Notes under the pieces: model-generated
What the model was told of the DNA's origin: nothing
The model's database searches: none
The model's input: only the letters and a program-made list of their open reading frames with translations
Made by a program: the position numbers and the translations under genes
IMG/VR virus record: IMGVR_UViG_3300033064_002408
Span: 1 to 59,337 of that record
Length of the DNA stretch: 59,337 bases
Origin: a virus
Reading direction: 5' to 3' (one strand)
In this document: piece by piece, positions 1-59,337 of the stretch
Layout of the letters: each line of letters starts with the position of its first letter
Position numbering within the stretch: position 1 is the first letter of the stretch

Positions 1-131
1 GTCGTGAGGACGCCTCCTTGGACGCTCGACAGGGACAAGATCGCTGAACTGTTGCCAGAATGGAAAGTGTTCGGCGAGGGCCACATCGTCGCACGCTCAC
101 CGGACGGCATCACCACCGCGCGGTTCCAGCA
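1..131. repeat. Left copy of terminal direct repeat
   Basis: Bases 1-131 are identical to 59207-59337. Seen directly. It means the sequence is circular (59206 bp unit) or ends in a direct terminal repeat. The first gene lies over it and is intact only here. Confidence 0.95.
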
Positions 132-663
132 CGAGACCATCACGTTCGGCAAGGGACGCGGGGCCAACACCGTTCACGAGTGGACGTGCCGTGTCGATGG
201 CCAGGGCGGATTCAAGGGCCTCGGTGACCAGAACCCACCGGCCTACGAACTGCTGTGTAGGCACGCCAGGAACGCGTGGGAGTGGAAGCTGGAGAGGCGA
301 GCACGCAGGGAGCGCGAGGCAGAGGAGCGGGCCATGCACGCCGCCGAGGTGGTGGCCGGGATGCTGGACGCGTGCGGGTTCGATCGATGCAGACCGACTG
401 GAAGCGAAGCCAGAGCGTGGAGAGTCGAGGCGTGGGACAGGATCGTCGGCATCGTGTCCGCCCGATCCCGTGGGGCAGCCAAGGCCGTCATGAAAGCTGG
501 AGCTGAGGACGCCAACTACAACTGCACGTGGTCCGAGCTCCACGCTGTCCGTGCTCCCGAGTACGACCCGTGGGCCGCGGACGCCAGTAACTACGGCCGC
601 AACCTCGTGCCAGAGACGGTCGAGGCGTGGATGGAAGATCGTGGCTTTACCCCCGCCGAGTAG
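4..663 (+). CDS. Hypothetical protein, 219 aa
   Basis: Unrecognised protein. GTG start at 4. In the circular view this GTG overlaps the TGA of the exonuclease gene (GTGA at 59210-59213), so it is the last gene of the recombination/early operon. The N-terminal third contains a possible small beta-rich DNA-handling domain (WTCRVDGQGGFKGLGDQNPP around residues 60-80). A Lys/Arg/Glu-rich helix follows (residues 90-120). No catalytic motif is visible. Coupling to the DEDDh exonuclease hints at a DNA-metabolism role, but that is inference only. Confidence 0.75.
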   Translation: MRTPPWTLDRDKIAELLPEWKVFGEGHIVARSPDGITTARFQHETITFGKGRGANTVHEWTCRVDGQGGFKGLGDQNPPAYELLCRHARNAWEWKLERRARREREAEERAMHAAEVVAGMLDACGFDRCRPTGSEARAWRVEAWDRIVGIVSARSRGAAKAVMKAGAEDANYNCTWSELHAVRAPEYDPWAADASNYGRNLVPETVEAWMEDRGFTPAE

Positions 664-674
664 TGGGGTAGGAT
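646..674 (+). promoter_or_regulatory. Promoter-like site upstream of HNH gene
   Basis: TTTACC (646-651), 17-nt spacer, TAGGAT (669-674). It overlaps the end of the first gene and would transcribe the HNH/replication operon. Prediction from sequence only; TAGNNT -10 elements recur at other promoter-like sites in this genome. Confidence 0.5.
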
Positions 675-849
675 TACGGAGCTTGTGCTGGGAGCCTCCG
701 CAACGCGGACCAGACAAGACAGGAGACGCGATGACTCACCAAGCAATGCGTTCAAGCCACAACTCACGCCGTCAGGCGCGCGTCTCCGTGGCTATGATCG
801 CAGCCGGCTCACGGGGTGGCTCCCCCGTGGCCGGCGCTTGGTTGGTGAG

Positions 850-1380
850 ATGAAAGCAGTAGATCACAGGGTCACGGATCGTAGAGTCGACTTATTTCTT
901 CGTCATGCCGAGAGGTGTGATGATGGATGTTGGCGTTGGCGTGGCGCGTCTTCATCTGGATACGGAGTTTTCTACTGCCCAGAGATAGAGGAAATAGGGA
1001 GGGTTGGGAGGGCTCATAGGTTCTCATATCTTGCATTTAACGGGCCGTTGTCAGCGGGACTATTTGTTTGCCATAAATGCGACAACACGTTGTGTGTAAA
1101 TCCAGATCACCTGTTTCTGGGAACTAATGACGAAAATCAATTTGACGCATATATAAAAGGGCGTGGTGGTATTTTAAAAGGCGACAGGCACATGAACGCG
1201 AAGCTGACCTCTGATGAGGTTCTCGTTATACGTGAGCTATACAGATCTGGAGACGCCACATTCAAGGCCCTTGCAAACGGATTTAATATATCAAAACCAA
1301 CGCTTGCTTGCGTATTAAGCGGCGAAACATGGGCGCATATCGACGGGAATGATGGGGAAGACCTGAGGAAGTCGGTCTGA
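850..1380 (+). CDS. HNH endonuclease (free-standing, HNH_3-like)
   Basis: Probable homing-type endonuclease of 176 aa. The HNH core lies at about residues 56-98: AHRFSY, then [19 protein letters not shown] with the paired Cys and the N-P-D-H block, then N and D further on. A C-terminal helix-turn-helix-like segment (about 115-165, [14 protein letters not shown]) fits DNA recognition, as in many phage HNH_3 proteins. ATG 850 is preferred over upstream in-frame GTG 685 because residues before 850 look like read-through of non-coding DNA. The gene is clearly AT-richer than its neighbours (runs such as tatataaaag), a sign of recent acquisition. Its TGA overlaps the ATG of the next gene. Confidence 0.85.
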
Positions 1381-2318
1381 TGCCCCGTATCCGCTCCATC
1401 AAGCCGGAGTTCTGGGAGGACGAGAAGATGGGCCGCGTGTCTCGCGATGCACGCCTACTGTTCATCTGCACCTGGAATCTGGCCGACGACTTCGGCAGCC
1501 TGCGGGGCTCACCCCGGTTCCTCAGGCTCCAGGCGTTCCCCTACGATGACGACCTCGACGACGCCGACGTGGCCCGCATGGTCAACCAGCTGAGCCGCCA
1601 AGGCGCGGTAGTGATCTACGAGGTTCGCGGCGAGCTCTACCTGCACATCGTCAACTTCGAGCGCCACCAGAATCAGGCAAGGACCCGAAAGGTGTCGAAA
1701 TTCCCTGACCTTTCCGACAGTGAGTCCCGTGTTATCAAGCAGTTACAGGGGTTTGACACGAACAAAACTGGAGAAAACTTTACTATCCCCGATCCCATCC
1801 CCTGCCCCGGTCCCGATCCCTTCCCCGATCCCCAAGACCCCCCCTCTCCTACGGAGAGTCATACCCCCACGGAAGAGGGCCAGCTTGCGCTGGCGACGTG
1901 TGATCCCGGCAGTGGGCCACGGGTGGAGTTGAAGGAGCTGGTGGACTACTACAACGAGATTGTGGGTAGGGCAGCCAGGCCGGTCGATAGCAAGCTGAAG
2001 CGGTTCAAGGCCATGCGCAATACCTTCTCCATGGAGGAGCTGAAGCGGGCCGTGCGTGGGGCGCTCATCCACCCATCTCTCAACCACCGGGACGGGTCTA
2101 CCTACCACGACTGGGACAACGTGTTCCGCGACGACAACCGGGTGGAGTCGCTGATCGAGGCCATCACGAACCCCCCGAAGCGCCACCGAACACGCCCGTC
2201 CGAGATCCCACCCAACGAGCCCGTGAGGGAGTGGACCGAAGAGGAGCAGCGAGAATACCGGGAAGCCGATGAACGCGGCGAGGGCGCCGAGTACCTTGCA
2301 CGAAGGAGAGGGAACTGA
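1380..2318 (+). CDS. Replication initiator / replisome organizer-like protein
   Basis: 312 aa. The N-terminus (residues 1-100: RIRSIKPEFW, then DARLLFICTWNLADDFG and a winged-helix-like stretch) matches the common phage replisome-organizer/initiator type that binds the origin and recruits the host helicase. A Pro/Asp-rich linker (about 140-165) separates it from a helical C-terminal part (about 180-290). Family knowledge supports a replication role; the exact partner is unknown. No DNA polymerase or helicase gene is recognised in this genome, so replication presumably relies on the host replisome. ATGA overlap with both neighbours. Confidence 0.7.
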   Translation: MPRIRSIKPEFWEDEKMGRVSRDARLLFICTWNLADDFGSLRGSPRFLRLQAFPYDDDLDDADVARMVNQLSRQGAVVIYEVRGELYLHIVNFERHQNQARTRKVSKFPDLSDSESRVIKQLQGFDTNKTGENFTIPDPIPCPGPDPFPDPQDPPSPTESHTPTEEGQLALATCDPGSGPRVELKELVDYYNEIVGRAARPVDSKLKRFKAMRNTFSMEELKRAVRGALIHPSLNHRDGSTYHDWDNVFRDDNRVESLIEAITNPPKRHRTRPSEIPPNEPVREWTEEEQREYREADERGEGAEYLARRRGN

Positions 2319-3280
2319 TGACCACCACCAAGATCGCCTGGACCGACCACAGCTTGCAACCCGGCGTGTATGGCTGCAGCCCAGCCCCGAATCACCGGGG
2401 ATGTGACAAATGTTACGCCGCCAAGATGGCCCGACGCCTCGCAGGAATGGGCCAGAAGGCCTACGAGGGCCTCACCACCACAGAGTTCGTTCGCCAGGAC
2501 GACAACACCACGCGCGAGGTGGTGCAGTGGAACGGCACCGTGCGCGTGGACTTCACGCAGATGGACAAGGCGTTCGCCAAGCTGCCGAAGCGCAAGCCGT
2601 GCAGGGTCTTCTGCACGAGCATGGGCGACGTCATGAACCCCAAGGTCCCGTACCTGATGGCGGAGGGCGTGCTGCGTAGGTTCGAGGCGCGGCCGCACCT
2701 AACTGGGCTGCTGCTCACCAAGCATCCGGGGCGCATGGCGACGTTCGCGGAGGGACGCAGTGGGTGGCCGAGCAACGTGATGGCGGGGTGCTCCATCAGC
2801 GACCAAGCCACGGCCGACCGACTGCTCCCCGACCTGCTGCGGGTGAAGGGTGCGCGGCTGTTCGTGAGTTACGAGCCTGCCATCGGCCCCGTGGACTTCG
2901 GCCTCGAAACCACGGCTGTTCGCGCTGTCGCCTGTGAGTGTGGTGACGGGTGGGGCGACCGCATCGAAGGCGAGTACTGCCCCATCTGTGGCGGCACGGG
3001 CACGACGTGGAGAAGCGGTATCGGCTGGATCATCTGCGGACCCGAGACAGCCGCAGGACGCCGCCCGATGGATCCGGCGTGGGCCGAGTCCGCAGCCGAG
3101 CAGTGCCGAGACGCTGGCGTGCCATTCTTCCTCAAAGCGATCTTCGTGGACGGCGAGAAGGTGGACGACCCCGCGGACCCGAGGTGGCCCTCGTGGGCCG
3201 TCCAGCAGTTCCCCGGGGGACTCGCCGGACCAGCCACGCCTCCCCCGCAACCGACGCAGACGAGCCTGGGGGTGGGGTGA
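2318..3280 (+). CDS. DUF5131 / phage Gp37-Gp68 family protein
   Basis: 320 aa. The opening KIAWTDHSLQPGVYGCSP followed by a C-x2-C-Y-A-x-K-M-A-R cluster is diagnostic of the phage Gp37/Gp68 (DUF5131) family. These proteins look distantly like radical-SAM/spore-photoproduct-lyase-type proteins because of the Cys cluster, but their biochemical activity is not established. Conserved blocks such as VFCTSMGDV and LLLTKHPGRM are present. Residues about 205-230 carry an extra zinc-ribbon-like insert (two Cys pairs, CECGDG and CPICGG). The C-terminal IGWIICGPET block is also typical. Start overlaps the preceding stop. Confidence 0.85.
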   Translation: MTTTKIAWTDHSLQPGVYGCSPAPNHRGCDKCYAAKMARRLAGMGQKAYEGLTTTEFVRQDDNTTREVVQWNGTVRVDFTQMDKAFAKLPKRKPCRVFCTSMGDVMNPKVPYLMAEGVLRRFEARPHLTGLLLTKHPGRMATFAEGRSGWPSNVMAGCSISDQATADRLLPDLLRVKGARLFVSYEPAIGPVDFGLETTAVRAVACECGDGWGDRIEGEYCPICGGTGTTWRSGIGWIICGPETAAGRRPMDPAWAESAAEQCRDAGVPFFLKAIFVDGEKVDDPADPRWPSWAVQQFPGGLAGPATPPPQPTQTSLGVG

Positions 3281-3306
3281 TGGAACGAAACCACAAGGAG
3301 GTACCG

Positions 3307-3678
3307 ATGAGAATCGAGATCACCAAGACCGACCACAAGGAACTGAACCTCCACGGCGACGGCGACCACCTCGCCGAGATGCGCGCCATGCGCTCCGTTG
3401 GCTGGCGGGTGGAGTCCATCGACGACGTGGGCGTGATGGCCTTCTGTGAGTGCTGCGAGCGCCCCATCATGGAGACCGAGACGAACTACGGCCACGACTG
3501 CGACCTGTGCAAGGCGTGCGCCGACAGCGGCATGGACGGCGATGGCCGCGTGACCGAGACCGGCTACGTGATGCTGTGCCAGGGGTGCGGCTCCGATGTT
3601 CATATCCCTGTCGGCGCGATCATGCCGGCGGAGGTGCTGACATGCGCGGGGTGCCCGGGAGGTCGTGACGATGCCTGA
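3307..3678 (+). CDS. Small Cys-rich (zinc-ribbon) protein, 123 aa
   Basis: Hypothetical. ATG 3307 is chosen because it has a strong ribosome site (aaggaggt at 3295-3302); an in-frame ATG at 3280 would overlap the previous stop but lacks it. Several Cys pairs (CECCERP, CDLCKAC, CQGCG, CAGC) suggest two zinc-binding units. Probably a nucleic-acid or protein-binding accessory factor; no family recognised. Confidence 0.75.
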   Translation: MRIEITKTDHKELNLHGDGDHLAEMRAMRSVGWRVESIDDVGVMAFCECCERPIMETETNYGHDCDLCKACADSGMDGDGRVTETGYVMLCQGCGSDVHIPVGAIMPAEVLTCAGCPGGRDDA

Positions 3679-4036
3679 CCCCGAAGACCGCACCGAGCAA
3701 CTGGTGGTGATGGACAACACGAACGCGGACTACAGGAGCCCGACGGCTGAGGACATAGCCCAGTGGCTGCGAGAGAACTCGACAGAGGAGATCTGGCGCG
3801 AGGGACCGCCTCAGCAGCGCGGATACTGGTGGGTGAGGGACCGCGAGACCGGCGTCGTGTACGGCGTGATGGAGATGTACGAGGGCGCTGATGGACGCGA
3901 CTGGCTGCATTGGCTCACTAGACCCCGCGACGACAAACCGAGCTGGTGGTCTGAACTCGAGATCGCTGAAGCTGTGCCGCCTGGATACAACAACCGAACC
4001 CCGGGCCACGAGCCCGACACCGAGGAGACACCGTGA
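3671..4036 (+). CDS. Hypothetical protein, 121 aa
   Basis: Unrecognised. ATG 3671 overlaps the end of the preceding gene by 8 nt (GTG 3665 is an alternative). Rich in Trp and acidic residues (GYWWVRDRETGVVYG around residues 50-65). No motif or membrane segment. Overlaps the next gene by GTGA, so it is translated as part of the same operon. Confidence 0.7.
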   Translation: MPDPEDRTEQLVVMDNTNADYRSPTAEDIAQWLRENSTEEIWREGPPQQRGYWWVRDRETGVVYGVMEMYEGADGRDWLHWLTRPRDDKPSWWSELEIAEAVPPGYNNRTPGHEPDTEETP

Positions 4037-4881
4037 CCGAACGAAACCGAGACCAGGTACTGGGCACCGAGATCCGCAAGCTGCCCGTGAAGCTCACCGA
4101 CGAGGAGTTGCGGACCAAGTCCGTGGAGCTCGCCAACTTCCCGTCGCAGCTGGCCGACGCCGAGGAGGAACTCAAGGCGGCGAAGACCGACTACAACGCG
4201 GAGAAGGCCAACATCGAATCCCGCATTGCGTCCATCCGCGCCGACCAGGTGAAGGCCAGCCGGGTGGTCAGGACAGGCGAGGAGCGTCGCGAGATCGACG
4301 TGGAGAAGATCGGCGACTACCAGACCGGGGTCGTGCGGTTCGAGCGCGTGGATAGCCGTGAGGTGGTGCAGAGCCGCCCCATGCACGACAACGAGAAGCA
4401 GCGGGAGCTGGCACTGCAGGGAGACGATGATGACGAGGGCGACGACAGCGACCGCCCAGCCATCGACGAAGACAGCGTGGACGGCGAGACCCCCGAGGTG
4501 CTGGCGCAGACCATCGACCACGGCGCGGTAGAGACGCCCGTCGAGGACCTCCCGGCGCTGGCGCAGCTGGTCATCGCCTCCAAGTACAGCGATGCCCGGA
4601 CCGCGGTGCTGGCGTGTGGCGACCCCGCGCTGCTGGGTGAGGTGCTCGCGGCAGAGGAGGGCATGCGCAAGAAGGGGCCGCGCACGAAGCTAGTGGGCAT
4701 CATCAAGCGGCGCATCAACGAGTTGCGCCTCAACCCGCCCGTGCCCGTCAGTGCCGACGACCTCAGCGGCGAGGTGGTGGAGGGTGCGGACCTGGGTGGC
4801 GGGGTGCGGGAGACGGTGCCGAAGGAGTTGGCCGACAACCCCGCGGACACCACCCGCGACGGCGGACTGTTCGCAGAATGA
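4033..4881 (+). CDS. Hypothetical coiled-coil acidic protein, 282 aa
   Basis: GTG start. Residues about 20-85 are Glu/Lys/Ala-rich and predicted coiled coil. A very acidic stretch (about 130-155, DDDDEGDDSD) forms a linker, and a helical C-terminal region (about 170-240) follows. Function unknown. It sits directly before the RusA resolvase, overlapping it by four bases, so a role in replication or recombination is plausible but unproven. Confidence 0.7.
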   Translation: MTERNRDQVLGTEIRKLPVKLTDEELRTKSVELANFPSQLADAEEELKAAKTDYNAEKANIESRIASIRADQVKASRVVRTGEERREIDVEKIGDYQTGVVRFERVDSREVVQSRPMHDNEKQRELALQGDDDDEGDDSDRPAIDEDSVDGETPEVLAQTIDHGAVETPVEDLPALAQLVIASKYSDARTAVLACGDPALLGEVLAAEEGMRKKGPRTKLVGIIKRRINELRLNPPVPVSADDLSGEVVEGADLGGGVRETVPKELADNPADTTRDGGLFAE

Positions 4882-5402
4882 GGCCGATTCGCTTCGAGGT
4901 CCCTGGGGATCCCCGCGGCAAGGGGTCCGTGCGCGCCACCATCATCGGCAAGAAGACAACGAACCCGATGGCGAGGACGTTCACGGATCCCGAGACCCGC
5001 AGCTACATGGCGACGATCCAGCAGCACGCCCAGGCCGCCATGGATGACAGGGGGCTGGCCCCGCTCAAGGGCCCCGTGGTGCTGGGCATCCGTGCGTACC
5101 GGCGCAAGGGACGGCCGGGTACAGGGGTGGGCGACCAGGCCGCGGAGATGGACGCGCTCCGCCCGACAAGCGTGGCCGATGCAGACAACTACGCAAAAGC
5201 AGTCGGCGACGGGCTCAACGGCGTGTGCTTCCTGGATGATGCCCAGGTGGTCCGCCTCGTCGTGGAGAAGCGCTTCTCGGAGCGCCCGCGGATGGAGGTG
5301 GCCGTGATGCCATGGAGGCCCGCAGAATCGATCCTCGTGCGCCTGAGGGGCATGGGTGGCCGGTTCGTCAAGTGGGTGGATCGGAACTGGGGAAGCGGGT
5401 AG
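4878..5402 (+). CDS. rusA: RusA-family Holliday-junction resolvase
   Basis: 174 aa. RusA proteins are dimeric, metal-dependent endonucleases that cut Holliday junctions. Diagnostic features are FEVPGDPRGKGS at the N-terminus and the conserved block at about residues 95-130: D-A-D-N-Y-A-K, then D-G-L-N-G and L-D-D-A-Q-V. The acidic residues there bind metal. Length is a little longer than E. coli RusA (120 aa), because of a short insert around residues 70-95. It probably resolves branched DNA before packaging. Confidence 0.92.
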   Translation: MRPIRFEVPGDPRGKGSVRATIIGKKTTNPMARTFTDPETRSYMATIQQHAQAAMDDRGLAPLKGPVVLGIRAYRRKGRPGTGVGDQAAEMDALRPTSVADADNYAKAVGDGLNGVCFLDDAQVVRLVVEKRFSERPRMEVAVMPWRPAESILVRLRGMGGRFVKWVDRNWGSG

Positions 5403-5403
5403 G

Positions 5404-5502
5404 ATGACTTTCAGCGGCACCATTACATCGCCGCAGGGGAACCACCCCACAGAAGATACGGCGCCTTCCCCCTCCGCGCCGAATCCGCCTCCCCGGGAGT
5501 AA
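5404..5502 (+). CDS. Possible Pro-rich micro-gene, 32 aa
   Basis: ATG 5404 immediately after the rusA stop, TAA at 5500-5502. The product is low-complexity and Pro/Ser/Thr-rich. The only support is its position in a gap of a tightly packed operon; it could equally be untranslated spacer. Confidence 0.3.
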   Translation: MTFSGTITSPQGNHPTEDTAPSPSAPNPPPRE

Positions 5503-5530
5503 TGGCCTGGGGAGGCACTTTGGAGGTGTG

Positions 5531-6037
5531 ATGGGATTCCAGGGAGCCCTTTTCAGTTCCGAGGAGAGCTGCTGGCAGACGCCGGACTGGCTTTTCCAGC
5601 AGCTTGACGACGAGTTCCACTTCGTTCTCGACGCAGCCGCAGTCGCCCAGGACGCGAAGTGCGCCGTATACGTGGGCCCCGACAACCCGGTCCATGACCA
5701 ACGAGACGCTAGGTTCCACGAGTGGCCGGGGCATGGCCCAGCGTTCCAGAACCCCCCGTATGGCCGGGGCGTTGGTGAGTTCGTTCGAGCGTGCTGCAGG
5801 GAGGGAGTGCGCCGGGTGGTAGTCGCACTGATCTTGGCTCGCACGGACACCGCGTGGTGGCACAACTACGTGATGGACATCGCCGCTGAGGCTCGCCTCA
5901 TACGAGGCCGCGTGAGGTTCATTGACCCCGAGACCGGGGAGGAGCGGGACGCATGCCCAGCGCCGTCTGTGGTGGTGGTGTGGAGACCTGAGCACTCTGG
6001 GCCCACTGTTGTATCGAGCATGGAGCAAAGGAGATGA
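5531..6037 (+). CDS. dam: Phage DNA N6-adenine methyltransferase (Dam family)
   Basis: 168 aa. Resembles the phage DNA N-6-adenine-methyltransferase family (PF05869-type): WQTPDWLFQQLDDEFHF at the N-terminus, a DAAA block, the catalytic NPPY motif at residues 74-77, and a core ending VVVVW. These enzymes methylate adenine in the phage genome and may protect it from host restriction. ATG 5531 is preferred to GTG 5528 because GGAGG lies at 5522-5526. A second, unrelated methyltransferase is encoded at 49049. Confidence 0.88.
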   Translation: MGFQGALFSSEESCWQTPDWLFQQLDDEFHFVLDAAAVAQDAKCAVYVGPDNPVHDQRDARFHEWPGHGPAFQNPPYGRGVGEFVRACCREGVRRVVVALILARTDTAWWHNYVMDIAAEARLIRGRVRFIDPETGEERDACPAPSVVVVWRPEHSGPTVVSSMEQRR

Positions 6038-6291
6038 CCGACCCCCGCGACTACGACCCCCGCAAGCGCGATGCCGCGTTGCCCGAGGACAGCCGCCACA
6101 GGTACGAGCGGCATCCCAACCACCGCGAACGAAAGCTGGCCAGGGGGATGTGCTCGGAGCCAAGGTGCAGCACGTGCGACAACACAGGCATGCCCCTCGA
6201 CGGGGTGAACGGTAGCCAAGCCGCCCATCTCAGGGGCTGCCCGGACTGCGGGAGACCAGCAATCACAGTGCCGAGGAGGAGGAAGCGGTGA
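6034..6291 (+). CDS. Small zinc-finger-like protein, 85 aa
   Basis: Basic protein with Cys pairs (CSEPRCSTC around residues 40-50, CPDCG around 70), fitting a small zinc-binding fold. Function unknown. Starts inside the stop of the methyltransferase gene and overlaps the next start (TGATG). Confidence 0.65.
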   Translation: MTDPRDYDPRKRDAALPEDSRHRYERHPNHRERKLARGMCSEPRCSTCDNTGMPLDGVNGSQAAHLRGCPDCGRPAITVPRRRKR

Positions 6292-6428
6292 TGGAGGTTG
6301 AGGAGGTCTATGAGAAGTGGCGAGAGACCATCCCCCAGGGGCTCGTCATGCCCGATGGTGTCGGCGACACCGTGGACGACTTCTCAGTATCCAAAGCCTC
6401 GGACTGGGACTCTGATCGAGATACCTAG
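6291..6428 (+). CDS. Micro-gene, 45 aa
   Basis: ATG 6291 overlaps the preceding TGA; TAG at 6426-6428. The 45-aa product is acidic (MEVEEVYEKWRETIPQG start) with a short amphipathic helix. Translational coupling and normal codon use support it. No family recognised. Confidence 0.55.
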   Translation: MEVEEVYEKWRETIPQGLVMPDGVGDTVDDFSVSKASDWDSDRDT

Positions 6429-6512
6429 GATCCAGATCGGGGATCTCCGCGTGCGGGCGCAAGGGAAGCGGGCTGTCACGATTCCGCGGGCCTGTCAAGT
6501 CGGAAAAGGTAT

Positions 6513-6540
6513 TTGACTAGTTCGGGGGAAGGAGTAGGCT
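6513..6540 (+). promoter_or_regulatory. Promoter-like site
   Basis: TTGACT (6513-6518), 16-nt spacer, TAGGCT (6535-6540), in the 170-bp gap 6429-6597. It would drive the small-gene chain that begins at 6598. Confidence 0.5.
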
Positions 6541-6597
6541 AGGGATCGGCGAGACGCATACCGCTTGCCGCTAGGTCAAACGCGTTAGGAGGCCACG

Positions 6598-7101
6598 TTG
6601 CCGAACCTGGAGTACCGAGGAAACCCAGGCATGATGCGCCCCAAGTGCGGCGCCAAGCTCCGTCAGGTTCGCAACCGCACATGCCTTCGCCCAGTGATGT
6701 GGGATGCCGAGGACGAGGCCCCCGTTGGCCACGGTCGGTGCAAGTTCCACAGCGGCGGATCTGGCCACCCTGCCCAGGAGGCCACGAAGACCCAGCGAGG
6801 CCGCATCCTCAACCTCGTCATCCTGATGCGAAAGCGGTTCTCCGAGAAGCACAGCGAGCGAGCCAAGGCGATGGTGTGGACCTACGAGGGCAAGTCGATC
6901 CCCGAGGTGTGCCGGCGCTCCGACTGCACCCCCGAGGAACTGGCCCGCTGGCAGCGCAGCCCCATGTGGAAGCGCATCGCCAAGGAACGGCGTGAGCGGT
7001 GGGACCTGGCCAACGCCGAAGCGAAAAAGGCGCCCCCGAAGCTGACGACGAAGAAGCGGGCCAAGGCAACGGTGAAGGGGCTCAAGGGGGTGCTCAAGTG
7101 A
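6598..7101 (+). CDS. Zinc-binding HGG-like phage protein, 167 aa
   Basis: TTG start backed by a clear taggagg site. Residues about 18-60 carry CGAKLRQ, CLRP and GRCKFHSGGSGHP, the Cys/His pattern of small phage proteins often found near packaging genes. The C-terminal half is a basic helical region containing SIPEVCRRSDCTPEELARW, which could be a helix-turn-helix. Probable DNA-binding accessory protein; the role is inferred only. Confidence 0.7.
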   Translation: MPNLEYRGNPGMMRPKCGAKLRQVRNRTCLRPVMWDAEDEAPVGHGRCKFHSGGSGHPAQEATKTQRGRILNLVILMRKRFSEKHSERAKAMVWTYEGKSIPEVCRRSDCTPEELARWQRSPMWKRIAKERRERWDLANAEAKKAPPKLTTKKRAKATVKGLKGVLK

Positions 7102-7400
7102 TTCACGACACCCCGTGCCCCGTGTGCTCCCAGATCTCCACGCTGCTGGATGTGATGGACGCCCGCATCGACGGGCTCGAGGACGGCGGGCCTGAGCAGC
7201 ACTCACGAGCCGACGAGCTTCGACGATGGCGGGATCGCATCAAGCAGCAGCTCGACCGAGGCAAGACCCCGAAGCCCGACGAGCAGACCACGCAGATGGT
7301 GGACGACTGGCCGCGCAAGCTCGAGGAACGAAAGCGGGCCATCCACAGCGGCGAGCTCACCCCCGACAATGCCTACCCCTGCGGCGGCGGAACCTGGTGA
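7098..7400 (+). CDS. Hypothetical charged helical protein, 100 aa
   Basis: GTG start overlapping the preceding stop (GTGA). Begins with CPVCSQ, then is almost entirely charged alpha-helix (about residues 10-85). Function unknown. Ends just before a promoter-like site. Confidence 0.65.
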   Translation: MIHDTPCPVCSQISTLLDVMDARIDGLEDGGPEQHSRADELRRWRDRIKQQLDRGKTPKPDEQTTQMVDDWPRKLEERKRAIHSGELTPDNAYPCGGGTW

Positions 7401-7410
7401 TCCAGGCGCC

Positions 7411-7439
7411 TTGATAACTTGCGCCACTTACGGTAGCGT
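7411..7439 (+). promoter_or_regulatory. Promoter-like site with near-leaderless start
   Basis: TTGATA (7411-7416), 17-nt spacer, TAGCGT (7434-7439). The expected transcription start (about 7446) is 2 nt before the GTG at 7448, which has no ribosome-binding site, so the mRNA would be almost leaderless. Confidence 0.55.
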
Positions 7440-7447
7440 AAGCCCCC

Positions 7448-8155
7448 GTGAAGCCCCTCAGACAAGTGATACTCACCAGCGGCGAGGTCGTGACCCGGAC
7501 GCTTCGTGGAGCTCGGAACGTCTTCGGCCCCCGCGAGGTGCTCCAGGTTCGTGAGCGAGGCTTCCGCAACCACGGCTGCCAACGGTACGAGAAGTGTCTA
7601 TCACTGGCAGCGGACCACGAGGGCGACTGCTTCGACTTCTGGACGTGCCGCGGATGCTGGAGAGCCAGCGGACTGTGGACGCCCTACGCGTTCCGCGACA
7701 ACCTGCTCAAGCGCGGAGACATACGCACCCCGCCGTCCAAGGCCCCGCGCAGCACGTGCTCCCGTCACGGCGCGCCCTACGACCGTCCCAGGGGCCGGCG
7801 CTGCCCAGCGTGCCGTGAGGAGTTCGGCCAGGCTGCGGCCAGGCGCCACGCCACCACCCGCGCCCAGGCACCGATGTGCAAGGAGTGCGACGAGGCACCA
7901 GCGAAGATCCACGGGCTGTGCCAGACGTGCTACCACCGGGAGCACAAGCATCGGCGTGTGAGGGGCTACGGGTTCGCCAGCCCCTTCGTCTGCGCGGGCT
8001 GTGATGGTCGGGGCAAGCTCCCCCAGCACGGGCTGTGCGAGGCGTGCTACGAGGAGATTGAGCGGCGCTACCAAGCCGAGAAGGCAGTACGCAAGAGCGA
8101 GGGGCATAGACGGGCGTGGGCTCGAATCAAGGAGGAAGGCCATGTCAGCGCTTGA
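7448..8155 (+). CDS. Multi-zinc-finger protein, 235 aa
   Basis: Contains at least four Cys/His clusters in order: CRGC (about residue 70), CSRHG and CPACR (105-125), CKECDEAP with CQTCYH (145-165), and CAGCDGRG with CEACYE (180-200). The last two are near repeats of each other (HGLCQTCYHREH and HGLCEACYEEI), as in phage zinc-ribbon arrays. Likely binds nucleic acid or a host protein; no specific family recognised. GTG start with no ribosome site, behind a strong promoter-like sequence. Confidence 0.7.
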   Translation: MKPLRQVILTSGEVVTRTLRGARNVFGPREVLQVRERGFRNHGCQRYEKCLSLAADHEGDCFDFWTCRGCWRASGLWTPYAFRDNLLKRGDIRTPPSKAPRSTCSRHGAPYDRPRGRRCPACREEFGQAAARRHATTRAQAPMCKECDEAPAKIHGLCQTCYHREHKHRRVRGYGFASPFVCAGCDGRGKLPQHGLCEACYEEIERRYQAEKAVRKSEGHRRAWARIKEEGHVSA

Positions 8156-8477
8156 GCTGCCGAAGTGGGGGACGTGTGGGGATTGCCGGTGGTACTCGAA
8201 GAACTGCCTCGGGCTCCCTTCGTGCTCCAGGTTTCCGGGCGTTCCATCGGATGAGGCCGAGGGCCGGGCGCTGCATCACAACGCCACATGCGGCGAGTGG
8301 GAGCCGCCCGAGGGCAAGGTGTGCGGGAACTGTGGCCTTTGGGGGGAGATCAGCGGGTTGATGGATCCGGGTGACAGATCCAGGAATGGGTGCACTCTCA
8401 ATGGGTACGCAACAACCGCTTCACTTCAGACGTGCCCCAACTGGCGCTGGAGAGGCCCCGACGATGCCACCGCGTGA
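8142..8477 (+). CDS. Cys-rich protein, 111 aa
   Basis: Starts at an ATG with aaggagg upstream. Two similar Cys modules (GTCGDCRWYSKNC...C and KVCGNCGLWGEI...C) suggest an internally duplicated metal-binding protein, each repeat with C-x2-C, a Trp/Tyr, then two more Cys. Such tandem modules recur in phage small-gene clusters; role unknown. Confidence 0.65.
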   Translation: MSALELPKWGTCGDCRWYSKNCLGLPSCSRFPGVPSDEAEGRALHHNATCGEWEPPEGKVCGNCGLWGEISGLMDPGDRSRNGCTLNGYATTASLQTCPNWRWRGPDDATA

Positions 8478-8631
8478 GCGATTCACCGAGCGCCTGAACG
8501 TCAAGCTGAGCCCAGCCCAGAAGGCGTACCTGCGGCGTCAGGCCCGCAAGAAGCGGTCGGTCGGCGCGGTGATTCGGGACATGATTAACGAGGCCCGCGG
8601 GGTGCCTGCGGTGAGTGGGGGTGCGGGGTGA
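8464..8631 (+). CDS. Ribbon-helix-helix (CopG-like) protein, 55 aa
   Basis: The short sequence RLNVKLSPAQKAYLRRQARKK plus SVGAVIRDMINEA matches the RHH fold: a beta strand, then two helices. RHH dimers bind operator DNA. Likely a phage transcriptional regulator. Overlaps both neighbours. Confidence 0.7.
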   Translation: MPPRERFTERLNVKLSPAQKAYLRRQARKKRSVGAVIRDMINEARGVPAVSGGAG

Positions 8632-8882
8632 GCAAGGTCTACGAGTTCAGCAACGAGACAGTGAAGTTCGATGACGTGACGCCAGTGGGCTACATGATGG
8701 CGTCCAGCGTCAGCCGAATCGAACCGGGCCATCCGGTGATGGTCGTGATCGACGACTGCGATCGCGCGTGGGCGCTTGGTGTCGATGAGGTGGAGACCGT
8801 GATGGAGTTCCCCGCTGGTGCGGAGTCTCTACAGGAATACGGCTTCTGCCTTGGTCGCCTGGATCGGAAGGACGATGTCTGA
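8628..8882 (+). CDS. Hypothetical protein, 84 aa
   Basis: GTG start overlapping the RHH stop. Small, acidic, beta-rich protein (HPVMVVIDDCDRAWALGVDEV in the middle). No motif recognised. Overlaps the next start. Confidence 0.6.
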   Translation: MSKVYEFSNETVKFDDVTPVGYMMASSVSRIEPGHPVMVVIDDCDRAWALGVDEVETVMEFPAGAESLQEYGFCLGRLDRKDDV

Positions 8883-9369
8883 GATCGCATGGGTTGGTCC
8901 GATGCACGCCCTCCCTGAACTACCGCCTGAGCCGATCATGGCGTACCACCAACGGATGCTTGACGAGAATAGCGGACGCAGAATCGCGGTGATCAGTGAC
9001 CACGTCTGCCTCCTCGACGACGGCACCGTGTGCGAGTTCCGGGGGGTGGCGCATCTGCCATCCCCTGTCTCGTGCGTCATCGGGTTCGCCCATGCTCGGC
9101 CCCACCATCGCCACAGCCGACCAGCTAGGCGGCGAGGCGTGGCTGGAGTGGCTGCGTGGGGAGGGGTTGCTGTGACCGCGCCCGTCATCGTCGTCATCGC
9201 ATCCGTTGCTGCCTCGCTTGTGGGGTACGTGATGGGCCGTATTCGGGGTCACGCGGTTGGCTACCAACGCGGGCGCCGCGAGGTGCTGGAGTCGATGGCA
9301 TGGAACACCGCACCAGATACGCTGGATGAGCGGCTGCGCGCCTTCGACGATGCGATGGAGAAACAGTGA
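8875..9369 (+). CDS. Hypothetical protein with C-terminal membrane segment (composite reading frame)
   Basis: Open for 164 aa from ATG 8875. Residues 1-75 look like ordinary protein and residues 100-164 contain a transmembrane helix (APVIVVIASVAASLVGYVMG). Residues about 78-99 (Arg/His/Gly-rich) look like a shadow of another frame. Over exactly that stretch a second frame carries a plausible 27-aa micro-gene ending GTGA. So this may really be two genes: one from 8875 whose natural end is unclear, and a membrane protein from GTG 9172. Confidence 0.5.
   Translation: MSEIAWVGPMHALPELPPEPIMAYHQRMLDENSGRRIAVISDHVCLLDDGTVCEFRGVAHLPSPVSCVIGFAHARPHHRHSRPARRRGVAGVAAWGGVAVTAPVIVVIASVAASLVGYVMGRIRGHAVGYQRGRREVLESMAWNTAPDTLDERLRAFDDAMEKQ
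9092..9175 (+). CDS. Possible micro-gene, 27 aa
   Basis: ATG 9092 to TGA 9173-9175 in a different frame from the surrounding ORF. The product (begins MLGPTIATADQLGG) has natural composition. Its stop overlaps a GTG start at 9172 (GTGA), the junction style used throughout this operon. Confidence 0.4.
   Translation: MLGPTIATADQLGGEAWLEWLRGEGLL
9172..9369 (+). CDS. Alternative start: small single-pass membrane protein, 65 aa
   Basis: In frame with the longer ORF from 8875 but starting at GTG 9172, coupled to the upstream micro-gene. The product has an N-terminal hydrophobic helix (residues 4-23) followed by a basic, then acidic cytoplasmic tail. I favour this as the real membrane protein. Confidence 0.45.
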   Translation: MTAPVIVVIASVAASLVGYVMGRIRGHAVGYQRGRREVLESMAWNTAPDTLDERLRAFDDAMEKQ

Positions 9370-9446
9370 TCAGCTTCACCCACGGCGCCGTCGTCAATCC
9401 GTGTTCGCCCGCAGATGGCGACGGTGCTGTGTGGAGGTTCAAGTGA
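9366..9446 (+). CDS. Micro-gene, 26 aa
   Basis: GTG 9366 overlaps the preceding TGA, and its own TGA overlaps GTG 9443 of the next gene. Two GTGA junctions in a row support translation. Product unrecognised (starts MISFTHGAVVNPCSP). Confidence 0.45.
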   Translation: MISFTHGAVVNPCSPADGDGAVWRFK

Positions 9447-9676
9447 TTCCAACACCAGAGAGCCAAGGCATGGCGTTCCTCGTGTGGTCCTGGTACGACG
9501 CCCCAGACGAACTCAAGGCGCTGTCTCGGCACGGCGGCGATGAGGACTGGATCGGGCTGTGCCCGCTTGGCGAGGAGATGCCGATGTGGATGGAGTGCCC
9601 GAACTTCGGCTGTTGCGATGTAAGCGAGCACAGGCTGGACGACGGCCGCGTCGTGGCGATTGGGGCCCACGCATGA
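9443..9676 (+). CDS. Hypothetical protein, 77 aa
   Basis: GTG start at the overlap with the previous micro-gene. Acidic, Trp-rich protein with three Cys near the C-terminus (CPNFGCCDVSEH). Unknown function. Next gene starts inside its stop. Confidence 0.6.
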   Translation: MIPTPESQGMAFLVWSWYDAPDELKALSRHGGDEDWIGLCPLGEEMPMWMECPNFGCCDVSEHRLDDGRVVAIGAHA

Positions 9677-9774
9677 TTCGACACCTACCTGAGAAGATGA
9701 CGCCGGCCCTCGGCGTCCAGTTCCGTGACCTGACAAACCCCGGCGCCAACGCGCCGACCAAGGAGCAACCATGA
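9673..9774 (+). CDS. Micro-gene, 33 aa
   Basis: ATG overlaps the preceding TGA (ATGA), and the stop overlaps the ATG at 9771. Basic start, Pro-rich end; unknown. Supported mainly by the two overlaps. Confidence 0.45.
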   Translation: MIRHLPEKMTPALGVQFRDLTNPGANAPTKEQP

Positions 9775-10175
9775 CCGTGGAGAAGGTAAGCCTGTACAAC
9801 CGCAACGGGCAGTTCGTGATGGGCGAAGGCGCCACCCGCGAGGAGGCCAAGGCCAGCGCCAAGGAGCAGTTCCACGCCCTACTCGGCAAGGAGGCTGAGG
9901 TGGTGCGCGAGACCTACGAGGTGGACGACAAGAGCCAGGCCCCTGGCCTCAGCTTCAAGGGCCGCCTGTCCCACGCTCTCCAGGCCCTGCGCGTCGAGCG
10001 CAAGATCACCCAGGCCCAGGCCGTCGAGAAGTTCCCCGCCTCGTTGAAGGTGGACCAGGGCGCGCTGTCGAGGATGGAGAACGGCAAGCAGGCGTTCTCG
10101 TCGTTCCTGGTGGACCACCTGCTGAAGGCCTACAGCGTCGAGCCCATCGAGCTGCTGGGGAGGATGAGCAAGTGA
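9771..10175 (+). CDS. XRE-family helix-turn-helix protein with extra N-terminal domain
   Basis: 134 aa. Residues about 62-130 form an XRE/Cro-type HTH: LRVERKITQAQAVEKF, then KVDQGALSRMENGKQAFSSFLVDHLLKAYSVEP, with the ALSRMENG recognition-helix signature. Residues 1-60 form a small alpha/beta domain of unknown role. Probable DNA-binding regulator, or a protein-protein adapter using an XRE fold. Distinct from the two short Cro-like proteins at 42223 and 48244. Confidence 0.8.
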   Translation: MTVEKVSLYNRNGQFVMGEGATREEAKASAKEQFHALLGKEAEVVRETYEVDDKSQAPGLSFKGRLSHALQALRVERKITQAQAVEKFPASLKVDQGALSRMENGKQAFSSFLVDHLLKAYSVEPIELLGRMSK

Positions 10176-10621
10176 CTGAACCCGATATGCCAGCCGATGC
10201 CGGGATGCTCAAGACCGCGGACGCCGTGAGCGAGGCCGTGGCGAACAAACGCGAAGGGCTGCTGCGCCGCATGCTCCAGAAGCTCAGCGGTAGTCGCTGC
10301 CGAACCTGCGACTGCTACATGCCCCAGGCCGAGGGCGACAACCCGCTGGTGGGCCTGTGCCGCCTGCATCCCCCTATCGCGGTGACGAACTCAACCCCCG
10401 TCTACGACAAGGAGCCCGACGAGGGGGGCGTGGTGAAGGGCATGCAGCAGGAGACCCGCTGGATGTTCCCCCAGACCGGCGCCATGGACCGCTGCTCGTG
10501 GTGGACGAGGTTCCGCCCGCTCTACGGGATCCTCGGCGAACGCGCCCCTCACGTGCCGTGGTGGGGCTACGCCATCGCGGGCGCCATGCTGGCGCTGGGA
10601 GGACTCCATGTCTTCGGATGA
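10172..10621 (+). CDS. Cys-containing protein with C-terminal membrane helix
   Basis: 149 aa, GTG start. Middle region holds CRTCDCYMP and CRLHPP Cys clusters plus WMFPQTGAMDRCSWW, a pattern seen in small phage metal-binding proteins. The C-terminus (about residues 128-147, VPWWGYAIAGAMLALGGLHV) is a transmembrane helix. So this is a soluble metal-binding domain anchored to the membrane; role unknown. Confidence 0.65.
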   Translation: MTEPDMPADAGMLKTADAVSEAVANKREGLLRRMLQKLSGSRCRTCDCYMPQAEGDNPLVGLCRLHPPIAVTNSTPVYDKEPDEGGVVKGMQQETRWMFPQTGAMDRCSWWTRFRPLYGILGERAPHVPWWGYAIAGAMLALGGLHVFG

Positions 10622-11201
10622 TACCCAGGGCGCCGAGGGCGGCCCGAAGCTCGTGGAGGAGACCCAGGAGCCCACAGCCACCCAAACAGAGGACCGGCCG
10701 GCTACCCCAGAGGAGCAGCTCGCGGTGCTCACGCAGTTGGTGACCGAGCAGAGCGGGAGGCTCGGCATGCTCGAGCGAACCGTGCTCATGATGCGCCGAG
10801 CTCTCCAGGACTGCGTGGCCGACATCGAGACCAACCGCCACAGGCTGGGCGTGCTCGTCGAGAACTGGGATGGCTCAGACCGCGACACCCTCAACATGAT
10901 CGCCCTCATCGACCAGGAGGTGGAGCGAGAGGCCCACCTGCGAGCGATGCCGATGTTCGCCTTCATCGAGAACCCGATGAACGGTCTGCTGGCTGTGAGT
11001 GCGGCCATCGAGGAGGGCGACGAGGACAAGCCCCACCGCATGCACTTCCTGTCCATGGACGGCCCCTACATGGTGCTGCGCGGCAAGTACGCCGAGGGGG
11101 CGGACCCGCAGGAGTGCATGGACAACGCCCGCAAGATGCTGGGTGAGGTGGGGGTGGCTATCGATGAGGCGATGAAGCAGGCGCAGGAGGATGGCGAGTG
11201 A
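10608..11201 (+). CDS. Hypothetical protein, 197 aa
   Basis: Pro/Glu/Thr-rich N-terminus (1-40), a coiled-coil-like segment (about 35-85), then a mixed domain. No recognised family. Overlaps the preceding gene by 14 nt and the following GTG by four bases. Confidence 0.65.
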   Translation: MSSDDTQGAEGGPKLVEETQEPTATQTEDRPATPEEQLAVLTQLVTEQSGRLGMLERTVLMMRRALQDCVADIETNRHRLGVLVENWDGSDRDTLNMIALIDQEVEREAHLRAMPMFAFIENPMNGLLAVSAAIEEGDEDKPHRMHFLSMDGPYMVLRGKYAEGADPQECMDNARKMLGEVGVAIDEAMKQAQEDGE

Positions 11202-11503
11202 GCGTTGATGGCCTGATATGCGACCCGTGCTTGCGAGAGGCCCCACCGCTGGCAGCCGCTGCGTGCGGGCAGTGCGAGCACAACCCCAGCAACCAAGGCG
11301 CAGCCGGCCTCAGGTACGCCCTGCAAGTGGAAATCGGCATGACGGCGCGACCGACGCTGAGCACTGTCCAGGAGTGCTTGCGTCGAATCAACAGCACGGC
11401 GCCAGCCCAGTCTCGATACAGGGGCCAACTTGTGCGTGATGCGCTGGACAATATCTCCAAGATAGCAGCGCTGGCCGAGGCAGTGAGGATGGAGGACGAG
11501 TGA
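11198..11503 (+). CDS. Hypothetical protein, 101 aa
   Basis: GTG start. N-terminal Cys pairs (CDPC, CGQCEH) suggest a small zinc site; the rest is helical and positively charged. Function unknown. Confidence 0.6.
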   Translation: MSVDGLICDPCLREAPPLAAAACGQCEHNPSNQGAAGLRYALQVEIGMTARPTLSTVQECLRRINSTAPAQSRYRGQLVRDALDNISKIAALAEAVRMEDE

Positions 11504-11922
11504 TGTACGACGAACCGAAGAACGAAGAGTGGATCACCCGCAAGGCGGCGACGGACAAGATCCGGGAGGGCGGCGAGAGGGTATACGAGGAGACGCTCCA
11601 GAGGGCCGACAGGGTCGGCTTCGTTGCCAGGATTCGAGAGTACCCAGAGGCCGTCGCCAGGCGCGAGCAGTACGCCCACGTCTACAACCGCACCATCGCC
11701 AACCTCAACGGGTTCCTCGCGCGCTTCCCCGAAGTCGTGGCCGAGGGCATCGTCGCCGAGATGAGGCTGTCCATGTTCAGCCGGGCCGTGGGCAACATCC
11801 GCGCCGCGTGCGAGGTGCTGGGCTCCAAGCCCGGCGAGGACTTCTACCAGATGGCGTGCAGGGTCCAGCAGGAGCGGCTGGGACTGTACGCCGAGATACG
11901 ACGGATGAAGGAGGAAGCGTGA
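11503..11922 (+). CDS. Hypothetical helical protein, 139 aa
   Basis: ATG 11503 overlaps the preceding stop (GTG 11500 is an in-frame alternative). Almost entirely alpha-helical and charged; no membrane segment or catalytic motif. Overlaps the next gene by one base of TGATG. Confidence 0.65.
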   Translation: MYDEPKNEEWITRKAATDKIREGGERVYEETLQRADRVGFVARIREYPEAVARREQYAHVYNRTIANLNGFLARFPEVVAEGIVAEMRLSMFSRAVGNIRAACEVLGSKPGEDFYQMACRVQQERLGLYAEIRRMKEEA

Positions 11923-12185
11923 TGGGACTTTGGGAATGGATCGTCGTGGTGCTGGTGGCCGCGGTCGCGTGCTTCGTGGTGTTCATCGTGGCACCGCTTG
12001 GCCTCTACTGGATCGTCATGCGGGCCGTCTTCGGCAAGGACCCGCTTCGGATGTTCCGTGAGCGTAACGACGACAGAGACAAGCGGGCGAGAGAGATGAT
12101 GGAGCGGGCACGGAAGCGACACCATGACGAGGCGAAGGCGGACTGGAATCCGAGAGGGGGAAATATGGAAGGGGGCGATCTATGA
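11922..12185 (+). CDS. Small single-pass membrane protein, 87 aa
   Basis: Residues about 5-33 are strongly hydrophobic (WIVVVLVAAVACFVVFIV then APLGLYWIVM), followed by a basic/charged helix to the end. Likely inner-membrane protein with a cytoplasmic tail. Could be a lysis or superinfection factor, but it is far from the endolysin. Confidence 0.65.
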   Translation: MGLWEWIVVVLVAAVACFVVFIVAPLGLYWIVMRAVFGKDPLRMFRERNDDRDKRAREMMERARKRHHDEAKADWNPRGGNMEGGDL

Positions 12186-12244
12186 CCGACCAAGTAGCCC
12201 AGCGCATCGCCGAGCAGATGGCCCAGCAGAGCCAGGAGAACGCG
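12182..12244. repeat. 63-bp direct repeat, copy 1
   Basis: Identical to 12789-12851. Begins exactly at the ATG of both genes and encodes the same 21 residues; flanks differ. Confidence 0.95.
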
Positions 12245-12589
12245 GTATTGGTCCAAGCGCTCAAGGCTGCGAGGCTGCGGGAGCGCTGCGGGATGCTTGC
12301 GTCTGACCACCTGAGGTACGACGCGGGCGACTTCGTTCCGTCGCTGCCGGAGTTCGAGAAAGCCAAGGAGTACATCTGTAGGAAGTACAGCGCCGATGAG
12401 GCAGCACAAAGGCGCACCGTTGACATGCGAGTCACTGACCATCTCATCGCCCCGGACATCTACATCGGTGGGCTCTGGCCGGAAGGGGAGAGCATTCCGA
12501 TTGCTCAAGGGGACTTGCTCGAGGTGGATGCGTTCAGCCGAGAGGGTGATTCGTTTGAGATAACCCTTCGGGTTGTGGGGGAAGCGTGA
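12182..12589 (+). CDS. Hypothetical protein sharing a duplicated N-terminus, 135 aa
   Basis: Its first 21 residues (MTDQVAQRIAEQMAQQSQENA is the shared stretch) are identical to those of the gene at 12789, because 63 bp are repeated exactly. After that the two proteins differ completely. The shared segment is an amphipathic helix, which could be an oligomerisation or targeting tag. The remainder is a mixed alpha/beta domain ending in FEITLRVVGEA. Function unknown. Confidence 0.65.
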   Translation: MTDQVAQRIAEQMAQQSQENAVLVQALKAARLRERCGMLASDHLRYDAGDFVPSLPEFEKAKEYICRKYSADEAAQRRTVDMRVTDHLIAPDIYIGGLWPEGESIPIAQGDLLEVDAFSREGDSFEITLRVVGEA

Positions 12590-12792
12590 TCCCGAACGAC
12601 GGTGACGTTCTTGAGCTACTACGCGATCTCGAATGGTCGTATCGGCACGACCAGGAGGGTCCTTGGGTCGAGGGAGGCCCAACCTATGACACGTTTTGTC
12701 TCTGCCCCATCTGCCACGGAGAGAAGCCAACCCATGCGGACGGATGCAGGCTTGAGAAGAAAATCCAGCAGATCGACAGGTGTATGAAATGA
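12586..12792 (+). CDS. Hypothetical protein, 68 aa
   Basis: GTG start overlapping the preceding stop. Contains CLCPICHGEKPTHADGC, a compact Cys/His cluster typical of a zinc site. It lies between the two copies of the 63-bp repeat. Function unknown. Confidence 0.6.
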   Translation: MIPNDGDVLELLRDLEWSYRHDQEGPWVEGGPTYDTFCLCPICHGEKPTHADGCRLEKKIQQIDRCMK

Positions 12793-12851
12793 CCGACCAA
12801 GTAGCCCAGCGCATCGCCGAGCAGATGGCCCAGCAGAGCCAGGAGAACGCG
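12789..12851. repeat. 63-bp direct repeat, copy 2
   Basis: Identical to 12182-12244, 607 bp downstream of it, starting at the ATG of a different gene. Confidence 0.95.
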
Positions 12852-13337
12852 TTCCGCAACATGCTGGACAGGTTCCTACCGCAGCACCCGATGGTGCAGG
12901 AGTTGCGCATTCGGGTCTACGCAGCCGAGCAGGATGTTGAGTTCCAGGTGGCGCTACTCCAGCACATGATCCCCCGGCTGCCCGACGACCTGGCGAAGGA
13001 GATGGCGGGCAAGGTGTTGGATCTCGGCGAGGAGTTCACCGAGCGCATGCGCGTCGAGGCCCTGCCCCGCCACCCGCTTCTGATGCACGGCGGCAACCCA
13101 GCCCTCACGCCATTCGGTGAGCCGCTGGTGGGCGCTGTCGCGGAAGAGGGCGACATCGGGTGCAAGGCCACGATCATCACGGCCGGCGAGCTCGGCTTCA
13201 GCGCCCTGGACGGGCTCACGTTCACGGGCAAGGACAAGGCCGACGTGATCAAGCAGTGCTCGGACGCCCTCGATGGGCTGCTGGAGTCGGTGAACGCGGG
13301 CAACGAGAAGGAAGAAAAGGGAGTGATCATCCAGTGA
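12789..13337 (+). CDS. Hypothetical protein sharing a duplicated N-terminus, 182 aa
   Basis: Begins with the same 21 residues as the gene at 12182 and then diverges (FRNMLDRFLPQHPMVQ onwards). Helical N-terminal half, mixed C-terminal half. ATG 12789 is chosen because the duplicated block starts there. The exact DNA identity means the duplication is recent or under conversion. Function unknown. Confidence 0.7.
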   Translation: MTDQVAQRIAEQMAQQSQENAFRNMLDRFLPQHPMVQELRIRVYAAEQDVEFQVALLQHMIPRLPDDLAKEMAGKVLDLGEEFTERMRVEALPRHPLLMHGGNPALTPFGEPLVGAVAEEGDIGCKATIITAGELGFSALDGLTFTGKDKADVIKQCSDALDGLLESVNAGNEKEEKGVIIQ

Positions 13338-13645
13338 CCACCAAGCTACAGACCGCACCCGAGATCATCGCGTACCTGGACAAGCACCCCGACATCGCGT
13401 GGGACGTGCAGGCCCACAACTTCAAGATCACGAGGCCACACAAGCGGAAGCTCGCAACCATCTACGACACTCGGCACGGGCTCCCTGTCGCCTCTGCGGC
13501 AATGAGAGAAGGCAGGTGGGGCGTTCAGACTGCGCACGCGATTGGCACGCAGTCTTGGCATGAAACTCGTGAGGAAGCCGAGGACGTGGCGGAGGCGTAC
13601 CTGATCGGCAAGGGGTACAAGATCGCCCCTGAGGGGAAGGTATGA
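13334..13645 (+). CDS. Hypothetical protein, 103 aa
   Basis: GTG start overlapping the preceding TGA. Small alpha/beta protein with basic middle region (THRPHKRKL-like) and acidic helix near the end. No family recognised. Confidence 0.6.
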   Translation: MTTKLQTAPEIIAYLDKHPDIAWDVQAHNFKITRPHKRKLATIYDTRHGLPVASAAMREGRWGVQTAHAIGTQSWHETREEAEDVAEAYLIGKGYKIAPEGKV

Positions 13646-13839
13646 GCGCCGCGGAGTGGAAACCGGGGCCACCGACTGAGCCTGGGCTGTGGTGGGTTGA
13701 GACCTTTGTTTGTGACGTGTGGCTGCTTCGATGGACTGCTGCCGGTGTGAAGCATTGGGTATGGCCGGAGATCCAGGCGGCCGGAGAATCACAGATCCAG
13801 GGGTGCGGATTACATGCCCCTGTGGAGCCCCCATCATGA
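13642..13839 (+). CDS. Trp-rich small protein, 65 aa
   Basis: Rich in Trp (EWKPGPP, GLWWVE, KHWVWPEIQ), resembling the small phage proteins of the type 'P-x-G-x-W-W-x-G...W-PEIQ'. Function unknown. Coupled to the following large gene by ATGA overlap. Confidence 0.6.
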   Translation: MSAAEWKPGPPTEPGLWWVETFVCDVWLLRWTAAGVKHWVWPEIQAAGESQIQGCGLHAPVEPPS

Positions 13840-15347
13840 CCACCGCACCCGACCGCGAACGCATGAACTCCATGGCGATCACCATCGCCAGCTTCGGCCC
13901 GCTGTGGGCTTCACAGGGCGCCATCAACCTCGCCGAGATCGCCAAGTGGCCCACGGTCGCCAAGCTCAAGGACGTGTTCAAGGACAAGCCCGCGGTCATC
14001 ATCGCCCCGGGCCCGTCGCTGTCCAAGAACCTCGAGTTGCTGCGTGACCTCAAGGGCCGAGCGGTGCTCATCGCCTTCAGCCGGTGCCTGGAGATCCTCA
14101 GGCCCGCGGGCATCGTGCCCGACCTGGTGGTGGTGCTCGACCCGCTGGATCTGCTGTTCCACTTCGAGGGCTACCCCGTCGAGGAGCTGGAGGGCATCGT
14201 CATCGGCATGACGTGCAACCGCAACCTGTTCCGGCTGCCGGTCAAGCGCGTGTTCACCTTCAGCGGCAACGCCACCGTGGAGTCCTGGCTGTACGAGGCC
14301 CTGGACGGCTTCGACACCTTCCTCGATACGAGCTGCTCCGTGGCCACCACGACCACGAGCCTGGCCGTCAAGATGGGCTGCGACCCCATCATCTACGTGG
14401 GCCAGGACTTGAGCTTCTCGGGCAACCGCTACTACGACAAGGGCAGCAGGGACGGCGGAGCAAGGCTGGAGGCGTTCCCCCAGCCCGATGCCCACCAGTT
14501 GGCCCTGGAGGCAGCAGCAGCAGCCACCCTGGAGTTGCTCGAGTCTGCGGGCTCACCTCACGCCGCGATGGGTCGCCAGAAGATGACGGCCGAGCGCGAC
14601 CTGCGAGAGCAGGGCGTCCAGGTGACCGGCTTCTCCGAGGACAGCAAGAAGGTCGAGGCCAGTGGGCGCGCGGTGCTCTCGCGCATCGGTCGCGTGGTCA
14701 AGGTGCCCGGCTACTACGGTGGCAAGGTGAAGTGTACGCCCTCATTCTCGTGGGTCGGTGAGTGGCTGGAGAAGCGCATCGCCGATCACAAGAAGGGGCG
14801 GTTCATCAACGCCACCGAGGGAGGCCGCAAGATCGAGGGCTGCATCCACGCCCCCCTGGCCACGGTCATCGACGGCGGCGAGGTGAGGCTGGGGACGAAG
14901 CTGCTGGCCGAGCTCGAACCCCTGGCCAACGAGCGCCTCGATGTACCTGGCACGCTCCAGGGCATCGTGGACAGCATCGACGTGAAGGCACAGCGCAAGG
15001 CCCTGATGAAGATGGCCAAGCGCAACAAGCGCTCTCTGGTGCGCGCCCACGCCTACGCGTCGAAGCTGCTGCCACTCACCTACGAGACGCTGGAGGATGC
15101 CTTCGGGCGCAGGGCTCGGCGCCTCCACGCCAAGATGCAGCGGGAGCTGGAGGGGGCTTCGATGTTCGCTAGCGTGGCCCAGCAAGCCGAGTACGACGCC
15201 ATCTTCCAAGCGGCCAAGAAGGCGGCGACCGTGAACGACGTGAGCGACTGCGTGGAGGGCCTATGCCAGGCCACGCAGCGGGCAGCGGAGATCGGCGTGC
15301 TATCGTTGGACAGGGGGATATGGGAGATGGAGCATGGCAGCCCGTGA
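13836..15347 (+). CDS. MptE-like / DUF115 (Maf-type) protein
   Basis: 503 aa. Residues about 50-230 match the 6-hydroxymethylpterin-diphosphokinase MptE-like domain (DUF115, PF01973), the domain of flagellin nonulosonic-acid transferases (Maf). Visible motifs: PAVIIAPGPSLSKN at about 52-65, a conserved VVVLDP near 100, TSCSVATTTTSLAVKMGC near 170, and IIYVGQDLSF near 188. The C-terminal 250 residues are helical and unrecognised. In bacteria Maf proteins glycosylate flagellin; here the gene sits next to the terminase, so it may modify a virion protein or a host surface structure. Enzyme activity is inferred, not shown. Confidence 0.75.
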   Translation: MTTAPDRERMNSMAITIASFGPLWASQGAINLAEIAKWPTVAKLKDVFKDKPAVIIAPGPSLSKNLELLRDLKGRAVLIAFSRCLEILRPAGIVPDLVVVLDPLDLLFHFEGYPVEELEGIVIGMTCNRNLFRLPVKRVFTFSGNATVESWLYEALDGFDTFLDTSCSVATTTTSLAVKMGCDPIIYVGQDLSFSGNRYYDKGSRDGGARLEAFPQPDAHQLALEAAAAATLELLESAGSPHAAMGRQKMTAERDLREQGVQVTGFSEDSKKVEASGRAVLSRIGRVVKVPGYYGGKVKCTPSFSWVGEWLEKRIADHKKGRFINATEGGRKIEGCIHAPLATVIDGGEVRLGTKLLAELEPLANERLDVPGTLQGIVDSIDVKAQRKALMKMAKRNKRSLVRAHAYASKLLPLTYETLEDAFGRRARRLHAKMQRELEGASMFASVAQQAEYDAIFQAAKKAATVNDVSDCVEGLCQATQRAAEIGVLSLDRGIWEMEHGSP

Positions 15348-15789
15348 CGATCCCAACGAGGTCTTCGGTGGTCTGAGCGCCGACCAGTTCGAGGCGGCAT
15401 CCATGATCGCCCACGGCTCCACCTTCAAGTCCGTCCGCGAGCGCTTCGGCATCGGCGACACCCGGCTGCGGCAGTGGCGCGCGCTCCCCCAGTTCCAAGC
15501 CCTGATGACCGATGCCCAGGGCGAGATGAAGGAGATGCTCGCAGGGCGCCTCTACGTGTACGCCGTGGAGTGCCTCAACATCGCCGTGGGGATCGCCAGG
15601 GACGAGACCGTCCAGCCCCACACTCGCGCAGCCACATCCGTAGCCCTGGCCAAGATTGGTATCCAGCAGCTCCCCGCTGAGCAGGCCACCCGCATCCACA
15701 TCACCTTCGGCGAGGACGACCCGCCTCCTCCGCCGCGTGAACTACCGCCGCCCCCCATCATCGACGCCCGCACGGACGACGACGAGTGA
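15334..15789 (+). CDS. terS: Terminase small subunit
   Basis: 151 aa. Directly upstream of and overlapping the large terminase. N-terminal HTH-like region (about 15-50: SADQFEAASMIAHG then FKSVRERFGIGDTRLRQWRAL) would recognise the packaging site, followed by a helical oligomerisation region and an acidic Pro-rich tail (DDPPPPPRELPPPP). Typical length for the family. Assignment rests on fold pattern and position. Confidence 0.8.
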   Translation: MAARDDPNEVFGGLSADQFEAASMIAHGSTFKSVRERFGIGDTRLRQWRALPQFQALMTDAQGEMKEMLAGRLYVYAVECLNIAVGIARDETVQPHTRAATSVALAKIGIQQLPAEQATRIHITFGEDDPPPPPRELPPPPIIDARTDDDE

Positions 15790-17354
15790 CGCACAGCACC
15801 ATCAGCCCCCGCAGGATGTACACCAGAGCCGGCAAATTCGTGCAGCCGAACCCGGTTCAGGACTGGGCTCTGACTGCATTCAGGTCGCCGAGTGTGCGCG
15901 ACCTCCTCCTGGTGGGGGGCCTCGGTGGAGCGAAAACATCGACGGCAAACCAAGGGCTGTGCGAGGTCATGGCCTATAACGCGTGGGTCACGGGGGGCCA
16001 GCCGCTCCACTACTTCATCGTGGCGTCCAGCTTCACCCAGCTCCACAGAGTGACCCTGGACACGTTCCGCGGCGTGTGGAACGCGATGTGCGGAATCACT
16101 GGAAGCACCGAGGAGGCGTTCAGGTCCAACCCCACCGTGCTGCGAATCGACAAGCAACAGAACGTCTACCAGCTAGGGATCGGAGCCGAGATCCACCTTG
16201 GTACGGGAGAGAATTCAGCCAAGGCCCTTGAGGGCGGCGAGTACACGGCAGGCCTCTGTGATGAGCCGATGCTGTGCAAGGAGGAGACCCAGCCTCGAAT
16301 GCGTGAGCGGCTGAGGGAGAATGTGGATGGAACGATTCGGGGGCTGATCTCAGCTGGAACGCCTCGTGTCGGATGGAGCCTGGCATGGATGCACAACCGC
16401 TTCGGGCGCGGCCTTGACAACTACCAGGTAACACCGGACGGACGCCTCCGTGTGTCGATGCCAACGCGGCTCAACATCGCCAACCTTCGACCTGGATACA
16501 TCGACGACCTCAAGCGGATGTACTCGCCTCGGATGATGGAGGCCATGCTCGAGGGCCGCTTCGTCATCATGAGCGGAGCGGTGTACTCGGACTGGGGAGC
16601 GGACTCCATCGTGGACGAGCCGCACGACCCCAAGAAGCCGATCATCGTCGCATGGGACCCGGGGTTCCGGCACTCGGCGCAGGTCTGCCACCAGCCAACC
16701 AACGCGCGCTTCAACGGCACCCCCGTGGTCGGCGAAAAGGGGTGGGTCATCTTCGACGAGGTGATCATGGCCGACACCAAGACGGCCGACCAGGCGCACG
16801 CCCTGGCCCGTCGGCCGTGGATGAAGGACCGCTCCCACATCACCATCGCGCACGACCCGGCCGGCGTAGCCAAGCAGAGCACCAGCGGCTCCTCGGACAT
16901 GCTGGAGTTCGCCGAGGTGCTGGCCAAGTACGAGGTCGCCGTGGCCTTCAAGAGCAGCCGCAAGAAGGAGGACCACTCCATCGAGCAGCGGTGCGAGCGC
17001 CTCAGGGCCACCGTGATGGACGCGGAAGGCGTGCGGCGCCTGCTCATCAACGGGGACGTGGCGGCACGCGAGTACCGGCCTGGAGAGGACGGCAGCGCCA
17101 CCATCGGCATCTATCGAGGGATGCTCGAGCAGCCGTTCAAGCGCGACACCAACATCCCCGACGACGGTGCGCAGTGGAAGCCGTGGACCCACGCCCCGGA
17201 TGCCGAGGGGTACTTCGCTGTCTTCGTGAACCCCGTCCGCGAGCAGTTGGACATGTCGTGGCAGGAGGTCGCCAACGAGGGCCACATCGGGGGCGCCCTG
17301 GGCTCCGGGGTCGGGGGCATGCCCGACGAGAGCTGGAACGAGATGGAATTTTGA
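15786..17354 (+). CDS. terL: Terminase large subunit
   Basis: 522 aa. ATP-driven packaging motor and nuclease. Walker A is GGLGGAKTS at residues 44-52 (an Ala replaces the usual Gly before Lys), Walker B with catalytic Glu is AGLCDEP near residue 157, and the RNase-H-like nuclease domain begins at VAWDPGF near residue 288 with a further acidic motif (HDPAGVAKQ, about 355). The GTG start overlaps terS by GTGA. Length is normal for the family. Confidence 0.93.
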   Translation: MTHSTISPRRMYTRAGKFVQPNPVQDWALTAFRSPSVRDLLLVGGLGGAKTSTANQGLCEVMAYNAWVTGGQPLHYFIVASSFTQLHRVTLDTFRGVWNAMCGITGSTEEAFRSNPTVLRIDKQQNVYQLGIGAEIHLGTGENSAKALEGGEYTAGLCDEPMLCKEETQPRMRERLRENVDGTIRGLISAGTPRVGWSLAWMHNRFGRGLDNYQVTPDGRLRVSMPTRLNIANLRPGYIDDLKRMYSPRMMEAMLEGRFVIMSGAVYSDWGADSIVDEPHDPKKPIIVAWDPGFRHSAQVCHQPTNARFNGTPVVGEKGWVIFDEVIMADTKTADQAHALARRPWMKDRSHITIAHDPAGVAKQSTSGSSDMLEFAEVLAKYEVAVAFKSSRKKEDHSIEQRCERLRATVMDAEGVRRLLINGDVAAREYRPGEDGSATIGIYRGMLEQPFKRDTNIPDDGAQWKPWTHAPDAEGYFAVFVNPVREQLDMSWQEVANEGHIGGALGSGVGGMPDESWNEMEF

Positions 17355-17389
17355 GGGGGCCTACGCGTATGGTCTAGGAGGAGGTGCCC

Positions 17390-17875
17390 ATGCGAACCGC
17401 TCTCATCCTGTCCCTGCTGGCATTCATCGGCTGCACCCCAGCCACCACCGTCTGCACCAGCGTATGGCCCGACATGCCCGGTCTGGACGCATGTAGCGGA
17501 CCAACACGAGACCTCCCGCGCGAGGGGGACTTCACCCTGACCCTCAAGACCGGGTGGTATCCAGGCGACGTGCAGCACGCCACGCAATGGACCCAGGGCC
17601 ACAACCCGTTCACCACGGCCACCGATGGAAGCGACTACGAGCTATTGGACGGAAGCCCACCGCGCTCAGAGTCTTGCGGGCCGTTCAACGGACTGCACGC
17701 CACGGGCTCATTCTCCGAGGTGAGCGATGCCGATGCCGACGACCATCCGAGCTGCTGGAGGATGCAGGTGCTGCCGACCGAGCCCTACCCGGCGTGGGAC
17801 AGCTACATGGACGGCTACGGGCCCAACGGGATGGGGCGGCACATGTGGCAGGAGTTGACGGTGGAACTGCTCTAG
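17390..17875 (+). CDS. Predicted lipoprotein, 161 aa
   Basis: ATG 17390 follows a very strong ribosome site (aggaggagg). The N-terminus is a short lipoprotein signal peptide (MRTALILSLLAFIGC), with Cys16 as the lipidation residue. The mature part is Cys/Trp/Pro-rich and probably disulphide-bonded in the periplasm or outside the cell. Phage lipoproteins often block superinfection or help lysis. Its placement between terminase and portal is unusual for a lysis gene, so exclusion is a reasonable guess. Confidence 0.75.
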   Translation: MRTALILSLLAFIGCTPATTVCTSVWPDMPGLDACSGPTRDLPREGDFTLTLKTGWYPGDVQHATQWTQGHNPFTTATDGSDYELLDGSPPRSESCGPFNGLHATGSFSEVSDADADDHPSCWRMQVLPTEPYPAWDSYMDGYGPNGMGRHMWQELTVELL

Positions 17876-18099
17876 AACTGATCCCCTACGCCCCCCACGG
17901 GCCCGCCCCCCAACTCCTTCTCGATGTCCTTCAGCCCCTTCTCCACGGCCCACCTCAGGATCGCCGTTCTGGAGGGGCGACCGAACGCCGCCATCTCGTG
18001 CCCATCACGCTCCATACGCTGTGCGAGGCTGGAGGCGCGCACCGCCTGCTCGTGGTAGACCTTGGTCTGAGTCTCGTGGTCAACGTTGCTTCGGCGCAT
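17872..18099 (-). CDS. Minus-strand RHH-like regulator inside the late operon, 75 aa
   Basis: Runs against its neighbours. The start at 18099 has AGGAGG just upstream (complement of 18104-18110). The C-terminal half, GRPSRTAILRWAVEKGLKDIEKEL, fits the two helices of a ribbon-helix-helix DNA-binding fold. A strong promoter-like site lies immediately upstream. It may be a separately controlled moron gene or a late-gene regulator. Target unknown. Confidence 0.7.
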   Translation of the reverse strand: MRRSNVDHETQTKVYHEQAVRASSLAQRMERDGHEMAAFGRPSRTAILRWAVEKGLKDIEKELGGGPVGGVGDQF

Positions 18100-18117
18100 C
18101 GGCGTCCTCCTGGCCCC

Positions 18118-18146
18118 ATAATAGCCACGTCCTCCCCGGGTGCCAA
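18118..18146 (-). promoter_or_regulatory. Strong minus-strand promoter-like site
   Basis: On the complement: TTGGCA (18146-18141), 17-nt spacer, TATTAT (18123-18118). This is close to the sigma-70 consensus and the best-matching promoter seen in the window. The transcript would have a leader of about 12 nt carrying the AGGAGG site. Confidence 0.7.
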
Positions 18147-18207
18147 GCGGTAGCCTCGCGGGAATTCCATAGCGCAGGCTAACAAGCACCCTCCATGCTA
18201 GGTGGCG

Positions 18208-20727
18208 ATGGTCGCCTCCAGTCGACAGATCAAACGCGTGCTCGTTCGTCGCCGCACATCGGCCCCAAAGACACACCCGCGTGGCGATCTGCTACCCGCT
18301 GCCGTGGATGTGCGAGACCTCCAGGACGCCTACCAGGCCGGCGTGGAAGACGGCCAGCCCAGGGGGTGGAGCGGGACCGCGGTCGCAGGCGGATACATCG
18401 AAGGCGTCGAGCCCAACACCGATCTACGGAACCGCGCATGGAGGGGCTACACCAACTCCCCCGGCATCGGCGAGCAGATGTACCTCACGGACGGGGCGGT
18501 GGCAGCCTCGGCCAACGAATGGATCGAGCGAGCCCAGAACGCCGACTGGCGCATCGACCCCGGCGACACCGACGACCCTGACGGCCAGATGCACGCGGAG
18601 TTCGCACGCCGCAACCTGTTCGAGCTGAGCGCCACCTCGTGGCTGTCCAACGCGCGCAACTTCGCCAAGGCCATCATGTGGGGCTGCGCGCTGGCCGAGA
18701 CCATCTTCGCTCGAGACAGCAAGGACGAGGCCCCCACGTTCCAGAAGGTCGAGGGGCGGCGCCTGGCTCGGTGGGAAGAGACGGGGCAGTTCGACCGCGA
18801 CCACTACATCCTCACCGACCTGGCTCCGAGGCTCCCCACGTCCATCGAGGAGTGGCGACAGGACACGGAGACGGGCTCATTCGACGGCATCGTCCAGACC
18901 AGCCCCCTCGACAACACCGCCCGCTCCGGCAGCTTCGGCGAGGTCTTCATCGGAGCGGAGCATCTGGTCCTCGTCACCTACGGCGGCGACGGCAACAACT
19001 GGGAGGGCTTCTCGCGCTTCCGTTCGGTCTACATCCCGTGGAAGGCGCGGCAGACCCTGCTCCGTATGGGCGTCATCGCGGCCGAGCGCTTCGGCGTGGG
19101 CGTGCCCATCGCCAAGCAGACGGAGGATGGCTGGGCTGACCGCGCAGGGGCCAAGGCGGCATGGGCCGAGGTGAAGCGCCAGGTGGCCCGCTACCGAGGC
19201 GGAGCCCAGGCGTGGATGGCGCTGCCATTCGGCGTGGACGTCGAGGTCCAGGAGCCGGCGCTACCCGCTGCCCAGCATGTGCTCGCTCTGTACAACCAGA
19301 TGGCGATGGACATTCACATCGCGGGCGAGACTCAGCACCTCATCCAGGGCACCCAGCAGGTGGGCACCTACGGGCTACGAGAGGGTCAGTCCAGCGAGTT
19401 CAAGGCCACCATCAACCCGTTCCTGCGAGCCATCGCCCGCGCCGTCAACAAGTCCGTCATCAAGCCCCTCATCGACCTCAACTGGCTAGGCGTGAAGCGA
19501 TACCCGGAACTCACGTTCGGGGACCAGCAGCACGGCTCGACCAAGGAGGATATGGAGGCCTACCAGATCGGCGTGACCAGCGGCGCAGTCACCCCGCAGA
19601 TCGAGGATGAGGAGTTCTTCCGCAGTCGCTTCCAGTGGCCTGAGATGACCGAGGAGAGTGAGGAAGCCCGCACGAACGAGCCAGCCGCCGTAGAGCCTGA
19701 GCCCGTCATCGAGCCCCCCGAAGACGAGGAGCCCGAGGTGGTGGCCGGCGCTTGTGGCTGCGGGTGCTCCGAGATGTTCGGCACGGTCCCATTCGAGGAC
19801 GAGCCCTCTGACGGCTCACCCGCCGCCGATGTTCGCCTGCTGGCCGAGTCCAAGTTCGACGCCAACACCAGCCGCATGTCGCGCGTGGAGGCCGTCGAGC
19901 GCACGAGCATCAGGCTGGCCGCACAGGTCCAGACGCTGGTGCTCACGCCGTACCTCAAGAAGATCGAGCCCGCGCTGGAATCCGGTGACGCAGCGGCCAT
20001 CGCCAAGACGCCCATCCCCGGACGAGGCGCCCTGATCCGCACCCTGCGCAACGCCCTCGCCGACGTGGCTGTGATGGGACGCTCCGAGGTCAAGCGAGAG
20101 ATCAAGCGCCAAGAGGACGACCCCGAGTTCCAGGTGGAGCTCGCCGCAGCCCTGGAAGCGTGGGCGCCCGCCATGTTCGCCGAGAACCCCAGCGGCATGG
20201 AGAACGGGATCGACGAGGTGGTGGACACGCCGTCCAACCTCGCCAAGCGTCGCAACCTCGCAGCCACGACCACGGCGACGAACTTGCTGCGAGATGTCGA
20301 CAGCACGGTGAACTCGTACATCCAGCAGACGCTGCCGGACAAGTACGACGACGAGGAGATCCGCGAGCGGGTCAAGGCGGTCATCACGCCCCGCACCATC
20401 TCCAAGGACGTGACGCAGGATGTGAACACCTCCTACACCGACGCCAGGGCCGCACAGGGCCGCGCTGAGGAGACGGGGACAGTGGTGTACACCCTGAACC
20501 CGGAGATCGGCATCAACGGCCCACACGAGCCGTGCGTGGAATGCGTGGCCGTAGCCGAGGGACCGGACAACCCCGCCATCGTGGGCAGCAACGCCGAGGA
20601 GCGGCTTCAGGTTCCCAACCCGAACTGCGACTCCACCAAGTCGGGAATCAACAACTGCTGGTGCGCCAACGTCTACCTGAAGACGCCGAGCATCGACGAA
20701 GCCGCGCGCGCTGGAGGACTGGCCTGA
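18208..20727 (+). CDS. Portal protein fused to MuF-like head morphogenesis protein
   Basis: 839 aa. Residues about 60-480 resemble the Mu gp29-like (DUF935) portal family: a block such as NADWRIDPGD followed by AIMWGCALAETIF, and the TINPFLRAIARAVNK region. Residues about 530-839 resemble Mu gpF minor head protein: long helices, then GINGPHEPCVECVAVAEGP, VPNPNCDS and NNCWC, the Cys-rich C-terminus of the MuF domain. An acidic Pro-rich linker (about 490-520) joins the two. In most phages these are separate genes. ATG 18208 chosen; GTG 18202 is an alternative. Confidence 0.85.
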   Translation: MVASSRQIKRVLVRRRTSAPKTHPRGDLLPAAVDVRDLQDAYQAGVEDGQPRGWSGTAVAGGYIEGVEPNTDLRNRAWRGYTNSPGIGEQMYLTDGAVAASANEWIERAQNADWRIDPGDTDDPDGQMHAEFARRNLFELSATSWLSNARNFAKAIMWGCALAETIFARDSKDEAPTFQKVEGRRLARWEETGQFDRDHYILTDLAPRLPTSIEEWRQDTETGSFDGIVQTSPLDNTARSGSFGEVFIGAEHLVLVTYGGDGNNWEGFSRFRSVYIPWKARQTLLRMGVIAAERFGVGVPIAKQTEDGWADRAGAKAAWAEVKRQVARYRGGAQAWMALPFGVDVEVQEPALPAAQHVLALYNQMAMDIHIAGETQHLIQGTQQVGTYGLREGQSSEFKATINPFLRAIARAVNKSVIKPLIDLNWLGVKRYPELTFGDQQHGSTKEDMEAYQIGVTSGAVTPQIEDEEFFRSRFQWPEMTEESEEARTNEPAAVEPEPVIEPPEDEEPEVVAGACGCGCSEMFGTVPFEDEPSDGSPAADVRLLAESKFDANTSRMSRVEAVERTSIRLAAQVQTLVLTPYLKKIEPALESGDAAAIAKTPIPGRGALIRTLRNALADVAVMGRSEVKREIKRQEDDPEFQVELAAALEAWAPAMFAENPSGMENGIDEVVDTPSNLAKRRNLAATTTATNLLRDVDSTVNSYIQQTLPDKYDDEEIRERVKAVITPRTISKDVTQDVNTSYTDARAAQGRAEETGTVVYTLNPEIGINGPHEPCVECVAVAEGPDNPAIVGSNAEERLQVPNPNCDSTKSGINNCWCANVYLKTPSIDEAARAGGLA

Positions 20728-21950
20728 TGACGAACCCTGAACCCCAAGAGTCGCGCATGGCGCGGCAGATCCTGCTTCTCGCAGCGGACACCCTCGCCGC
20801 CGCTGACGACGGAGGCGACCGCGCCCGTTGGCACAAGATCCTCAAGACAGGAATCCACAAGGGGAAGCCGCTCGCCGGTGTCAGGGATCCAGAGATCACC
20901 GACGGCCACATCCAGGAGATGGTGGACACGTTCACCGTCGAGCGCCCCGTGGATGTCAACCACGCGCTGGGGCTCGGACGCCTCGACCCAGAGAGCACCA
21001 AGGCCCGCGGCTGGATCAAGGAGCTACGGAAGGCCGGGGACTACCTGGAGGCCCTCATCGAGTGGACAGAGGATGGTGCGGAGCTGATCGCTAGCAAGGC
21101 GTTCCGATACTTCAGCATCGAACTCGGCCGCGTTCCCGGAACCGAGGAGAGCCCCCAGCGCCGCGTCACAGGCGGCACGCTCCTCAACAACCCATTCATC
21201 GAAGGTCTCCCCGCGCTGGCGTTTGGCCGCGGGGTCGAGGCCGCATTGAACCACAACGAACCGGCCAGGACTGGAGGCGGGATTCACTCGCCGCCGGACC
21301 CCCACGGCCGTGAAAAGGAGGATTCGCACATGTCGAATCATCTGGAGCTGATGTCCAAGGCCGTGGGGCAGCCCGTGTCCGAGGACGAGTTCGCGGAGCG
21401 CTTCGCCGCTCTCCAGGCCAACGTCGCCAAGGCCGAGGAACTGGAGACGCAGTACGCCACCGCGCAGGACGAGATCGCCGAGCTGAAGGCGGCGAAGACC
21501 GCGTCCACCGAGGAGATCGCCACGCTCGCCGAGGAGCAGGGCAAGATGAACGCGCGCTTTGCTCGCATGGACGAAGACGCCGCCATCGAGGTCGAACTCT
21601 CGCGTGAGGCCATGGCCAAGGCCGAGGCCGGCACCTTCGACGAGCCGGGGATCGCCCGCAAGATCCGCCGGGACAGCGTCGAGAACTTCGACGAGGCCTA
21701 CGGCAAGCGCGCGGACAAGTACATCACCGGCGCCGTCCACGGCTCTGCCCGTACCAAGGACGAGCCCCCCCAGCCCGACACCAAGGGCATCACCGAGCCC
21801 GACGCCGCGCGCGACTTCCTGGTCGAGCAGGCGGACCTCTACATGGAGGCCCACGAGGACATCAACTACACCACGGCCAGCGCCCGGGTCATCCGCGACC
21901 TCAAGGACGAAGGCCAGCGGCTCCACCAGCTGATGGAGGAGGGGTACTAG
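20727..21950 (+). CDS. Mu gpI-like prohead protease with C-terminal scaffold
   Basis: 407 aa; ATG overlaps the portal TGA. Residues about 10-170 fit the Mu-like protein I / phage protease family (WHKILKTGIHKGKPL, DVNHALGLG, AFRYFSIELGRV, LLNNPFIEGLPALAFGR). The catalytic His is probably in VNHA. Residues 200-407 are a coiled-coil scaffold with Glu/Ala-rich helices. An internal start at 21330 would make the scaffold alone. It processes the capsid and is presumably removed on maturation. Confidence 0.85.
   Translation: MTNPEPQESRMARQILLLAADTLAAADDGGDRARWHKILKTGIHKGKPLAGVRDPEITDGHIQEMVDTFTVERPVDVNHALGLGRLDPESTKARGWIKELRKAGDYLEALIEWTEDGAELIASKAFRYFSIELGRVPGTEESPQRRVTGGTLLNNPFIEGLPALAFGRGVEAALNHNEPARTGGGIHSPPDPHGREKEDSHMSNHLELMSKAVGQPVSEDEFAERFAALQANVAKAEELETQYATAQDEIAELKAAKTASTEEIATLAEEQGKMNARFARMDEDAAIEVELSREAMAKAEAGTFDEPGIARKIRRDSVENFDEAYGKRADKYITGAVHGSARTKDEPPQPDTKGITEPDAARDFLVEQADLYMEAHEDINYTTASARVIRDLKDEGQRLHQLMEEGY
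21330..21950 (+). CDS. Nested in-frame scaffold protein, 206 aa
   Basis: Starts at ATG 21330 inside the protease gene, in the same frame, with its own strong ribosome site (aaaaggagg at 21313-21321). Product is a charged coiled-coil protein, as expected for a capsid scaffold. The arrangement is like lambda C/Nu3 and Mu I/Z, where the scaffold is made in excess from an internal start. Confidence 0.75.
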   Translation: MSNHLELMSKAVGQPVSEDEFAERFAALQANVAKAEELETQYATAQDEIAELKAAKTASTEEIATLAEEQGKMNARFARMDEDAAIEVELSREAMAKAEAGTFDEPGIARKIRRDSVENFDEAYGKRADKYITGAVHGSARTKDEPPQPDTKGITEPDAARDFLVEQADLYMEAHEDINYTTASARVIRDLKDEGQRLHQLMEEGY

Positions 21951-21951
21951 C

Positions 21952-22341
21952 ATGACTCTGCGCGTACGTCCCCAGCACGACAAGTCCACTGTCATCGTGG
22001 ACAACTACAAGGCGCTGAACAACCTCTCGGGCCTGGAGTTCCGGTTCGCTCACTTCAGCGCCACCGGGTTCATCATCGCCTCGTCCACCGACAGCGTGGC
22101 AGGCGTCATCGCCAACGGCGGAGCAGCCTCGGCACAGCAGGTCACCATTCACTGCTGGGGCCGCTCCCAGCTCAAGATGGGCGGAACCTGCGCCGCCTTC
22201 GATGCCCTGATCGCCGACGCGTCTGGCTACGGACTCGCGTCCGCGTCCGACAACAGCGCCATCGGCGCCATCGCCCTGGCCAACTGCTCGGCAGCCGGTC
22301 AGATCATCTCTGTCATCGTCGTTGCCGGCTTCCGGTACTAG
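21952..22341 (+). CDS. Head decoration / capsid accessory protein
   Basis: 129 aa, between scaffold and major capsid. Ala/Gly/Ser-rich beta protein with patterned hydrophobic strands, similar in size and composition to phage head-decoration proteins (DUF2190-like). No precise family match can be claimed. Ribosome site GGAGGAGG just upstream. Confidence 0.6.
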   Translation: MTLRVRPQHDKSTVIVDNYKALNNLSGLEFRFAHFSATGFIIASSTDSVAGVIANGGAASAQQVTIHCWGRSQLKMGGTCAAFDALIADASGYGLASASDNSAIGAIALANCSAAGQIISVIVVAGFRY

Positions 22342-22350
22342 GAGACAACC

Positions 22351-23307
22351 ATGCCTGTCGGAAGAAACGTCGACAATCATCTGACCCGCCTCGCCGTCCA
22401 GCGAGGAATCAAGCAGACTTTCGCCTTCCCGAGGTGCGCCTCGGTGCAGTTCGATACCCGCGACGGCGTGTACACGCAGTATGACGCCGGGACCTTTGTG
22501 GGCGAGAACTCGGCCCCCAACGCTGCCTACGGTCGCCGCAAGATCGGTGGTGACTACATCGGATTCGACTTCGGCGAGACCAAGGTCGAGCTGGAGATGG
22601 AAGAGTTCTACGCCTACAAGGAGTTCGACCGAGGCGAGATCGAGAAGACGGGCGGCCAGAAGCTCTACGAGAAGGCCGTCCCCGCCACCCACATGCGCCA
22701 CAACATCGCGCGAGAGCTGGGCTTCCACGAGGCCGTGTTCACCACCGGCAACTGGACCAACAGCGTCATCGCAGCGGCCGACCGCTTCAACAACGCTGCC
22801 AGCAACCCGCCCGACGTAGTGCGACGCCAGTGGGAGACCATCGCGGTTTCCGCTGCTGCTGGTGGTGGTGCTCGCAAGGTGATGATCATCCCGCCCGTGG
22901 CGATGAACCACCTCATGGCCCACCCGGTCTACACCAAGCTCGACCCCCAGGCCGAGATCACGGGCTTCGCCACCCACGAGACCGTCGCCAAGTCCTTCGG
23001 CCTGAAGCCGGACGAGCTCTGGGTGCCCGAGTCCACCTACAACGTGCAGCGTCTAGGCGAGACCCCCTCCAACGAGCGGATCTTCTCGGAAGCCTACGTG
23101 TGGATGGGCTACATGCCCGCGAACCTCACCGAGGAAGAGCAGACCGCGCTGGCCTACATCTACCTCAACTCCGTGGCCCCCGAGGTCCGGCGCAACGAGG
23201 TGGACGACGGCCGGCAGCACTACAAGTGGATGCGCGAGGTTTCCGTGGGCCAGTACAAGCCCGTGGACACCGCTGCGGCTCTGTTGCTGACCAGCGTCTA
23301 CGCGTAG
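22351..23307 (+). CDS. Major capsid protein (HK97-type)
   Basis: 318 aa. Follows protease, scaffold and decoration, and has the profile of a common phage capsid family: N-terminal strand region with PRCASVQFDTRDGVYTQYD, an E-loop-like part containing FDFGETKVELEMEEFYAYKEF, and a C-terminal part with WMGYMPANLTEEEQTA. The length and position leave little doubt. Acts as the shell subunit; possible cleavage by the upstream protease is not visible. Confidence 0.85.
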   Translation: MPVGRNVDNHLTRLAVQRGIKQTFAFPRCASVQFDTRDGVYTQYDAGTFVGENSAPNAAYGRRKIGGDYIGFDFGETKVELEMEEFYAYKEFDRGEIEKTGGQKLYEKAVPATHMRHNIARELGFHEAVFTTGNWTNSVIAAADRFNNAASNPPDVVRRQWETIAVSAAAGGGARKVMIIPPVAMNHLMAHPVYTKLDPQAEITGFATHETVAKSFGLKPDELWVPESTYNVQRLGETPSNERIFSEAYVWMGYMPANLTEEEQTALAYIYLNSVAPEVRRNEVDDGRQHYKWMREVSVGQYKPVDTAAALLLTSVYA

Positions 23308-23331
23308 CCTTCGGGCGGAAAGGAGGCAGTC

Positions 23332-23889
23332 ATGCCTAGAGGTAGACGACAGTCGAACCTGATCCTCCCGGGTCAGCACATCCTGACAAGGGACTGGTCC
23401 CTGACCGTCGAGCAGTCGGCCACCCTCTCGTGCGCCAACAGCGCCCTGAAGGTGGGAGGCCAGGCGATCACCGCCAACGCGTTCATGCGCAAGGCTCAGA
23501 TCGCTTTCGCCTTCGGAACCTACGCGGCCAACAGCGGCCAGTCCGCGCAGAACAGCGCAGCGCTCCCCGCTGGGGCCGTCGTGCTGGGTGCTGGGGCCAT
23601 CGTGACCACAGGAATGGGTGGCGCTGGCTTCTCGGCGGCGCGGCTCAGCATCGGTACTTCCGCGCAGTCCGGTGGCTTCCTGCTCTCCCAGAGCGTCTAC
23701 GCAGGCGTGACGGGCTTCGTGGGAGCGAACAACGCTCCGCAGTACTCGTCCATGGTGAACGGTGGCTGGCAGGCTGTGGCAGCGACCACGGCCCTGGCCA
23801 AGCTGATCGTGAGTAGCGCGAACCTGTCGGCCATGTCGGCCGGGGCGTTCACCGCGGAGGTCTACTACGTGGTGCCTCGCGCCGCGTAA
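23332..23889 (+). CDS. Unknown virion-like protein, 185 aa
   Basis: Ala/Ser/Gly-rich, beta-patterned, no charged coil and no membrane helix. Strong ribosome site (aaaggagg). Position after the capsid gene suggests a second decoration protein or a connector. It is followed by a 12-bp hairpin, so it may end a capsid-expression unit. Confidence 0.6.
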   Translation: MPRGRRQSNLILPGQHILTRDWSLTVEQSATLSCANSALKVGGQAITANAFMRKAQIAFAFGTYAANSGQSAQNSAALPAGAVVLGAGAIVTTGMGGAGFSAARLSIGTSAQSGGFLLSQSVYAGVTGFVGANNAPQYSSMVNGGWQAVAATTALAKLIVSSANLSAMSAGAFTAEVYYVVPRAA

Positions 23890-23907
23890 CGACTCTGCTG
23901 CTCCTGA

Positions 23908-23935
23908 GAGCTTCCCGGCTTCGGCCGGGGAGCTC
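23908..23935 (+). terminator. 12-bp stem with UUCG loop after capsid unit
   Basis: gagcttcccggc (23908-23919), loop ttcg, gccggggagctc (23924-23935): every position pairs, one as G-U. No T-run follows, so it may be a 3'-end stabiliser or a partial terminator that sets the capsid/tail ratio rather than a full stop. Confidence 0.6.
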
Positions 23936-23964
23936 GATTGGAGTAACAGGGCGAGGAGGCCCCG

Positions 23965-24720
23965 ATGCCAGGGAACGCACTGAACGACACCACCTTCTAC
24001 GGGGCATGTAACCAAGGCACGGTCAAAGGCACGGACTACTTCGTCAAGTTCCGTGTCGGGGCAGGAACGCCCTCCTACGCCGACGTGACGGGGGGTCTCC
24101 TGTGCAACGTGCTCGAGGTGGCCACACGCGCCCACTTCAAGGGCACGATCACCCAGTACATCCAGGCGCATGTGCTCCAGGCCCCGAACAGCGCCGCCGA
24201 TGCCCTGATCCTCGGTCGCGCAGCGGGCAACCCGTGGCTGACCATCGACACGCTGAGCAACCAGGTGAAGGTCGGCAAGAAGCTGGAGACGAACTTCAGC
24301 GGCGGCGTCTACAACGAGGCCAACGCGGGCAAGAAGGTCGCCACGACGCGCCAGGCCCAGTGGCTCAAGTACCCGCTCGGCAACAACAGCGGCGTAGGCG
24401 GAACCCTCAGCGCGGACAACCCCTGGGGCGCCACGGGCATCATCTACAAGGTCGCGTTGAAGGTGGAGGCGGGCAGCTCGGCCACCTCCCACCTCGACGT
24501 GGGCATCGGAACCACGGCCGTCGCGGACATCTTCAAGTCCCTCCCCACCACGGCGGCGGGCAGCTTCCTGCGCAGCGCGGCCAGCGGTGGCGGCAGCGGG
24601 ACATCGGGCCGAGCCGTGCTCTGGGGCACCAGCGACAGCCTCCTGGTCACGCCTAGCGCGGCCGGTGGAATGAGCAACTTCAGCGGCAGCCTCTACGTGC
24701 TCGCCAAGCAGCTGGATTAG
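23965..24720 (+). CDS. Unknown virion-like protein, 251 aa
   Basis: Beta-rich and Gly/Thr/Ala-rich; no enzymatic motif. Located just after the hairpin and before tail-completion genes. May be a connector, head fibre or neck protein. Starts at an ATG preceded by GAGGAGG. Confidence 0.55.
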   Translation: MPGNALNDTTFYGACNQGTVKGTDYFVKFRVGAGTPSYADVTGGLLCNVLEVATRAHFKGTITQYIQAHVLQAPNSAADALILGRAAGNPWLTIDTLSNQVKVGKKLETNFSGGVYNEANAGKKVATTRQAQWLKYPLGNNSGVGGTLSADNPWGATGIIYKVALKVEAGSSATSHLDVGIGTTAVADIFKSLPTTAAGSFLRSAASGGGSGTSGRAVLWGTSDSLLVTPSAAGGMSNFSGSLYVLAKQLD

Positions 24721-24728
24721 GAGGCGCC

Positions 24729-25190
24729 ATGGCGTACCTTCCCCCTCTGACCTTCACCAGCGTGAGCGCCCCCTGGACGCAGCCTCAGCGGCTCGCTACG
24801 CCCTCCACAAGGCGCGGCACCATCCTGGGCCTAGGCATCAAGGCGAGCACGTCCAGCGTGTCTCAGGTGCTGATCCAGGTGGGCTACGGCTACCGGGTCA
24901 GCGCGGCCAGCGCGCGGATCGAGTGGGTGGTCTCTCCCGTGAACGCACCGCCTACCGCGGGAGGCTGGAACACCAGCTCCACGAGCCTGAGCGCCGCGGT
25001 CTTCCAGGACTCTCGGACCTGGACCGATGCGCCGGGTCGCTTCGACTTCAACACGCTCAGTGGAGCGCCGTGGTGCTACAGCGCAGCCGGTGGGCTCAAC
25101 CTGAGTGCCGGTGTCTGGGTTCGCATGCGCGCAGCCAACAGCGGCGCCGCGGCCAACTTCACCACCTACTTCGACAACGGAGCGCTCTGA
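24729..25190 (+). CDS. Unknown virion-like protein, 153 aa
   Basis: Ser/Thr/Ala-rich beta protein (for example QVLIQVGYGYRVSAASARIE). Directly follows the previous gene with a taggagg ribosome site. Probable structural component of the neck or capsid surface; family not recognised. Confidence 0.55.
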   Translation: MAYLPPLTFTSVSAPWTQPQRLATPSTRRGTILGLGIKASTSSVSQVLIQVGYGYRVSAASARIEWVVSPVNAPPTAGGWNTSSTSLSAAVFQDSRTWTDAPGRFDFNTLSGAPWCYSAAGGLNLSAGVWVRMRAANSGAAANFTTYFDNGAL

Positions 25191-25193
25191 GTC

Positions 25194-25694
25194 GTGCCCT
25201 ACAACTCCTCCCTGAACAGCGCCCTTCGCCACCTGGATGTAAAGCCAGCGGAGGAGAACACCAGCCAGCCAGCCTCACCGATCACCTCGGCCGAGTGCAG
25301 CGGCATGTGGATGGGGAGGCACTACGAGATCCTGGGGAGGCTTGGCGCCACCGGCCAGAGCGTGAACACGTCCAGCCCTGCCAGCGCCAACATGACCGGG
25401 GCACGGTGGATCGTCGCGGAGATAGAGGCCAAGTTCACCAGCGGCGACGTGTTGATCGCCATGGCCGGCTCGATGGACCGCGACACCGCCAAGCAGGGCA
25501 AACACCTCCTGTCCATGGCGTCGGCCTCCCTGCTCCAGTTGCTCAAGAATCCGTCCATCATCAGCGCGGCTGGCGGCACCTTCGACACCAGCTTCCGGTT
25601 CTCGGTGGCGGGTAGCTTCACCGACGCCAAGAGCGCGTTGACCGCCATAAGCGCCGAGAACGATGTCACCTTCACCCGCGAGACGGACTACTGA
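25194..25694 (+). CDS. Unknown virion-like protein, 166 aa
   Basis: GTG start. Mixed alpha/beta, no membrane segment. Fourth in the row of unrecognised proteins after the capsid gene; overlaps the tail-completion gene by one base. Could be a head-tail connector. Confidence 0.55.
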   Translation: MPYNSSLNSALRHLDVKPAEENTSQPASPITSAECSGMWMGRHYEILGRLGATGQSVNTSSPASANMTGARWIVAEIEAKFTSGDVLIAMAGSMDRDTAKQGKHLLSMASASLLQLLKNPSIISAAGGTFDTSFRFSVAGSFTDAKSALTAISAENDVTFTRETDY

Positions 25695-26323
25695 TGTCCG
25701 ACGCCTTCGATATTCAGATCACGGGTCCAGAGGGCCAGGAGTTCGATGCTCGCGTGAGCCAGCACCTCGGCGAGCTCCCCACCAAGGCCCTGCCCGTGAT
25801 GTGGTGGTGGGTCGCCAAGTATTTTGGCGAAGTCCCGATGGCGCGGCAGTTCGACAAGGAAGGCGGATACCTGGGCGCAGGCTGGGCTCAGATTGACGAC
25901 CGCTACCGTCGCTACAAGGCGTCTCAGTTCGGCCCCCAGGCCGACTACATCGGGCGACGCTCCCTGTCCATGCGCGAGGTGTTCACCAACTTCCACGGCG
26001 AGGGCGGGATCTTCGAGGTGATCGACGGCGGCCATGGTGCCGAGATCGGCGGCGAGGTGTTCACGGACAAGGGCGATGAGTATGCCGAATACTTCAATCG
26101 CGCCCGCAAGCTGTTCGGCGAAAGCATCCCCACCGAGGCCGAGCACGAGATGGGCAAGCTCGCGGCCATGGTCTACATGCTGACCATGCGAATGGGCTCG
26201 ACGGCCACCACGGCGGGCATGGTGCGAGCTGACGGCGAGCTGACCCCCAAAACCTGGCTCGACGAGCTTCCTGACGCCAGCCTCGATCAGTACATCGACG
26301 GCTTGATCGGGGATCTGGAATGA
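25694..26323 (+). CDS. Tail completion protein (Mu gpG / P2 gpS / HK97 gp10-like)
   Basis: 209 aa. The region AGWAQIDDRYRRYKASQFGPQADYIGRRSLS fits the phage virion-morphogenesis family: 'W..L...Y...K' then a short loop and 'L..SG.L..S'. These proteins join the head and tail. Located at the usual place between connectors and tail tube. Confidence 0.65.
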   Translation: MSDAFDIQITGPEGQEFDARVSQHLGELPTKALPVMWWWVAKYFGEVPMARQFDKEGGYLGAGWAQIDDRYRRYKASQFGPQADYIGRRSLSMREVFTNFHGEGGIFEVIDGGHGAEIGGEVFTDKGDEYAEYFNRARKLFGESIPTEAEHEMGKLAAMVYMLTMRMGSTATTAGMVRADGELTPKTWLDELPDASLDQYIDGLIGDLE

Positions 26324-26868
26324 GCGCCGTGGGAGCCTATGAGGTGACGGCCGCTGCTGGCGCGATTGCCCTGTGGGAAAACGCCACCTATGGGATCAGG
26401 GCCCGGTGCACCTATGTGAATGCCCAGATGAGCGACAACCTCAGGCTTCCGGTGAAGTGGCGAAGCGCGAACCACCAAGAGGGACGTGGAATCATCGTCC
26501 CGCCGTTCACTGAAGTCTACACCACTGGGCTACAGCGACCGGAGCCGCCCATCGTCATCGGGCCAGGTGAGTACATGGTGGGGGTCGTGGTCAAGGCGTG
26601 GCTCAACGCCAAGATCACCAAATACAACATGGTCTCGCTTGGAGACCTCTACCGCCGCCTGTCGTGGGCTCAGATGATGCTGCTCACCAACCGGGCGACG
26701 GCGAGCTTCCCGTGGGACGGCACCACCCTAGTGGACACCGTGCAGAGCGTGCACGCCATCAGAATCATCCCGATCCTGCGTATGGACGGGAAGACAAAGG
26801 AGCCGGGAGGAATCGGCTCTGAAACCAGATTCAACGTCATCGTTGCCGAAACGGACGTGCGTCCGTGA
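26320..26868 (+). CDS. Probable tail terminator / head-tail joining protein
   Basis: 182 aa. No clear family motif. The order (tail completion, this gene, large tail-tube candidate, chaperone, tape measure) makes it the best candidate for tail terminator. Mixed alpha/beta composition is compatible. Overlaps the preceding gene by four bases. Confidence 0.5.
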   Translation: MSAVGAYEVTAAAGAIALWENATYGIRARCTYVNAQMSDNLRLPVKWRSANHQEGRGIIVPPFTEVYTTGLQRPEPPIVIGPGEYMVGVVVKAWLNAKITKYNMVSLGDLYRRLSWAQMMLLTNRATASFPWDGTTLVDTVQSVHAIRIIPILRMDGKTKEPGGIGSETRFNVIVAETDVRP

Positions 26869-26885
26869 GGCAGTAGGAGGCAACC

Positions 26886-28325
26886 ATGCCCTTGACCCGA
26901 CAGCAGCACAAAGATCTCCTCGGGGCACTGCGAAAGCAGGCTGCCTACAAGACGGGGAAGACCAACCCCCTCAGCGCGGAGTGCTACTCCCCGCGGACGC
27001 TCAACATCCGGCCGATCACCAACGAGGAGTCCTTCGAGGACCACACGGGGCGCAGCGTTCACGAGGGCAGCGTCTACCAGGCCGAGGGCGCCGAGTGGGA
27101 CACCACCTTCGCCATCGAGCCCAGCGGCACCAGCGCGACGGCAGCAGACTGGGCGATCTTCTTCGCTCACGGCTTCTTCACCTCGGCGGTCCAGTACCGG
27201 GGGGGAACCACCATCAGCGGCGCGGGCGGCGTCAACAGCGCCTACGTGAGCAACGCCAGCGGCCTCACCGCGCTGATGGGGCTCAAGGTCGAGGACAACA
27301 CCAGCACCAGCTCCTACAACATGCGCCTCATCGTCGAGGTGAGCGCGGGCGGAGTCAGCGGCGGAAGCGGCGGTCGCATCGTGTGGGCTCCCGCTCTCAG
27401 CGCAGGCCCCAGCGACGGGAACCGCGTGGGCTGGACCAACACCTACGCCTTCGACGACACGGCCAACGACTCGTCCTTCACCCTGTGGCAGTGGCTCACC
27501 ACGGACGAGCGCTGGGCCATCGGCGCGGTGGGCAACAACTACACCGTCAACGTCGGCGGCAACAAGAGCCCTGTGGCGTCCATCACGGGCTTCGCTCGCG
27601 AGTACCGGCACGCGGCCCCGACGACCCTGGCGAGCGCCATCACCACGGCGGTGGGCACCAAGCTGCGCATCACCGACGCCGACAACATCGACGCAGGCGC
27701 CACGGTCAAGGTCAGCGGCGGCGAGATCATGACCCTGGGGTACAAGTACGAGGGCACCAGCGGGATCTTCTCTGCTGGCCCCGCTCAGCGCGGGCTCAAC
27801 GCCTCAGTGGCCACGTCCCACCTCAACGGCGCGACGGTGGCGATGAACAAGCCGATCCCGACGCTCGCGGGCTCCCCCATCCCGTCTCCCTACGTAGTCG
27901 CCGATGTGAGCCTGACGAGCTCCACCGTTGCCCGCCTGGAGGGCACCGACGCGACCCTGACCTTCGCCGACGCCATCGTGCCCGACGAGCAGGAGTTCGG
28001 CGACGCCCACATCATCCCCAGCTGGGGCAAGGGCGACGGCGACATGAAGCCCATGCTCACGGTCACCGGCAAGCTGGACGAGACGGTTCTCGCGCAGTAC
28101 GCTCGGCTGAAGCGGGGCAGCATGCTCTCGGTGGCCCTGCGAGCTGGCAAGAAGGCGAACAAGACGTGGGGCGCCATCTACCCCAACGCCGTCACGCAGA
28201 TGTTCGAGCACACCGACGGTGACGGCAAGGGCAGCGTGGCCTGTACCCAGAAGTGGGAAGCCCGCGCACCGCGTGCCAACGCCGCAGGAACGTCGCCCAA
28301 CGCCTGCTACATCATCGAGGGCTAG
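26886..28325 (+). CDS. Major tail (tube) protein candidate
   Basis: 479 aa, beta-rich (Thr/Ser/Gly) with an N-terminal region containing SFEDHTGRSVHEGSVYQAEG, like other long tail-tube proteins. A Ser/Gly-rich extra domain (about 200-330) may be a surface Ig-like module. Placed directly before the chaperone pair, which is where the tail tube gene sits in siphoviruses. Long for the family (usually 150-350 aa). Confidence 0.7.
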   Translation: MPLTRQQHKDLLGALRKQAAYKTGKTNPLSAECYSPRTLNIRPITNEESFEDHTGRSVHEGSVYQAEGAEWDTTFAIEPSGTSATAADWAIFFAHGFFTSAVQYRGGTTISGAGGVNSAYVSNASGLTALMGLKVEDNTSTSSYNMRLIVEVSAGGVSGGSGGRIVWAPALSAGPSDGNRVGWTNTYAFDDTANDSSFTLWQWLTTDERWAIGAVGNNYTVNVGGNKSPVASITGFAREYRHAAPTTLASAITTAVGTKLRITDADNIDAGATVKVSGGEIMTLGYKYEGTSGIFSAGPAQRGLNASVATSHLNGATVAMNKPIPTLAGSPIPSPYVVADVSLTSSTVARLEGTDATLTFADAIVPDEQEFGDAHIIPSWGKGDGDMKPMLTVTGKLDETVLAQYARLKRGSMLSVALRAGKKANKTWGAIYPNAVTQMFEHTDGDGKGSVACTQKWEARAPRANAAGTSPNACYIIEG

Positions 28326-28333
28326 GAGGCCCC

Positions 28334-28702
28334 ATGCCGGTCCTGTTCCGAATCAGCTTGGTCCCGTATCGTCTCAAGTGCGAGCCCCTCATCGGCGTCT
28401 GGTACGAGCCCCTGAGCGACGGCGAGGTGGAGACCCACAACAAGGCGATCCGTGGCCTCGACGTGGACATCGAGCCCGCCGACTTCGAGAAGCAGATGGG
28501 CGCTATCAAGCTCGACCTGCTGCATCGGGTGAAGAAGCTCATCGGACCAGACGGAGCGATCTACACCGACGACGGTGACATCTACGACACCCTGGCCGAC
28601 TCGCCGCTGATGTGCAGCGAGGTGGTGCGGGCCATCGAGAACAACGCCTATGTGGGGAGGGACGAAGCCCCTTTCTCGCTGCCGCCCTCCACTGGTCGAT
28701 AG
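28334..28702 (+). CDS. Tail assembly chaperone, short form (gpG-like)
   Basis: 122 aa. ATG 28334 has taggagg upstream. Precedes the tape measure and overlaps a second frame through a slippery site at 28669-28675. As in lambda gpG, the short form is made by normal translation and ends at the TAG 28700-28702. Helical and acidic. Chaperones the tape-measure protein during tail assembly. Confidence 0.8.
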   Translation: MPVLFRISLVPYRLKCEPLIGVWYEPLSDGEVETHNKAIRGLDVDIEPADFEKQMGAIKLDLLHRVKKLIGPDGAIYTDDGDIYDTLADSPLMCSEVVRAIENNAYVGRDEAPFSLPPSTGR

Positions 28703-29061
28703 TCTCCGGGGCGCTAGGCGAAGATGATTGGGAGGAGTGGCAACAGGTGCAGCGCGAGACCTACGAGGCAGACCCCAGCGCCTACGAGACGCCCACCTGT
28801 GTGAACCTGGTGATGGCTGGTCCCGACTGGGGCCTTCGTCACATCGTCGAGGGCGTATGGCCCCCCGACTTCCCGGCCCACCTCTGGCACGACGTGCAGG
28901 GCTTCACCGACTACGACCGCACAGGGGAGAAGCCGCATGGTGGGGGGATGCGTGATCAGCCCGCTAGGTGGGTGTCCGTCAACCGCGCGCTGAGTCCCAT
29001 CCTCAACGAGATCCGTGCGAGCGAGGTCAAGATCAACGAAGTCCACGGGGGCGCCAGCTGA
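28334..29061 (+). CDS. Tail assembly chaperone, -1 frameshift product (gpGT-like)
   Basis: Predicted join 28334..28675, 28675..29061 through -1 slippage; 242 aa. Frame 0 reads CCT TTC (28670-28675) with a preceding C, giving the classic heptamer C CCT TTC; slipping gives CCC TTT. The -1 frame continues as LAAALHWSIVSG and has no stop until 29061, next to the tape-measure start. The extended C-terminus is acidic and Trp-rich, as is usual for the GT domain. Only a minority of ribosomes is expected to shift. Confidence 0.75.
28669..28675 (+). promoter_or_regulatory. -1 ribosomal frameshift site
   Basis: CCCTTTC in the phase C CCT TTC, matching X XXY YYZ. Located in the overlap of the two tail-chaperone frames, upstream of the frame-0 stop at 28700. 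Confidence 0.8.
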
Positions 29062-31391
29062 TGGCCGTCAAATTCACCATCGACGCTGATGGGTCCAAAG
29101 CACAGGAAGAGATCCGCGGTACAGGCAAGGCGTTCCGCGACCTGGACAAGGACGTGGGTGTCGCACGCAAGGGGCTCAACCTGGCAAAGAAGGGGTGGGA
29201 CCTCTACGCGGGCTCGCAGAAGGGGATGGCCGCTGGGGTCATCGAGCTGTCTCGCGGGTTCGGAAAGCTGTCCCCCACGGCCAAGAGCTTCGTCTCGACC
29301 ACCGACAGACTCGAGGAGAGGTTCGGCCCGCTTGAGGGGGACATCAAGGGCGTCAACGAGGAGTTAAAGGAAACCTCGCAGATCCTCCCCGTCGTCAACA
29401 AGGAGATGGGCACGACCGACGAGAAGGCAAGCAATAGCGCCGTGAGCTTCATTGCCTTCGCAAACGCGGTGCAGCTTGGGGAAACGGCTCTACGCGCCGC
29501 CAGCGGACTCTACGGTGTCGTGGCGGGCCAGTTCGGCAAGATCCAGGAACGCGCCGACATGGCCGACGACGTGGCCAAGACGTCCAAGGCTTTTGGGGTC
29601 AACGCCCAGGCGCTGCAGGCGTGGCGGTCTGCCGGGATGTTGGCAGGCACCGACGCGGGCGTTGTGGACCGCGCCTTCCTCAACATCCAAAAGAGCGCGT
29701 TCGACGCATCGCTTGGCCTGTCCACGGCCATCGACTTGTTCGACGAGGCAGGGGTTTCAGCCACCAACCTAGACGGCAGCATGCGGCCGGCGGAGGACAT
29801 TCTCCGCGAGGTTTCGCAGCGCATGGCCGATGGCCTGATCCCCACGACCAAGCAGGCGGCGATCTCGTCGAACCTGCTGCGTGACCGTACAGGCCGCATG
29901 CTCAACACGCTGCGAGAGGGCCCGGCAGTCATCGACGCCAACCAGGCCAGGCTCGCCTCCTACGGCGCCCTGATGGGCGACAAGCTGCTAACCGCGTCCG
30001 AGGAGTGGAACGACAGCACGCAGCGCGCGAACGAGCTTCAGACTGGGTTCGGCAACACGTTGGCACTCGGAGTGCTGCCCGCGCTGGCGGCAGCCCAGAA
30101 CGCCTTTGTGTCCACAGCAGCAGAGGGCGGCGGATTGCGTGACCGGATCGGCGAGATCCTTGGAGAGGGCGAACTGCTGGCCAAGGGGATACTGACGCTG
30201 GCCGAGGGCATGGCGACGATCCCCGCATCGGTAGCCGCAGCCATCGGCGACGCCACCATCAAGATCTTCGGCTTCTTCGACGGACTCACGGATCGCTCTC
30301 GCGAGATGGTCAGCGTGGCCCGCGGCGTTGCCGATGCGCTTCACATGGACGGCGCATCGCAGCGGCTTCTCGCCGTGGACAAGCGCATCCTCGGAGTCAA
30401 GGCGAGCCTGGCAGGAGCCAAGCAGGAGGCTGCTGGATTCCTGGGAACTATCGGGGACGGCGCAACGGCTGCGAATGAAAAGGTTACGACGTTCGCCACG
30501 TCATTCGTTGATGAGTATGGGCGCATCAGAACGGCCATGAACGAGGATCTGATCGAGCCGCTTGACGACGCCAAGAATGCGATGAAGGCCCTTGGAGATG
30601 AGGCAGAGGAAACCGAAAAGAAGCTGATGTGGTGGGAGACGAAGCGCTACATGAGCACGAGCGACTTGCTGAAAAAGCAGCGCCGTGAGGCCGCCAAAAA
30701 AGACAGCGAGGCAGACAAGGCAGCCAAGAAGGCAGACAAGGCGTACCAGCAGCAGATCAACGGGTCGAAGCAGCTCGGGGCCAACATCGGAACCATCGCA
30801 TCGAACATGGCCACTGCAGAGAGCGCAGGCGATGCGTTCAAGTCCGGGCTCAAGGGCTCGTTCACGTTGGCGCTTCAGAAGATCGGCGAGATCGTGGCCG
30901 CCCAGATCGCGGGCAACGCAGCCACGGCAGCCTCATCTGTCGCAGGCTCTCAGGCGCAAACAGCTGCGGCGATTCCAGCAGCCACGGCGGTCTCCATCGC
31001 TGGCGCGGGACTCAACGTCCCCATCGCCATCGGAGCCCTCACCGCGGGCATAGGGCTCATCACAGGGCTGTTCAGCGCCATCGGTGACCGCGGGATCGAA
31101 GGGATGCCTGGTGCCGGCCGCATGACCGTCAGCAAGCTCGGCTCGGAGACCTTGTTGGACCCCGTGGGAACGACCAAGTACCACAAGCAGATGGACATGG
31201 TGACGGACATCATCCGCAGTTCCGGGCTCGGCGTCATGGGCCGCGGGGGCTCCGGTGGAGGCGGAGGCGTAAGCGAGACCCACATCACCCTGGAGATTGG
31301 CGGGCGTCCGCTGCTGACCTACATCGACCGCAAGATCGCCGACATGATGCGGACGGGCTCGTCCGACATAGGCAGGATGGTCAGGGCATGA
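29061..31391 (+). CDS. Tape measure protein
   Basis: 776 aa; longest in the tail block after the fibre. Starts at ATG 29061 overlapping the chaperone stop (TGATG). Contains long coiled-coil helices (Lys/Asp-rich N-terminus; about 500-620), and a hydrophobic Ala/Gly-rich C-terminal part (about 640-710) with IAIGALTAGIGLITGLF, as in tape measures that insert in the membrane. It sets tail length; short for a long siphovirus tail, suggesting a tail of roughly 110-120 nm by the usual residue-to-length rule. Confidence 0.85.
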   Translation: MAVKFTIDADGSKAQEEIRGTGKAFRDLDKDVGVARKGLNLAKKGWDLYAGSQKGMAAGVIELSRGFGKLSPTAKSFVSTTDRLEERFGPLEGDIKGVNEELKETSQILPVVNKEMGTTDEKASNSAVSFIAFANAVQLGETALRAASGLYGVVAGQFGKIQERADMADDVAKTSKAFGVNAQALQAWRSAGMLAGTDAGVVDRAFLNIQKSAFDASLGLSTAIDLFDEAGVSATNLDGSMRPAEDILREVSQRMADGLIPTTKQAAISSNLLRDRTGRMLNTLREGPAVIDANQARLASYGALMGDKLLTASEEWNDSTQRANELQTGFGNTLALGVLPALAAAQNAFVSTAAEGGGLRDRIGEILGEGELLAKGILTLAEGMATIPASVAAAIGDATIKIFGFFDGLTDRSREMVSVARGVADALHMDGASQRLLAVDKRILGVKASLAGAKQEAAGFLGTIGDGATAANEKVTTFATSFVDEYGRIRTAMNEDLIEPLDDAKNAMKALGDEAEETEKKLMWWETKRYMSTSDLLKKQRREAAKKDSEADKAAKKADKAYQQQINGSKQLGANIGTIASNMATAESAGDAFKSGLKGSFTLALQKIGEIVAAQIAGNAATAASSVAGSQAQTAAAIPAATAVSIAGAGLNVPIAIGALTAGIGLITGLFSAIGDRGIEGMPGAGRMTVSKLGSETLLDPVGTTKYHKQMDMVTDIIRSSGLGVMGRGGSGGGGGVSETHITLEIGGRPLLTYIDRKIADMMRTGSSDIGRMVRA

Positions 31392-32584
31392 GCACGCCTC
31401 CCCAGATCTACCGCTTCGCCAACAGCCTTCTGACCAGCGTGATCTCCTCGTCTTCTGAGATCGTGGGCAGCTCGGACGACTACGCCCGCAACCACTACCC
31501 GGGCAAGCCCCTCCAGCTCGGCGAGAGCTTCCACATCATCGGCAACGGCTCGCTACTGTCGAACCATATCCGCATGACCGTGGGAGGCGTCACCCAGAAC
31601 ATCCCGCTCACTGCGGGCGGCTACACGGGCGCGACTCTCGCTGCTCACCTGACCGCACAGATTGTGGCCACCTACGGCGCCGGCTACGCGTGTGCGTGGT
31701 TCCCCACAACCCGGAAGTTCGGATTCAGCGGCGTGGCCAACTTTTCCATCTACTGGAACACCGATCCAGTCACGCAGAATCTCGCTGCGGTCATGGGGTA
31801 CGACGACTCGGCAGACGACACGGGCGCGCAGTCCTACGAGTCCGACAACGCCGTCTACACCCGCGACTACCAGTGGGCCGTGTGGAACATCACCCAGGCC
31901 GACAAAGACACCGGCGTTGCGATCACCAAGGTGATGGTCTACGGCACCAACATGCGCAGCGTGGAGTCCATCGAGGTCTTCGCCCACACCAGCAACCTCG
32001 GCAGCAACCGAGACCCGTGGCTGGGCGCGGCCATCGTCGGTGAGAAGCTGACAGCCACCCAGAGCCGCTCCAACGACATCTACATCTGGACCTTCGACGG
32101 CACCGTGGAGGCCACGTTCTTCGCGGTCTTCGTCAATCGCGCAGCCAACACCGATCAGCTTGGCCAGGATCCGCTGCACCTGGGCTGCATCGGCATCTGG
32201 GACGACGCGGGCTTCGACGGCGACGACTACGGCAGCAGGAGCTTCCGGGCTGTCTGGGACACCGAGCGCGTGATGAAGGACACAGTGAGCGAGCCCCCAG
32301 ACGGCGGGGGCGTGGACTTCGGTGTGGTTCGAGGTGTGCGACAGAGCACGGTGGGTATGGGTAGCTGGCCCGTTGGCGCCGCGCACGGCCTCGACGGATA
32401 CATCGACAAGTACCGCGCAGAGGCCTCGCTGTGGCAGTTCGACCCCAGCGACTACAACCGGGACAACACCCTCTTCGGGTACGTGCCCCCAGGGGGGTAC
32501 AGCCCCGTGGGCGTCAAGGGGCCGCACTTCCTGCGCACGGGAACGATGACCGTTCGCGGCATCCCCATGGAGCCGGAGAGCTGA
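31388..32584 (+). CDS. Distal tail / minor tail protein, 398 aa
   Basis: Follows the tape measure, as distal tail proteins do. Rich in Tyr/Trp/Asp and beta strands. N-terminal part resembles a tail-adaptor and the middle part (about 150-260) could be a carbohydrate-binding beta-sandwich, but no specific motif can be shown. Family not certain. Confidence 0.6.
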   Translation: MSTPPQIYRFANSLLTSVISSSSEIVGSSDDYARNHYPGKPLQLGESFHIIGNGSLLSNHIRMTVGGVTQNIPLTAGGYTGATLAAHLTAQIVATYGAGYACAWFPTTRKFGFSGVANFSIYWNTDPVTQNLAAVMGYDDSADDTGAQSYESDNAVYTRDYQWAVWNITQADKDTGVAITKVMVYGTNMRSVESIEVFAHTSNLGSNRDPWLGAAIVGEKLTATQSRSNDIYIWTFDGTVEATFFAVFVNRAANTDQLGQDPLHLGCIGIWDDAGFDGDDYGSRSFRAVWDTERVMKDTVSEPPDGGGVDFGVVRGVRQSTVGMGSWPVGAAHGLDGYIDKYRAEASLWQFDPSDYNRDNTLFGYVPPGGYSPVGVKGPHFLRTGTMTVRGIPMEPES

Positions 32585-32588
32585 TCTG

Positions 32589-34613
32589 GTGACATGGGAA
32601 AACCTAGACGGCACGAGCACCGATCCCACCTCGCTTATTATTTTGGTACGCGTGGCGCTGCCCCTCGTAGCTACAGGGGACACCACGGCCCTGTTTTGGG
32701 CATCAGGCTACCTGCCAGCCGCCGACTACGCTGACGACGGGATCCGCCAGTACGACGGCCGGATCGTGGGACGCTGGAGCGTCTCGAAGTTGAGCCCCGA
32801 AGTCGGGCAGTCGCAGTGGAACCACCCCAAGGCCGAGTTCAACGTGCGGGTACGTGGCGCAACCGATCCGCTGTGGGACTATCTCGGCGACGACTACGAG
32901 TGGGACGGCGCGACGTGCCAGGTGTGGCTCATCGACCGCAAACAGGGCGTGGGCGTAGCGTCCAAGCGCCAGATCAAAGGGACCATCTGGAGAGGCCCCG
33001 AAGACCTCGAGCTGAACACCACCTTCCAGATCCAGGTGAACGGCAACCACTTCGGCGTGAAGGTGCCAGCGACGCCGCTGGGCAACGCTACCGAGACGGG
33101 CGCAGGGTTCATCCAGCCGCCGAGGCTCAACGCCACCCTGACGCCGCTGATCGGCAATATCACTGCGTCGGCCACATCGATGGTGTTTTCGGGGTTGCCC
33201 GTGGAGGCACGCAGTGGGCTTGTGGGCGTCCTCGGCACTGGAGCCAACCGAGAGGCCATCTACATCGGCCAGACGGCAGTGGGCAACGTCCTTGAGAGCT
33301 GCGTCAGGGGATACGCAGGCACCGTCGCTACGAGCCACGCATCAGGGGTGGCGCTCAAGCTCTACCGCCCGAGTCCGCACAGCCGACTGATCGACACCTC
33401 GCGGGCGAAGACCTACGTGCCCTACGTGTTCGGGCAGCGCGGGAACAACCGGGGCATCGTCGTCGAGGCTACCCCGATGGCAACAACCTCCACCTTCGTC
33501 GGTGGTGGGCAGGAGACGTGGTTCACGAGGGGGATCGCTAGCGCATCCAAGATCTTCTGGGACACGGACCGGGCTAGCGGCGTCTCGTATGCCAGCGCGG
33601 GCCACCTCCCCTTCTCCTCGTACAACGACCTGAACGCCGTATACCCCAATGTAGGCCGCGGCTCGCACCTGCAGCCGGGGATCATCAAGGTCGGCTCCTA
33701 CGTGGCACGCCGTGCGATCCTTCCATGGAGTCAAAACAACGACAAGGTCTGGGTGCACTGCCAAGGCATCAACAGCGGTGGGACCGCTATCAGGTGGCCT
33801 GCGGGAATCCTCGCATACCTGCTCGAGCAGCCTGACTGGGCTCTGGGCCTCACGTCCACCTACGACGGAACGCGCATCAGCGGACTCAGCGCAGGCGGGT
33901 GGGGTGACGAGTACGCGGGAGAGCCCTACTGGAGCAACGTGACGGGGATCACGCCCGCGCCCACAGATACGGAACTGCCCAACGTGATGGATACGCTCCA
34001 GGAGCTCGCCGACGTCACGAACGGCGACATCTTCACCCGAGGTGGAGTCCTGTACCCGAAGCGGCGTAGGGCCTCGGCGGCTGCAGACGTCACGATCACG
34101 CTCACGGACATGGCGGAAGGCCATCGCCCGCAGCAGTTGAGGGACGTCCAGGACCTATACTGCAACCGCCTCACCGCTGAGCACGAGCAGACGATCTGGA
34201 GCGAGCCCGACTTCACCAACATGCTGCCGCCCATTCCGGTCCCATGGTCCGTGGTGCTCGATAACGAGGCCGAGAAGCGCCTACGAGGAACCATCGAAGT
34301 CACCCGCACGACCAGGTGGTGGCGCTTCCACATGCCGGACCCGTGGGAGCAGAACGCGACCACACAGCAAGAGGACTTCATCCGATACTGGAAGAAGGCC
34401 AACATCGAGCACTTCGAGCACAGGAGCCAGCGCCAGGTGTGGATGCGGTCTGTGCTCCCCGCTCGGTTCGCGGCTCTCGAGCAGGGCATGATCGCCCTGT
34501 ATGACATCACCCCTTACACCACCACCAAGGGCCAGATCCGCGAGGTGGTCATCGAAGGCGGCGGCGGTTCGCCCGTGACCGTCGAAGTGCTTTCGTGGCA
34601 CATTGATTTCTAG
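32589..34613 (+). CDS. Tail hub / baseplate protein, 674 aa
   Basis: GTG start at 32589. Large beta-rich protein directly after the distal tail protein. N-terminal region (GRIVGRWSVSKLSPEVG) resembles tail-hub/phage 'gp27-like' minor tail proteins with repeated small domains. The C-terminal 200 residues are hydrophilic with helices. Probably forms the tip that carries the fibre. Assignment by position and size. Confidence 0.6.
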   Translation: MTWENLDGTSTDPTSLIILVRVALPLVATGDTTALFWASGYLPAADYADDGIRQYDGRIVGRWSVSKLSPEVGQSQWNHPKAEFNVRVRGATDPLWDYLGDDYEWDGATCQVWLIDRKQGVGVASKRQIKGTIWRGPEDLELNTTFQIQVNGNHFGVKVPATPLGNATETGAGFIQPPRLNATLTPLIGNITASATSMVFSGLPVEARSGLVGVLGTGANREAIYIGQTAVGNVLESCVRGYAGTVATSHASGVALKLYRPSPHSRLIDTSRAKTYVPYVFGQRGNNRGIVVEATPMATTSTFVGGGQETWFTRGIASASKIFWDTDRASGVSYASAGHLPFSSYNDLNAVYPNVGRGSHLQPGIIKVGSYVARRAILPWSQNNDKVWVHCQGINSGGTAIRWPAGILAYLLEQPDWALGLTSTYDGTRISGLSAGGWGDEYAGEPYWSNVTGITPAPTDTELPNVMDTLQELADVTNGDIFTRGGVLYPKRRRASAAADVTITLTDMAEGHRPQQLRDVQDLYCNRLTAEHEQTIWSEPDFTNMLPPIPVPWSVVLDNEAEKRLRGTIEVTRTTRWWRFHMPDPWEQNATTQQEDFIRYWKKANIEHFEHRSQRQVWMRSVLPARFAALEQGMIALYDITPYTTTKGQIREVVIEGGGGSPVTVEVLSWHIDF

Positions 34614-34622
34614 GAGGACTGA

Positions 34623-37037
34623 ATGCGACGAACTCCAATCGTGATATGGGCGACCGCGGCCCTCAGCGTCCTGGTCCTGTCGGGGACGTTCCTTGCGGGC
34701 GCCCAGCCGTCCAGCAGCGGGCGGGGGGACCGCTACCCCACCCTGGCCTCTGACGTGACGGTCGTGGGACTCACCGGGGCGTGCGCTGGGGCGGATGATG
34801 TGCAGGCATGCCTAGAAAGCCTGGATGTAATCGCCCACACCCAGGGCACCGACCTCGGCCTGGACACGGGCGGCACCAACCCGATCACGGCGGCGACCCT
34901 CGTCACCATGGAGGGCTCCGGCGCGCAGGCGGTTGGGATAGCTGACGCACCCACGCTCGCCGTCACCAACATGACCGGCAGCGCGGCAGGGCTCGACAGC
35001 GATGCTACGGCCCACGCGTCAAGCAACGGCGGCTCCCACACCTACCTCGATCAGGCCGTCACCATCGCGGGAGTGCCTACCTTCGCGGCCCTGGACGTGG
35101 ACCTCCCCGCCGACGACAACATCACCATCGACGGGGCGAGCAACCCCCGCACTCTCGGCCTGGGCGCCCTGCTGATAGATCAGGTCCCCGCCGTAGCTGG
35201 CACCCGCGCCATCGAGCTGATGGTCAACTCCACGGGCTACAACGACACCATGGGGATGGTCATCGACTACACGGCAGACGGCTTGTCTGGGACAGCCGTT
35301 GGGATGGGTGTCGAGGTCTCCGTGGACACTGGGACGTCTACGGGGGGCGAGGTCAACGGCTTCCGCGTTGCTCGCGTCGGGACGGGGTCGGCGTCTGTTT
35401 CCGCGCTCGACGTGCTGGCTGGCGTCGATCCGATCATCCAGCGGGCGGGAGCGTCGGCGGCAGTCGAGATCGCCTTTACCTACGACGGCGGATTTACGGA
35501 TGTGACGGCGGCATTCAACTCTGACGCCAGCGACGTGCAGCTGTTCGTTTCAAACGGCGACAAGGTCTACATCGGCAATGCTGTGCCGTTCTCAGAGATC
35601 GATGTGATCTTGGCTGTTGTTGCCAGCGGGGCCGGTGTCAGGCCTGTTTTTGCCTGGTCCGATGGGGCAGCCGGGTTCACTACATTCGATGCCAACGACG
35701 GCACCAACGGATACAGAAACAACGGGGAGCATGACTGGTCTTCTACCGCTCTCGTGGGCTTGGGATGGGCGCAAGACACCGTCAACGGGCAGGCAGGCAA
35801 ATACTGGATCGAGATCACGAGGACCCAGGGGGGCGCTGGTACTCCACCGACCGAGGACACGATCCAGGTAGACGTCACGGTCGATTACGGCTGGGACAAG
35901 AGTGGTGATCTGACCGTCAACGACATCGCACCGGGTGGAACCGTAGACGGCCGGGACATCGCAGCCGACGGTACCGAGCTGGACAAGATGGTGCCGTATG
36001 ACGACCTCACAGACGGCTACGCCCCGCGCCGCAACGGCGCAGCCTGGGGCGACACCGCGACCTGCTATGCCGACGACATCACCGAACTCCTCGCCTGCCT
36101 CAGTGGCGCCAGCGCGGGCGATCTCGTCTACGCCGCGGCGGGAACCTACACCACCACCAACGCACTCGGCGTGTTCACGGTGCCCTCTGGCGTCACCTTC
36201 CAGGGCGCGGGCCGTGGGCAAACGATCCTGACGCAGGACGGCTCGCTAGCCGACGACATCGTCAAGATGGACGGGGTAGCGACCGGCACCTATGGGATCG
36301 GAGCTGCCGGCCAATGGGCGACGACCGGCACGACAGGCACGGCTGCGGATGCCGGGAACGTCGTCGCGGGTGACGTGCTGCACTTCGATGATCCGGCGAG
36401 CGGCGAGCGCATGGACACCTACGCCACGGCGAACGGGAACCCTGGCACTGGCGCCATCGCATGGCAGCACCCTCTCCCCGTGGCGCTCGGAGCGACGACG
36501 ACGGTAGCTGTCTACGGCACCTATACGCAGAACGTCACTCTGCGAGACTTCACCGTGCAAGCGGAAGCGACCGCGACGGATAGCGCGATCAGGCTCCTGG
36601 CCTCCCGCGACCTCATCATCGAGGACGTGGAGCTGCTGGGCCCGAACAGCGCGAACACTGAGCCGGCGCTCCAGCCCGTCTTTGTCGTGGGAGGCTCAAT
36701 TCACGCGACGATTGCAGATTGGGATTATCGCTCATCGGCGGCCATGACGGAGGTGTCGATGGATCTTCAGTGTCGCGGCGGCAGCGGTTCGTCGGCGTCG
36801 CTGTTCCACAACATGAACCGTGTGAGCTACTCATGGATCACGATCAATGATTCGGGCGGAACGACCACGGATGATGTCGTCTTCACTCGTGGCCACCGCA
36901 ATCAGATCTCGATCACAAGTAGCGACAACGTGACCAACGCGCTCGAACTCAACAGCAGCGACGACAATGTCTATCACCTGACTGCTCGCGGGGCGCCGTC
37001 GGACAGCGGCGTCGGTAACGTAGGAGACTCCACATGA
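34623..37037 (+). CDS. Beta-helix tail-spike-like protein with signal peptide
   Basis: 804 aa. Begins with a typical signal peptide or anchor: RR, then a hydrophobic core (IVIWATAALSVLVLSGTFLAG), and an Ala-Gln cleavage-like site about residue 27-28. Residues about 480-540 (GDLVYAAAGTYTT, FTVPSGVTFQGAGRGQTIL) start a right-handed beta-helix of the pectate-lyase type, continuing in short repeats (LRDFTVQAE, LIIEDVELLGP) to about 770. Location after the tail hub suggests a receptor-binding spike. A secretory signal is unusual for that, as spikes fold in the cytoplasm. Confidence 0.7.
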   Translation: MRRTPIVIWATAALSVLVLSGTFLAGAQPSSSGRGDRYPTLASDVTVVGLTGACAGADDVQACLESLDVIAHTQGTDLGLDTGGTNPITAATLVTMEGSGAQAVGIADAPTLAVTNMTGSAAGLDSDATAHASSNGGSHTYLDQAVTIAGVPTFAALDVDLPADDNITIDGASNPRTLGLGALLIDQVPAVAGTRAIELMVNSTGYNDTMGMVIDYTADGLSGTAVGMGVEVSVDTGTSTGGEVNGFRVARVGTGSASVSALDVLAGVDPIIQRAGASAAVEIAFTYDGGFTDVTAAFNSDASDVQLFVSNGDKVYIGNAVPFSEIDVILAVVASGAGVRPVFAWSDGAAGFTTFDANDGTNGYRNNGEHDWSSTALVGLGWAQDTVNGQAGKYWIEITRTQGGAGTPPTEDTIQVDVTVDYGWDKSGDLTVNDIAPGGTVDGRDIAADGTELDKMVPYDDLTDGYAPRRNGAAWGDTATCYADDITELLACLSGASAGDLVYAAAGTYTTTNALGVFTVPSGVTFQGAGRGQTILTQDGSLADDIVKMDGVATGTYGIGAAGQWATTGTTGTAADAGNVVAGDVLHFDDPASGERMDTYATANGNPGTGAIAWQHPLPVALGATTTVAVYGTYTQNVTLRDFTVQAEATATDSAIRLLASRDLIIEDVELLGPNSANTEPALQPVFVVGGSIHATIADWDYRSSAAMTEVSMDLQCRGGSGSSASLFHNMNRVSYSWITINDSGGTTTDDVVFTRGHRNQISITSSDNVTNALELNSSDDNVYHLTARGAPSDSGVGNVGDST

Positions 37038-37465
37038 GATGCCTCACACTGATCCTCGCGCTGTCCATCGTCGGCGCTGCGTCAGCCCAGCCAGACCGCT
37101 ACAACCTCGGCGTCCATGAAGATGGCACCTATTGCGCCGAAGGCCCAACCGTCCAGGTGTACCCGCCCGAGGCCGTGCTGGTGGACGGCGAGATCCGCTA
37201 CACCGACGCCGATGACGTGCTCCACGTGCTGGAGTGCAAGGGCGGCGCCGTGTCGCTGGAGCCCACGCAGTGGAAGAAGCTACCCGACGATCCGCATTTC
37301 GTGGTCCCCGTGGACTGGGCGAAGGGCGAAGACGGCGATCCGGAGCCCCGTAAGAAGCCGCTGCCCGAGAAGGCGAACGGCACCCCTGTCGCCGTGGCCG
37401 TCGGCGGCGCTGGCCTGACCGGCGTTGCTCTCGCTGCGTGGCTGCGGTCCAAGCGGGCTACCTGA
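37034..37465 (+). CDS. Secreted/membrane protein, 143 aa
   Basis: Signal peptide (MRCLTLILALSIVGAASA, predicted cleavage after Ala18), a periplasmic domain, and a C-terminal hydrophobic segment (about 121-137, VAVAVGGAGLTGVALAAWL) followed by KR, so type-I membrane topology. Located between spike and endolysin, coupled to both by four-base and three-base overlaps. Could be a spanin-like or lysis-timing protein. Confidence 0.65.
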   Translation: MRCLTLILALSIVGAASAQPDRYNLGVHEDGTYCAEGPTVQVYPPEAVLVDGEIRYTDADDVLHVLECKGGAVSLEPTQWKKLPDDPHFVVPVDWAKGEDGDPEPRKKPLPEKANGTPVAVAVGGAGLTGVALAAWLRSKRAT

Positions 37466-38088
37466 TGCCCCTCATTCTCTCCCGTGACCACCAGGGCAAG
37501 CCAGGGCGCCGACGTAACGACGTGGGTGCGGCCCGTGACCTCGACGGCGACGGCGACATCGACCGAGACGAAGAGGAAGCGTACCTCACCGAGGGCTACA
37601 TCCAGGGCGCGACCTTGGCCATGTGCGAGCCCTCCCGCTACTGCCCGTCACCTGTGCTGACCCTCGGCCCGTACAGCGAGCGCCACGCCCTCTCCAACGC
37701 CCTCGCCGAGCGGTGCTCACTGCTGCCCTTCGCGTACATCGCGTGCCACGTGAACGCGGGTGGAGGCGACTTCGGGCTGGTCTTCCACGACCACCGCAGC
37801 GCGGGCGGGAAGAAGCTCGCCCTATCCATCGCCGCGAGGCTGTCGGCTGCGTGCCCTGAGTTGCGCGAGGTCCAGGTGCGTGCGTGCTGCCCCGACGACT
37901 GGACCCGCAACGCGTACAGCACCATCAGGGGCATCTACGCCGGCCCCAGCAACCTCGCCGGGGTATGCTTCGAGCCCGGGTTCATCGACTGCGCCAAGCA
38001 CGCGCCACTGTGGAAGCCCGAGGGCCTGATGAGGATCGGTGACGCTCTGGGTGACGGCGCCTTCTCGTTCATGTATCCAGCCCCCTGA
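37465..38088 (+). CDS. Endolysin: N-acetylmuramoyl-L-alanine amidase with EF-hand-like loop
   Basis: 207 aa. Fits the zinc amidase_3 fold: His9 (RDHQGK), a second His at 95 in ACHVNAG, and a C-terminal catalytic Glu170 in VCFEPGF. This cuts the amide bond between muramic acid and the peptide. An insertion at residues 25-36, DLDGDGDIDRDE, is a perfect 12-residue EF-hand loop (D1, D3, D5, G6, I8, E12). No signal peptide, so it needs a holin to reach the wall. ATG 37465 overlaps the previous TGA. Confidence 0.82.
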   Translation: MPLILSRDHQGKPGRRRNDVGAARDLDGDGDIDRDEEEAYLTEGYIQGATLAMCEPSRYCPSPVLTLGPYSERHALSNALAERCSLLPFAYIACHVNAGGGDFGLVFHDHRSAGGKKLALSIAARLSAACPELREVQVRACCPDDWTRNAYSTIRGIYAGPSNLAGVCFEPGFIDCAKHAPLWKPEGLMRIGDALGDGAFSFMYPAP

Positions 38089-38096
38089 CCCCCTCC

Positions 38097-38150
38097 CCCA
38101 CCGCTGCCGCTCTGGCTATCCGCAAGCTGCTGTTGAGGCTGTGCGGTGGG
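38097..38150. terminator. Possible bidirectional terminator
   Basis: Inverted repeat CCCACCGC (38097-38104) and GCGGTGGG (38143-38150) between the end of the endolysin and the end of the minus-strand gene. Loop is long (38 nt), so it is a weak candidate, but the converging genes make termination likely here. Confidence 0.4.
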
Positions 38151-38164
38151 TGGAGGCTTGCGCG

Positions 38165-38662
38165 CTAGCCGTACATCGAGGCGAGAATCCACCGAGGCGT
38201 CGTGTTGGGCTTGTCAGCCTCGATTCGCCCGACTCCATCGCAGGTTGTGCATGGCTCCCCGTCTTCCTCTCCTGTTCCGTCACACGACCAGCACGGCGGC
38301 CCCTTGTCGAGACCCAGGATCTCCGCGACCTTCGCCAGCTTCGCGTCCCAGTCCGGCTGCACGGACAACTCAGCAGGATCGATGTCCAGCGGGCTTCCGC
38401 GCCACGCCCTCTTGAGCGTCCCCGCGATACAGAAGACTGGCGAGTAGTACTCGTATGAGCAGTGTCCATGGACCTCGATACCGAGTTCGTCCCGCAGCCA
38501 TCCCGTCGCGTACACACCGGACGGTAGCGTTGCTCCCATCTTTTCGATGATGAGATCTCCCCAATCGCTGTCTGTGTCGTCTGGATCTTCGACGTATGAG
38601 CCCGCGTCTTCGTGGTCGATCTCGAACCCGTAGAAAAGCATCCCGTCTGAACTGATCCCCAT
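38165..38662 (-). CDS. Hypothetical protein with DnaJ-like zinc motif, 165 aa
   Basis: Second gene of the left minus-strand operon. N-terminal acidic alpha/beta domain; residues about 124-146 carry CWSCDGTG and CTTCDGVG, the C-x2-C-x-G-x-G repeats of DnaJ zinc domains. Ribosome site GAGGAG upstream of the ATG. Function unknown. Confidence 0.65.
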   Translation of the reverse strand: MGISSDGMLFYGFEIDHEDAGSYVEDPDDTDSDWGDLIIEKMGATLPSGVYATGWLRDELGIEVHGHCSYEYYSPVFCIAGTLKRAWRGSPLDIDPAELSVQPDWDAKLAKVAEILGLDKGPPCWSCDGTGEEDGEPCTTCDGVGRIEADKPNTTPRWILASMYG

Positions 38663-38723
38663 GATCTCCTCCTCGCCACCCCCCAGCCTGCAAGCCGGGG
38701 GTCGGTTTCAAGCCGTCGAGGGC

Positions 38724-39347
38724 TTACTTGGTTGCGGCGTCCTGGTGCTTCTGTGCGATGGAGTTGACGCGCTCTATATCGGACTCGTTTCCCTCTAGCG
38801 CCGACTGAAGGATCTTTACGGTTTCGTCGAAGCAGATCCCCTCGTCACTGCATCCACTAAAAAACGGTGCAAACCGATCCGCGAAACCCTGTCCCTTCGC
38901 GGTGTACCGAACCTTGAGATCGGAATCACCACTGCAGAATACGCTTGGAAGTTCGTATTCGAGTAGCCCTTCCCTGCGGTTCACTTCGAGTCCGTACGCC
39001 GCATAGAAGGCATTCATCCACGAATCAACCTCCTCGACGGTGAACGACAGAGATCCGCATTTGGTTTCCCACGCTCGCATGAAAATCAAGACGCCGAAGA
39101 GGATGCCGCCTGTTTTCCCGTCGTCGTCGTCGTCACTGTTCCACGTCTCGAACAGATCGGTGACGTGATCGATCCACTCGCTGGATGCGCATCGTATCCA
39201 TTCGATGGACGCCCCATCTCCAGCCGGAGCCCAGCCTTCCTGCGCAGCCTTGAACATCTCGATCAACGCCTCGCTGTGCGGCACCTCTCCGCCGTCTGCG
39301 TGGCACAGCCTCTCTATGCCGCTCCAGTCGATTGTTTGATCGTTCAT
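38724..39347 (-). CDS. Hypothetical protein, 207 aa
   Basis: First gene of the left minus-strand operon, transcribed from the repeat region to its right. Acidic with a hydrophobic stretch near the middle (GGILFGVLIFMRAWETKCG) that may be a helix. A mini Cys motif, FFSGCSDEGIC, follows. No family recognised. GC content is lower than in the late module, so it may have been acquired. Confidence 0.65.
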   Translation of the reverse strand: MNDQTIDWSGIERLCHADGGEVPHSEALIEMFKAAQEGWAPAGDGASIEWIRCASSEWIDHVTDLFETWNSDDDDDGKTGGILFGVLIFMRAWETKCGSLSFTVEEVDSWMNAFYAAYGLEVNRREGLLEYELPSVFCSGDSDLKVRYTAKGQGFADRFAPFFSGCSDEGICFDETVKILQSALEGNESDIERVNSIAQKHQDAATK

Positions 39348-39466
39348 CTCTCACTCCACACCGCAGTCGCCACCCGGCCGGAAGGCCAGGCTGTGAGACC
39401 GGAAGGCGCATCCAGCCGGGGGCGAACTACGGATCAGGTGTTGTTGGTGCCGGTCTCACGGGGGAG

Positions 39467-39496
39467 AGCATAGCCCAACTGCTTCAAGATGTGCAA
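39467..39496 (-). promoter_or_regulatory. Leftward promoter-like site inside a repeat
   Basis: On the complement: TTGCAC (39496-39491), 18-nt spacer, TATGCT (39472-39467). The -35 and spacer are part of the 29-bp repeat. It would drive the genes at 38724 and 38165. Confidence 0.5.
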
Positions 39497-39502
39497 CGGT
39501 TC
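39474..39502. repeat. 29-bp repeat, copy 1
   Basis: Matches 39712-39740 at 26 of 29 positions (core cttcaagatgtg). Copy 1 overlaps the -35/spacer of the leftward promoter-like site; copy 2 lacks the -10. Confidence 0.8.
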
Positions 39503-39566
39503 GTCCGTCGTCGCCGTCGATGCCGTCGCAGTCCCAACCCGTCGCCGTCGCCGTCGATCCCCAACC

Positions 39567-39582
39567 GACAGCCAGCCGACAG
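39567..39582. repeat. 16-bp repeat gacagccagccgacag, copy 1
   Basis: Exact copy at 39667-39682, 100 bp downstream. Each copy contains a near-palindromic gacag...gacag pattern. Confidence 0.85.
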
Positions 39583-39666
39583 AGCCGATCGCTGTACGTC
39601 GCCCATGTGTCATGTCGAATCCGCGATCTGTCATGTGCGATCGGGCCTCGATGTGGTAGCCCAGCG

Positions 39667-39682
39667 GACAGCCAGCCGACAG
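39667..39682. repeat. 16-bp repeat gacagccagccgacag, copy 2
   Basis: Exact match to 39567-39582; flanked by the shared sequence gatcgggcctc (39639-39649 and 39690-39700). Confidence 0.85.
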
Positions 39683-39711
39683 GGAACCGGATCGGGCCTC
39701 AGTCGCCCGCG

Positions 39712-39740
39712 CCCAACTACTTCAAGATGTGAAGCGGTTC
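39712..39740. repeat. 29-bp repeat, copy 2
   Basis: 26 of 29 identical to 39474-39502, 238 bp away. Possible operator for the same regulator. Confidence 0.8.
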
Positions 39741-39776
39741 CCCCTTCGCGCCCAACCATCCGGGATTTCCGGACTG

Positions 39777-39806
39777 TTGCGGATTCGGGGGCGGGTCGTG
39801 TAGGCT
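39777..39806 (+). promoter_or_regulatory. Rightward promoter-like site
   Basis: TTGCGG (39777-39782), 18-nt spacer, TAGGCT (39801-39806). Would transcribe the leader region and the lipoprotein gene at 39973. Confidence 0.45.
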
Positions 39807-39855
39807 TCGTGGAGAGGTTCAGGCCGAAAGGCCAGCAACTCACGGAGGGTACGTC

Positions 39856-39900
39856 ATGACACCCTGGGCGGTCGAAAGGCCGCCCGCCTTCGTTCTGTGA
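39856..39900 (+). CDS. Possible 14-aa leader peptide over a hairpin
   Basis: ATG 39856 behind ggaggg; reads MTPWAVERPPAFVL then TGA. The hairpin 39866-39885 lies within it. A small ORF overlapping a hairpin upstream of a gene is the layout of translational or attenuation control. Confidence 0.4.
   Translation: MTPWAVERPPAFVL
39866..39885 (+). terminator. GC-rich hairpin with GAAA loop
   Basis: gggcggtc, gaaa, ggccgccc: 8-bp stem with one G-U pair. A similar ggcc-gaaa-ggcc hairpin at 39822-39833 could compete with it. The following gccttcgttct is only weakly T-rich. Possible attenuator. Confidence 0.45.
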
Positions 39901-39972
39901 TACGCTCCGCTGAGTGGAGGCGCCGGGACACCGCCCGACGCCCCCGGCCCGAACCCGCAGGAGGTCCAAGCC

Positions 39973-40626
39973 ATGCGTTTAATCTACACCCTCGCGGCCC
40001 TCGCCGCCCTTCCCTTGCTACTCGGCGCGAGCTGCAACCGAACCACCGACACGCCACCGCCCGCCCCGGAGTTCACCGTCGGCGACCTGGTGATGGTGAC
40101 CGACTTCGCCAGCACAGGAGCCGAGCTCACCCGCGCGGCCCTCGTCCAGGCCGGCGACTTCGACGGCTGCATGGTGGCCAGTGGGTTCGTGGACGGACTC
40201 GCCGCGGTCCACCAGTACGCCCCTGAGATCGAGGCCGAGGTGGACGCCCCCGACGGCGTGATCACCTTCCCCGCGTGGAGCTTCGACGGCACCCCGTGTG
40301 AGTCGCTACTCCCCGCCGACTGGCCCCCGGTCGAGCCGAACCCGGAGATCGCCGCCATCGCCAGCCCGATGATCGAGAGCACCATGGGCCTCGTGTCCAT
40401 GCTGATCGAGCGTGACGCGCCGGCCGAGGGCGAGGACTGCCTGCGGGCGAAGGTTGCGGCCGCGCTGCTCAAGTCCGGCGCGAAGCAGATCCCCGCGGCC
40501 ATCGACGACGTGTGGCTGGACGCGGATCTCAAGATGGAGATCGCGGGGTTCGAGGTGGACTACTCCGGGTGCGGGGTGCTGCCTCCGAAGGTGGACGTGA
40601 TGAACCCGGTGCCGGTCAACAACTAG
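39973..40626 (+). CDS. Predicted lipoprotein, 217 aa
   Basis: Start GGAGG-linked at 39973. Signal peptide MRLIYTLAALAALPLLLGASC; Cys21 is a probable lipidation site, although the lipobox (GAS) is not ideal. The mature region begins with Pro/Thr-rich linker and has four Cys, so it may be a disulphide-bonded outer-membrane or surface lipoprotein. Fits a superinfection-exclusion or lysis accessory role; no family recognised. Confidence 0.7.
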   Translation: MRLIYTLAALAALPLLLGASCNRTTDTPPPAPEFTVGDLVMVTDFASTGAELTRAALVQAGDFDGCMVASGFVDGLAAVHQYAPEIEAEVDAPDGVITFPAWSFDGTPCESLLPADWPPVEPNPEIAAIASPMIESTMGLVSMLIERDAPAEGEDCLRAKVAAALLKSGAKQIPAAIDDVWLDADLKMEIAGFEVDYSGCGVLPPKVDVMNPVPVNN

Positions 40627-40635
40627 GAGGGCGCA

Positions 40636-40938
40636 ATGAACACCGACCCGAAAGACGAACAGGTCCCGAACGTACCACCCCCAACCGTGAAGCGTGACAA
40701 GCGCGGCGGCATCCAGGTTGACCCGTCGATGGACTGGATGAAGGGGCTCATCGCTCGCATGGTGAACATGTTCGGCGCCGAGGCGCAGGACAAGACATCG
40801 GAGCCGAGCGCCTGGAATCGCCACCAGCGCCGCAGCAAGAGCGGCCACGGTGGACGGCCAGCACGGCGCGGAAACCTGCGTCGAGGGCAGTACGGCAAGA
40901 TCCGGCGAACCATGAAGCGAGAAGCGGCGATGTGGTGA
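40636..40938 (+). CDS. Basic hypothetical protein, 100 aa
   Basis: Follows the lipoprotein with a taggagg ribosome site. Acidic/Pro start, then a strongly basic C-terminal half (NRHQRRSKSGHGG, RRGNLRRGQYGK), so nucleic-acid or phosphate binding is possible. No known family. Confidence 0.6.
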   Translation: MNTDPKDEQVPNVPPPTVKRDKRGGIQVDPSMDWMKGLIARMVNMFGAEAQDKTSEPSAWNRHQRRSKSGHGGRPARRGNLRRGQYGKIRRTMKREAAMW

Positions 40939-41333
40939 GAGGACGCCCCCTCCACCGCCTGCGCACCCAGCGCGCGCTCACCCTGCAGACGATGCTGCGG
41001 GAGGATGCTGCCGAGTACGCCGACGCCGAGATCCGGTACGTGTGGATCGCGTCGCTACACCCTGCGCCCCCAGTGGCCTACGGTACTGCCTGGATCTACG
41101 ACGGCTCCCCGGTCCAGTGGGACGGCATGGGCTACCACTGGAGGACGGGCCCCGGCAAGACCTGGACCATGATCGGCATCCGCTACCACCACGCCCGCAA
41201 GTGGTGCCGCTCCAAAGCCCGCGTCAGCAGCGGAACCCCACGCAAGCGACCGCCGACGCTGGCCGAAGTGATGGACGCGATCACTGGGTTCGTGGGCTTG
41301 GCTGGCGCGGTGGTGCCGATGTTCCGGGACTGA
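40935..41333 (+). CDS. Hypothetical protein, 132 aa
   Basis: GTG 40935 overlaps the preceding TGA (GTGA). Basic, Trp/Tyr-rich middle, and a C-terminal hydrophobic stretch (VMDAITGFVGLAGAVVPMF) that may anchor it in the membrane. Unknown. Confidence 0.6.
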   Translation: MRGRPLHRLRTQRALTLQTMLREDAAEYADAEIRYVWIASLHPAPPVAYGTAWIYDGSPVQWDGMGYHWRTGPGKTWTMIGIRYHHARKWCRSKARVSSGTPRKRPPTLAEVMDAITGFVGLAGAVVPMFRD

Positions 41334-41368
41334 GTCTGTCTGCCTGATCGTTGCACGTCTAGCCTTTT

Positions 41369-41430
41369 GCGAAAAAAGATTACGAATAGTTACGAATTCA
41401 CTTTACTCGCGTAAGCGTGGTTGTTACCTT
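41369..41430 (+). promoter_or_regulatory. Promoter module P41 with conserved upstream box
   Basis: GCGAAAAAAG (41369-41378), 23 nt, TTTACT (41402-41407), 17 nt, TACCTT (41425-41430). An upstream CGTCT lies at 41356-41360. The same layout occurs at 47308 and 49854. The expected start of transcription is 41437, exactly the A of an ATG. Confidence 0.65.
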
Positions 41431-41436
41431 TGAAGC

Positions 41437-41703
41437 ATGGAAAACACGAACAACGAAGGGCGCAACGAGATGACCAGCGGATACACCGAGATCGCCAGCA
41501 TCAACGTCGTGCTGCAGACCACCAAGGTCGCCCGCGCCTACGCAGAGGGTTTCGCCGCTGCCGTCGCCGGCCACAAGCTCCACGACTGCTACCCCATCAC
41601 CGCCAAGGCCACCTACCGCCGCGCCTTCGGTGACGGCTACCACGACGCCACGACAGGCGGCCGCTTCGGCGCATGCGGGCCGGCGAGCGTGGTGCTGGGA
41701 TGA
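41437..41703 (+). CDS. Hypothetical early-type protein, 88 aa
   Basis: Starts at ATG 41437 if leaderless, or ATG 41470 if the 33-nt segment is a leader; both are in frame. The gene at 47376 has the same two ATGs with the same spacing. The product is a small mixed protein (TTKVARAYAEGFAAAVAGHK), possibly helical. Unknown function. Probably the first gene of the P41 transcript. Confidence 0.6.
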   Translation: MENTNNEGRNEMTSGYTEIASINVVLQTTKVARAYAEGFAAAVAGHKLHDCYPITAKATYRRAFGDGYHDATTGGRFGACGPASVVLG

Positions 41704-41957
41704 AGATGGATACCCCTAGCTCTTGGGCCGATATATCCTTGATCTTCGTCCACAAGCGAGTAGACGCCGCAACTGGGCGACTTCATTCTTTCGCAAGAGA
41801 TTCGGAGAAATATCTCAATTGCCCATGCACCCTGCCTATCTTGGCGGAGTTGGGGCTTCCGTATAGCCGCGATCTGTTCAGACTACGCGAAGCTATGATC
41901 GGCCTATGGGATGACCTCTACGCTGCAGCCGATGGCGCAGATCTCTGGAGTGACTGA
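41700..41957 (+). CDS. Hypothetical protein, 85 aa
   Basis: ATG overlaps the previous stop. Acidic, helical, GC content lower than most of the genome. No motif recognised. Confidence 0.6.
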   Translation: MKMDTPSSWADISLIFVHKRVDAATGRLHSFARDSEKYLNCPCTLPILAELGLPYSRDLFRLREAMIGLWDDLYAAADGADLWSD

Positions 41958-42226
41958 TGGGTGAGCATTCAGATCCTATCCTGGCCGAAATCAGAAGGCT
42001 GAGGGAAGACGAAGCGGCTCTGGTAGAAGTCCGAGCCGCGCTTCGCACGCCCCCCGGGGCCGACGTCGTACGCTCTGCAATTGCTGTGCGTGCCCTGGCT
42101 GATAAGCTGCTTCGGTCTAATAACGAGACGTCAGGGGCAGTCTGCGAGCGATGTAATACTGAAGCCTTCTACGAGTTTGTAAACGGCATCGGCCTATGTG
42201 GCCGGTGTTCTGGAGCGTGGAAATGA
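41957..42226 (+). CDS. Hypothetical protein with zinc-like C-terminus, 89 aa
   Basis: Helical, Ala/Arg/Leu-rich N-terminus; the end carries CERCNTEAFYEF...CGRC, a four-Cys zinc site. Unknown. Confidence 0.6.
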   Translation: MGEHSDPILAEIRRLREDEAALVEVRAALRTPPGADVVRSAIAVRALADKLLRSNNETSGAVCERCNTEAFYEFVNGIGLCGRCSGAWK

Positions 42227-42438
42227 CCACCCTACGTATCATCAACACCGCCGCAGTCCGCGCCCTTCGCGCCCGCCACGGCCACCACACCCAGCAGTGC
42301 ATCGCCAACGCCATGGGCCTGCACCGCCCGCAGATCTCCGCGTGGGACCGTGACGGGTGGACGGACACGGCGATCGACCGGCTACTCCGCGCGCTCGACC
42401 TGACGCACGAGGACTTCATCCGAGAGCTGCGGCCGTAG
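42223..42438 (+). CDS. Cro/CI-like helix-turn-helix protein, 71 aa
   Basis: ATG 42223. Helices ALRARHGHHTQQCIANAMG, then LHRPQISAWDRDGWTDTAIDRLLRAL form a Cro-like HTH (residues about 14-55). It is similar in length, start (MTT) and C-terminus (EDFIRELR against EDIAREIR) to the protein at 48244, so the two are probably paralogues. Likely binds the phage operators near the P41/P47 promoters, but this is inference. Confidence 0.75.
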   Translation: MTTLRIINTAAVRALRARHGHHTQQCIANAMGLHRPQISAWDRDGWTDTAIDRLLRALDLTHEDFIRELRP

Positions 42439-42540
42439 CTCCCTATCGCCCCACCACAGCCAATCGTAGCCCTCCCGCGCATCCACGGGTACAATCGGAG
42501 CCAGCGGCCCACAGGGGCGCTCTCACGCGTGGAGGCACCC

Positions 42541-42735
42541 ATGGACTTCGTCAACCGAATCCTCTTCAAGGTCACCGGCCGCAAGGTCGTGGTCTTCGTC
42601 GTCGCGTCAGCCTTCCTCGCTGCCGGCATCATCGAGCAGGAGCAGTGGATGTGGGTGGCGGTGGCTACGGGCGGATTCGTCTCGGTGGAGAAGTTCGCGG
42701 GGCTGCTGGGTGGCAAGGCAAAGTCCGATGCCTAA
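42541..42735 (+). CDS. Small two-helix membrane protein, holin-like, 64 aa
   Basis: ATG 42541 follows GGAGG. Two hydrophobic segments, about 16-31 (VVVFVVASAFLAAGII) and 36-48 (WMWVAVATGGFVS), joined by a short acidic turn, with a charged C-terminus. Size and topology suit a class II holin. It sits far from the amidase (37465), though, so other membrane roles are possible. Confidence 0.6.
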   Translation: MDFVNRILFKVTGRKVVVFVVASAFLAAGIIEQEQWMWVAVATGGFVSVEKFAGLLGGKAKSDA

Positions 42736-43366
42736 CTGGACCGCCCCGCCCGGCTACGTCATCGACGAGGACACCCTCACCGACATCATCCCGGCGACGA
42801 TAGAGACAGTGCGGGAGGCGACGAGGAAGATGCAGGAGGCCAGCGGCCATGGACCACGACGACAGGGACCGCGAGCCGGCGCATTCGAGCGACCCGGCCG
42901 AGTTGCGGCAGGTCATCCGGCAGCAGCAGGACGCCTTGAGGGAGGCGGAGTTCGAGCGGGAGAAATGGGAGTGGGAGCGTTCGGAGATCGCCAAAGCACT
43001 CAAGGCGGTGGCGGCGCACACGGAGTCAACGTCCGAGGCGCAGGCGAAGATCTTGAGGCTACTGGATGGGCTGATGGAGCACCGGGCGATCCTCGCTTCC
43101 CTGCCCTCCGAGATGCCGGGTACCACCTCGTCAGCTGGGATGCAGAGCCAGCCGTGGACGACGGACAAGTGGGCGCTACGAGTCCACGGCATGGACGGCA
43201 AGCAGGCGAAGTGGGTGGCGCTGGCGCTGCTCGCAGCGGCGATCCTGGGGCTGGCCGCGTATCAGTTGGGCTTCCGGCGCGAGGACTTCCCCCGTGGGCC
43301 TTCGCCCTCATCCTCGCTGGAGCTACCTACGGGCTCGTCATCGGGGCAGGACTGATCTTCGGCTGA
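42728..43366 (+). CDS. Overlapping frame with plausible N- and C-terminal ends (possible frameshift pair)
   Basis: Open for 212 aa from ATG 42728. Residues 1-40 (start MPNWTAPPGYVIDEDTLTDI) look natural, and the last 24 residues (WAFALILAGATYGLVIGAG) form a good transmembrane helix. The middle is Gly/Arg/Ala-rich and looks like the shadow of the gene at 42849, which lies in the +1 frame. So only the ends of this frame are likely translated, with the middle supplied by the other frame. Confidence 0.4.
   Translation: MPNWTAPPGYVIDEDTLTDIIPATIETVREATRKMQEASGHGPRRQGPRAGAFERPGRVAAGHPAAAGRLEGGGVRAGEMGVGAFGDRQSTQGGGGAHGVNVRGAGEDLEATGWADGAPGDPRFPALRDAGYHLVSWDAEPAVDDGQVGATSPRHGRQAGEVGGAGAARSGDPGAGRVSVGLPARGLPPWAFALILAGATYGLVIGAGLIFG
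42849..43355 (+). CDS. Coiled-coil membrane protein, 168 aa (possible two-TM form by frameshift)
   Basis: ATG 42849 with GGAGG 9 nt upstream. Long coiled coil at about 17-85, then a hydrophobic helix KWVALALLAAAILGLAAYQL (121-140). Its own C-terminus is Ser/Pro-rich. A -1 shift on the C5 run (43289-43293) would instead attach PWAFALILAGATYG and a second membrane helix, giving a hairpin. Could be a spanin- or holin-type lysis protein, or contain a homopolymer sequencing error. Confidence 0.6.
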   Translation: MDHDDRDREPAHSSDPAELRQVIRQQQDALREAEFEREKWEWERSEIAKALKAVAAHTESTSEAQAKILRLLDGLMEHRAILASLPSEMPGTTSSAGMQSQPWTTDKWALRVHGMDGKQAKWVALALLAAAILGLAAYQLGFRREDFPRGPSPSSSLELPTGSSSGQD

Positions 43367-43370
43367 CCCC

Positions 43371-43408
43371 ACCCCCGCGGCGAGCATGGGGCCGACGAGG
43401 GCGGGGGT
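43371..43408. terminator. Bidirectional terminator-like hairpin
   Basis: ACCCCCGC (43371-43378) and GCGGGGGT (43401-43408), 22-nt loop, between converging genes. The right arm contains part of the stop of the minus-strand gene. Confidence 0.5.
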
Positions 43409-43689
43409 CATGGGGGCGGCTCCTTGGCTCTGTAGTTATCGGTGCGCGGCAACCTGCTGCAGGTATCGCACTCACCGTAGGCTCCGGGTTCGTTGTCGCA
43501 TTGGCACCCCTCGCACTCCACCGGCTCCTCTGGGAACAGCAACTCCATCAGGTGGGCGCGGGCGGATCGTGCCTTCCGATCGAGGTCGTCGCACGACGAA
43601 TCAGGGGCATCCACAGCGTATACGCAGCCGCGATTGAACTCTGCTCGTACCAGTTCCTTCAGCGCCCCCTCGATCTCCCGCCTATCCAT
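43408..43689 (-). CDS. Hypothetical protein with zinc-like C-terminus, 93 aa
   Basis: Last gene of the right minus-strand operon. Start at 43689 has gggagg upstream. Helical N-terminus; C-terminal CEGCQCDNEPGAYGECDTC looks like a compact zinc finger. Unknown. Confidence 0.6.
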   Translation of the reverse strand: MDRREIEGALKELVRAEFNRGCVYAVDAPDSSCDDLDRKARSARAHLMELLFPEEPVECEGCQCDNEPGAYGECDTCSRLPRTDNYRAKEPPP

Positions 43690-44056
43690 CGCAGCCTCCC
43701 GTGTCGTCGGCAGCCGGGGCGGGCAGTTGCCCCAGCGCCTCGCGTATCCGGTTGATGTCGATCCGTATCTGCACAGCGGTGTTCTTGTCCCACGGCCGCA
43801 CGTCTTCAAAGTGTTTCTGCATCACAGGTAAAAGCGCTCGAACGCGCTCAACGGCACTCTCTGCCTCCTCAGCCCGCACCAACAAGGCCTTATGTGAGTC
43901 CCTGAGGTCTAACAACTCACGAAGCCAACCTACTAGTTGTCTATGCTCAACTGCGCACGAGCAATCTGGAACAGTGTCACGATAGCTGTCGGCAACTTGC
44001 TTAGCATGGTCGATAGCTTCGGATAGCAAGCCTTCACTCAGCACAAGCTCAGTCAT
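43682..44056 (-). CDS. Hypothetical helical protein, 124 aa
   Basis: Helix-rich with leucine-heptad pattern in the middle (LRELLDLRDSHKALLVRAEEA). No motif recognised. Overlaps the neighbouring genes on both sides by a few bases, showing operon translation. Confidence 0.6.
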   Translation of the reverse strand: MTELVLSEGLLSEAIDHAKQVADSYRDTVPDCSCAVEHRQLVGWLRELLDLRDSHKALLVRAEEAESAVERVRALLPVMQKHFEDVRPWDKNTAVQIRIDINRIREALGQLPAPAADDTGGCDG

Positions 44057-44379
44057 GGCTTTCCTCGACCAGTGCCCACGGTTCTCGCCGAGACTTCCAG
44101 AATCTCGACATCGTTACGCGAGGGCCACCCGTCACCAGCCCTGCAGAAGGCATCGGCAGCCCTCCCCAGCTTAGCCAGCCGCTCCACCTTGGCCCGCAGC
44201 TTGGCGATCTCCGCATCCTGCATCGCTGCCCGGTTGCATGGTCCACACGTCCACGCCTCGGGGATGAGGTCGCCCTCACGGAGCGTGACGAGGGTCTCGC
44301 ACCCCGGTGACGAGCAGTAGATCAGAAGGTCCCTCGGTGCCAGTCCAGATTCATGTAGCCGTTCGATGTCACCCATCAT
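44053..44379 (-). CDS. Hypothetical protein with zinc-like N-terminus, 108 aa
   Basis: Residues about 20-50 contain YCSSPGCETLV and CGPCNR, a four-Cys zinc site, followed by a coiled-coil helix (AEIAKLRAKVERLAKLG). Unknown. Next gene upstream overlaps it by 11 nt. Confidence 0.6.
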   Translation of the reverse strand: MMGDIERLHESGLAPRDLLIYCSSPGCETLVTLREGDLIPEAWTCGPCNRAAMQDAEIAKLRAKVERLAKLGRAADAFCRAGDGWPSRNDVEILEVSARTVGTGRGKP

Positions 44380-44674
44380 TGTCCTCCAGTGGCCTGGTTT
44401 CTTCGTAGGAAGCGCACGCCCACTCCTCCCAGCACGCTCGGCAGTTGCTTTCCGCTGGTGCGTACCTGCATCCGCCCGTGCTGTACGTGGGCGGGTGGCA
44501 CCACGTCATCGCCAGGTAATCAAGCGCCTTGCCAAGCGCGTCTCGAAGCTCAGCGATCTCGGCCTCCTGAGACAGCCACGAGCGGAGAACGTCCTCGCTG
44601 CCCTCGTGCGTCAGGGCGCCGCCGTCCTGTACCATTTCCAGCTTCGCGTCGATGTCATCCCTCGTGAGTCCCAT
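44369..44674 (-). CDS. Hypothetical protein, 101 aa
   Basis: Helical N-terminus, then a Cys-containing C-terminal half (WCHPPTYSTGGC and CRACWEEWAC). Appears to pair with the gene at 44053, which has a similar AEIAxLRxxL helix; the two may be diverged paralogues. Function unknown. Confidence 0.6.
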   Translation of the reverse strand: MGLTRDDIDAKLEMVQDGGALTHEGSEDVLRSWLSQEAEIAELRDALGKALDYLAMTWCHPPTYSTGGCRYAPAESNCRACWEEWACASYEETRPLEDNDG

Positions 44675-44715
44675 CAGTGTCCCTCTTCCTTGATCACGTT
44701 GGCTCGGTTGATCAT
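44674..44715 (-). CDS. Possible 13-aa coupling micro-ORF
   Basis: ATG (complement of 44713-44715) overlaps the stop of the gene at 44712, and its TGA overlaps the ATG at 44674. Reads MINRANVIKEEGH. It may only keep ribosomes moving from one gene to the next. Confidence 0.35.
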   Translation of the reverse strand: MINRANVIKEEGH

Positions 44716-44933
44716 GGGGATGACCCCTCTAGCACCTTCTTTTTGCATTTCGCGCACGGCATCGCCCAGCCGAACGGAAGCCAGCAGGCGCGCATCATTC
44801 GCCTTGTGTCTCTTGGTGTGTGACCGCAAAGCGAGGTATTCCCTTTCACGGCATGCAGCAGGTATCCGCCGTTTGCTCGTCTGGGTGCGTAGCCGGCCGC
44901 TCGAATTTCGGCCTTGAATTCGTCACAAGTCAT
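44712..44933 (-). CDS. Hypothetical basic protein, 73 aa
   Basis: Start at 44933 with ggagg 8 nt upstream (44939 is an in-frame alternative). Contains KFAEIRAAGYAPRR-like basic helix and a final CAKCKKK. Resembles short HicA-like beta proteins only loosely; not enough to assign. Confidence 0.55.
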   Translation of the reverse strand: MTCDEFKAEIRAAGYAPRRANGGYLLHAVKGNTSLCGHTPRDTRRMMRACWLPFGWAMPCAKCKKKVLEGSSP

Positions 44934-45132
44934 CGCCATCTCCTCCAAGTGGCCCCTCCCCGGCACCAGCGCCGAGGAGGAGGCAGGGAGTCGGTTGCTG
45001 TTGAAGCTGCCAAGCACCGCCAGCGCCCGTCCTCCTTTCGTAATCGTCCCCCGGAGCAAGTAGCCAGGGCCAGCAGCGTGGGGAGGGGGTGGGCTCCGGC
45101 CTCACTTGCTGCTCGCACCGGGGGAGATGCTG

Positions 45133-45546
45133 TCATCGGCTCAGTTGCCTGAAGAGCGCGGCCTCCATCTGCTCCTCTGTGATGTCTGGGATCTCCTTGA
45201 TCTTCGGTTCGCCGATGGTGGTCTTCCCGTCGCAGAGCTCCACCGTGGCCACGCACTCAGCGCTCTCGTAGTCGCCTCCCATGTGGACGCGGACGAACAG
45301 CGACGGTGCGATGACGCCGATGGTTCGTAGCGCATCGGCAACGTCCTCGGAATCGAAGCCGCGCTCGCCCAGGTTGCCCACCACGTCGATGACAGCCAGC
45401 CCCCAGTTTGGAAGGCCAGCCAGCCCACCGTTATGGAGCGGCCCCCACGATGGGTCCATGAAGATCGCTTCCAGATGGCGGCGCAGCGAGGGGACCTCAC
45501 TTTCGATACAGTATCCCTCGATCCGAACTCGCGTCCAGTTGCCCAT
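45133..45546 (-). CDS. Hypothetical protein, 137 aa
   Basis: Alpha/beta domain with several Ile/Val strands (AVIDVVGNLGERGFD). No motif recognised. A promoter-like site and structured leader lie upstream to its right, so it can be expressed separately from the rest of the operon. The gap 44940-45132 beyond its end shows nothing recognisable. Confidence 0.6.
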   Translation of the reverse strand: MGNWTRVRIEGYCIESEVPSLRRHLEAIFMDPSWGPLHNGGLAGLPNWGLAVIDVVGNLGERGFDSEDVADALRTIGVIAPSLFVRVHMGGDYESAECVATVELCDGKTTIGEPKIKEIPDITEEQMEAALFRQLSR

Positions 45547-45563
45547 GGCTCCTCCAAAAAGTT

Positions 45564-45631
45564 CCCCGCACCGACCGGCCTCGGGGCCGATTCCACCACA
45601 GAGACGGACTAGGCGCGCAGCCGGTGCGGGG
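45564..45631 (-). other. Structured leader upstream of 45133 gene
   Basis: Perfect 10-bp inverted repeat CCCCGCACCG (45564-45573) and CGGTGCGGGG (45622-45631), with a smaller ggcc-rich hairpin in between. It would lie in the 5' leader of the minus-strand transcript. Could be a folding switch or a terminator. Confidence 0.45.
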
Positions 45632-45697
45632 ATACTCGTTGCCCTTGTGGGGCGAATGCTTGCGTAGTTGGTTCGTCCGTTCCCTGTGGCATGCCTA

Positions 45698-45727
45698 ACC
45701 CTACCCCACCTCGCCGCCCGCTGTAAA
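45698..45727 (-). promoter_or_regulatory. Minus-strand promoter-like site
   Basis: On the complement: TTTACA (45727-45722), 18-nt spacer, TAGGGT (45703-45698). Would drive the gene at 45133 through the structured leader. Confidence 0.5.
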
Positions 45728-45730
45728 GGC

Positions 45731-46042
45731 TCAAGCGAACCCCGGCCCCTGGCTCACCAGCACCCACACGCCCTTCCACTGCCTCTGGTACTCGGCGGCG
45801 TAGAGCGGTGCGTGGAAGTAGATCCGCCAGTCGTGATCGGGATCAGCGCAGGCGAGATTCTCCACCTCCTGGACGGTGGGGAAGTCCTCGTAGTCGTCGG
45901 CCTGGCTCTCCTCCCAAAGCGGCTCACCGTCGCGGCTGTAGCCGGCCTGGCCGAAGCCCACGGCTATGTGCCGGGTCATGGGTAGCTCCGAGCGCGGGCC
46001 CACTACGGCGGGTAGGCGTGTCCAGTTGTTCGTCCACTTCAT
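45731..46042 (-). CDS. Hypothetical protein, 103 aa
   Basis: Small, acidic, Trp/Tyr-rich, no motif. Start overlaps the end of the gene at 46039. Unknown. Confidence 0.55.
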   Translation of the reverse strand: MKWTNNWTRLPAVVGPRSELPMTRHIAVGFGQAGYSRDGEPLWEESQADDYEDFPTVQEVENLACADPDHDWRIYFHAPLYAAEYQRQWKGVWVLVSQGPGFA

Positions 46043-46389
46043 CGAATCAACTCCCCCGGCTCCCGCTTCCTCGTGGGCCTGGTGGTGTCCACGTCGCCGC
46101 GCTCGAGGGCGGTGCGGCCGCGGGTGCGGGCTTCCTCGATGGAGATGGGCGGCGCTGGCTTCGGTGCTCTCTTCGGACGCCTGACGCGCTTCACCTTCAC
46201 GGGCTTGCGGGAGACGCGCCTGGACGGCCGTTCCCTCATACTCGCCCGCAGTTCATCCTCCCGCGCTCGCTGCTCCCTGATCGCCTTCAGCCGCTTCGCG
46301 CGCTTGGCCTGCGCCTTGTACCTCCTGCGCTGCTCCCGGAAGATGCGGTCGAGCGCGGTTGCCACTCCCGTCCAGTCAACGGCGGGCAT
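46039..46389 (-). CDS. Very basic hypothetical protein, 116 aa
   Basis: Arg/Lys-rich throughout (QRRRYKAQAKRAKRL, SRRVSRKPVKVKRVRR), predicted disordered. A DNA- or RNA-binding protein is likely from composition. No family recognised. Confidence 0.6.
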   Translation of the reverse strand: MPAVDWTGVATALDRIFREQRRRYKAQAKRAKRLKAIREQRAREDELRASMRERPSRRVSRKPVKVKRVRRPKRAPKPAPPISIEEARTRGRTALERGDVDTTRPTRKREPGELIR

Positions 46390-46741
46390 TGGTCACCACC
46401 TCGTCGAGAGAGCGGGGAGCGGGGAACACCTTGAAGTTGAAGACCTCGCCGCCGGGGAGCTCGATCCCGGGGTGGTCCAGGTACGGCGGATCCTCGGTGG
46501 TCAGCGAGTTGTCCGCGAGGTAGCGCCAGCGGACCATGGCCAGTGCCGCCTTTGCCGCGTCCTCCCGCGTGGGCCCGTACCCGATCCCGCATCGGCACAC
46601 CGCGCAGAACTGGCCGGTGACGAAGTGCGAGGGGTAGACGTGGGATCGAGGCTGCATCCTGAGCAGCTCGGCCTCTGCTGGACCCGGCCCGGTCGCCGCC
46701 TTTTTTTCTCCGCTTCCCTTTATCCAGTCGATCTGAGTCAT
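46376..46741 (-). CDS. Hypothetical protein, 121 aa
   Basis: First gene of the right minus-strand operon. Middle contains CAVCRCGIGYGPTREDAAKAAL, a Cys cluster with a G-x-G loop. Unknown. Upstream, two copies of a 14-bp element may be its operators. Confidence 0.6.
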   Translation of the reverse strand: MTQIDWIKGSGEKKAATGPGPAEAELLRMQPRSHVYPSHFVTGQFCAVCRCGIGYGPTREDAAKAALAMVRWRYLADNSLTTEDPPYLDHPGIELPGGEVFNFKVFPAPRSLDEVVTNARR

Positions 46742-46833
46742 GGGATCCGGATCCTCTCTCGGGGCTTTGGCCCTCAGGAGCGCAAGCCGAGCTTACGCGC
46801 AATCTCACCCCACCCTTCCTTCAGTAGAAAGGG

Positions 46834-46847
46834 GAATGTCTCCGTAG
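46834..46847. repeat. 14-bp repeat gaatgtctccgtag, copy 1
   Basis: Same sequence at 46877-46890, 43 bp apart (about four helical turns), so proteins bound to both would face the same side. Just upstream of the leftward operon start. Confidence 0.75.
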
Positions 46848-46876
46848 GCTAGGAGGGCGCGGGGGCGACCAGGGCG

Positions 46877-46890
46877 GAATGTCTCCGTAG
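46877..46890. repeat. 14-bp repeat gaatgtctccgtag, copy 2
   Basis: Exact copy of 46834-46847. Both neighbours of this pair also share gtagaaa. Confidence 0.75.
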
Positions 46891-47094
46891 AAAAGACCCC
46901 GTCGCTTTCTGGGACCCCCGGCCAATCATTGGCCCCCTTCCTTCTGCCGGTCGCCATCAAAGCCCCCGGCAAGTGTGGGCGGTCCCTCGCGTGTCCGCCT
47001 CCTATCCCTCCATGCGCCGTGTACGGGTCGGCGTTCCCTGATGCGCAGGGTGGACGTGCGGGCGAGTATTCAGTTTTCAGGAGAGGCGTCTGGG

Positions 47095-47122
47095 TTGACA
47101 GGACCAGCAGGACTGCTAGCCT
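47095..47122 (+). promoter_or_regulatory. Promoter-like site upstream of a stem-loop
   Basis: TTGACA (47095-47100), 16-nt spacer, TAGCCT (47117-47122). Transcription would begin near 47129, 12 nt before the inverted repeat 47141-47187. Confidence 0.55.
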
Positions 47123-47140
47123 TGGATCACTTACTCGCCT

Positions 47141-47187
47141 CTCGCGCCACCTGTATTCCCGACTACCAATCGGGTGGGTGGCGCGAG
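47141..47187 (+). ncRNA. Possible structured RNA: nested 11-bp and 5-bp hairpin
   Basis: ctcgcgccacc (47141-47151) pairs with ggtggcgcgag (47177-47187); inside, cccga (47158-47162) pairs with tcggg (47170-47174). No good ORF follows on this strand, so the transcript could be a small non-coding RNA or a leader. Could instead be a DNA palindrome bound by a protein. Confidence 0.45.
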
Positions 47188-47307
47188 ATCGATCCTACCC
47201 TCCCGCTCCCCCTCGGTAAACCCCCTCCCGAGAATTCCCAGGCAGTGGGGCCACGTCATCCCCTCGAAAAAAACCGCGCCCCCTGAACGCTGTACGTCTA
47301 TGCCGTG

Positions 47308-47369
47308 GCGAGAAAACTTACACGCCATGAGAAACAAGCCTTTACGTCCTAGCGTATAGCTGTTATCTT
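47308..47369 (+). promoter_or_regulatory. Promoter module P47 with conserved upstream box
   Basis: GCGAGAAAAC (47308-47317), 23 nt, TTTACG (47341-47346), 17 nt, TATCTT (47364-47369). Upstream CGTCT at 47295-47299. Same 62-bp layout as P41 and P49. Expected start of transcription is 47376, the A of an ATG. Confidence 0.65.
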
Positions 47370-47375
47370 TTGAAC

Positions 47376-47663
47376 ATGGACGACGGACGAACCAACGAGG
47401 AGACCGACATGAGCGCCGAAACCAACGACATCCGCAGCATCGTCAAATGGCAGACAATGGCCTCCGCGATTCGGACGAGCCGACGCATCTTCATGGAGAG
47501 AATCCGCACTCCGGAATTCATGCACCCCGACTGCAGCACCTGCAAACTGCACGGCCGCGACGGACTGGCGAACTACTACTTCCGGCCCTTCGGACGAAAC
47601 GAAGCGTTCATTTTCGCCTGTGACCACCACGCGAGCATGGCTCTTCGGGCGTACTCCAACTAG
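47376..47663 (+). CDS. Hypothetical early-type protein, 95 aa
   Basis: ATG 47376 coincides with the predicted transcription start; a second in-frame ATG at 47409 is 33 nt downstream. The gene at 41437 has the same arrangement. The body contains CSTCKLHGRDG and CDHHASMA, a Cys/His set that may bind zinc. Unknown. Confidence 0.6.
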   Translation: MDDGRTNEETDMSAETNDIRSIVKWQTMASAIRTSRRIFMERIRTPEFMHPDCSTCKLHGRDGLANYYFRPFGRNEAFIFACDHHASMALRAYSN

Positions 47664-47702
47664 CGCTACATGCCCCCACGGGGGCACAGGGAGACCGCGG
47701 AC

Positions 47703-47954
47703 ATGACCATCGCCGACGCCATCCAGGAATCCATCAATGACCGCGCCCTCCCCTTCCCCGTCACCGCCTCACAGGGAGCTGGTGAGTTCATCACCATGAC
47801 CATCCGAGTCCGCGTCAGCGGGCGCGAAAGCGCCGAGTCCGTCTCCTTCCCCATGCCCCGAGACCCGGTCCTCCTCGACGGCATGAACAAGGCCCTCGAC
47901 GTAATGGTCACCAAGGGCAACCTGGCCCAGCACATGGGAATGGAGGTCCTCTAG
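47703..47954 (+). CDS. Hypothetical protein, 83 aa
   Basis: ATG 47703 in the P47 transcript. Small alpha/beta protein, no motif. Overlaps the next gene by one base. Confidence 0.55.
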   Translation: MTIADAIQESINDRALPFPVTASQGAGEFITMTIRVRVSGRESAESVSFPMPRDPVLLDGMNKALDVMVTKGNLAQHMGMEVL

Positions 47955-48247
47955 TGGGCGTCGCGGCCTACAACCGCGGCAGCGCGGTGATCTCGCGTCA
48001 GATCCAGCGAGACCTCGGACACGCCGACCCATCCGAGTACAAGCCAGAGCCGCGCCCATCTGACTGGGGAAGCAAGACGCGAGCGAAGGCCGACAAGCGC
48101 GCGGCCGGAATTCTTCACTACTGGACGGTCCTTCGAGGACGCCAGCCGATGAGCCGCGAAGACCTCGTGGACATGATCCAACAGGGCATCGGATGCGGTC
48201 GAAAGACGGCCGAGGCCGCAGCAACGAAAGCACTGGAGATCCGATGA
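47954..48247 (+). CDS. Hypothetical protein, 97 aa
   Basis: GTG start. Basic; residues about 65-97 (MSREDLVDMIQQGIGCGRKTAEAAATKAL) look like a small helical DNA-binding or winged-helix end. Unknown. Overlaps the next gene by four bases. Confidence 0.55.
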   Translation: MGVAAYNRGSAVISRQIQRDLGHADPSEYKPEPRPSDWGSKTRAKADKRAAGILHYWTVLRGRQPMSREDLVDMIQQGIGCGRKTAEAAATKALEIR

Positions 48248-48462
48248 CCACCTACCGCCAAGCCACGACCCTCGCCATCCGTGTCCTGATGACCCGCCAA
48301 GGCGTCACAGGCCGAGCCATCGCCGAGCACCTGGACGTGGCCGAGACCAACGTCTCGCAGTGGTTGAGCAAGCGCACGGACGGAATCCCGCAGGCCCGCG
48401 TCGAGGACATCCGCAGGTTCCTCGGTGTGAGCAACGAGGACATCGCCCGCGAGATACGGTAG
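48244..48462 (+). CDS. Cro/CI-like helix-turn-helix protein, 72 aa
   Basis: ATG 48244. HTH helices VTGRAIAEHLDVAETNVSQWLSK (about 20-45), where AETNVSQWL is the recognition helix. Ends EDIAREIR, close to the EDFIRELR end of the 42223 protein. Both are small single-domain regulators downstream of P41 or P47. Probable phage regulator; which promoters it binds is unknown. Confidence 0.78.
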   Translation: MTTYRQATTLAIRVLMTRQGVTGRAIAEHLDVAETNVSQWLSKRTDGIPQARVEDIRRFLGVSNEDIAREIR

Positions 48463-48466
48463 AGCC

Positions 48467-48547
48467 CACCCCACCCCTCCCCCCTGACGCCTCCCCGCCC
48501 CCAGCCACGCCCTCACCCACGTAGCCCCCTCACGCCCCGCACACGCG
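48467..48547 (+). terminator. C-rich, G-poor stretch: possible Rho-dependent terminator
   Basis: Directly after the HTH gene the transcript would have long C-rich, unstructured sequence with few G, the usual feature of Rho-utilisation sites. No hairpin plus T-run is present. Confidence 0.4.
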
Positions 48548-48557
48548 CTCTGAGGGA

Positions 48558-48586
48558 TTGCAAGGGGACAGGGGATTCGATACGAT
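48558..48586 (+). promoter_or_regulatory. Promoter-like site
   Basis: TTGCAA (48558-48563), 17-nt spacer, TACGAT (48581-48586), a close sigma-70 match. Start expected at 48593, the first base of the stem described next. Confidence 0.6.
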
Positions 48587-48592
48587 GTCCGT

Positions 48593-48665
48593 GCTGTGGC
48601 AAGCAACCAACACCTTCAAGCGCACGTCCCCGGGATCTTGTCTCGCCACAGCCTGGGTTCTGTGG
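48593..48665 (+). ncRNA. Candidate riboregulator with alternative hairpins
   Basis: GCTGTGGC (48593-48600) pairs with GCCACAGC (48645-48652), while CCACAG (48646-48651) can instead pair with CTGTGG (48660-48665). The two structures exclude each other, as in switches or attenuators. It begins at the predicted transcription start and lies just ahead of a micro-ORF and the methyltransferase operon. Not recognised as a known RNA family. Confidence 0.45.
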
Positions 48666-48682
48666 GCGTGCGTGAGGTGGGT

Positions 48683-48727
48683 ATGAAGCCGTACTACGAG
48701 GACGGGGCGGTGTGGCGTGGGAGATGA
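48683..48727 (+). pseudogene. Possible remnant of a methyltransferase start, 14 codons
   Basis: Reads MKPYYEDGAVWRGR then stop; the true methyltransferase at 49049 begins MTPYYQDDAVTIYHGD. Seven of the first ten residues agree. It may be the broken 5' end of an older copy of a similar gene, or a coupling micro-ORF. Confidence 0.4.
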
Positions 48728-48728
48728 G

Positions 48729-49052
48729 ATGTGGACGCGGATCATCATTGACGATCCAGAACCGTCACCTTGGCCGAGCGACGATCGCGCATGGGACGGC
48801 GTATTGGTCGTTACGGGTGGGCTGGATTCTCCGACGCAAGCCGACGTTTTGGCTCACTGGGGGCGGCAGGGGGTGCCGATCGATGACGCGCACGAGTTAC
48901 TGAGACGGGCGGAGAGTAACGTGGTTATCAAGGTTGTGAATCTGTTTGGACTCGGTGAGTGCGAATGCGCGCGGCGCTACGCCCTTACAGATCGGGCTGT
49001 GCAGGACGCCGCCGCCAAGGCGTACCCGCGCCCGCTGGGTGGGCGGGAATGA
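48729..49052 (+). CDS. Hypothetical protein, 107 aa
   Basis: ATG 48729 with gggag upstream. Small alpha/beta protein (DGVLVVTGGLDSPTQADVLAHW) with a C-terminal CEC. It overlaps the methyltransferase start by ATGA, so the two are co-translated. Function unknown. Confidence 0.6.
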   Translation: MWTRIIIDDPEPSPWPSDDRAWDGVLVVTGGLDSPTQADVLAHWGRQGVPIDDAHELLRRAESNVVIKVVNLFGLGECECARRYALTDRAVQDAAAKAYPRPLGGRE

Positions 49053-49777
49053 CCCCCTACTACCAGGACGACGCGGTCACGATCTACCACGGCGACTGCC
49101 GCGAGATCCTGCCGACGCTGGAGCCGGTGGATCTGGTGCTGACGGACCCGCCGTTCGGCAAGGGCTACCACGACGGAGGCGTGTCGAATCTCAAGTCTGA
49201 GAAGTGGGAGTCCAGCCGCGAAACCGTGACGTGGAGCGCAATCGAGGGCGACCGCAAGCCAGACACGTCCAGCTTGCTGGAACTGTTCAGGCTTCTGCGC
49301 GAGGGCGGGTGCTGCTATCTCTTTTCACAGTGGATGGTCGAGCCCGCATGGCTGGCAGCGCTCGACGATGCTGGATTCAGCGTCCGCAATCGGCTGGTGT
49401 GGGTGAAGCCGAATCAAACCTCGGGCGACCTGAAGACCACCTACGGGCCGCAGCACGAGACGATCTACTACGCCACCAAGGGGCGCCACGAACTGCGAGG
49501 ACGGCGAGACGGCGACGTATGGGTGGAGTCGTTCGGCTCGGATGGATGCTTCCGCAAGGGCAAGCAACACCCGACAGAGAAGCCGATCCCGCTGCTGTCG
49601 TGGCTCGTGAGCAAGTCGAGCGACGTGGGCGCTCTCGTGCTGGACCCGTTCGCAGGCTCCGGAACCACGCTACGAGCAGCGAAAGACCTCGGACGCAAGG
49701 CCATCGGGATCGAGATCGAAGAACGCTACTGCGAGATCGCGGCGAAGCGGATGGCGCAAGAGGTGCTGTTCGGTTGA
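49049..49777 (+). CDS. DNA methyltransferase, beta class (N4/N6)
   Basis: 242 aa. The catalytic motif DPPF is at residues 33-36 and the AdoMet-binding motif DPFAGSGTT is near 203-212. DPPF before FxGxG is the order of beta-class N4-cytosine/N6-adenine methyltransferases. There is no target-recognition domain longer than about 100 residues, typical of orphan phage enzymes. No restriction endonuclease gene is adjacent, so it likely protects the genome. ATG 49049 chosen because the N-terminal MTPYYQDDAVTIYHGD is typical. Confidence 0.9.
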   Translation: MTPYYQDDAVTIYHGDCREILPTLEPVDLVLTDPPFGKGYHDGGVSNLKSEKWESSRETVTWSAIEGDRKPDTSSLLELFRLLREGGCCYLFSQWMVEPAWLAALDDAGFSVRNRLVWVKPNQTSGDLKTTYGPQHETIYYATKGRHELRGRRDGDVWVESFGSDGCFRKGKQHPTEKPIPLLSWLVSKSSDVGALVLDPFAGSGTTLRAAKDLGRKAIGIEIEERYCEIAAKRMAQEVLFG

Positions 49778-49853
49778 CCCTCACCCACCGCACCCCCATC
49801 CGCGAATCCGACGGCGCCGAGTTCCCGGCCTGATCGCGTTGCGTCTCTCTACT

Positions 49854-49915
49854 GCGAAAAAAGTTCGCCCTTGAGGTAAATTCCGGTTGTAAAGTCGAGC
49901 GGCTGGTTATAGAGT
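49854..49915 (+). promoter_or_regulatory. Promoter module P49 with conserved upstream box
   Basis: GCGAAAAAAG (49854-49863), 23 nt, TTGTAA (49887-49892), 17 nt, TAGAGT (49910-49915). Upstream CGTCT at 49842-49846. Also shares cctgatcg (49829-49836) with P41. Would drive the early cluster from 49938. Confidence 0.65.
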
Positions 49916-49937
49916 GGGTCTCAGCCACGGAGACACC

Positions 49938-50171
49938 ATGACGAACCGCACCGAGACCTCCCCCAAATCCACATCCACTGCCGACTACCTGCAGAAGGAA
50001 TATCAAGGGTTGCTCGCGCAGCTTCACGCCGTCGCGCAGAGCATGAAGATCGCCCGTGACGCCGGGTTCGCCGACAGCGACATGATGCGCTACGTGGACC
50101 AGGCCATCGCGCTGGGCGTGGACGCTGACGGGGCGTTCGATCAACTCACTGACGCACTGTGCGCTGACTGA
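49938..50171 (+). CDS. Hypothetical helical protein, 77 aa
   Basis: ATG 49938 with an acggaga ribosome site. First gene after P49. Mainly alpha-helical, acidic at the end. Unknown; first in a run of thirteen small genes. Confidence 0.6.
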   Translation: MTNRTETSPKSTSTADYLQKEYQGLLAQLHAVAQSMKIARDAGFADSDMMRYVDQAIALGVDADGAFDQLTDALCAD

Positions 50172-50401
50172 TGGGCGGCTTCACACCATCGCCAGGGAAC
50201 AAGAAACGCTGGGACGAAATCCAGCGAACTCGACCGACGACAGCGGCTCAACGGGCAGACGCCATCGCGAAGCAGATCGACGCCCTGTTTGATGATCTGT
50301 ACGACGAAGTCGAAGGGACGGAGATGGAGACCGTTGCGTCGGAGTCGATAGAAATGTTCGAGCGATTCACGGCAGTTCTTGCCGACGTGCTGGAGGACTA
50401 G
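50171..50401 (+). CDS. Hypothetical helical acidic protein, 76 aa
   Basis: Overlaps the previous stop by one base. Basic N-terminus (NKKRWDEIQRTRP) then acidic amphipathic helices (ALFDDLYDEVEGTEMETV). Unknown. Confidence 0.6.
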   Translation: MGGFTPSPGNKKRWDEIQRTRPTTAAQRADAIAKQIDALFDDLYDEVEGTEMETVASESIEMFERFTAVLADVLED

Positions 50402-50404
50402 ACC

Positions 50405-50809
50405 GTGACAACCCAATCCCCCCTCGACTTCACCCCCCGCGCTGTGCTCATGGCCGTCACCGACATCTACCCCACGCGCTACACGGCGTTCGACAGCCCC
50501 CGCACCCTGGTGGAGTTCAAGCCCGTGGACGGCAAGCTGCGCCACTGCCTGCCCGACAGCCCCCCGCGCCCCGTCACCGACTTCCTCATCGGCTCCAACC
50601 AAGGCGAGCTCGCCGTGTACTCGGACCCCGCCCGCAAGCTGTACTGCGAGGTCTACGGCAACCACACGGGCCGGTACTTCACGCGCTGTGACCTGGGCAA
50701 CGTGGGAGCCGTGCGCCACTACACCACCTACGCCCGGGCGCTGTCCCTGGCGAAACGATTCATCGAGGCCGGCACGCTGGACGTGCTGCCGGCGAGGAGA
50801 GACTCGTGA
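50405..50809 (+). CDS. Hypothetical protein, 134 aa
   Basis: GTG start after a short gap. Alpha/beta protein of average composition with two separate Cys; no motif recognised. Overlaps the next gene by four bases. Confidence 0.6.
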   Translation: MTTQSPLDFTPRAVLMAVTDIYPTRYTAFDSPRTLVEFKPVDGKLRHCLPDSPPRPVTDFLIGSNQGELAVYSDPARKLYCEVYGNHTGRYFTRCDLGNVGAVRHYTTYARALSLAKRFIEAGTLDVLPARRDS

Positions 50810-51048
50810 GCGACCACATCATGCGGGAAGTTTCAAAGGATGCTTTCTACGCTGCGGTGAAGAACCTGAATGTACATCCGAGGCACATCGGGTCGTACCC
50901 GTACACCGCGATCTTCGAGATACAAGACGGAAGCCGCGCCGAGGTTGGTCGCATAGTGCCCGATTCCGAGTCGATGCCTGGACTTCGGTACAGGTATCTC
51001 TTGAACGATGCCCGGCGCATCACGCGCCAGGAGGGACCGAACCGATGA
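50806..51048 (+). CDS. Hypothetical protein, 80 aa
   Basis: GTG start within the previous stop. Small alpha/beta fold predicted (IGSYPYTAIFEIQDGSRAEVG). Unknown. Confidence 0.6.
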   Translation: MSDHIMREVSKDAFYAAVKNLNVHPRHIGSYPYTAIFEIQDGSRAEVGRIVPDSESMPGLRYRYLLNDARRITRQEGPNR

Positions 51049-51260
51049 CCATCAAGAAACCGAGAAACAGCGATTGGTTCCATGACTGGACAACTCTCCA
51101 CTTCAGCGGCCCGAACAACAGCACGTTGTTCTCGGACTGCTGCGGGTCCGCAGTGTGCGATAGCGAGAGCCGTTGTCCGTCATGCGGACGAGAGGTTCGA
51201 CCGCAAACCCCCCGCGGTCGCTTCACGGAAGCCATGAGGGCGTGGAGGGGCGGCCGATGA
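51045..51260 (+). CDS. Small zinc-ribbon-like protein, 71 aa
   Basis: ATG 51045 overlaps the previous stop. Contains SDCCGSAVCDSESRCPSCGR, four to five Cys in a ribbon pattern, and an Arg-rich end. Probably binds zinc and nucleic acid. Confidence 0.6.
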   Translation: MTIKKPRNSDWFHDWTTLHFSGPNNSTLFSDCCGSAVCDSESRCPSCGREVRPQTPRGRFTEAMRAWRGGR

Positions 51261-51670
51261 CCATCACCCCCAACGACCTCACCCAGATCCGCGAAGCCTT
51301 CACCGACGAAGCTGGCGAGTGCCTCACCACCGAGGATCTCCACCTCCACCACGATCCCGGCGATGTCACCTACGACGGCCCCTGCGGCGTCCAGACGGAG
51401 CGCGGGCTGTACCCCAGCACCTGGAGCGAGGGTAGCGGGCGCATCGTCGTCCAGTGGCCGCAGGAGGCGCCTGTGAGCGTGCAGGAGTTGGAGGGCTTGA
51501 TCTTCGATAGCCCCGCGCCGCTGGTCGGCTTCCACGACGGCGACGAGTACGACGGCGACTTCCTGATCTACTGCCGCATCGAGCAGGCGTGCGTGGACTT
51601 CTACCCGGGGCACCCCGATGGGGCGTGGCACGTAACCGCCGTGTTCGAGTGGGAAGGGGGCACGCTGTGA
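51257..51670 (+). CDS. Hypothetical acidic protein, 137 aa
   Basis: ATG 51257. Very acidic (Asp/Glu throughout), His-rich stretch LHLHHDPGD. No motif or TM segment. The acidity might mimic DNA, as in some anti-host proteins, but that is speculative. Confidence 0.55.
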   Translation: MTITPNDLTQIREAFTDEAGECLTTEDLHLHHDPGDVTYDGPCGVQTERGLYPSTWSEGSGRIVVQWPQEAPVSVQELEGLIFDSPAPLVGFHDGDEYDGDFLIYCRIEQACVDFYPGHPDGAWHVTAVFEWEGGTL

Positions 51671-51951
51671 TCCGCTCCACCATACAGGACGGCTTCGAGG
51701 ACGCCGTGGCCATCGCCGTACCTCGGGACCGCGCAGGCCCGCAGCAGATGGGCGGCTCCATGGTGCTGCAGTGCGCGACCCCGCAGGCCCGAGGGTCCGT
51801 GGACGTGGACACGGACCTTGAGGTGCAGCAGTTGAGCTACCGCGCCCACGGCACCGTCTCCAACTTCGGCGTCGAGATGCGAACCACCGGGGGCGTGACC
51901 ATCGCCCACGTGACGGCGCATGTGGACTGGTACTACGAGGAGCTTCGATGA
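51667..51951 (+). CDS. Hypothetical protein, 94 aa
   Basis: GTG start overlapping the previous stop. Beta-rich protein (VQQLSYRAHGTVSNFGVEM). Unknown. Confidence 0.55.
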   Translation: MIRSTIQDGFEDAVAIAVPRDRAGPQQMGGSMVLQCATPQARGSVDVDTDLEVQQLSYRAHGTVSNFGVEMRTTGGVTIAHVTAHVDWYYEELR

Positions 51952-52166
51952 CTGACACCTTCACGATCCGCATCACGAACGACGGGCTTCCTACCATCGA
52001 CGGCTGGAACGCGTCACCGCTGGCAATTGAGAAGGCCATCGACATCGTGCAGCAAGTCGAGACTGACGGACGCGTAACCTACCGCCTCCCATCGCCACGC
52101 AAGATCCAGTTGACCAGGGAGATCGCGGAGGCCCTGGAGGATGTTGCGAAGAGGGGGCTGCGATGA
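51948..52166 (+). CDS. Hypothetical protein, 72 aa
   Basis: ATG within the previous stop. Small alpha/beta domain (FTIRITNDGLPTIDG then helices). No known family. Confidence 0.55.
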   Translation: MTDTFTIRITNDGLPTIDGWNASPLAIEKAIDIVQQVETDGRVTYRLPSPRKIQLTREIAEALEDVAKRGLR

Positions 52167-52372
52167 GGCCCCTCACCGACATCGCCCTGGCCATCCTCGA
52201 CGCCACAGGCTGCGGCGAGACCGTGGCGGTGACGTGCGCGCACTTCGCCCGCAAGGGCCAATACAAGGTCGCTACGGGCGTCCTGATTAAATCAACTCCG
52301 CTGAGCTACGACGCGGCTATGGCCATCGTGCGGGCGGCAACAGACACAGAGCCGGCGACGGCGGAAGGGTAG
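52163..52372 (+). CDS. Hypothetical protein, 69 aa
   Basis: ATG within the previous stop. Small helical protein with two Cys; ends Thr/Glu-rich. Unknown. Confidence 0.5.
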   Translation: MRPLTDIALAILDATGCGETVAVTCAHFARKGQYKVATGVLIKSTPLSYDAAMAIVRAATDTEPATAEG

Positions 52373-52376
52373 AGGG

Positions 52377-52670
52377 ATGGATTGGGAACAGAAGCTAGAG
52401 GCCATGCAGGCGCTCTGTGAGTGCTCGCTGAAGATGCGCTGCCCAGGAAACTGGTACGTCGAGACGCGAAAAAGGGAGGTCGGCGGCGACGGGCTGCTGT
52501 CCAGCACATACGGCAATGGCAGCACGCCACAGAAGGCAGTGGAGGACGACTGGCGACGGTTGGTCGAGGAGCTACCGCCTGCCTCATACATCGTCCTCGA
52601 CCCACACGAGGAGCCGCGCAAGACGTATCGGTGGAACGGCTACAGGTGGGCGGAGCGGGTGTTGTCATGA
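52377..52670 (+). CDS. Hypothetical protein, 97 aa
   Basis: ATG 52377 after a short gap. Trp-rich, mixed charge (RTYRWNGYRWAE near the end). Two or three Cys early (CECSLKMRC) may bind metal. Overlaps the next gene by four bases. Confidence 0.55.
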   Translation: MDWEQKLEAMQALCECSLKMRCPGNWYVETRKREVGGDGLLSSTYGNGSTPQKAVEDDWRRLVEELPPASYIVLDPHEEPRKTYRWNGYRWAERVLS

Positions 52671-52960
52671 CGGCTCCAATCTGCCCGAGGCTGGCTCCGG
52701 TCATCCACAACGAGAGCGTCCAAAGCGACTACGGAGTGTGGGACCTGCAGGCGCCTGAGTATCCCCGTTGCCAGGGCTCCGCCTGCGTGCTGTGGGTGGC
52801 CGAGATGGATCGCGTCCATCCAGCGAACGATACGTATCTTCCGGGGCTGTGCCCAGAGTGGCCGCTGCCGCGCAAGATGTCGCCCACGGGCCGCGGTGTC
52901 TGCCGCGATAACATGCGCCGCGAGCCCTGGCCCGACCCCGCGAAGGAGACCACGTCATGA
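52667..52960 (+). CDS. Cys-rich hypothetical protein, 97 aa
   Basis: ATG 52667. Cys pattern C-x(n)-YPRCQGSACVLW and then GLCPEWP, like small phage proteins with a C-x4-C near the middle that may hold a metal. Unknown. Confidence 0.55.
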   Translation: MTAPICPRLAPVIHNESVQSDYGVWDLQAPEYPRCQGSACVLWVAEMDRVHPANDTYLPGLCPEWPLPRKMSPTGRGVCRDNMRREPWPDPAKETTS

Positions 52961-53271
52961 CCCCCACCAAGCGCCTCGGCCGACCCCCAACACCAGGTCC
53001 CCGCAACCTGCGCGTCTACCGCGTCAGGGGACGCAAGCACGCCATGGGCCCCATCGTCTACGAGGACCCGACCGAGTGGGTGGTGCCCGACATCAAGGGC
53101 GCGATCCTCGACGTGATGCTGCTCAGCAAGTTCAAGAAGCTCGCCAAGTGGAACAGGCGCCACGACGAGGTGATGCACGTGGATTGCCAGGGGCTCACCG
53201 AGAAGGAGCTGCGCGACACCGCGCAAATCCTGGGCATGTCCATTGCGATAAAAGCCCCGTTGCCCGGGTAA
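52957..53271 (+). CDS. Hypothetical protein, 104 aa
   Basis: ATG within the previous stop. Basic N-terminal tail (PTKRLGRPPTPGPRN) followed by a helical domain. Possibly nucleic-acid binding. Unknown. Ends in a short gap before the next gene. Confidence 0.55.
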   Translation: MTPTKRLGRPPTPGPRNLRVYRVRGRKHAMGPIVYEDPTEWVVPDIKGAILDVMLLSKFKKLAKWNRRHDEVMHVDCQGLTEKELRDTAQILGMSIAIKAPLPG

Positions 53272-53305
53272 ATGATCTATACTGGCTTCGCCACGGAGAC
53301 GCGAC

Positions 53306-53563
53306 ATGACCACACTGACCACCCAAGGACTCGTCGAAGCGATCCTACGCACCCCCGAAGCCCGCGGCTGGAAGTCGCTGCGGGTCACCGGCTCCAGCAT
53401 GGGGCAGTTCGTCGAGATCGGGGAGTTCTTCTGGAAGCTGGGCATGGACTACACGGTCACGCCGTACAAGGCACGCAGGTATGACATCCACATGGCCTGG
53501 ACGCCGGAGCAGTATCGGCGCCTGGTGGCCATCCACCTACACACCACCAAGGAGACGAGATGA
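53306..53563 (+). CDS. Hypothetical protein, 85 aa
   Basis: ATG 53306 with a ggaga site. Small alpha/beta protein; first gene of the recombination block, overlapping the next gene by four bases. Unknown. Confidence 0.55.
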   Translation: MTTLTTQGLVEAILRTPEARGWKSLRVTGSSMGQFVEIGEFFWKLGMDYTVTPYKARRYDIHMAWTPEQYRRLVAIHLHTTKETR

Positions 53564-54546
53564 GCATGTTCGACGACGACAAAGGCAACGAGCCGATCGC
53601 CAACGTGAAGGACACCAAGCCCCCCAAGGCCAAGGCGTCGAAGCCCAAGCCGAAGCGTGGCCAGCAGCCGCCCCCGGAGGTGAAGCTGCCCGGGGACAGG
53701 GAGGAGGAGGTGCCGCACCCCAGCACTCAGGAGAAGCCGCGGGGCTACGTGTGGGAGGGCCACGTCGAGGAGCCGGCCGCACCCACTGGCCCAGCAGCCG
53801 CAGCCCTGGCCGTCATGAACGGAGGCGCCCTGCAGCCCAGCACCATCTCCAGCGCCGAGGTGGACATGCAGGTGCGGACCGCGAAGACCTACCCCCGGCA
53901 TCTCAAGCAGGTGCTCGACCAGGCGTGCTCCCTGGCCACCGTGGACGAGATCAGCGCGGAGGGCTGCATCTACTCCTACAGTCGCGGGGGCAAGGACATC
54001 GTGGGGCCCAGCGTGCGCATGGCCGAGATCATGGCCACGTCGTGGGGGAACCTGCGGTGCGAGACTCAGATCTGCGAGGCTGGCCCGCGGCAGATCGAGG
54101 CCATCGGAACGGTTTGGGACATGCAAGCCAACGTCCTGATGCGCTCCTCGGTGAAGCGGTCGATCATGACCAAGGGCGGGAGCCGATTCAACGACGACAT
54201 GATCACCGTCACGGGCAACGCTGCCGCGTCCATCGCGCTGCGCAACGCCATCTTCCGGGTGATCCCACGGTCCGTGGTTCGCATCGCCTACAGCGCTGCC
54301 AGGGAGGTCGCGGTGGGCAACCTCCAGAGCATCGCCGAGCGGCGCGAGCGGGTGTTCGGCGTCTTCGCCACGATGAACATCTCCAAGGATCGGGTGCTGG
54401 CACGTCTGGGGATCACCGACGAGAGGGAGATCATGATCGAACACCTTGAGGTGCTGACCGGCCTGCGCACGAAGCTCCGCGAGGGCAACGTGATGGTCGA
54501 GAGCGAGTTCCCCGAGGTGAAGTCCGACACCAAGGATCAGGACTGA
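53560..54546 (+). CDS. Putative single-strand annealing / recombination protein, 328 aa
   Basis: Disordered Lys/Pro-rich N-terminus (1-75), then a conserved-looking core (about 95-300): VRTAKTYPRHLKQVLDQA, CIYSYSRGGKDIVGPSVRMAEI, SIALRNAIFRVIPRSVV. This type of protein is common in phages and usually lies, as here, directly before a PD-(D/E)XK nuclease. I assign a recombination role from that association and not from a motif of known function; it is not recognisably RecT, Erf or Rad52. Confidence 0.55.
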   Translation: MSMFDDDKGNEPIANVKDTKPPKAKASKPKPKRGQQPPPEVKLPGDREEEVPHPSTQEKPRGYVWEGHVEEPAAPTGPAAAALAVMNGGALQPSTISSAEVDMQVRTAKTYPRHLKQVLDQACSLATVDEISAEGCIYSYSRGGKDIVGPSVRMAEIMATSWGNLRCETQICEAGPRQIEAIGTVWDMQANVLMRSSVKRSIMTKGGSRFNDDMITVTGNAAASIALRNAIFRVIPRSVVRIAYSAAREVAVGNLQSIAERRERVFGVFATMNISKDRVLARLGITDEREIMIEHLEVLTGLRTKLREGNVMVESEFPEVKSDTKDQD

Positions 54547-55574
54547 TGCGCGCGTCCTCCGCCAACCTCGGCCGCAAGTGCGGACTGTACCCGGTGCTCG
54601 CCGACCAGGGCCTGACGCGGAGTACGGCAGCCACGAAGGCGGGTACTGACTTCCATGCCATCGCCGCTGCCGAGTTGGTGGGGGATCCGTGGCCTGATGT
54701 TGAGAGCGAGGACGCCGTCGAGGACGCCAGGCTGTGGGCCCCGTGGTGGGCCAGCCTGGGCCTCGGTGCTCCCACCGTCGTCGAGTACGCCATGGAGGCC
54801 ACCATCGGGGGCGTGTTCATCACGGGCCACGCTGACGCCATCTGGGACGACCCCGCCGCCGACATGGTGGTGGTGGTGGACTGGAAGCGCGTGGCTTGGG
54901 CGTGGGGCTACCCCGACATCGAGGAAGACCTTCAGTTGCTCACCTACGGGGAGATGGCTCGCCGCGACTTCGGGCGCTCCCGGGCTGTGGTGATGCGCGT
55001 GCACGTGCCGGCGCTGGAGCCGTTCCAGTGCGTGCTCGACGACGACCGCGCGCAGTGGCTGGGCCAGCAGCTCGCCGCCATCGACAACGACCCCACGGCG
55101 AAGACCGCGCCGTACTGTACGGGGTGCCTCGCTCGCCATGCCTGCGAGCCCTACCAGGCAGGCGGCCACCAGTTGGTCGCCATGCGGAACATGGAGATCG
55201 TCCTCACCGACGAGACGGCCGGTGAGATAGCTGTGCAGCTGGGTGGCGCTGAGGAGCTGCTGGGGCGTGTCCGCGAGGCACTGAAGGACCACGTGCGCAA
55301 CGGCGGCGCGGTGTCCCGTGGCGGTCAGGTGTGGCGCCCAACAGCCGTGAAGACAGACCGTGTCGTGGATGCTGGCGCCGTAGTCGAGTACCTGGATCCA
55401 CACATGGACGGCCTCGCATCGAAGTCGACCAAGGCGACGATGACCAAGAAGTCCCTGGTGAAGGCGTGCGAGTGCTGGGGAATCCCGGTGGACGACGCGC
55501 TGAAGGATCTGCGTGAGAGCGGCGCCGTCAAGCAGAGCCAGTCCGAGACCTGGAAATGGAGGGGGAAGCGATGA
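54546..55574 (+). CDS. PD-(D/E)XK exonuclease (RecB/Cas4-like) with Cys cluster
   Basis: 342 aa. Active-site pattern seen: GHAD (Asp97), then VVVDWKR (Asp112, Lys114), then Q130 and Y134, fitting the RecB/Cas4-type nuclease fold. C-terminal Cys set, YCTGCLARHAC, near residue 200 plus an early Cys12 suggests a 4Fe-4S cluster as in AddB/Cas4. It would resect DNA ends for the annealing protein upstream. Ends TGATG with a micro-ORF. Confidence 0.85.
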   Translation: MRASSANLGRKCGLYPVLADQGLTRSTAATKAGTDFHAIAAAELVGDPWPDVESEDAVEDARLWAPWWASLGLGAPTVVEYAMEATIGGVFITGHADAIWDDPAADMVVVVDWKRVAWAWGYPDIEEDLQLLTYGEMARRDFGRSRAVVMRVHVPALEPFQCVLDDDRAQWLGQQLAAIDNDPTAKTAPYCTGCLARHACEPYQAGGHQLVAMRNMEIVLTDETAGEIAVQLGGAEELLGRVREALKDHVRNGGAVSRGGQVWRPTAVKTDRVVDAGAVVEYLDPHMDGLASKSTKATMTKKSLVKACECWGIPVDDALKDLRESGAVKQSQSETWKWRGKR

Positions 55575-55615
55575 CCAACTACAGGAACGAAACGAAGGAG
55601 AGGGAAACCACATGA
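55571..55615 (+). CDS. 14-codon coupling micro-ORF
   Basis: ATG 55571 overlaps the nuclease TGA and its own TGA overlaps the ATG of the ATPase (55612). Reads MTNYRNETKERETT. It contains the aaggag site for the next gene and probably keeps ribosomes coupled. Confidence 0.4.
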   Translation: MTNYRNETKERETT

Positions 55616-57342
55616 AAATCAAGAGTATCAACGCCGACATCTTCGGCCAGAAGTTCGCACTGGAGCCCACGTCCCCGGTGGTCGTCATCACGGGGGGGAA
55701 TGCGAAAGGAAAAACGACCCTACTCCGCGTCCCCGAACTCGCCGTCCGCGAGGGTGGCCGCACCCCCTTCGTCCGCGTGGGCAAGAAGCCCCAGGACTTC
55801 GTCGCGGAGATGGTGCTGGAGGCCAACGGCAAGGACGCCGCCGTGCGCCGCGAGGTGCGCAAGGGCAAGCACACGCTGGCCATCAAGGGCGAGCCCATCA
55901 ACGTGGACAAGGGCCAAGGCGTACTTGACGCCACGCTGGGTGAGGCCTTCGCCTTCGAGCCCAAGAAGATGCTGGCGATGACCGCGGCCGCGCAGCTCAA
56001 GTGGCTCCAGGACAACGTGCTGGGCGCTGGCACCGAGGACCTGGCGCCGAAGCTCGCCGACTACAAGAAGCGGCTGGGCAAGCTGTACATCACCATCCCC
56101 GACACCGTGAACGCGGACGGCCTGCGTGCCCTGGTCAAGGAGATCATGGGCGCCCACAAGGACCACGACCGCGACGTCAAGCGCCTGGCCGGCGAGGTGG
56201 AGCACGGAGCCCCCAGCGACGACGCGCCAGATGGTGACCCCGATGCCCTGGCCGCGAAGCTGACCGAACTGGCTACGGAGATCGAGGATGTGCAACGCCA
56301 GCGCGGTGCAGCCGATGGCGCCAAGGATGCCGTCGCCAAGCTGCAGGCGAGCATCCAGGAGCGGGAGACCGCCATCCAGCAGGCCGAGGGTGCGGACCCC
56401 GACGCCGTGGTGACCAAGTGGGAGCATGCCACCAACGAGGCGCAGCAACTCCAGGCCGATGCAGAGGAGGCCGCGACCACAGCGCAGGCGGAGTGTGAGG
56501 AAGCCAGAAGGGCGATGGAGGTAGCCAAGAAGAAGGCGCAGAAGGCGAGCGAGGCATCCATGCGCGCGCGGGCCAAGGCCACGGAGATCGAGCGCGAGGC
56601 CGCAGTGGACATTCAGGCAGCCACCCAGGCCAAGGAACTCGCCGACAACGCCGCCTCTGAACTCCAGCAGCTCCGCACCGACCTCGACACCATCGACAGC
56701 GACGTGGACGTGGAGGCGCTGGACAACACGCTGCTGGGACTGCGCACCGAACGCACCACGACGCAGGCGAGCATCACCGCCATCGAGACCCACGCCGATG
56801 CCAGGGCCGTACACCGTGGCCACGTGGACGACCACAAGCGCGCCATCGCGATGCGGACCATGGCCCACGAGCTGGGCAAGGAGCTGGGCCCCAAGGGTCT
56901 CCTGGGCGAGGCGCTGGCCTCCACGTTCGGCGAACTGGTCACCGCCATCAACGAGACGCTCACCCCGGTCATCGGGTGCGAGGTGTGGATGGACTCCAGC
57001 GACGGCTTCGCCTGGGGCATCGTCAAGGACGGCAAGCGCATCCCGATCCACACGGCCAGCGAGAGCGAGCAGATGGCGACGTTCGCGGATTTTGCGATCG
57101 CAGTGAGAAATAAGCTGGGGGGCTGGCGCTTCCTGGCGATCGATGGAATCGAAGTCATGGAAGCTACCCGGCGCACCGCGTTCGTGGAGTCCATGGTGGC
57201 CGCGTGTGAGGCTGGCTTGCTCGACGGCTGCTGGCTCGCGTCCGTCACCAACGTGATCAAGGTGCTTGAGGACGGTTCCGAGCTGCTGGACTGGACGCCG
57301 CCCGCGGGTTGCCACCACGTGCAGATGGGTGGTGAATCATGA
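55612..57342 (+). CDS. SMC/SbcC/RecF-like ATPase, 576 aa
   Basis: Walker A GGNAKGKTT (residues 28-36), a long coiled-coil region (about 170-440), and a C-terminal part with a degenerate signature (TASESEQMA) followed by a Walker-B-like FLAIDGIEVMEATRRT. The Walker B has Gly where most enzymes have Glu. Typical of phage SbcC/RecN-type proteins that work with a nuclease on DNA ends; no SbcD partner is seen, but the upstream PD-(D/E)XK nuclease may take its place. Confidence 0.8.
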   Translation: MKIKSINADIFGQKFALEPTSPVVVITGGNAKGKTTLLRVPELAVREGGRTPFVRVGKKPQDFVAEMVLEANGKDAAVRREVRKGKHTLAIKGEPINVDKGQGVLDATLGEAFAFEPKKMLAMTAAAQLKWLQDNVLGAGTEDLAPKLADYKKRLGKLYITIPDTVNADGLRALVKEIMGAHKDHDRDVKRLAGEVEHGAPSDDAPDGDPDALAAKLTELATEIEDVQRQRGAADGAKDAVAKLQASIQERETAIQQAEGADPDAVVTKWEHATNEAQQLQADAEEAATTAQAECEEARRAMEVAKKKAQKASEASMRARAKATEIEREAAVDIQAATQAKELADNAASELQQLRTDLDTIDSDVDVEALDNTLLGLRTERTTTQASITAIETHADARAVHRGHVDDHKRAIAMRTMAHELGKELGPKGLLGEALASTFGELVTAINETLTPVIGCEVWMDSSDGFAWGIVKDGKRIPIHTASESEQMATFADFAIAVRNKLGGWRFLAIDGIEVMEATRRTAFVESMVAACEAGLLDGCWLASVTNVIKVLEDGSELLDWTPPAGCHHVQMGGES

Positions 57343-57623
57343 GCCGTAGCATCTGGAAGTTCGTGCTGCCCGTGAAGGACGGCGACATCATCATCAACAT
57401 GCCTGAGCACGCGATCCTGATGGAGGCTCGTGAGCAGCACGGGAAGGTCTGCGTATGGGCTGTGGTGAAGCCCGCTCACCCGATGGTCCCGCATCGCTTC
57501 CGCATCTACGGGACGGGGCCGTTCCCCGAGGACATGCGCCACGCTGACTTCCTGGGAGCTGCCCACCTCCTCGACGGGAGGCTCGTGTGGCACGTCTTCG
57601 ACCTTGGTGAGGTGACGTCGTGA
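57339..57623 (+). CDS. DUF7352-like small protein, 94 aa
   Basis: Matches a common small phage protein: IWKFVLPVKDG, hydrophobic strands, CVWAVV, then FRIYGTGPFP and a final VWHVFDLGE. Function unknown. ATG within the previous stop. Confidence 0.7.
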   Translation: MSRSIWKFVLPVKDGDIIINMPEHAILMEAREQHGKVCVWAVVKPAHPMVPHRFRIYGTGPFPEDMRHADFLGAAHLLDGRLVWHVFDLGEVTS

Positions 57624-57874
57624 CCACCCCCGACGACCGTGAGGTGTTCGACGCCGTGTTCGACATGGAAGCCATACAGGCTGGCGCCTTCGAGGGCCTG
57701 TGCGACTGGCTGCAGGCGAACAAGAACCCCGAGGAGGTGTTCGAGGAAGAGGAGGAGTTGGCAGGCTGGGCACGCCGTCGCGCATCAGACTTCCTTGGTG
57801 TCGAGGAGGTGTTCAGCGAAGCCGACCTGCACGAGTGGGCCAAGGATGAGGGCTACGTGATGGAGGGGTCGTGA
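57620..57874 (+). CDS. Hypothetical acidic helical protein, 84 aa
   Basis: GTG start. Strongly acidic (Glu/Asp), aromatic in places (LCDWLQANKNPEEVFEEEEE). No motif. Overlaps the next gene by four bases. Confidence 0.6.
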   Translation: MTTPDDREVFDAVFDMEAIQAGAFEGLCDWLQANKNPEEVFEEEEELAGWARRRASDFLGVEEVFSEADLHEWAKDEGYVMEGS

Positions 57875-58419
57875 GCATCGACGACGGGTGGAGCGCATAC
57901 GGAGAGACGCGAACGGCGTTCATCAAGGGCCGCCGCCTCACATTCAGAGAGGCAGATGTCCTGGTGGCCATCGACCTTCGTGACGAAGAGATCAACAAGC
58001 TGCGAGGCGAGATCAGGGACGGCATCCTCGAAGCCCACGACGACGAGATGGAGCGCGCCGACCTCGCAGAGGCCGAAGTCGCCGAACTCCGAGACCGCGA
58101 GAACTCCGCCCGTGACGAGGTGCGTGACCTGCGCGTCCTGGCCTTCTGTGCCCAGGAGTCGTGGAAGGACTGGCGCGCGAAGGCCCGCGAGATGGCGAAG
58201 GTGGCCAGGTACTACCGCGCGCAGGCGGAGCTATGGCAGCGCCACTGGTGCGCCGAGAACGAGAACCTGGACCGCGTGATCGCCTCGTTCTACGGCAAGC
58301 CCACGGGCGACACGCTGCACATCACCGACGGCGGGCCGTGCTGGTGTGAGCCGGAGACCAAGGAGGTCGAGGGAGGCACGGTCGTGATCCACAGGGACAT
58401 CAAGGAAGAGGGGCACTGA
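57871..58419 (+). CDS. Hypothetical coiled-coil protein, 182 aa
   Basis: GTG start. Long coiled-coil helix from about residue 40 to 140 (EINKLRGEIRDGI... through RYYRAQAELWQRHW), then a short Cys-containing end (GGPCWCEPET). Unknown. The small membrane protein follows by one base. Confidence 0.6.
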   Translation: MSIDDGWSAYGETRTAFIKGRRLTFREADVLVAIDLRDEEINKLRGEIRDGILEAHDDEMERADLAEAEVAELRDRENSARDEVRDLRVLAFCAQESWKDWRAKAREMAKVARYYRAQAELWQRHWCAENENLDRVIASFYGKPTGDTLHITDGGPCWCEPETKEVEGGTVVIHRDIKEEGH

Positions 58420-58420
58420 G

Positions 58421-58537
58421 GTGCCCGCCACCCTCCTCGCGCCCCTGGCCCACGGAGCCGCCGTCTTGGTCTTCGTGTGCCTGCTGGCGCTGGGCCTGGA
58501 CGTGATCATTGACCTGATACGAAACCGGGGCCGATGA
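58421..58537 (+). CDS. Single-pass membrane micro-protein, 38 aa
   Basis: GTG 58421, TGA 58535-58537. Product has one hydrophobic helix (HGAAVLVFVCLLALGLDVII) and a basic tail (RNRGR), so it would sit in the membrane with the C-terminus inside. The sequence has clean coding composition. Function unknown. Confidence 0.6.
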   Translation: MPATLLAPLAHGAAVLVFVCLLALGLDVIIDLIRNRGR

Positions 58538-58553
58538 GCCCCAGGGAGCCGAC

Positions 58554-59213
58554 ATGAACCCCCTGATAGTCGTAGACGTAGAGACCACCGGCCTACCCGG
58601 CAAGACCCCGCCCGAACTCCTGCGCATCGTCGAGGTGGGCGCCGCGTTCGTGGATGAGCACGGGGACATCCGCCGCACCTTTGGCGAGATCGTGAGCCCC
58701 GGCGCCGAGATCGCCGAGCACCCCAAGGTGCAGGATGCGCTGGCGATCTCCGGGCTCACGCCCGAGTTGCTGGTGGAGCGGGGGCGGACTGAGGTCCGGG
58801 TGGCCAAGGAGTTCCTGTGCTGGGTGGAGTCGCTACCGGGCCCACGTCCCCACGCAACGGCGTACAACCGCGACTTCGATATGGGCATGCTCAGCGACGG
58901 CCCGTGGCGCCTGGCGCTGTCTGGTGTGCCCCTGGCGCCCTGCCTGATGCTGGAGTCCCTGAAGGCCATGGTCGAGCACGGGGGCCCGCTGGTGCAGAAG
59001 CCGTGGGCCAAGGGCGATCCCCCGCCGGCCCTGGAGTTGCTGGAGTCGGGCGCGGAGGGCGACTGGTACAAGTGGCCACGGGCTGACGAGACGATCCCCT
59101 GGCTCCGCGAGCGCGGGCACTACATCCCGGCGCTGCGAGAGCACCGGGCGCTGGATGACGCCGTGATGGAGGCGTGGGTGGCGGTGGCGTTGGGGAAGGA
59201 GGGGCGGTCGTGA
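58554..59213 (+). CDS. DEDDh 3'-5' exonuclease (DnaQ-like)
   Basis: 219 aa. Exo I motif IVVDVETTG with Asp8 and Glu10, Exo II near residue 105 (AYNRDFDMGM), and Exo III EHRALDDA near 196-203 with His and Asp. This is the full DEDDh set. Length suits a free-standing DnaQ-type exonuclease, used in proofreading or end processing. No phage DNA polymerase accompanies it. Its stop overlaps the first gene of the window across the circular join. Confidence 0.9.
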   Translation: MNPLIVVDVETTGLPGKTPPELLRIVEVGAAFVDEHGDIRRTFGEIVSPGAEIAEHPKVQDALAISGLTPELLVERGRTEVRVAKEFLCWVESLPGPRPHATAYNRDFDMGMLSDGPWRLALSGVPLAPCLMLESLKAMVEHGGPLVQKPWAKGDPPPALELLESGAEGDWYKWPRADETIPWLRERGHYIPALREHRALDDAVMEAWVAVALGKEGRS

Positions 59214-59337
59214 GGACGCCTCCTTGGACGCTCGACAGGGACAAGATCGCTGAACTGTTGCCAGAATGGAAAGTGTTCGGCGAGGGCCACATCGTCGCAC
59301 GCTCACCGGACGGCATCACCACCGCGCGGTTCCAGCA
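59207..59337. repeat. Right copy of terminal direct repeat
   Basis: Identical to 1-131 and holds the start of the first gene in duplicate. It is the circle-closing overlap or a true terminal repeat. Confidence 0.95.

Follow-up and report, generated by a model that had tools for sequence, protein, structure and literature searches.

Phages commonly carry divergent operator regions. As set out in the sections of PMC4557955 on the 33-34 intergenic region of mycobacteriophage BPs, two divergent promoters share one gap there, with one operator placed between a promoter's -10 and -35 elements and a second operator 113 bases away, and in the full operator one half site is palindromic and the other a variant. 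The same sections describe a repressor gene that adjoins the region, measured repressor binding, five bound regions in the genome and a temperate lifestyle. Two further kinds of repeated phage site are described in mycobacteriophages: the L5-type stoperators, which are 13 bases long, with 18-30 repressor sites per genome according to the parts of PMC3203893 and PMC4557955 that deal with them, and the start-associated sequences of Cluster K phages, which in the corresponding part of PMC3203893 recur at gene starts genome-wide.

The window analysed here is the whole of IMGVR_UViG_3300033064_002408, a single virus record of 59,337 bases. Self-comparison shows an exact 131-base repeat at the two ends of the record (1-131 and 59207-59337), so that it probably represents a complete genome, about 59.2 kb in length, that was assembled across its own ends. 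It contains terminase, portal, protease and major head genes, a replication initiator gene (1380-2318; PHROGs search), a DNA methylase gene (Pfam search) and several genes for small proteins with helix-turn-helix matches in PHROGs or Pfam searches, including 9771-10175, 42196-42438 and 48193-48462. The Pfam searches covered 62 of the 83 called genes, at E 0.1 in one scan and E 0.001 in others; the other 21 are mostly structural, and some of them were scanned with PHROGs. The best portal match among the phage-record matches listed had 54% coverage and 27.4% identity. Two neighbouring genes with an identical start (MTDQVAQRIAEQMAQQSQENA) share a 63-base exact repeat (12182-12244 and 12789-12851). 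Amid the rightward head genes lies a small leftward gene of 75 amino acids (17872-18123, its protein at 17872-18099) that is kept in related viruses (37.5% over 56 residues) and is directly preceded by the top promoter match of the contig (TTGGCA-17-TATTAT, 18123); this gene is a possible regulator.

The region of interest is a 625-base gap, 39348-39972, which lies between divergent genes, as the initial annotation had stated and the gene calls bear out, and which separates a leftward two-gene unit from a rightward operon as judged by gene direction only. A non-coding gap between divergent units defined in this way is a feature of divergent operator/promoter regions, and the gap is indeed non-coding: its two long frames score -0.317 and -0.326 per codon as compared to 0.131, 0.114, 0.356 and 0.194 for four flanking genes. 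A missed gene within it was rejected. The features of the region are as follows.

38724-39347, minus strand: leftward orphan gene, 207 amino acids, first of a two-gene unit with 38165-38662 (codon score)
39345-39459, minus strand: predicted 5' leader, from the assumed +1 to the start codon (computed folds)
39393-39402 and 39450-39459, minus strand: arms of a 10-base perfect inverted repeat, the 5' stem of the predicted leader (sequence)
39467-39496, minus strand: candidate leftward promoter TTGCAC-18-TATGCT (sequence; matrix rank 65)
39473-39501, no strand: repeat A copy 1, operator-like, over the candidate -35 and spacer (sequence comparison)
39503-39556, no strand: triplet-like low-complexity run of GTCGCC/CGTCG (sequence)
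39560-39582, no strand: repeat B copy 1, containing the exact 16-mer GACAGCCAGCCGACAG (sequence comparison)
39605-39636, no strand: two TGTCATGT sites, 21 bases apart (sequence comparison)
39639-39649, no strand: repeat C copy 1, GATCGGGCCTC (sequence comparison)
39660-39682, no strand: repeat B copy 2 (sequence comparison)
39690-39700, no strand: repeat C copy 2, GATCGGGCCTC (sequence comparison)
39711-39739, no strand: repeat A copy 2, operator-like, with a CTTCA-N5-TGAAG palindrome (sequence comparison)
39777-39806, plus strand: weak candidate promoter TTGCGG-18-TAGGCT, lying before both the 14-codon frame and the hairpin (matrix rank 924)
39856-39900, plus strand: 14-codon open frame MTPWAVERPPAFVL, overlapping the hairpin (Shine-Dalgarno match)
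39865-39886, plus strand: terminator-like hairpin with a GAAA loop (terminator scan, folding)
39872-39901, plus strand: better-scoring candidate promoter TCGAAA-18-TGTGAT, over and after the hairpin (matrix rank 83)
39973-40626, plus strand: putative lipoprotein gene, heading a rightward gene run up to 43355 (gene call)

The protein of the leftward gene had no Pfam match and a sole PHROGs match at E 0.08, no close relative was found in a viral scan that reaches close relatives only, and its single-sequence structure model was unusable (mean pLDDT 39.3) because relatives are lacking. The product of the rightward gene carries, by eye, a signal sequence with a GASC lipobox; it matched no Pfam or PHROGs family, no relative in the viral scan and none of five related virus records, and its best value in a related bacterial bin was E 0.296. 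Neither flanking gene matched a regulator family in PHROGs or Pfam, the nearest helix-turn-helix gene among those scanned being 42196-42438. The rightward gene run that begins at the gap includes 42541-42735, which by eye encodes a small membrane protein and possible holin with weak PHROGs matches. Further to the left, the 37438-38088 protein is amidase-like by eye only, with no family match and no match in four records.

The repeats noticed initially could all be located. The 29-base pair (repeat A) is identical at 26 of 29 positions with its copies 238 bases apart, and a weaker match extends to 38-43 bases; the exact 16-mer within repeat B occurs at 39567-39582 and 39667-39682, 100 bases apart; the two copies of repeat C lie 51 bases apart; and the triplet-like runs occupy approximately the interval listed. 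Along the gap the order is A copy 1, triplet run, B, C, B, C and A copy 2. No third copy of repeat A was found on either strand of the contig, where the next matches have 10 mismatches. When 500 dinucleotide shuffles of the gap were used as the null, the best ungapped direct-repeat score of the gap was 21 and no shuffle exceeded 14, and the numbers of duplicated 8-, 10- and 12-mers were 42, 20 and 9 against shuffle means of 6.3, 0.42 and 0.02, none of the 500 shuffles reaching any of these values (the maximum for 10-mers was 6). Among 588 windows of 625 bases along the contig, they were reached only in those starting at 39101 to 39401, all of which overlap the gap. Masking the triplet-like run left 30, 13, 9 and 6 duplicated 8-, 10-, 11- and 12-mers, and 0 of 1000 shuffles had as many. 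In a blastn comparison of the contig with itself the A pair came third, behind the end repeat and the 63-base exact repeat (12182, 12789). The direct repeats are thus real and far above chance. Inverted repeats in the gap are not above chance: one at least as good as the best of them occurs in 425 of the 500 shuffles and in 409 of the 588 windows. An excess of CCCAAC (5 in the gap against 0.24 expected by density) was given no weight because this sequence was singled out after the fact among all 6-mers, and because two of its copies fall inside repeat A.

The best promoter-like site in the gap is the leftward one, whose -10 at 39467-39472 and -35 at 39491-39496 are separated by an 18-base spacer and agree with 7 of 12 consensus bases. 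It ranks 65 of 118,584 positions, or about 1.1 such sites per kb, against a sigma-70 matrix, the ranks from which serve as a guide only. A consensus promoter scan of 38000-41000 found no promoter. On the rightward side, the candidate over and after the hairpin ranks 83 with the same matrix (about 1.4 such sites per kb), whereas the match at 39777-39806 is little evidence, because at rank 924 there are some 16 such sites per kb. The proposal that the leftward promoter takes its -35 and spacer from one 29-base copy is correct as geometry: copy 1 overlaps this weak match, and copy 2 overlaps none of the promoter-like sites listed. The copies differ at three positions, of which two, 39494 and 39496 by the numbering of copy 1, belong to the candidate -35 and the remaining one to the spacer. 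At the -35 positions copy 1 reads TTGCAC, and copy 1 is not a palindrome, whereas copy 2 completes CTTCA-N5-TGAAG there; this palindrome is weak evidence, because palindromes with 5-base arms occur in 8.5% of shuffled 29-mers. The 10-base inverted repeat that had been placed around the promoter does exist, but given the positions of the -10 and -35 both of its arms lie downstream, the promoter-proximal one (39450-39459) starting at the predicted +1.

The initial annotation had offered the gap as an origin or master control region, and neither proposal is supported. As a replication origin with iterons the gap has several direct repeats within one non-coding interval to recommend it; however, a strongly AT-rich stretch is lacking, the maximum over 50 bases being 0.46, a value that 6.4% of contig positions equal or exceed, as against contig peaks of 0.68 near 1109 and 41365 and 0.62 near 1733 and 47327. 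Cumulative GC skew turns at 17386 (maximum) and 48550 (minimum) and not at the gap. Moreover, A, B and C have only two copies each and unlike spacing instead of the regularly spaced copies of one repeat that characterize iterons, and no initiator gene adjoins the gap. We therefore give this reading next to no credence. A lambda-type origin lies inside the initiator gene. This genome likewise has direct repeats and an initiator, but at 1380-2318, whereas the gap has neither an initiator nor strongly AT-rich DNA; a lambda-like origin, if the phage has one, would more likely sit at the initiator gene. Within that gene an AT-rich segment (1687-1786) is followed by tandem repeats (1785-1832), which makes 1687-1832 a better origin candidate. 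Directly before the initiator gene, an HNH endonuclease gene (685-1380) contains the 100-base stretch with the highest AT content in the contig and is perhaps a recent arrival.

With regard to master control, no integrase, resolvase or partition family was found in the 62 of 83 called genes searched with Pfam, and the 29-base site is confined to the gap. A partition site finds no partner either, ParA/ParB-type genes being absent from the same 62 genes. Weak PHROGs matches to a DNA transposition protein (48193-48462, E 0.0066; 685-1380, E 0.34) belong to proteins that match helix-turn-helix or HNH families better, and no marker of a temperate phage was seen in the 62 genes scanned with Pfam or in some others scanned with PHROGs. 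A second divergent gap of 634 bases, 46742-47375, contains a 15-base exact repeat 43 bases apart, a 12-base inverted repeat and two rightward promoter matches, at 47364 and 47117, which rank second and fourth in the contig, and is perhaps the likelier early control region.

Relatives of the gap were sought with viral scans that detect close relatives only. Queries from the head, tail region and terminase found relatives of about 56% identity in four virus records and one bacterial-bin contig, together with one weak relative (36% over 51 residues); one record is identical over the terminase, and the terminase, head and tail genes are common to the related viruses at approximately 30-56% identity. 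The gene at 13836-15347 is about 55% identical to its counterpart in related viruses, and its protein is probably the one with a Pfam MptE-like match, in a result that did not name the member. No relative was found in the viral scans for the three genes adjoining the gap, a repeat-pattern scan of viruses gave no match, and the gap itself matched none of the five related virus records. Comparison of the gap with phage and plasmid records yielded one 45-base match (E 0.6) and nothing else. In the related bacterial bin at least 20 places were returned, with 40 of 358 first-look candidates scored and a best E of 1.8e-4; the three inspected of 20 were rejected as relatives of the gap, because two fell in the triplet run and one lay inside long open frames. 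The longest related record, of 31,752 bases, ends in a gene that is amidase-like by eye, and, judging from gene order, a counterpart of the gap is to be expected past its end.

We propose, with a probability of about 0.6, that the gap is an ordinary divergent control region carrying operator-like sites for two phage transcription units. This reading follows from the confinement of the repeats to the gap far above the level of shuffles, from the non-coding status of the gap between divergent genes, from the fact that repeat A copy 1 falls exactly on the spacer and -35 of the top promoter-like site in the gap, from the small helix-turn-helix proteins that the genome encodes and from the existence of a phage region of the same layout in the sections of PMC4557955 cited above. 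The leftward promoter would drive 38724-39347 and 38165-38662, and one or more rightward promoters would drive the lipoprotein operon from 39973. Repeat A would most likely be bound by a phage DNA-binding protein, for which 9771-10175, 42196-42438 and 48193-48462 are candidates; binding at copy 1 would cover the -35 and spacer and thereby repress leftward transcription. The second copy, 238 bases off and upstream of the candidate rightward promoters, might serve co-operative binding or looping, or alternatively might tune a rightward promoter. Repeats B and C are possible sites of a second protein, and the leader RNAs are possibly structured, which would add a translational or termination step. 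The earlier suggestion that the 29-base repeat is an operator is accordingly plausible as far as the pair is unique to the gap and copy 1 covers the candidate -35 and spacer, but the promoter matches behind it are weak. That weakness, together with the failure of our searches to find a relative covering the gap, counts against the control-region reading, as do the non-palindromic copy 1, the frequency in shuffles of a palindrome like that of copy 2 and the lack of a regulator gene beside the gap.

Several of the same observations would also suit repeats that are neutral debris, left by slippage or duplication of short non-coding pieces without any binding protein. The A match fades gradually across about 43 bases, more than one dimer operator needs, so a decayed duplication also fits; triplet-like tracts adjoin repeat A, the order A-B-C-B'-C'-A' could stem from nested duplications, and the searches gave neither evidence of conservation nor a gap-bearing relative. 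However, gapped self-alignments show that the spacers between the repeats are unlike, and short repeats at unlike distances (238, 100 and 51) argue for separate binding sites rather than a single duplication. Furthermore, no other 625-base window of the contig has as much repetition, and one copy of repeat A falls precisely on a candidate -35 and spacer. We consider neutral debris unlikely, yet a possibility to be taken seriously.

Control could otherwise reside mainly in the RNA, through a refolding leftward leader and a rightward leader peptide with its hairpin, the DNA repeats mattering less. Taken from their assumed starts, both leaders form more stable folds than the majority of shuffles do: the full leftward leader has z -2.76 (2 of 200 shuffles as good), its first 90 bases form two local hairpins (z -2.15, 4 of 200), the rightward leader from 39812, a start set by the weak promoter match, has z -2.55 (3 of 200) and a short rightward piece has z -2.76 (3 of 200). 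The lowest-energy fold of the whole leftward leader is long-range and pairs the GGAG of the ribosome-binding site, whose bases have unpaired probabilities of 0.09, 0.05, 1.0 and 0.02; with the 5' stem enforced they are more open (0.29, 0.83, 0.34 and 0.24), but this fold is 12.8 kcal/mol worse. On the rightward side, MTPWAVERPPAFVL alone among the frames that begin inside the gap has a Shine-Dalgarno match under the rule applied, and it overlaps the hairpin, whose 12-base motif GG[CT]CG[AG]AAGGCC occurs three times on the plus strand of the contig, always in the gap; 200 contig shuffles average 0.05 occurrences of this motif, which was chosen after it had been seen. Against this, the hairpin is not above chance, because one was found in 38000-41000 where shuffles give 1.3; Rfam returned no match at gathering score across all 59,337 bases and, in 39200-40100, one hit (E 3.5) outside the gap; the rightward leader depends on the match of rank 924, and the candidate of rank 83 over and after the hairpin would exclude the small frame from the transcript. 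This reading would also leave unexplained repeats A, B and C, none of which falls within a leader, so that control mainly by RNA has a small probability. Slighter still is that of a joint two-layer switch. Its operator pair would be asymmetric, with copy 2 as the palindromic high-affinity site and two of the three differences in copy 1 creating the -35; its leftward leader would start exactly at the 10-base stem and refold to hide the ribosome-binding site; and on the rightward side a leader peptide would overlap the terminator-like hairpin on the plus-strand motif found in the gap only.

If the gap is indeed a divergent control region with operators, it answers no long-standing question but gives a foothold for studying how genes are controlled in a phage group without a close match in the phage collection searched. 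It shares with the L5 stoperators, as far as the cited parts of those reports describe them, short asymmetric repeated sites in phage DNA, whereas the two copies of repeat A sit together in a single gap instead of being dispersed over the genome. Like the start-associated sequences of Cluster K, some of which stand beside inverted repeats in the part of PMC3203893 that treats them, the repeats are short and precede phage genes; unlike those sequences, A, B and C all stand apart from start codons. With respect to the BPs 33-34 region as portrayed in those sections, the present gap differs in having no adjacent repressor gene, a 29-base site found in the gap only and copies 238 bases apart, and the genome, unlike that of temperate BPs, shows no integrase in the genes scanned. 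What the gap has in common with BPs is the divergent layout, with one operator-like site on the -35 and spacer of a promoter, here a weak candidate, and a second further off. As in the BPs operator, one copy of repeat A, each copy being a putative binding site, carries a palindrome and the other is its variant.
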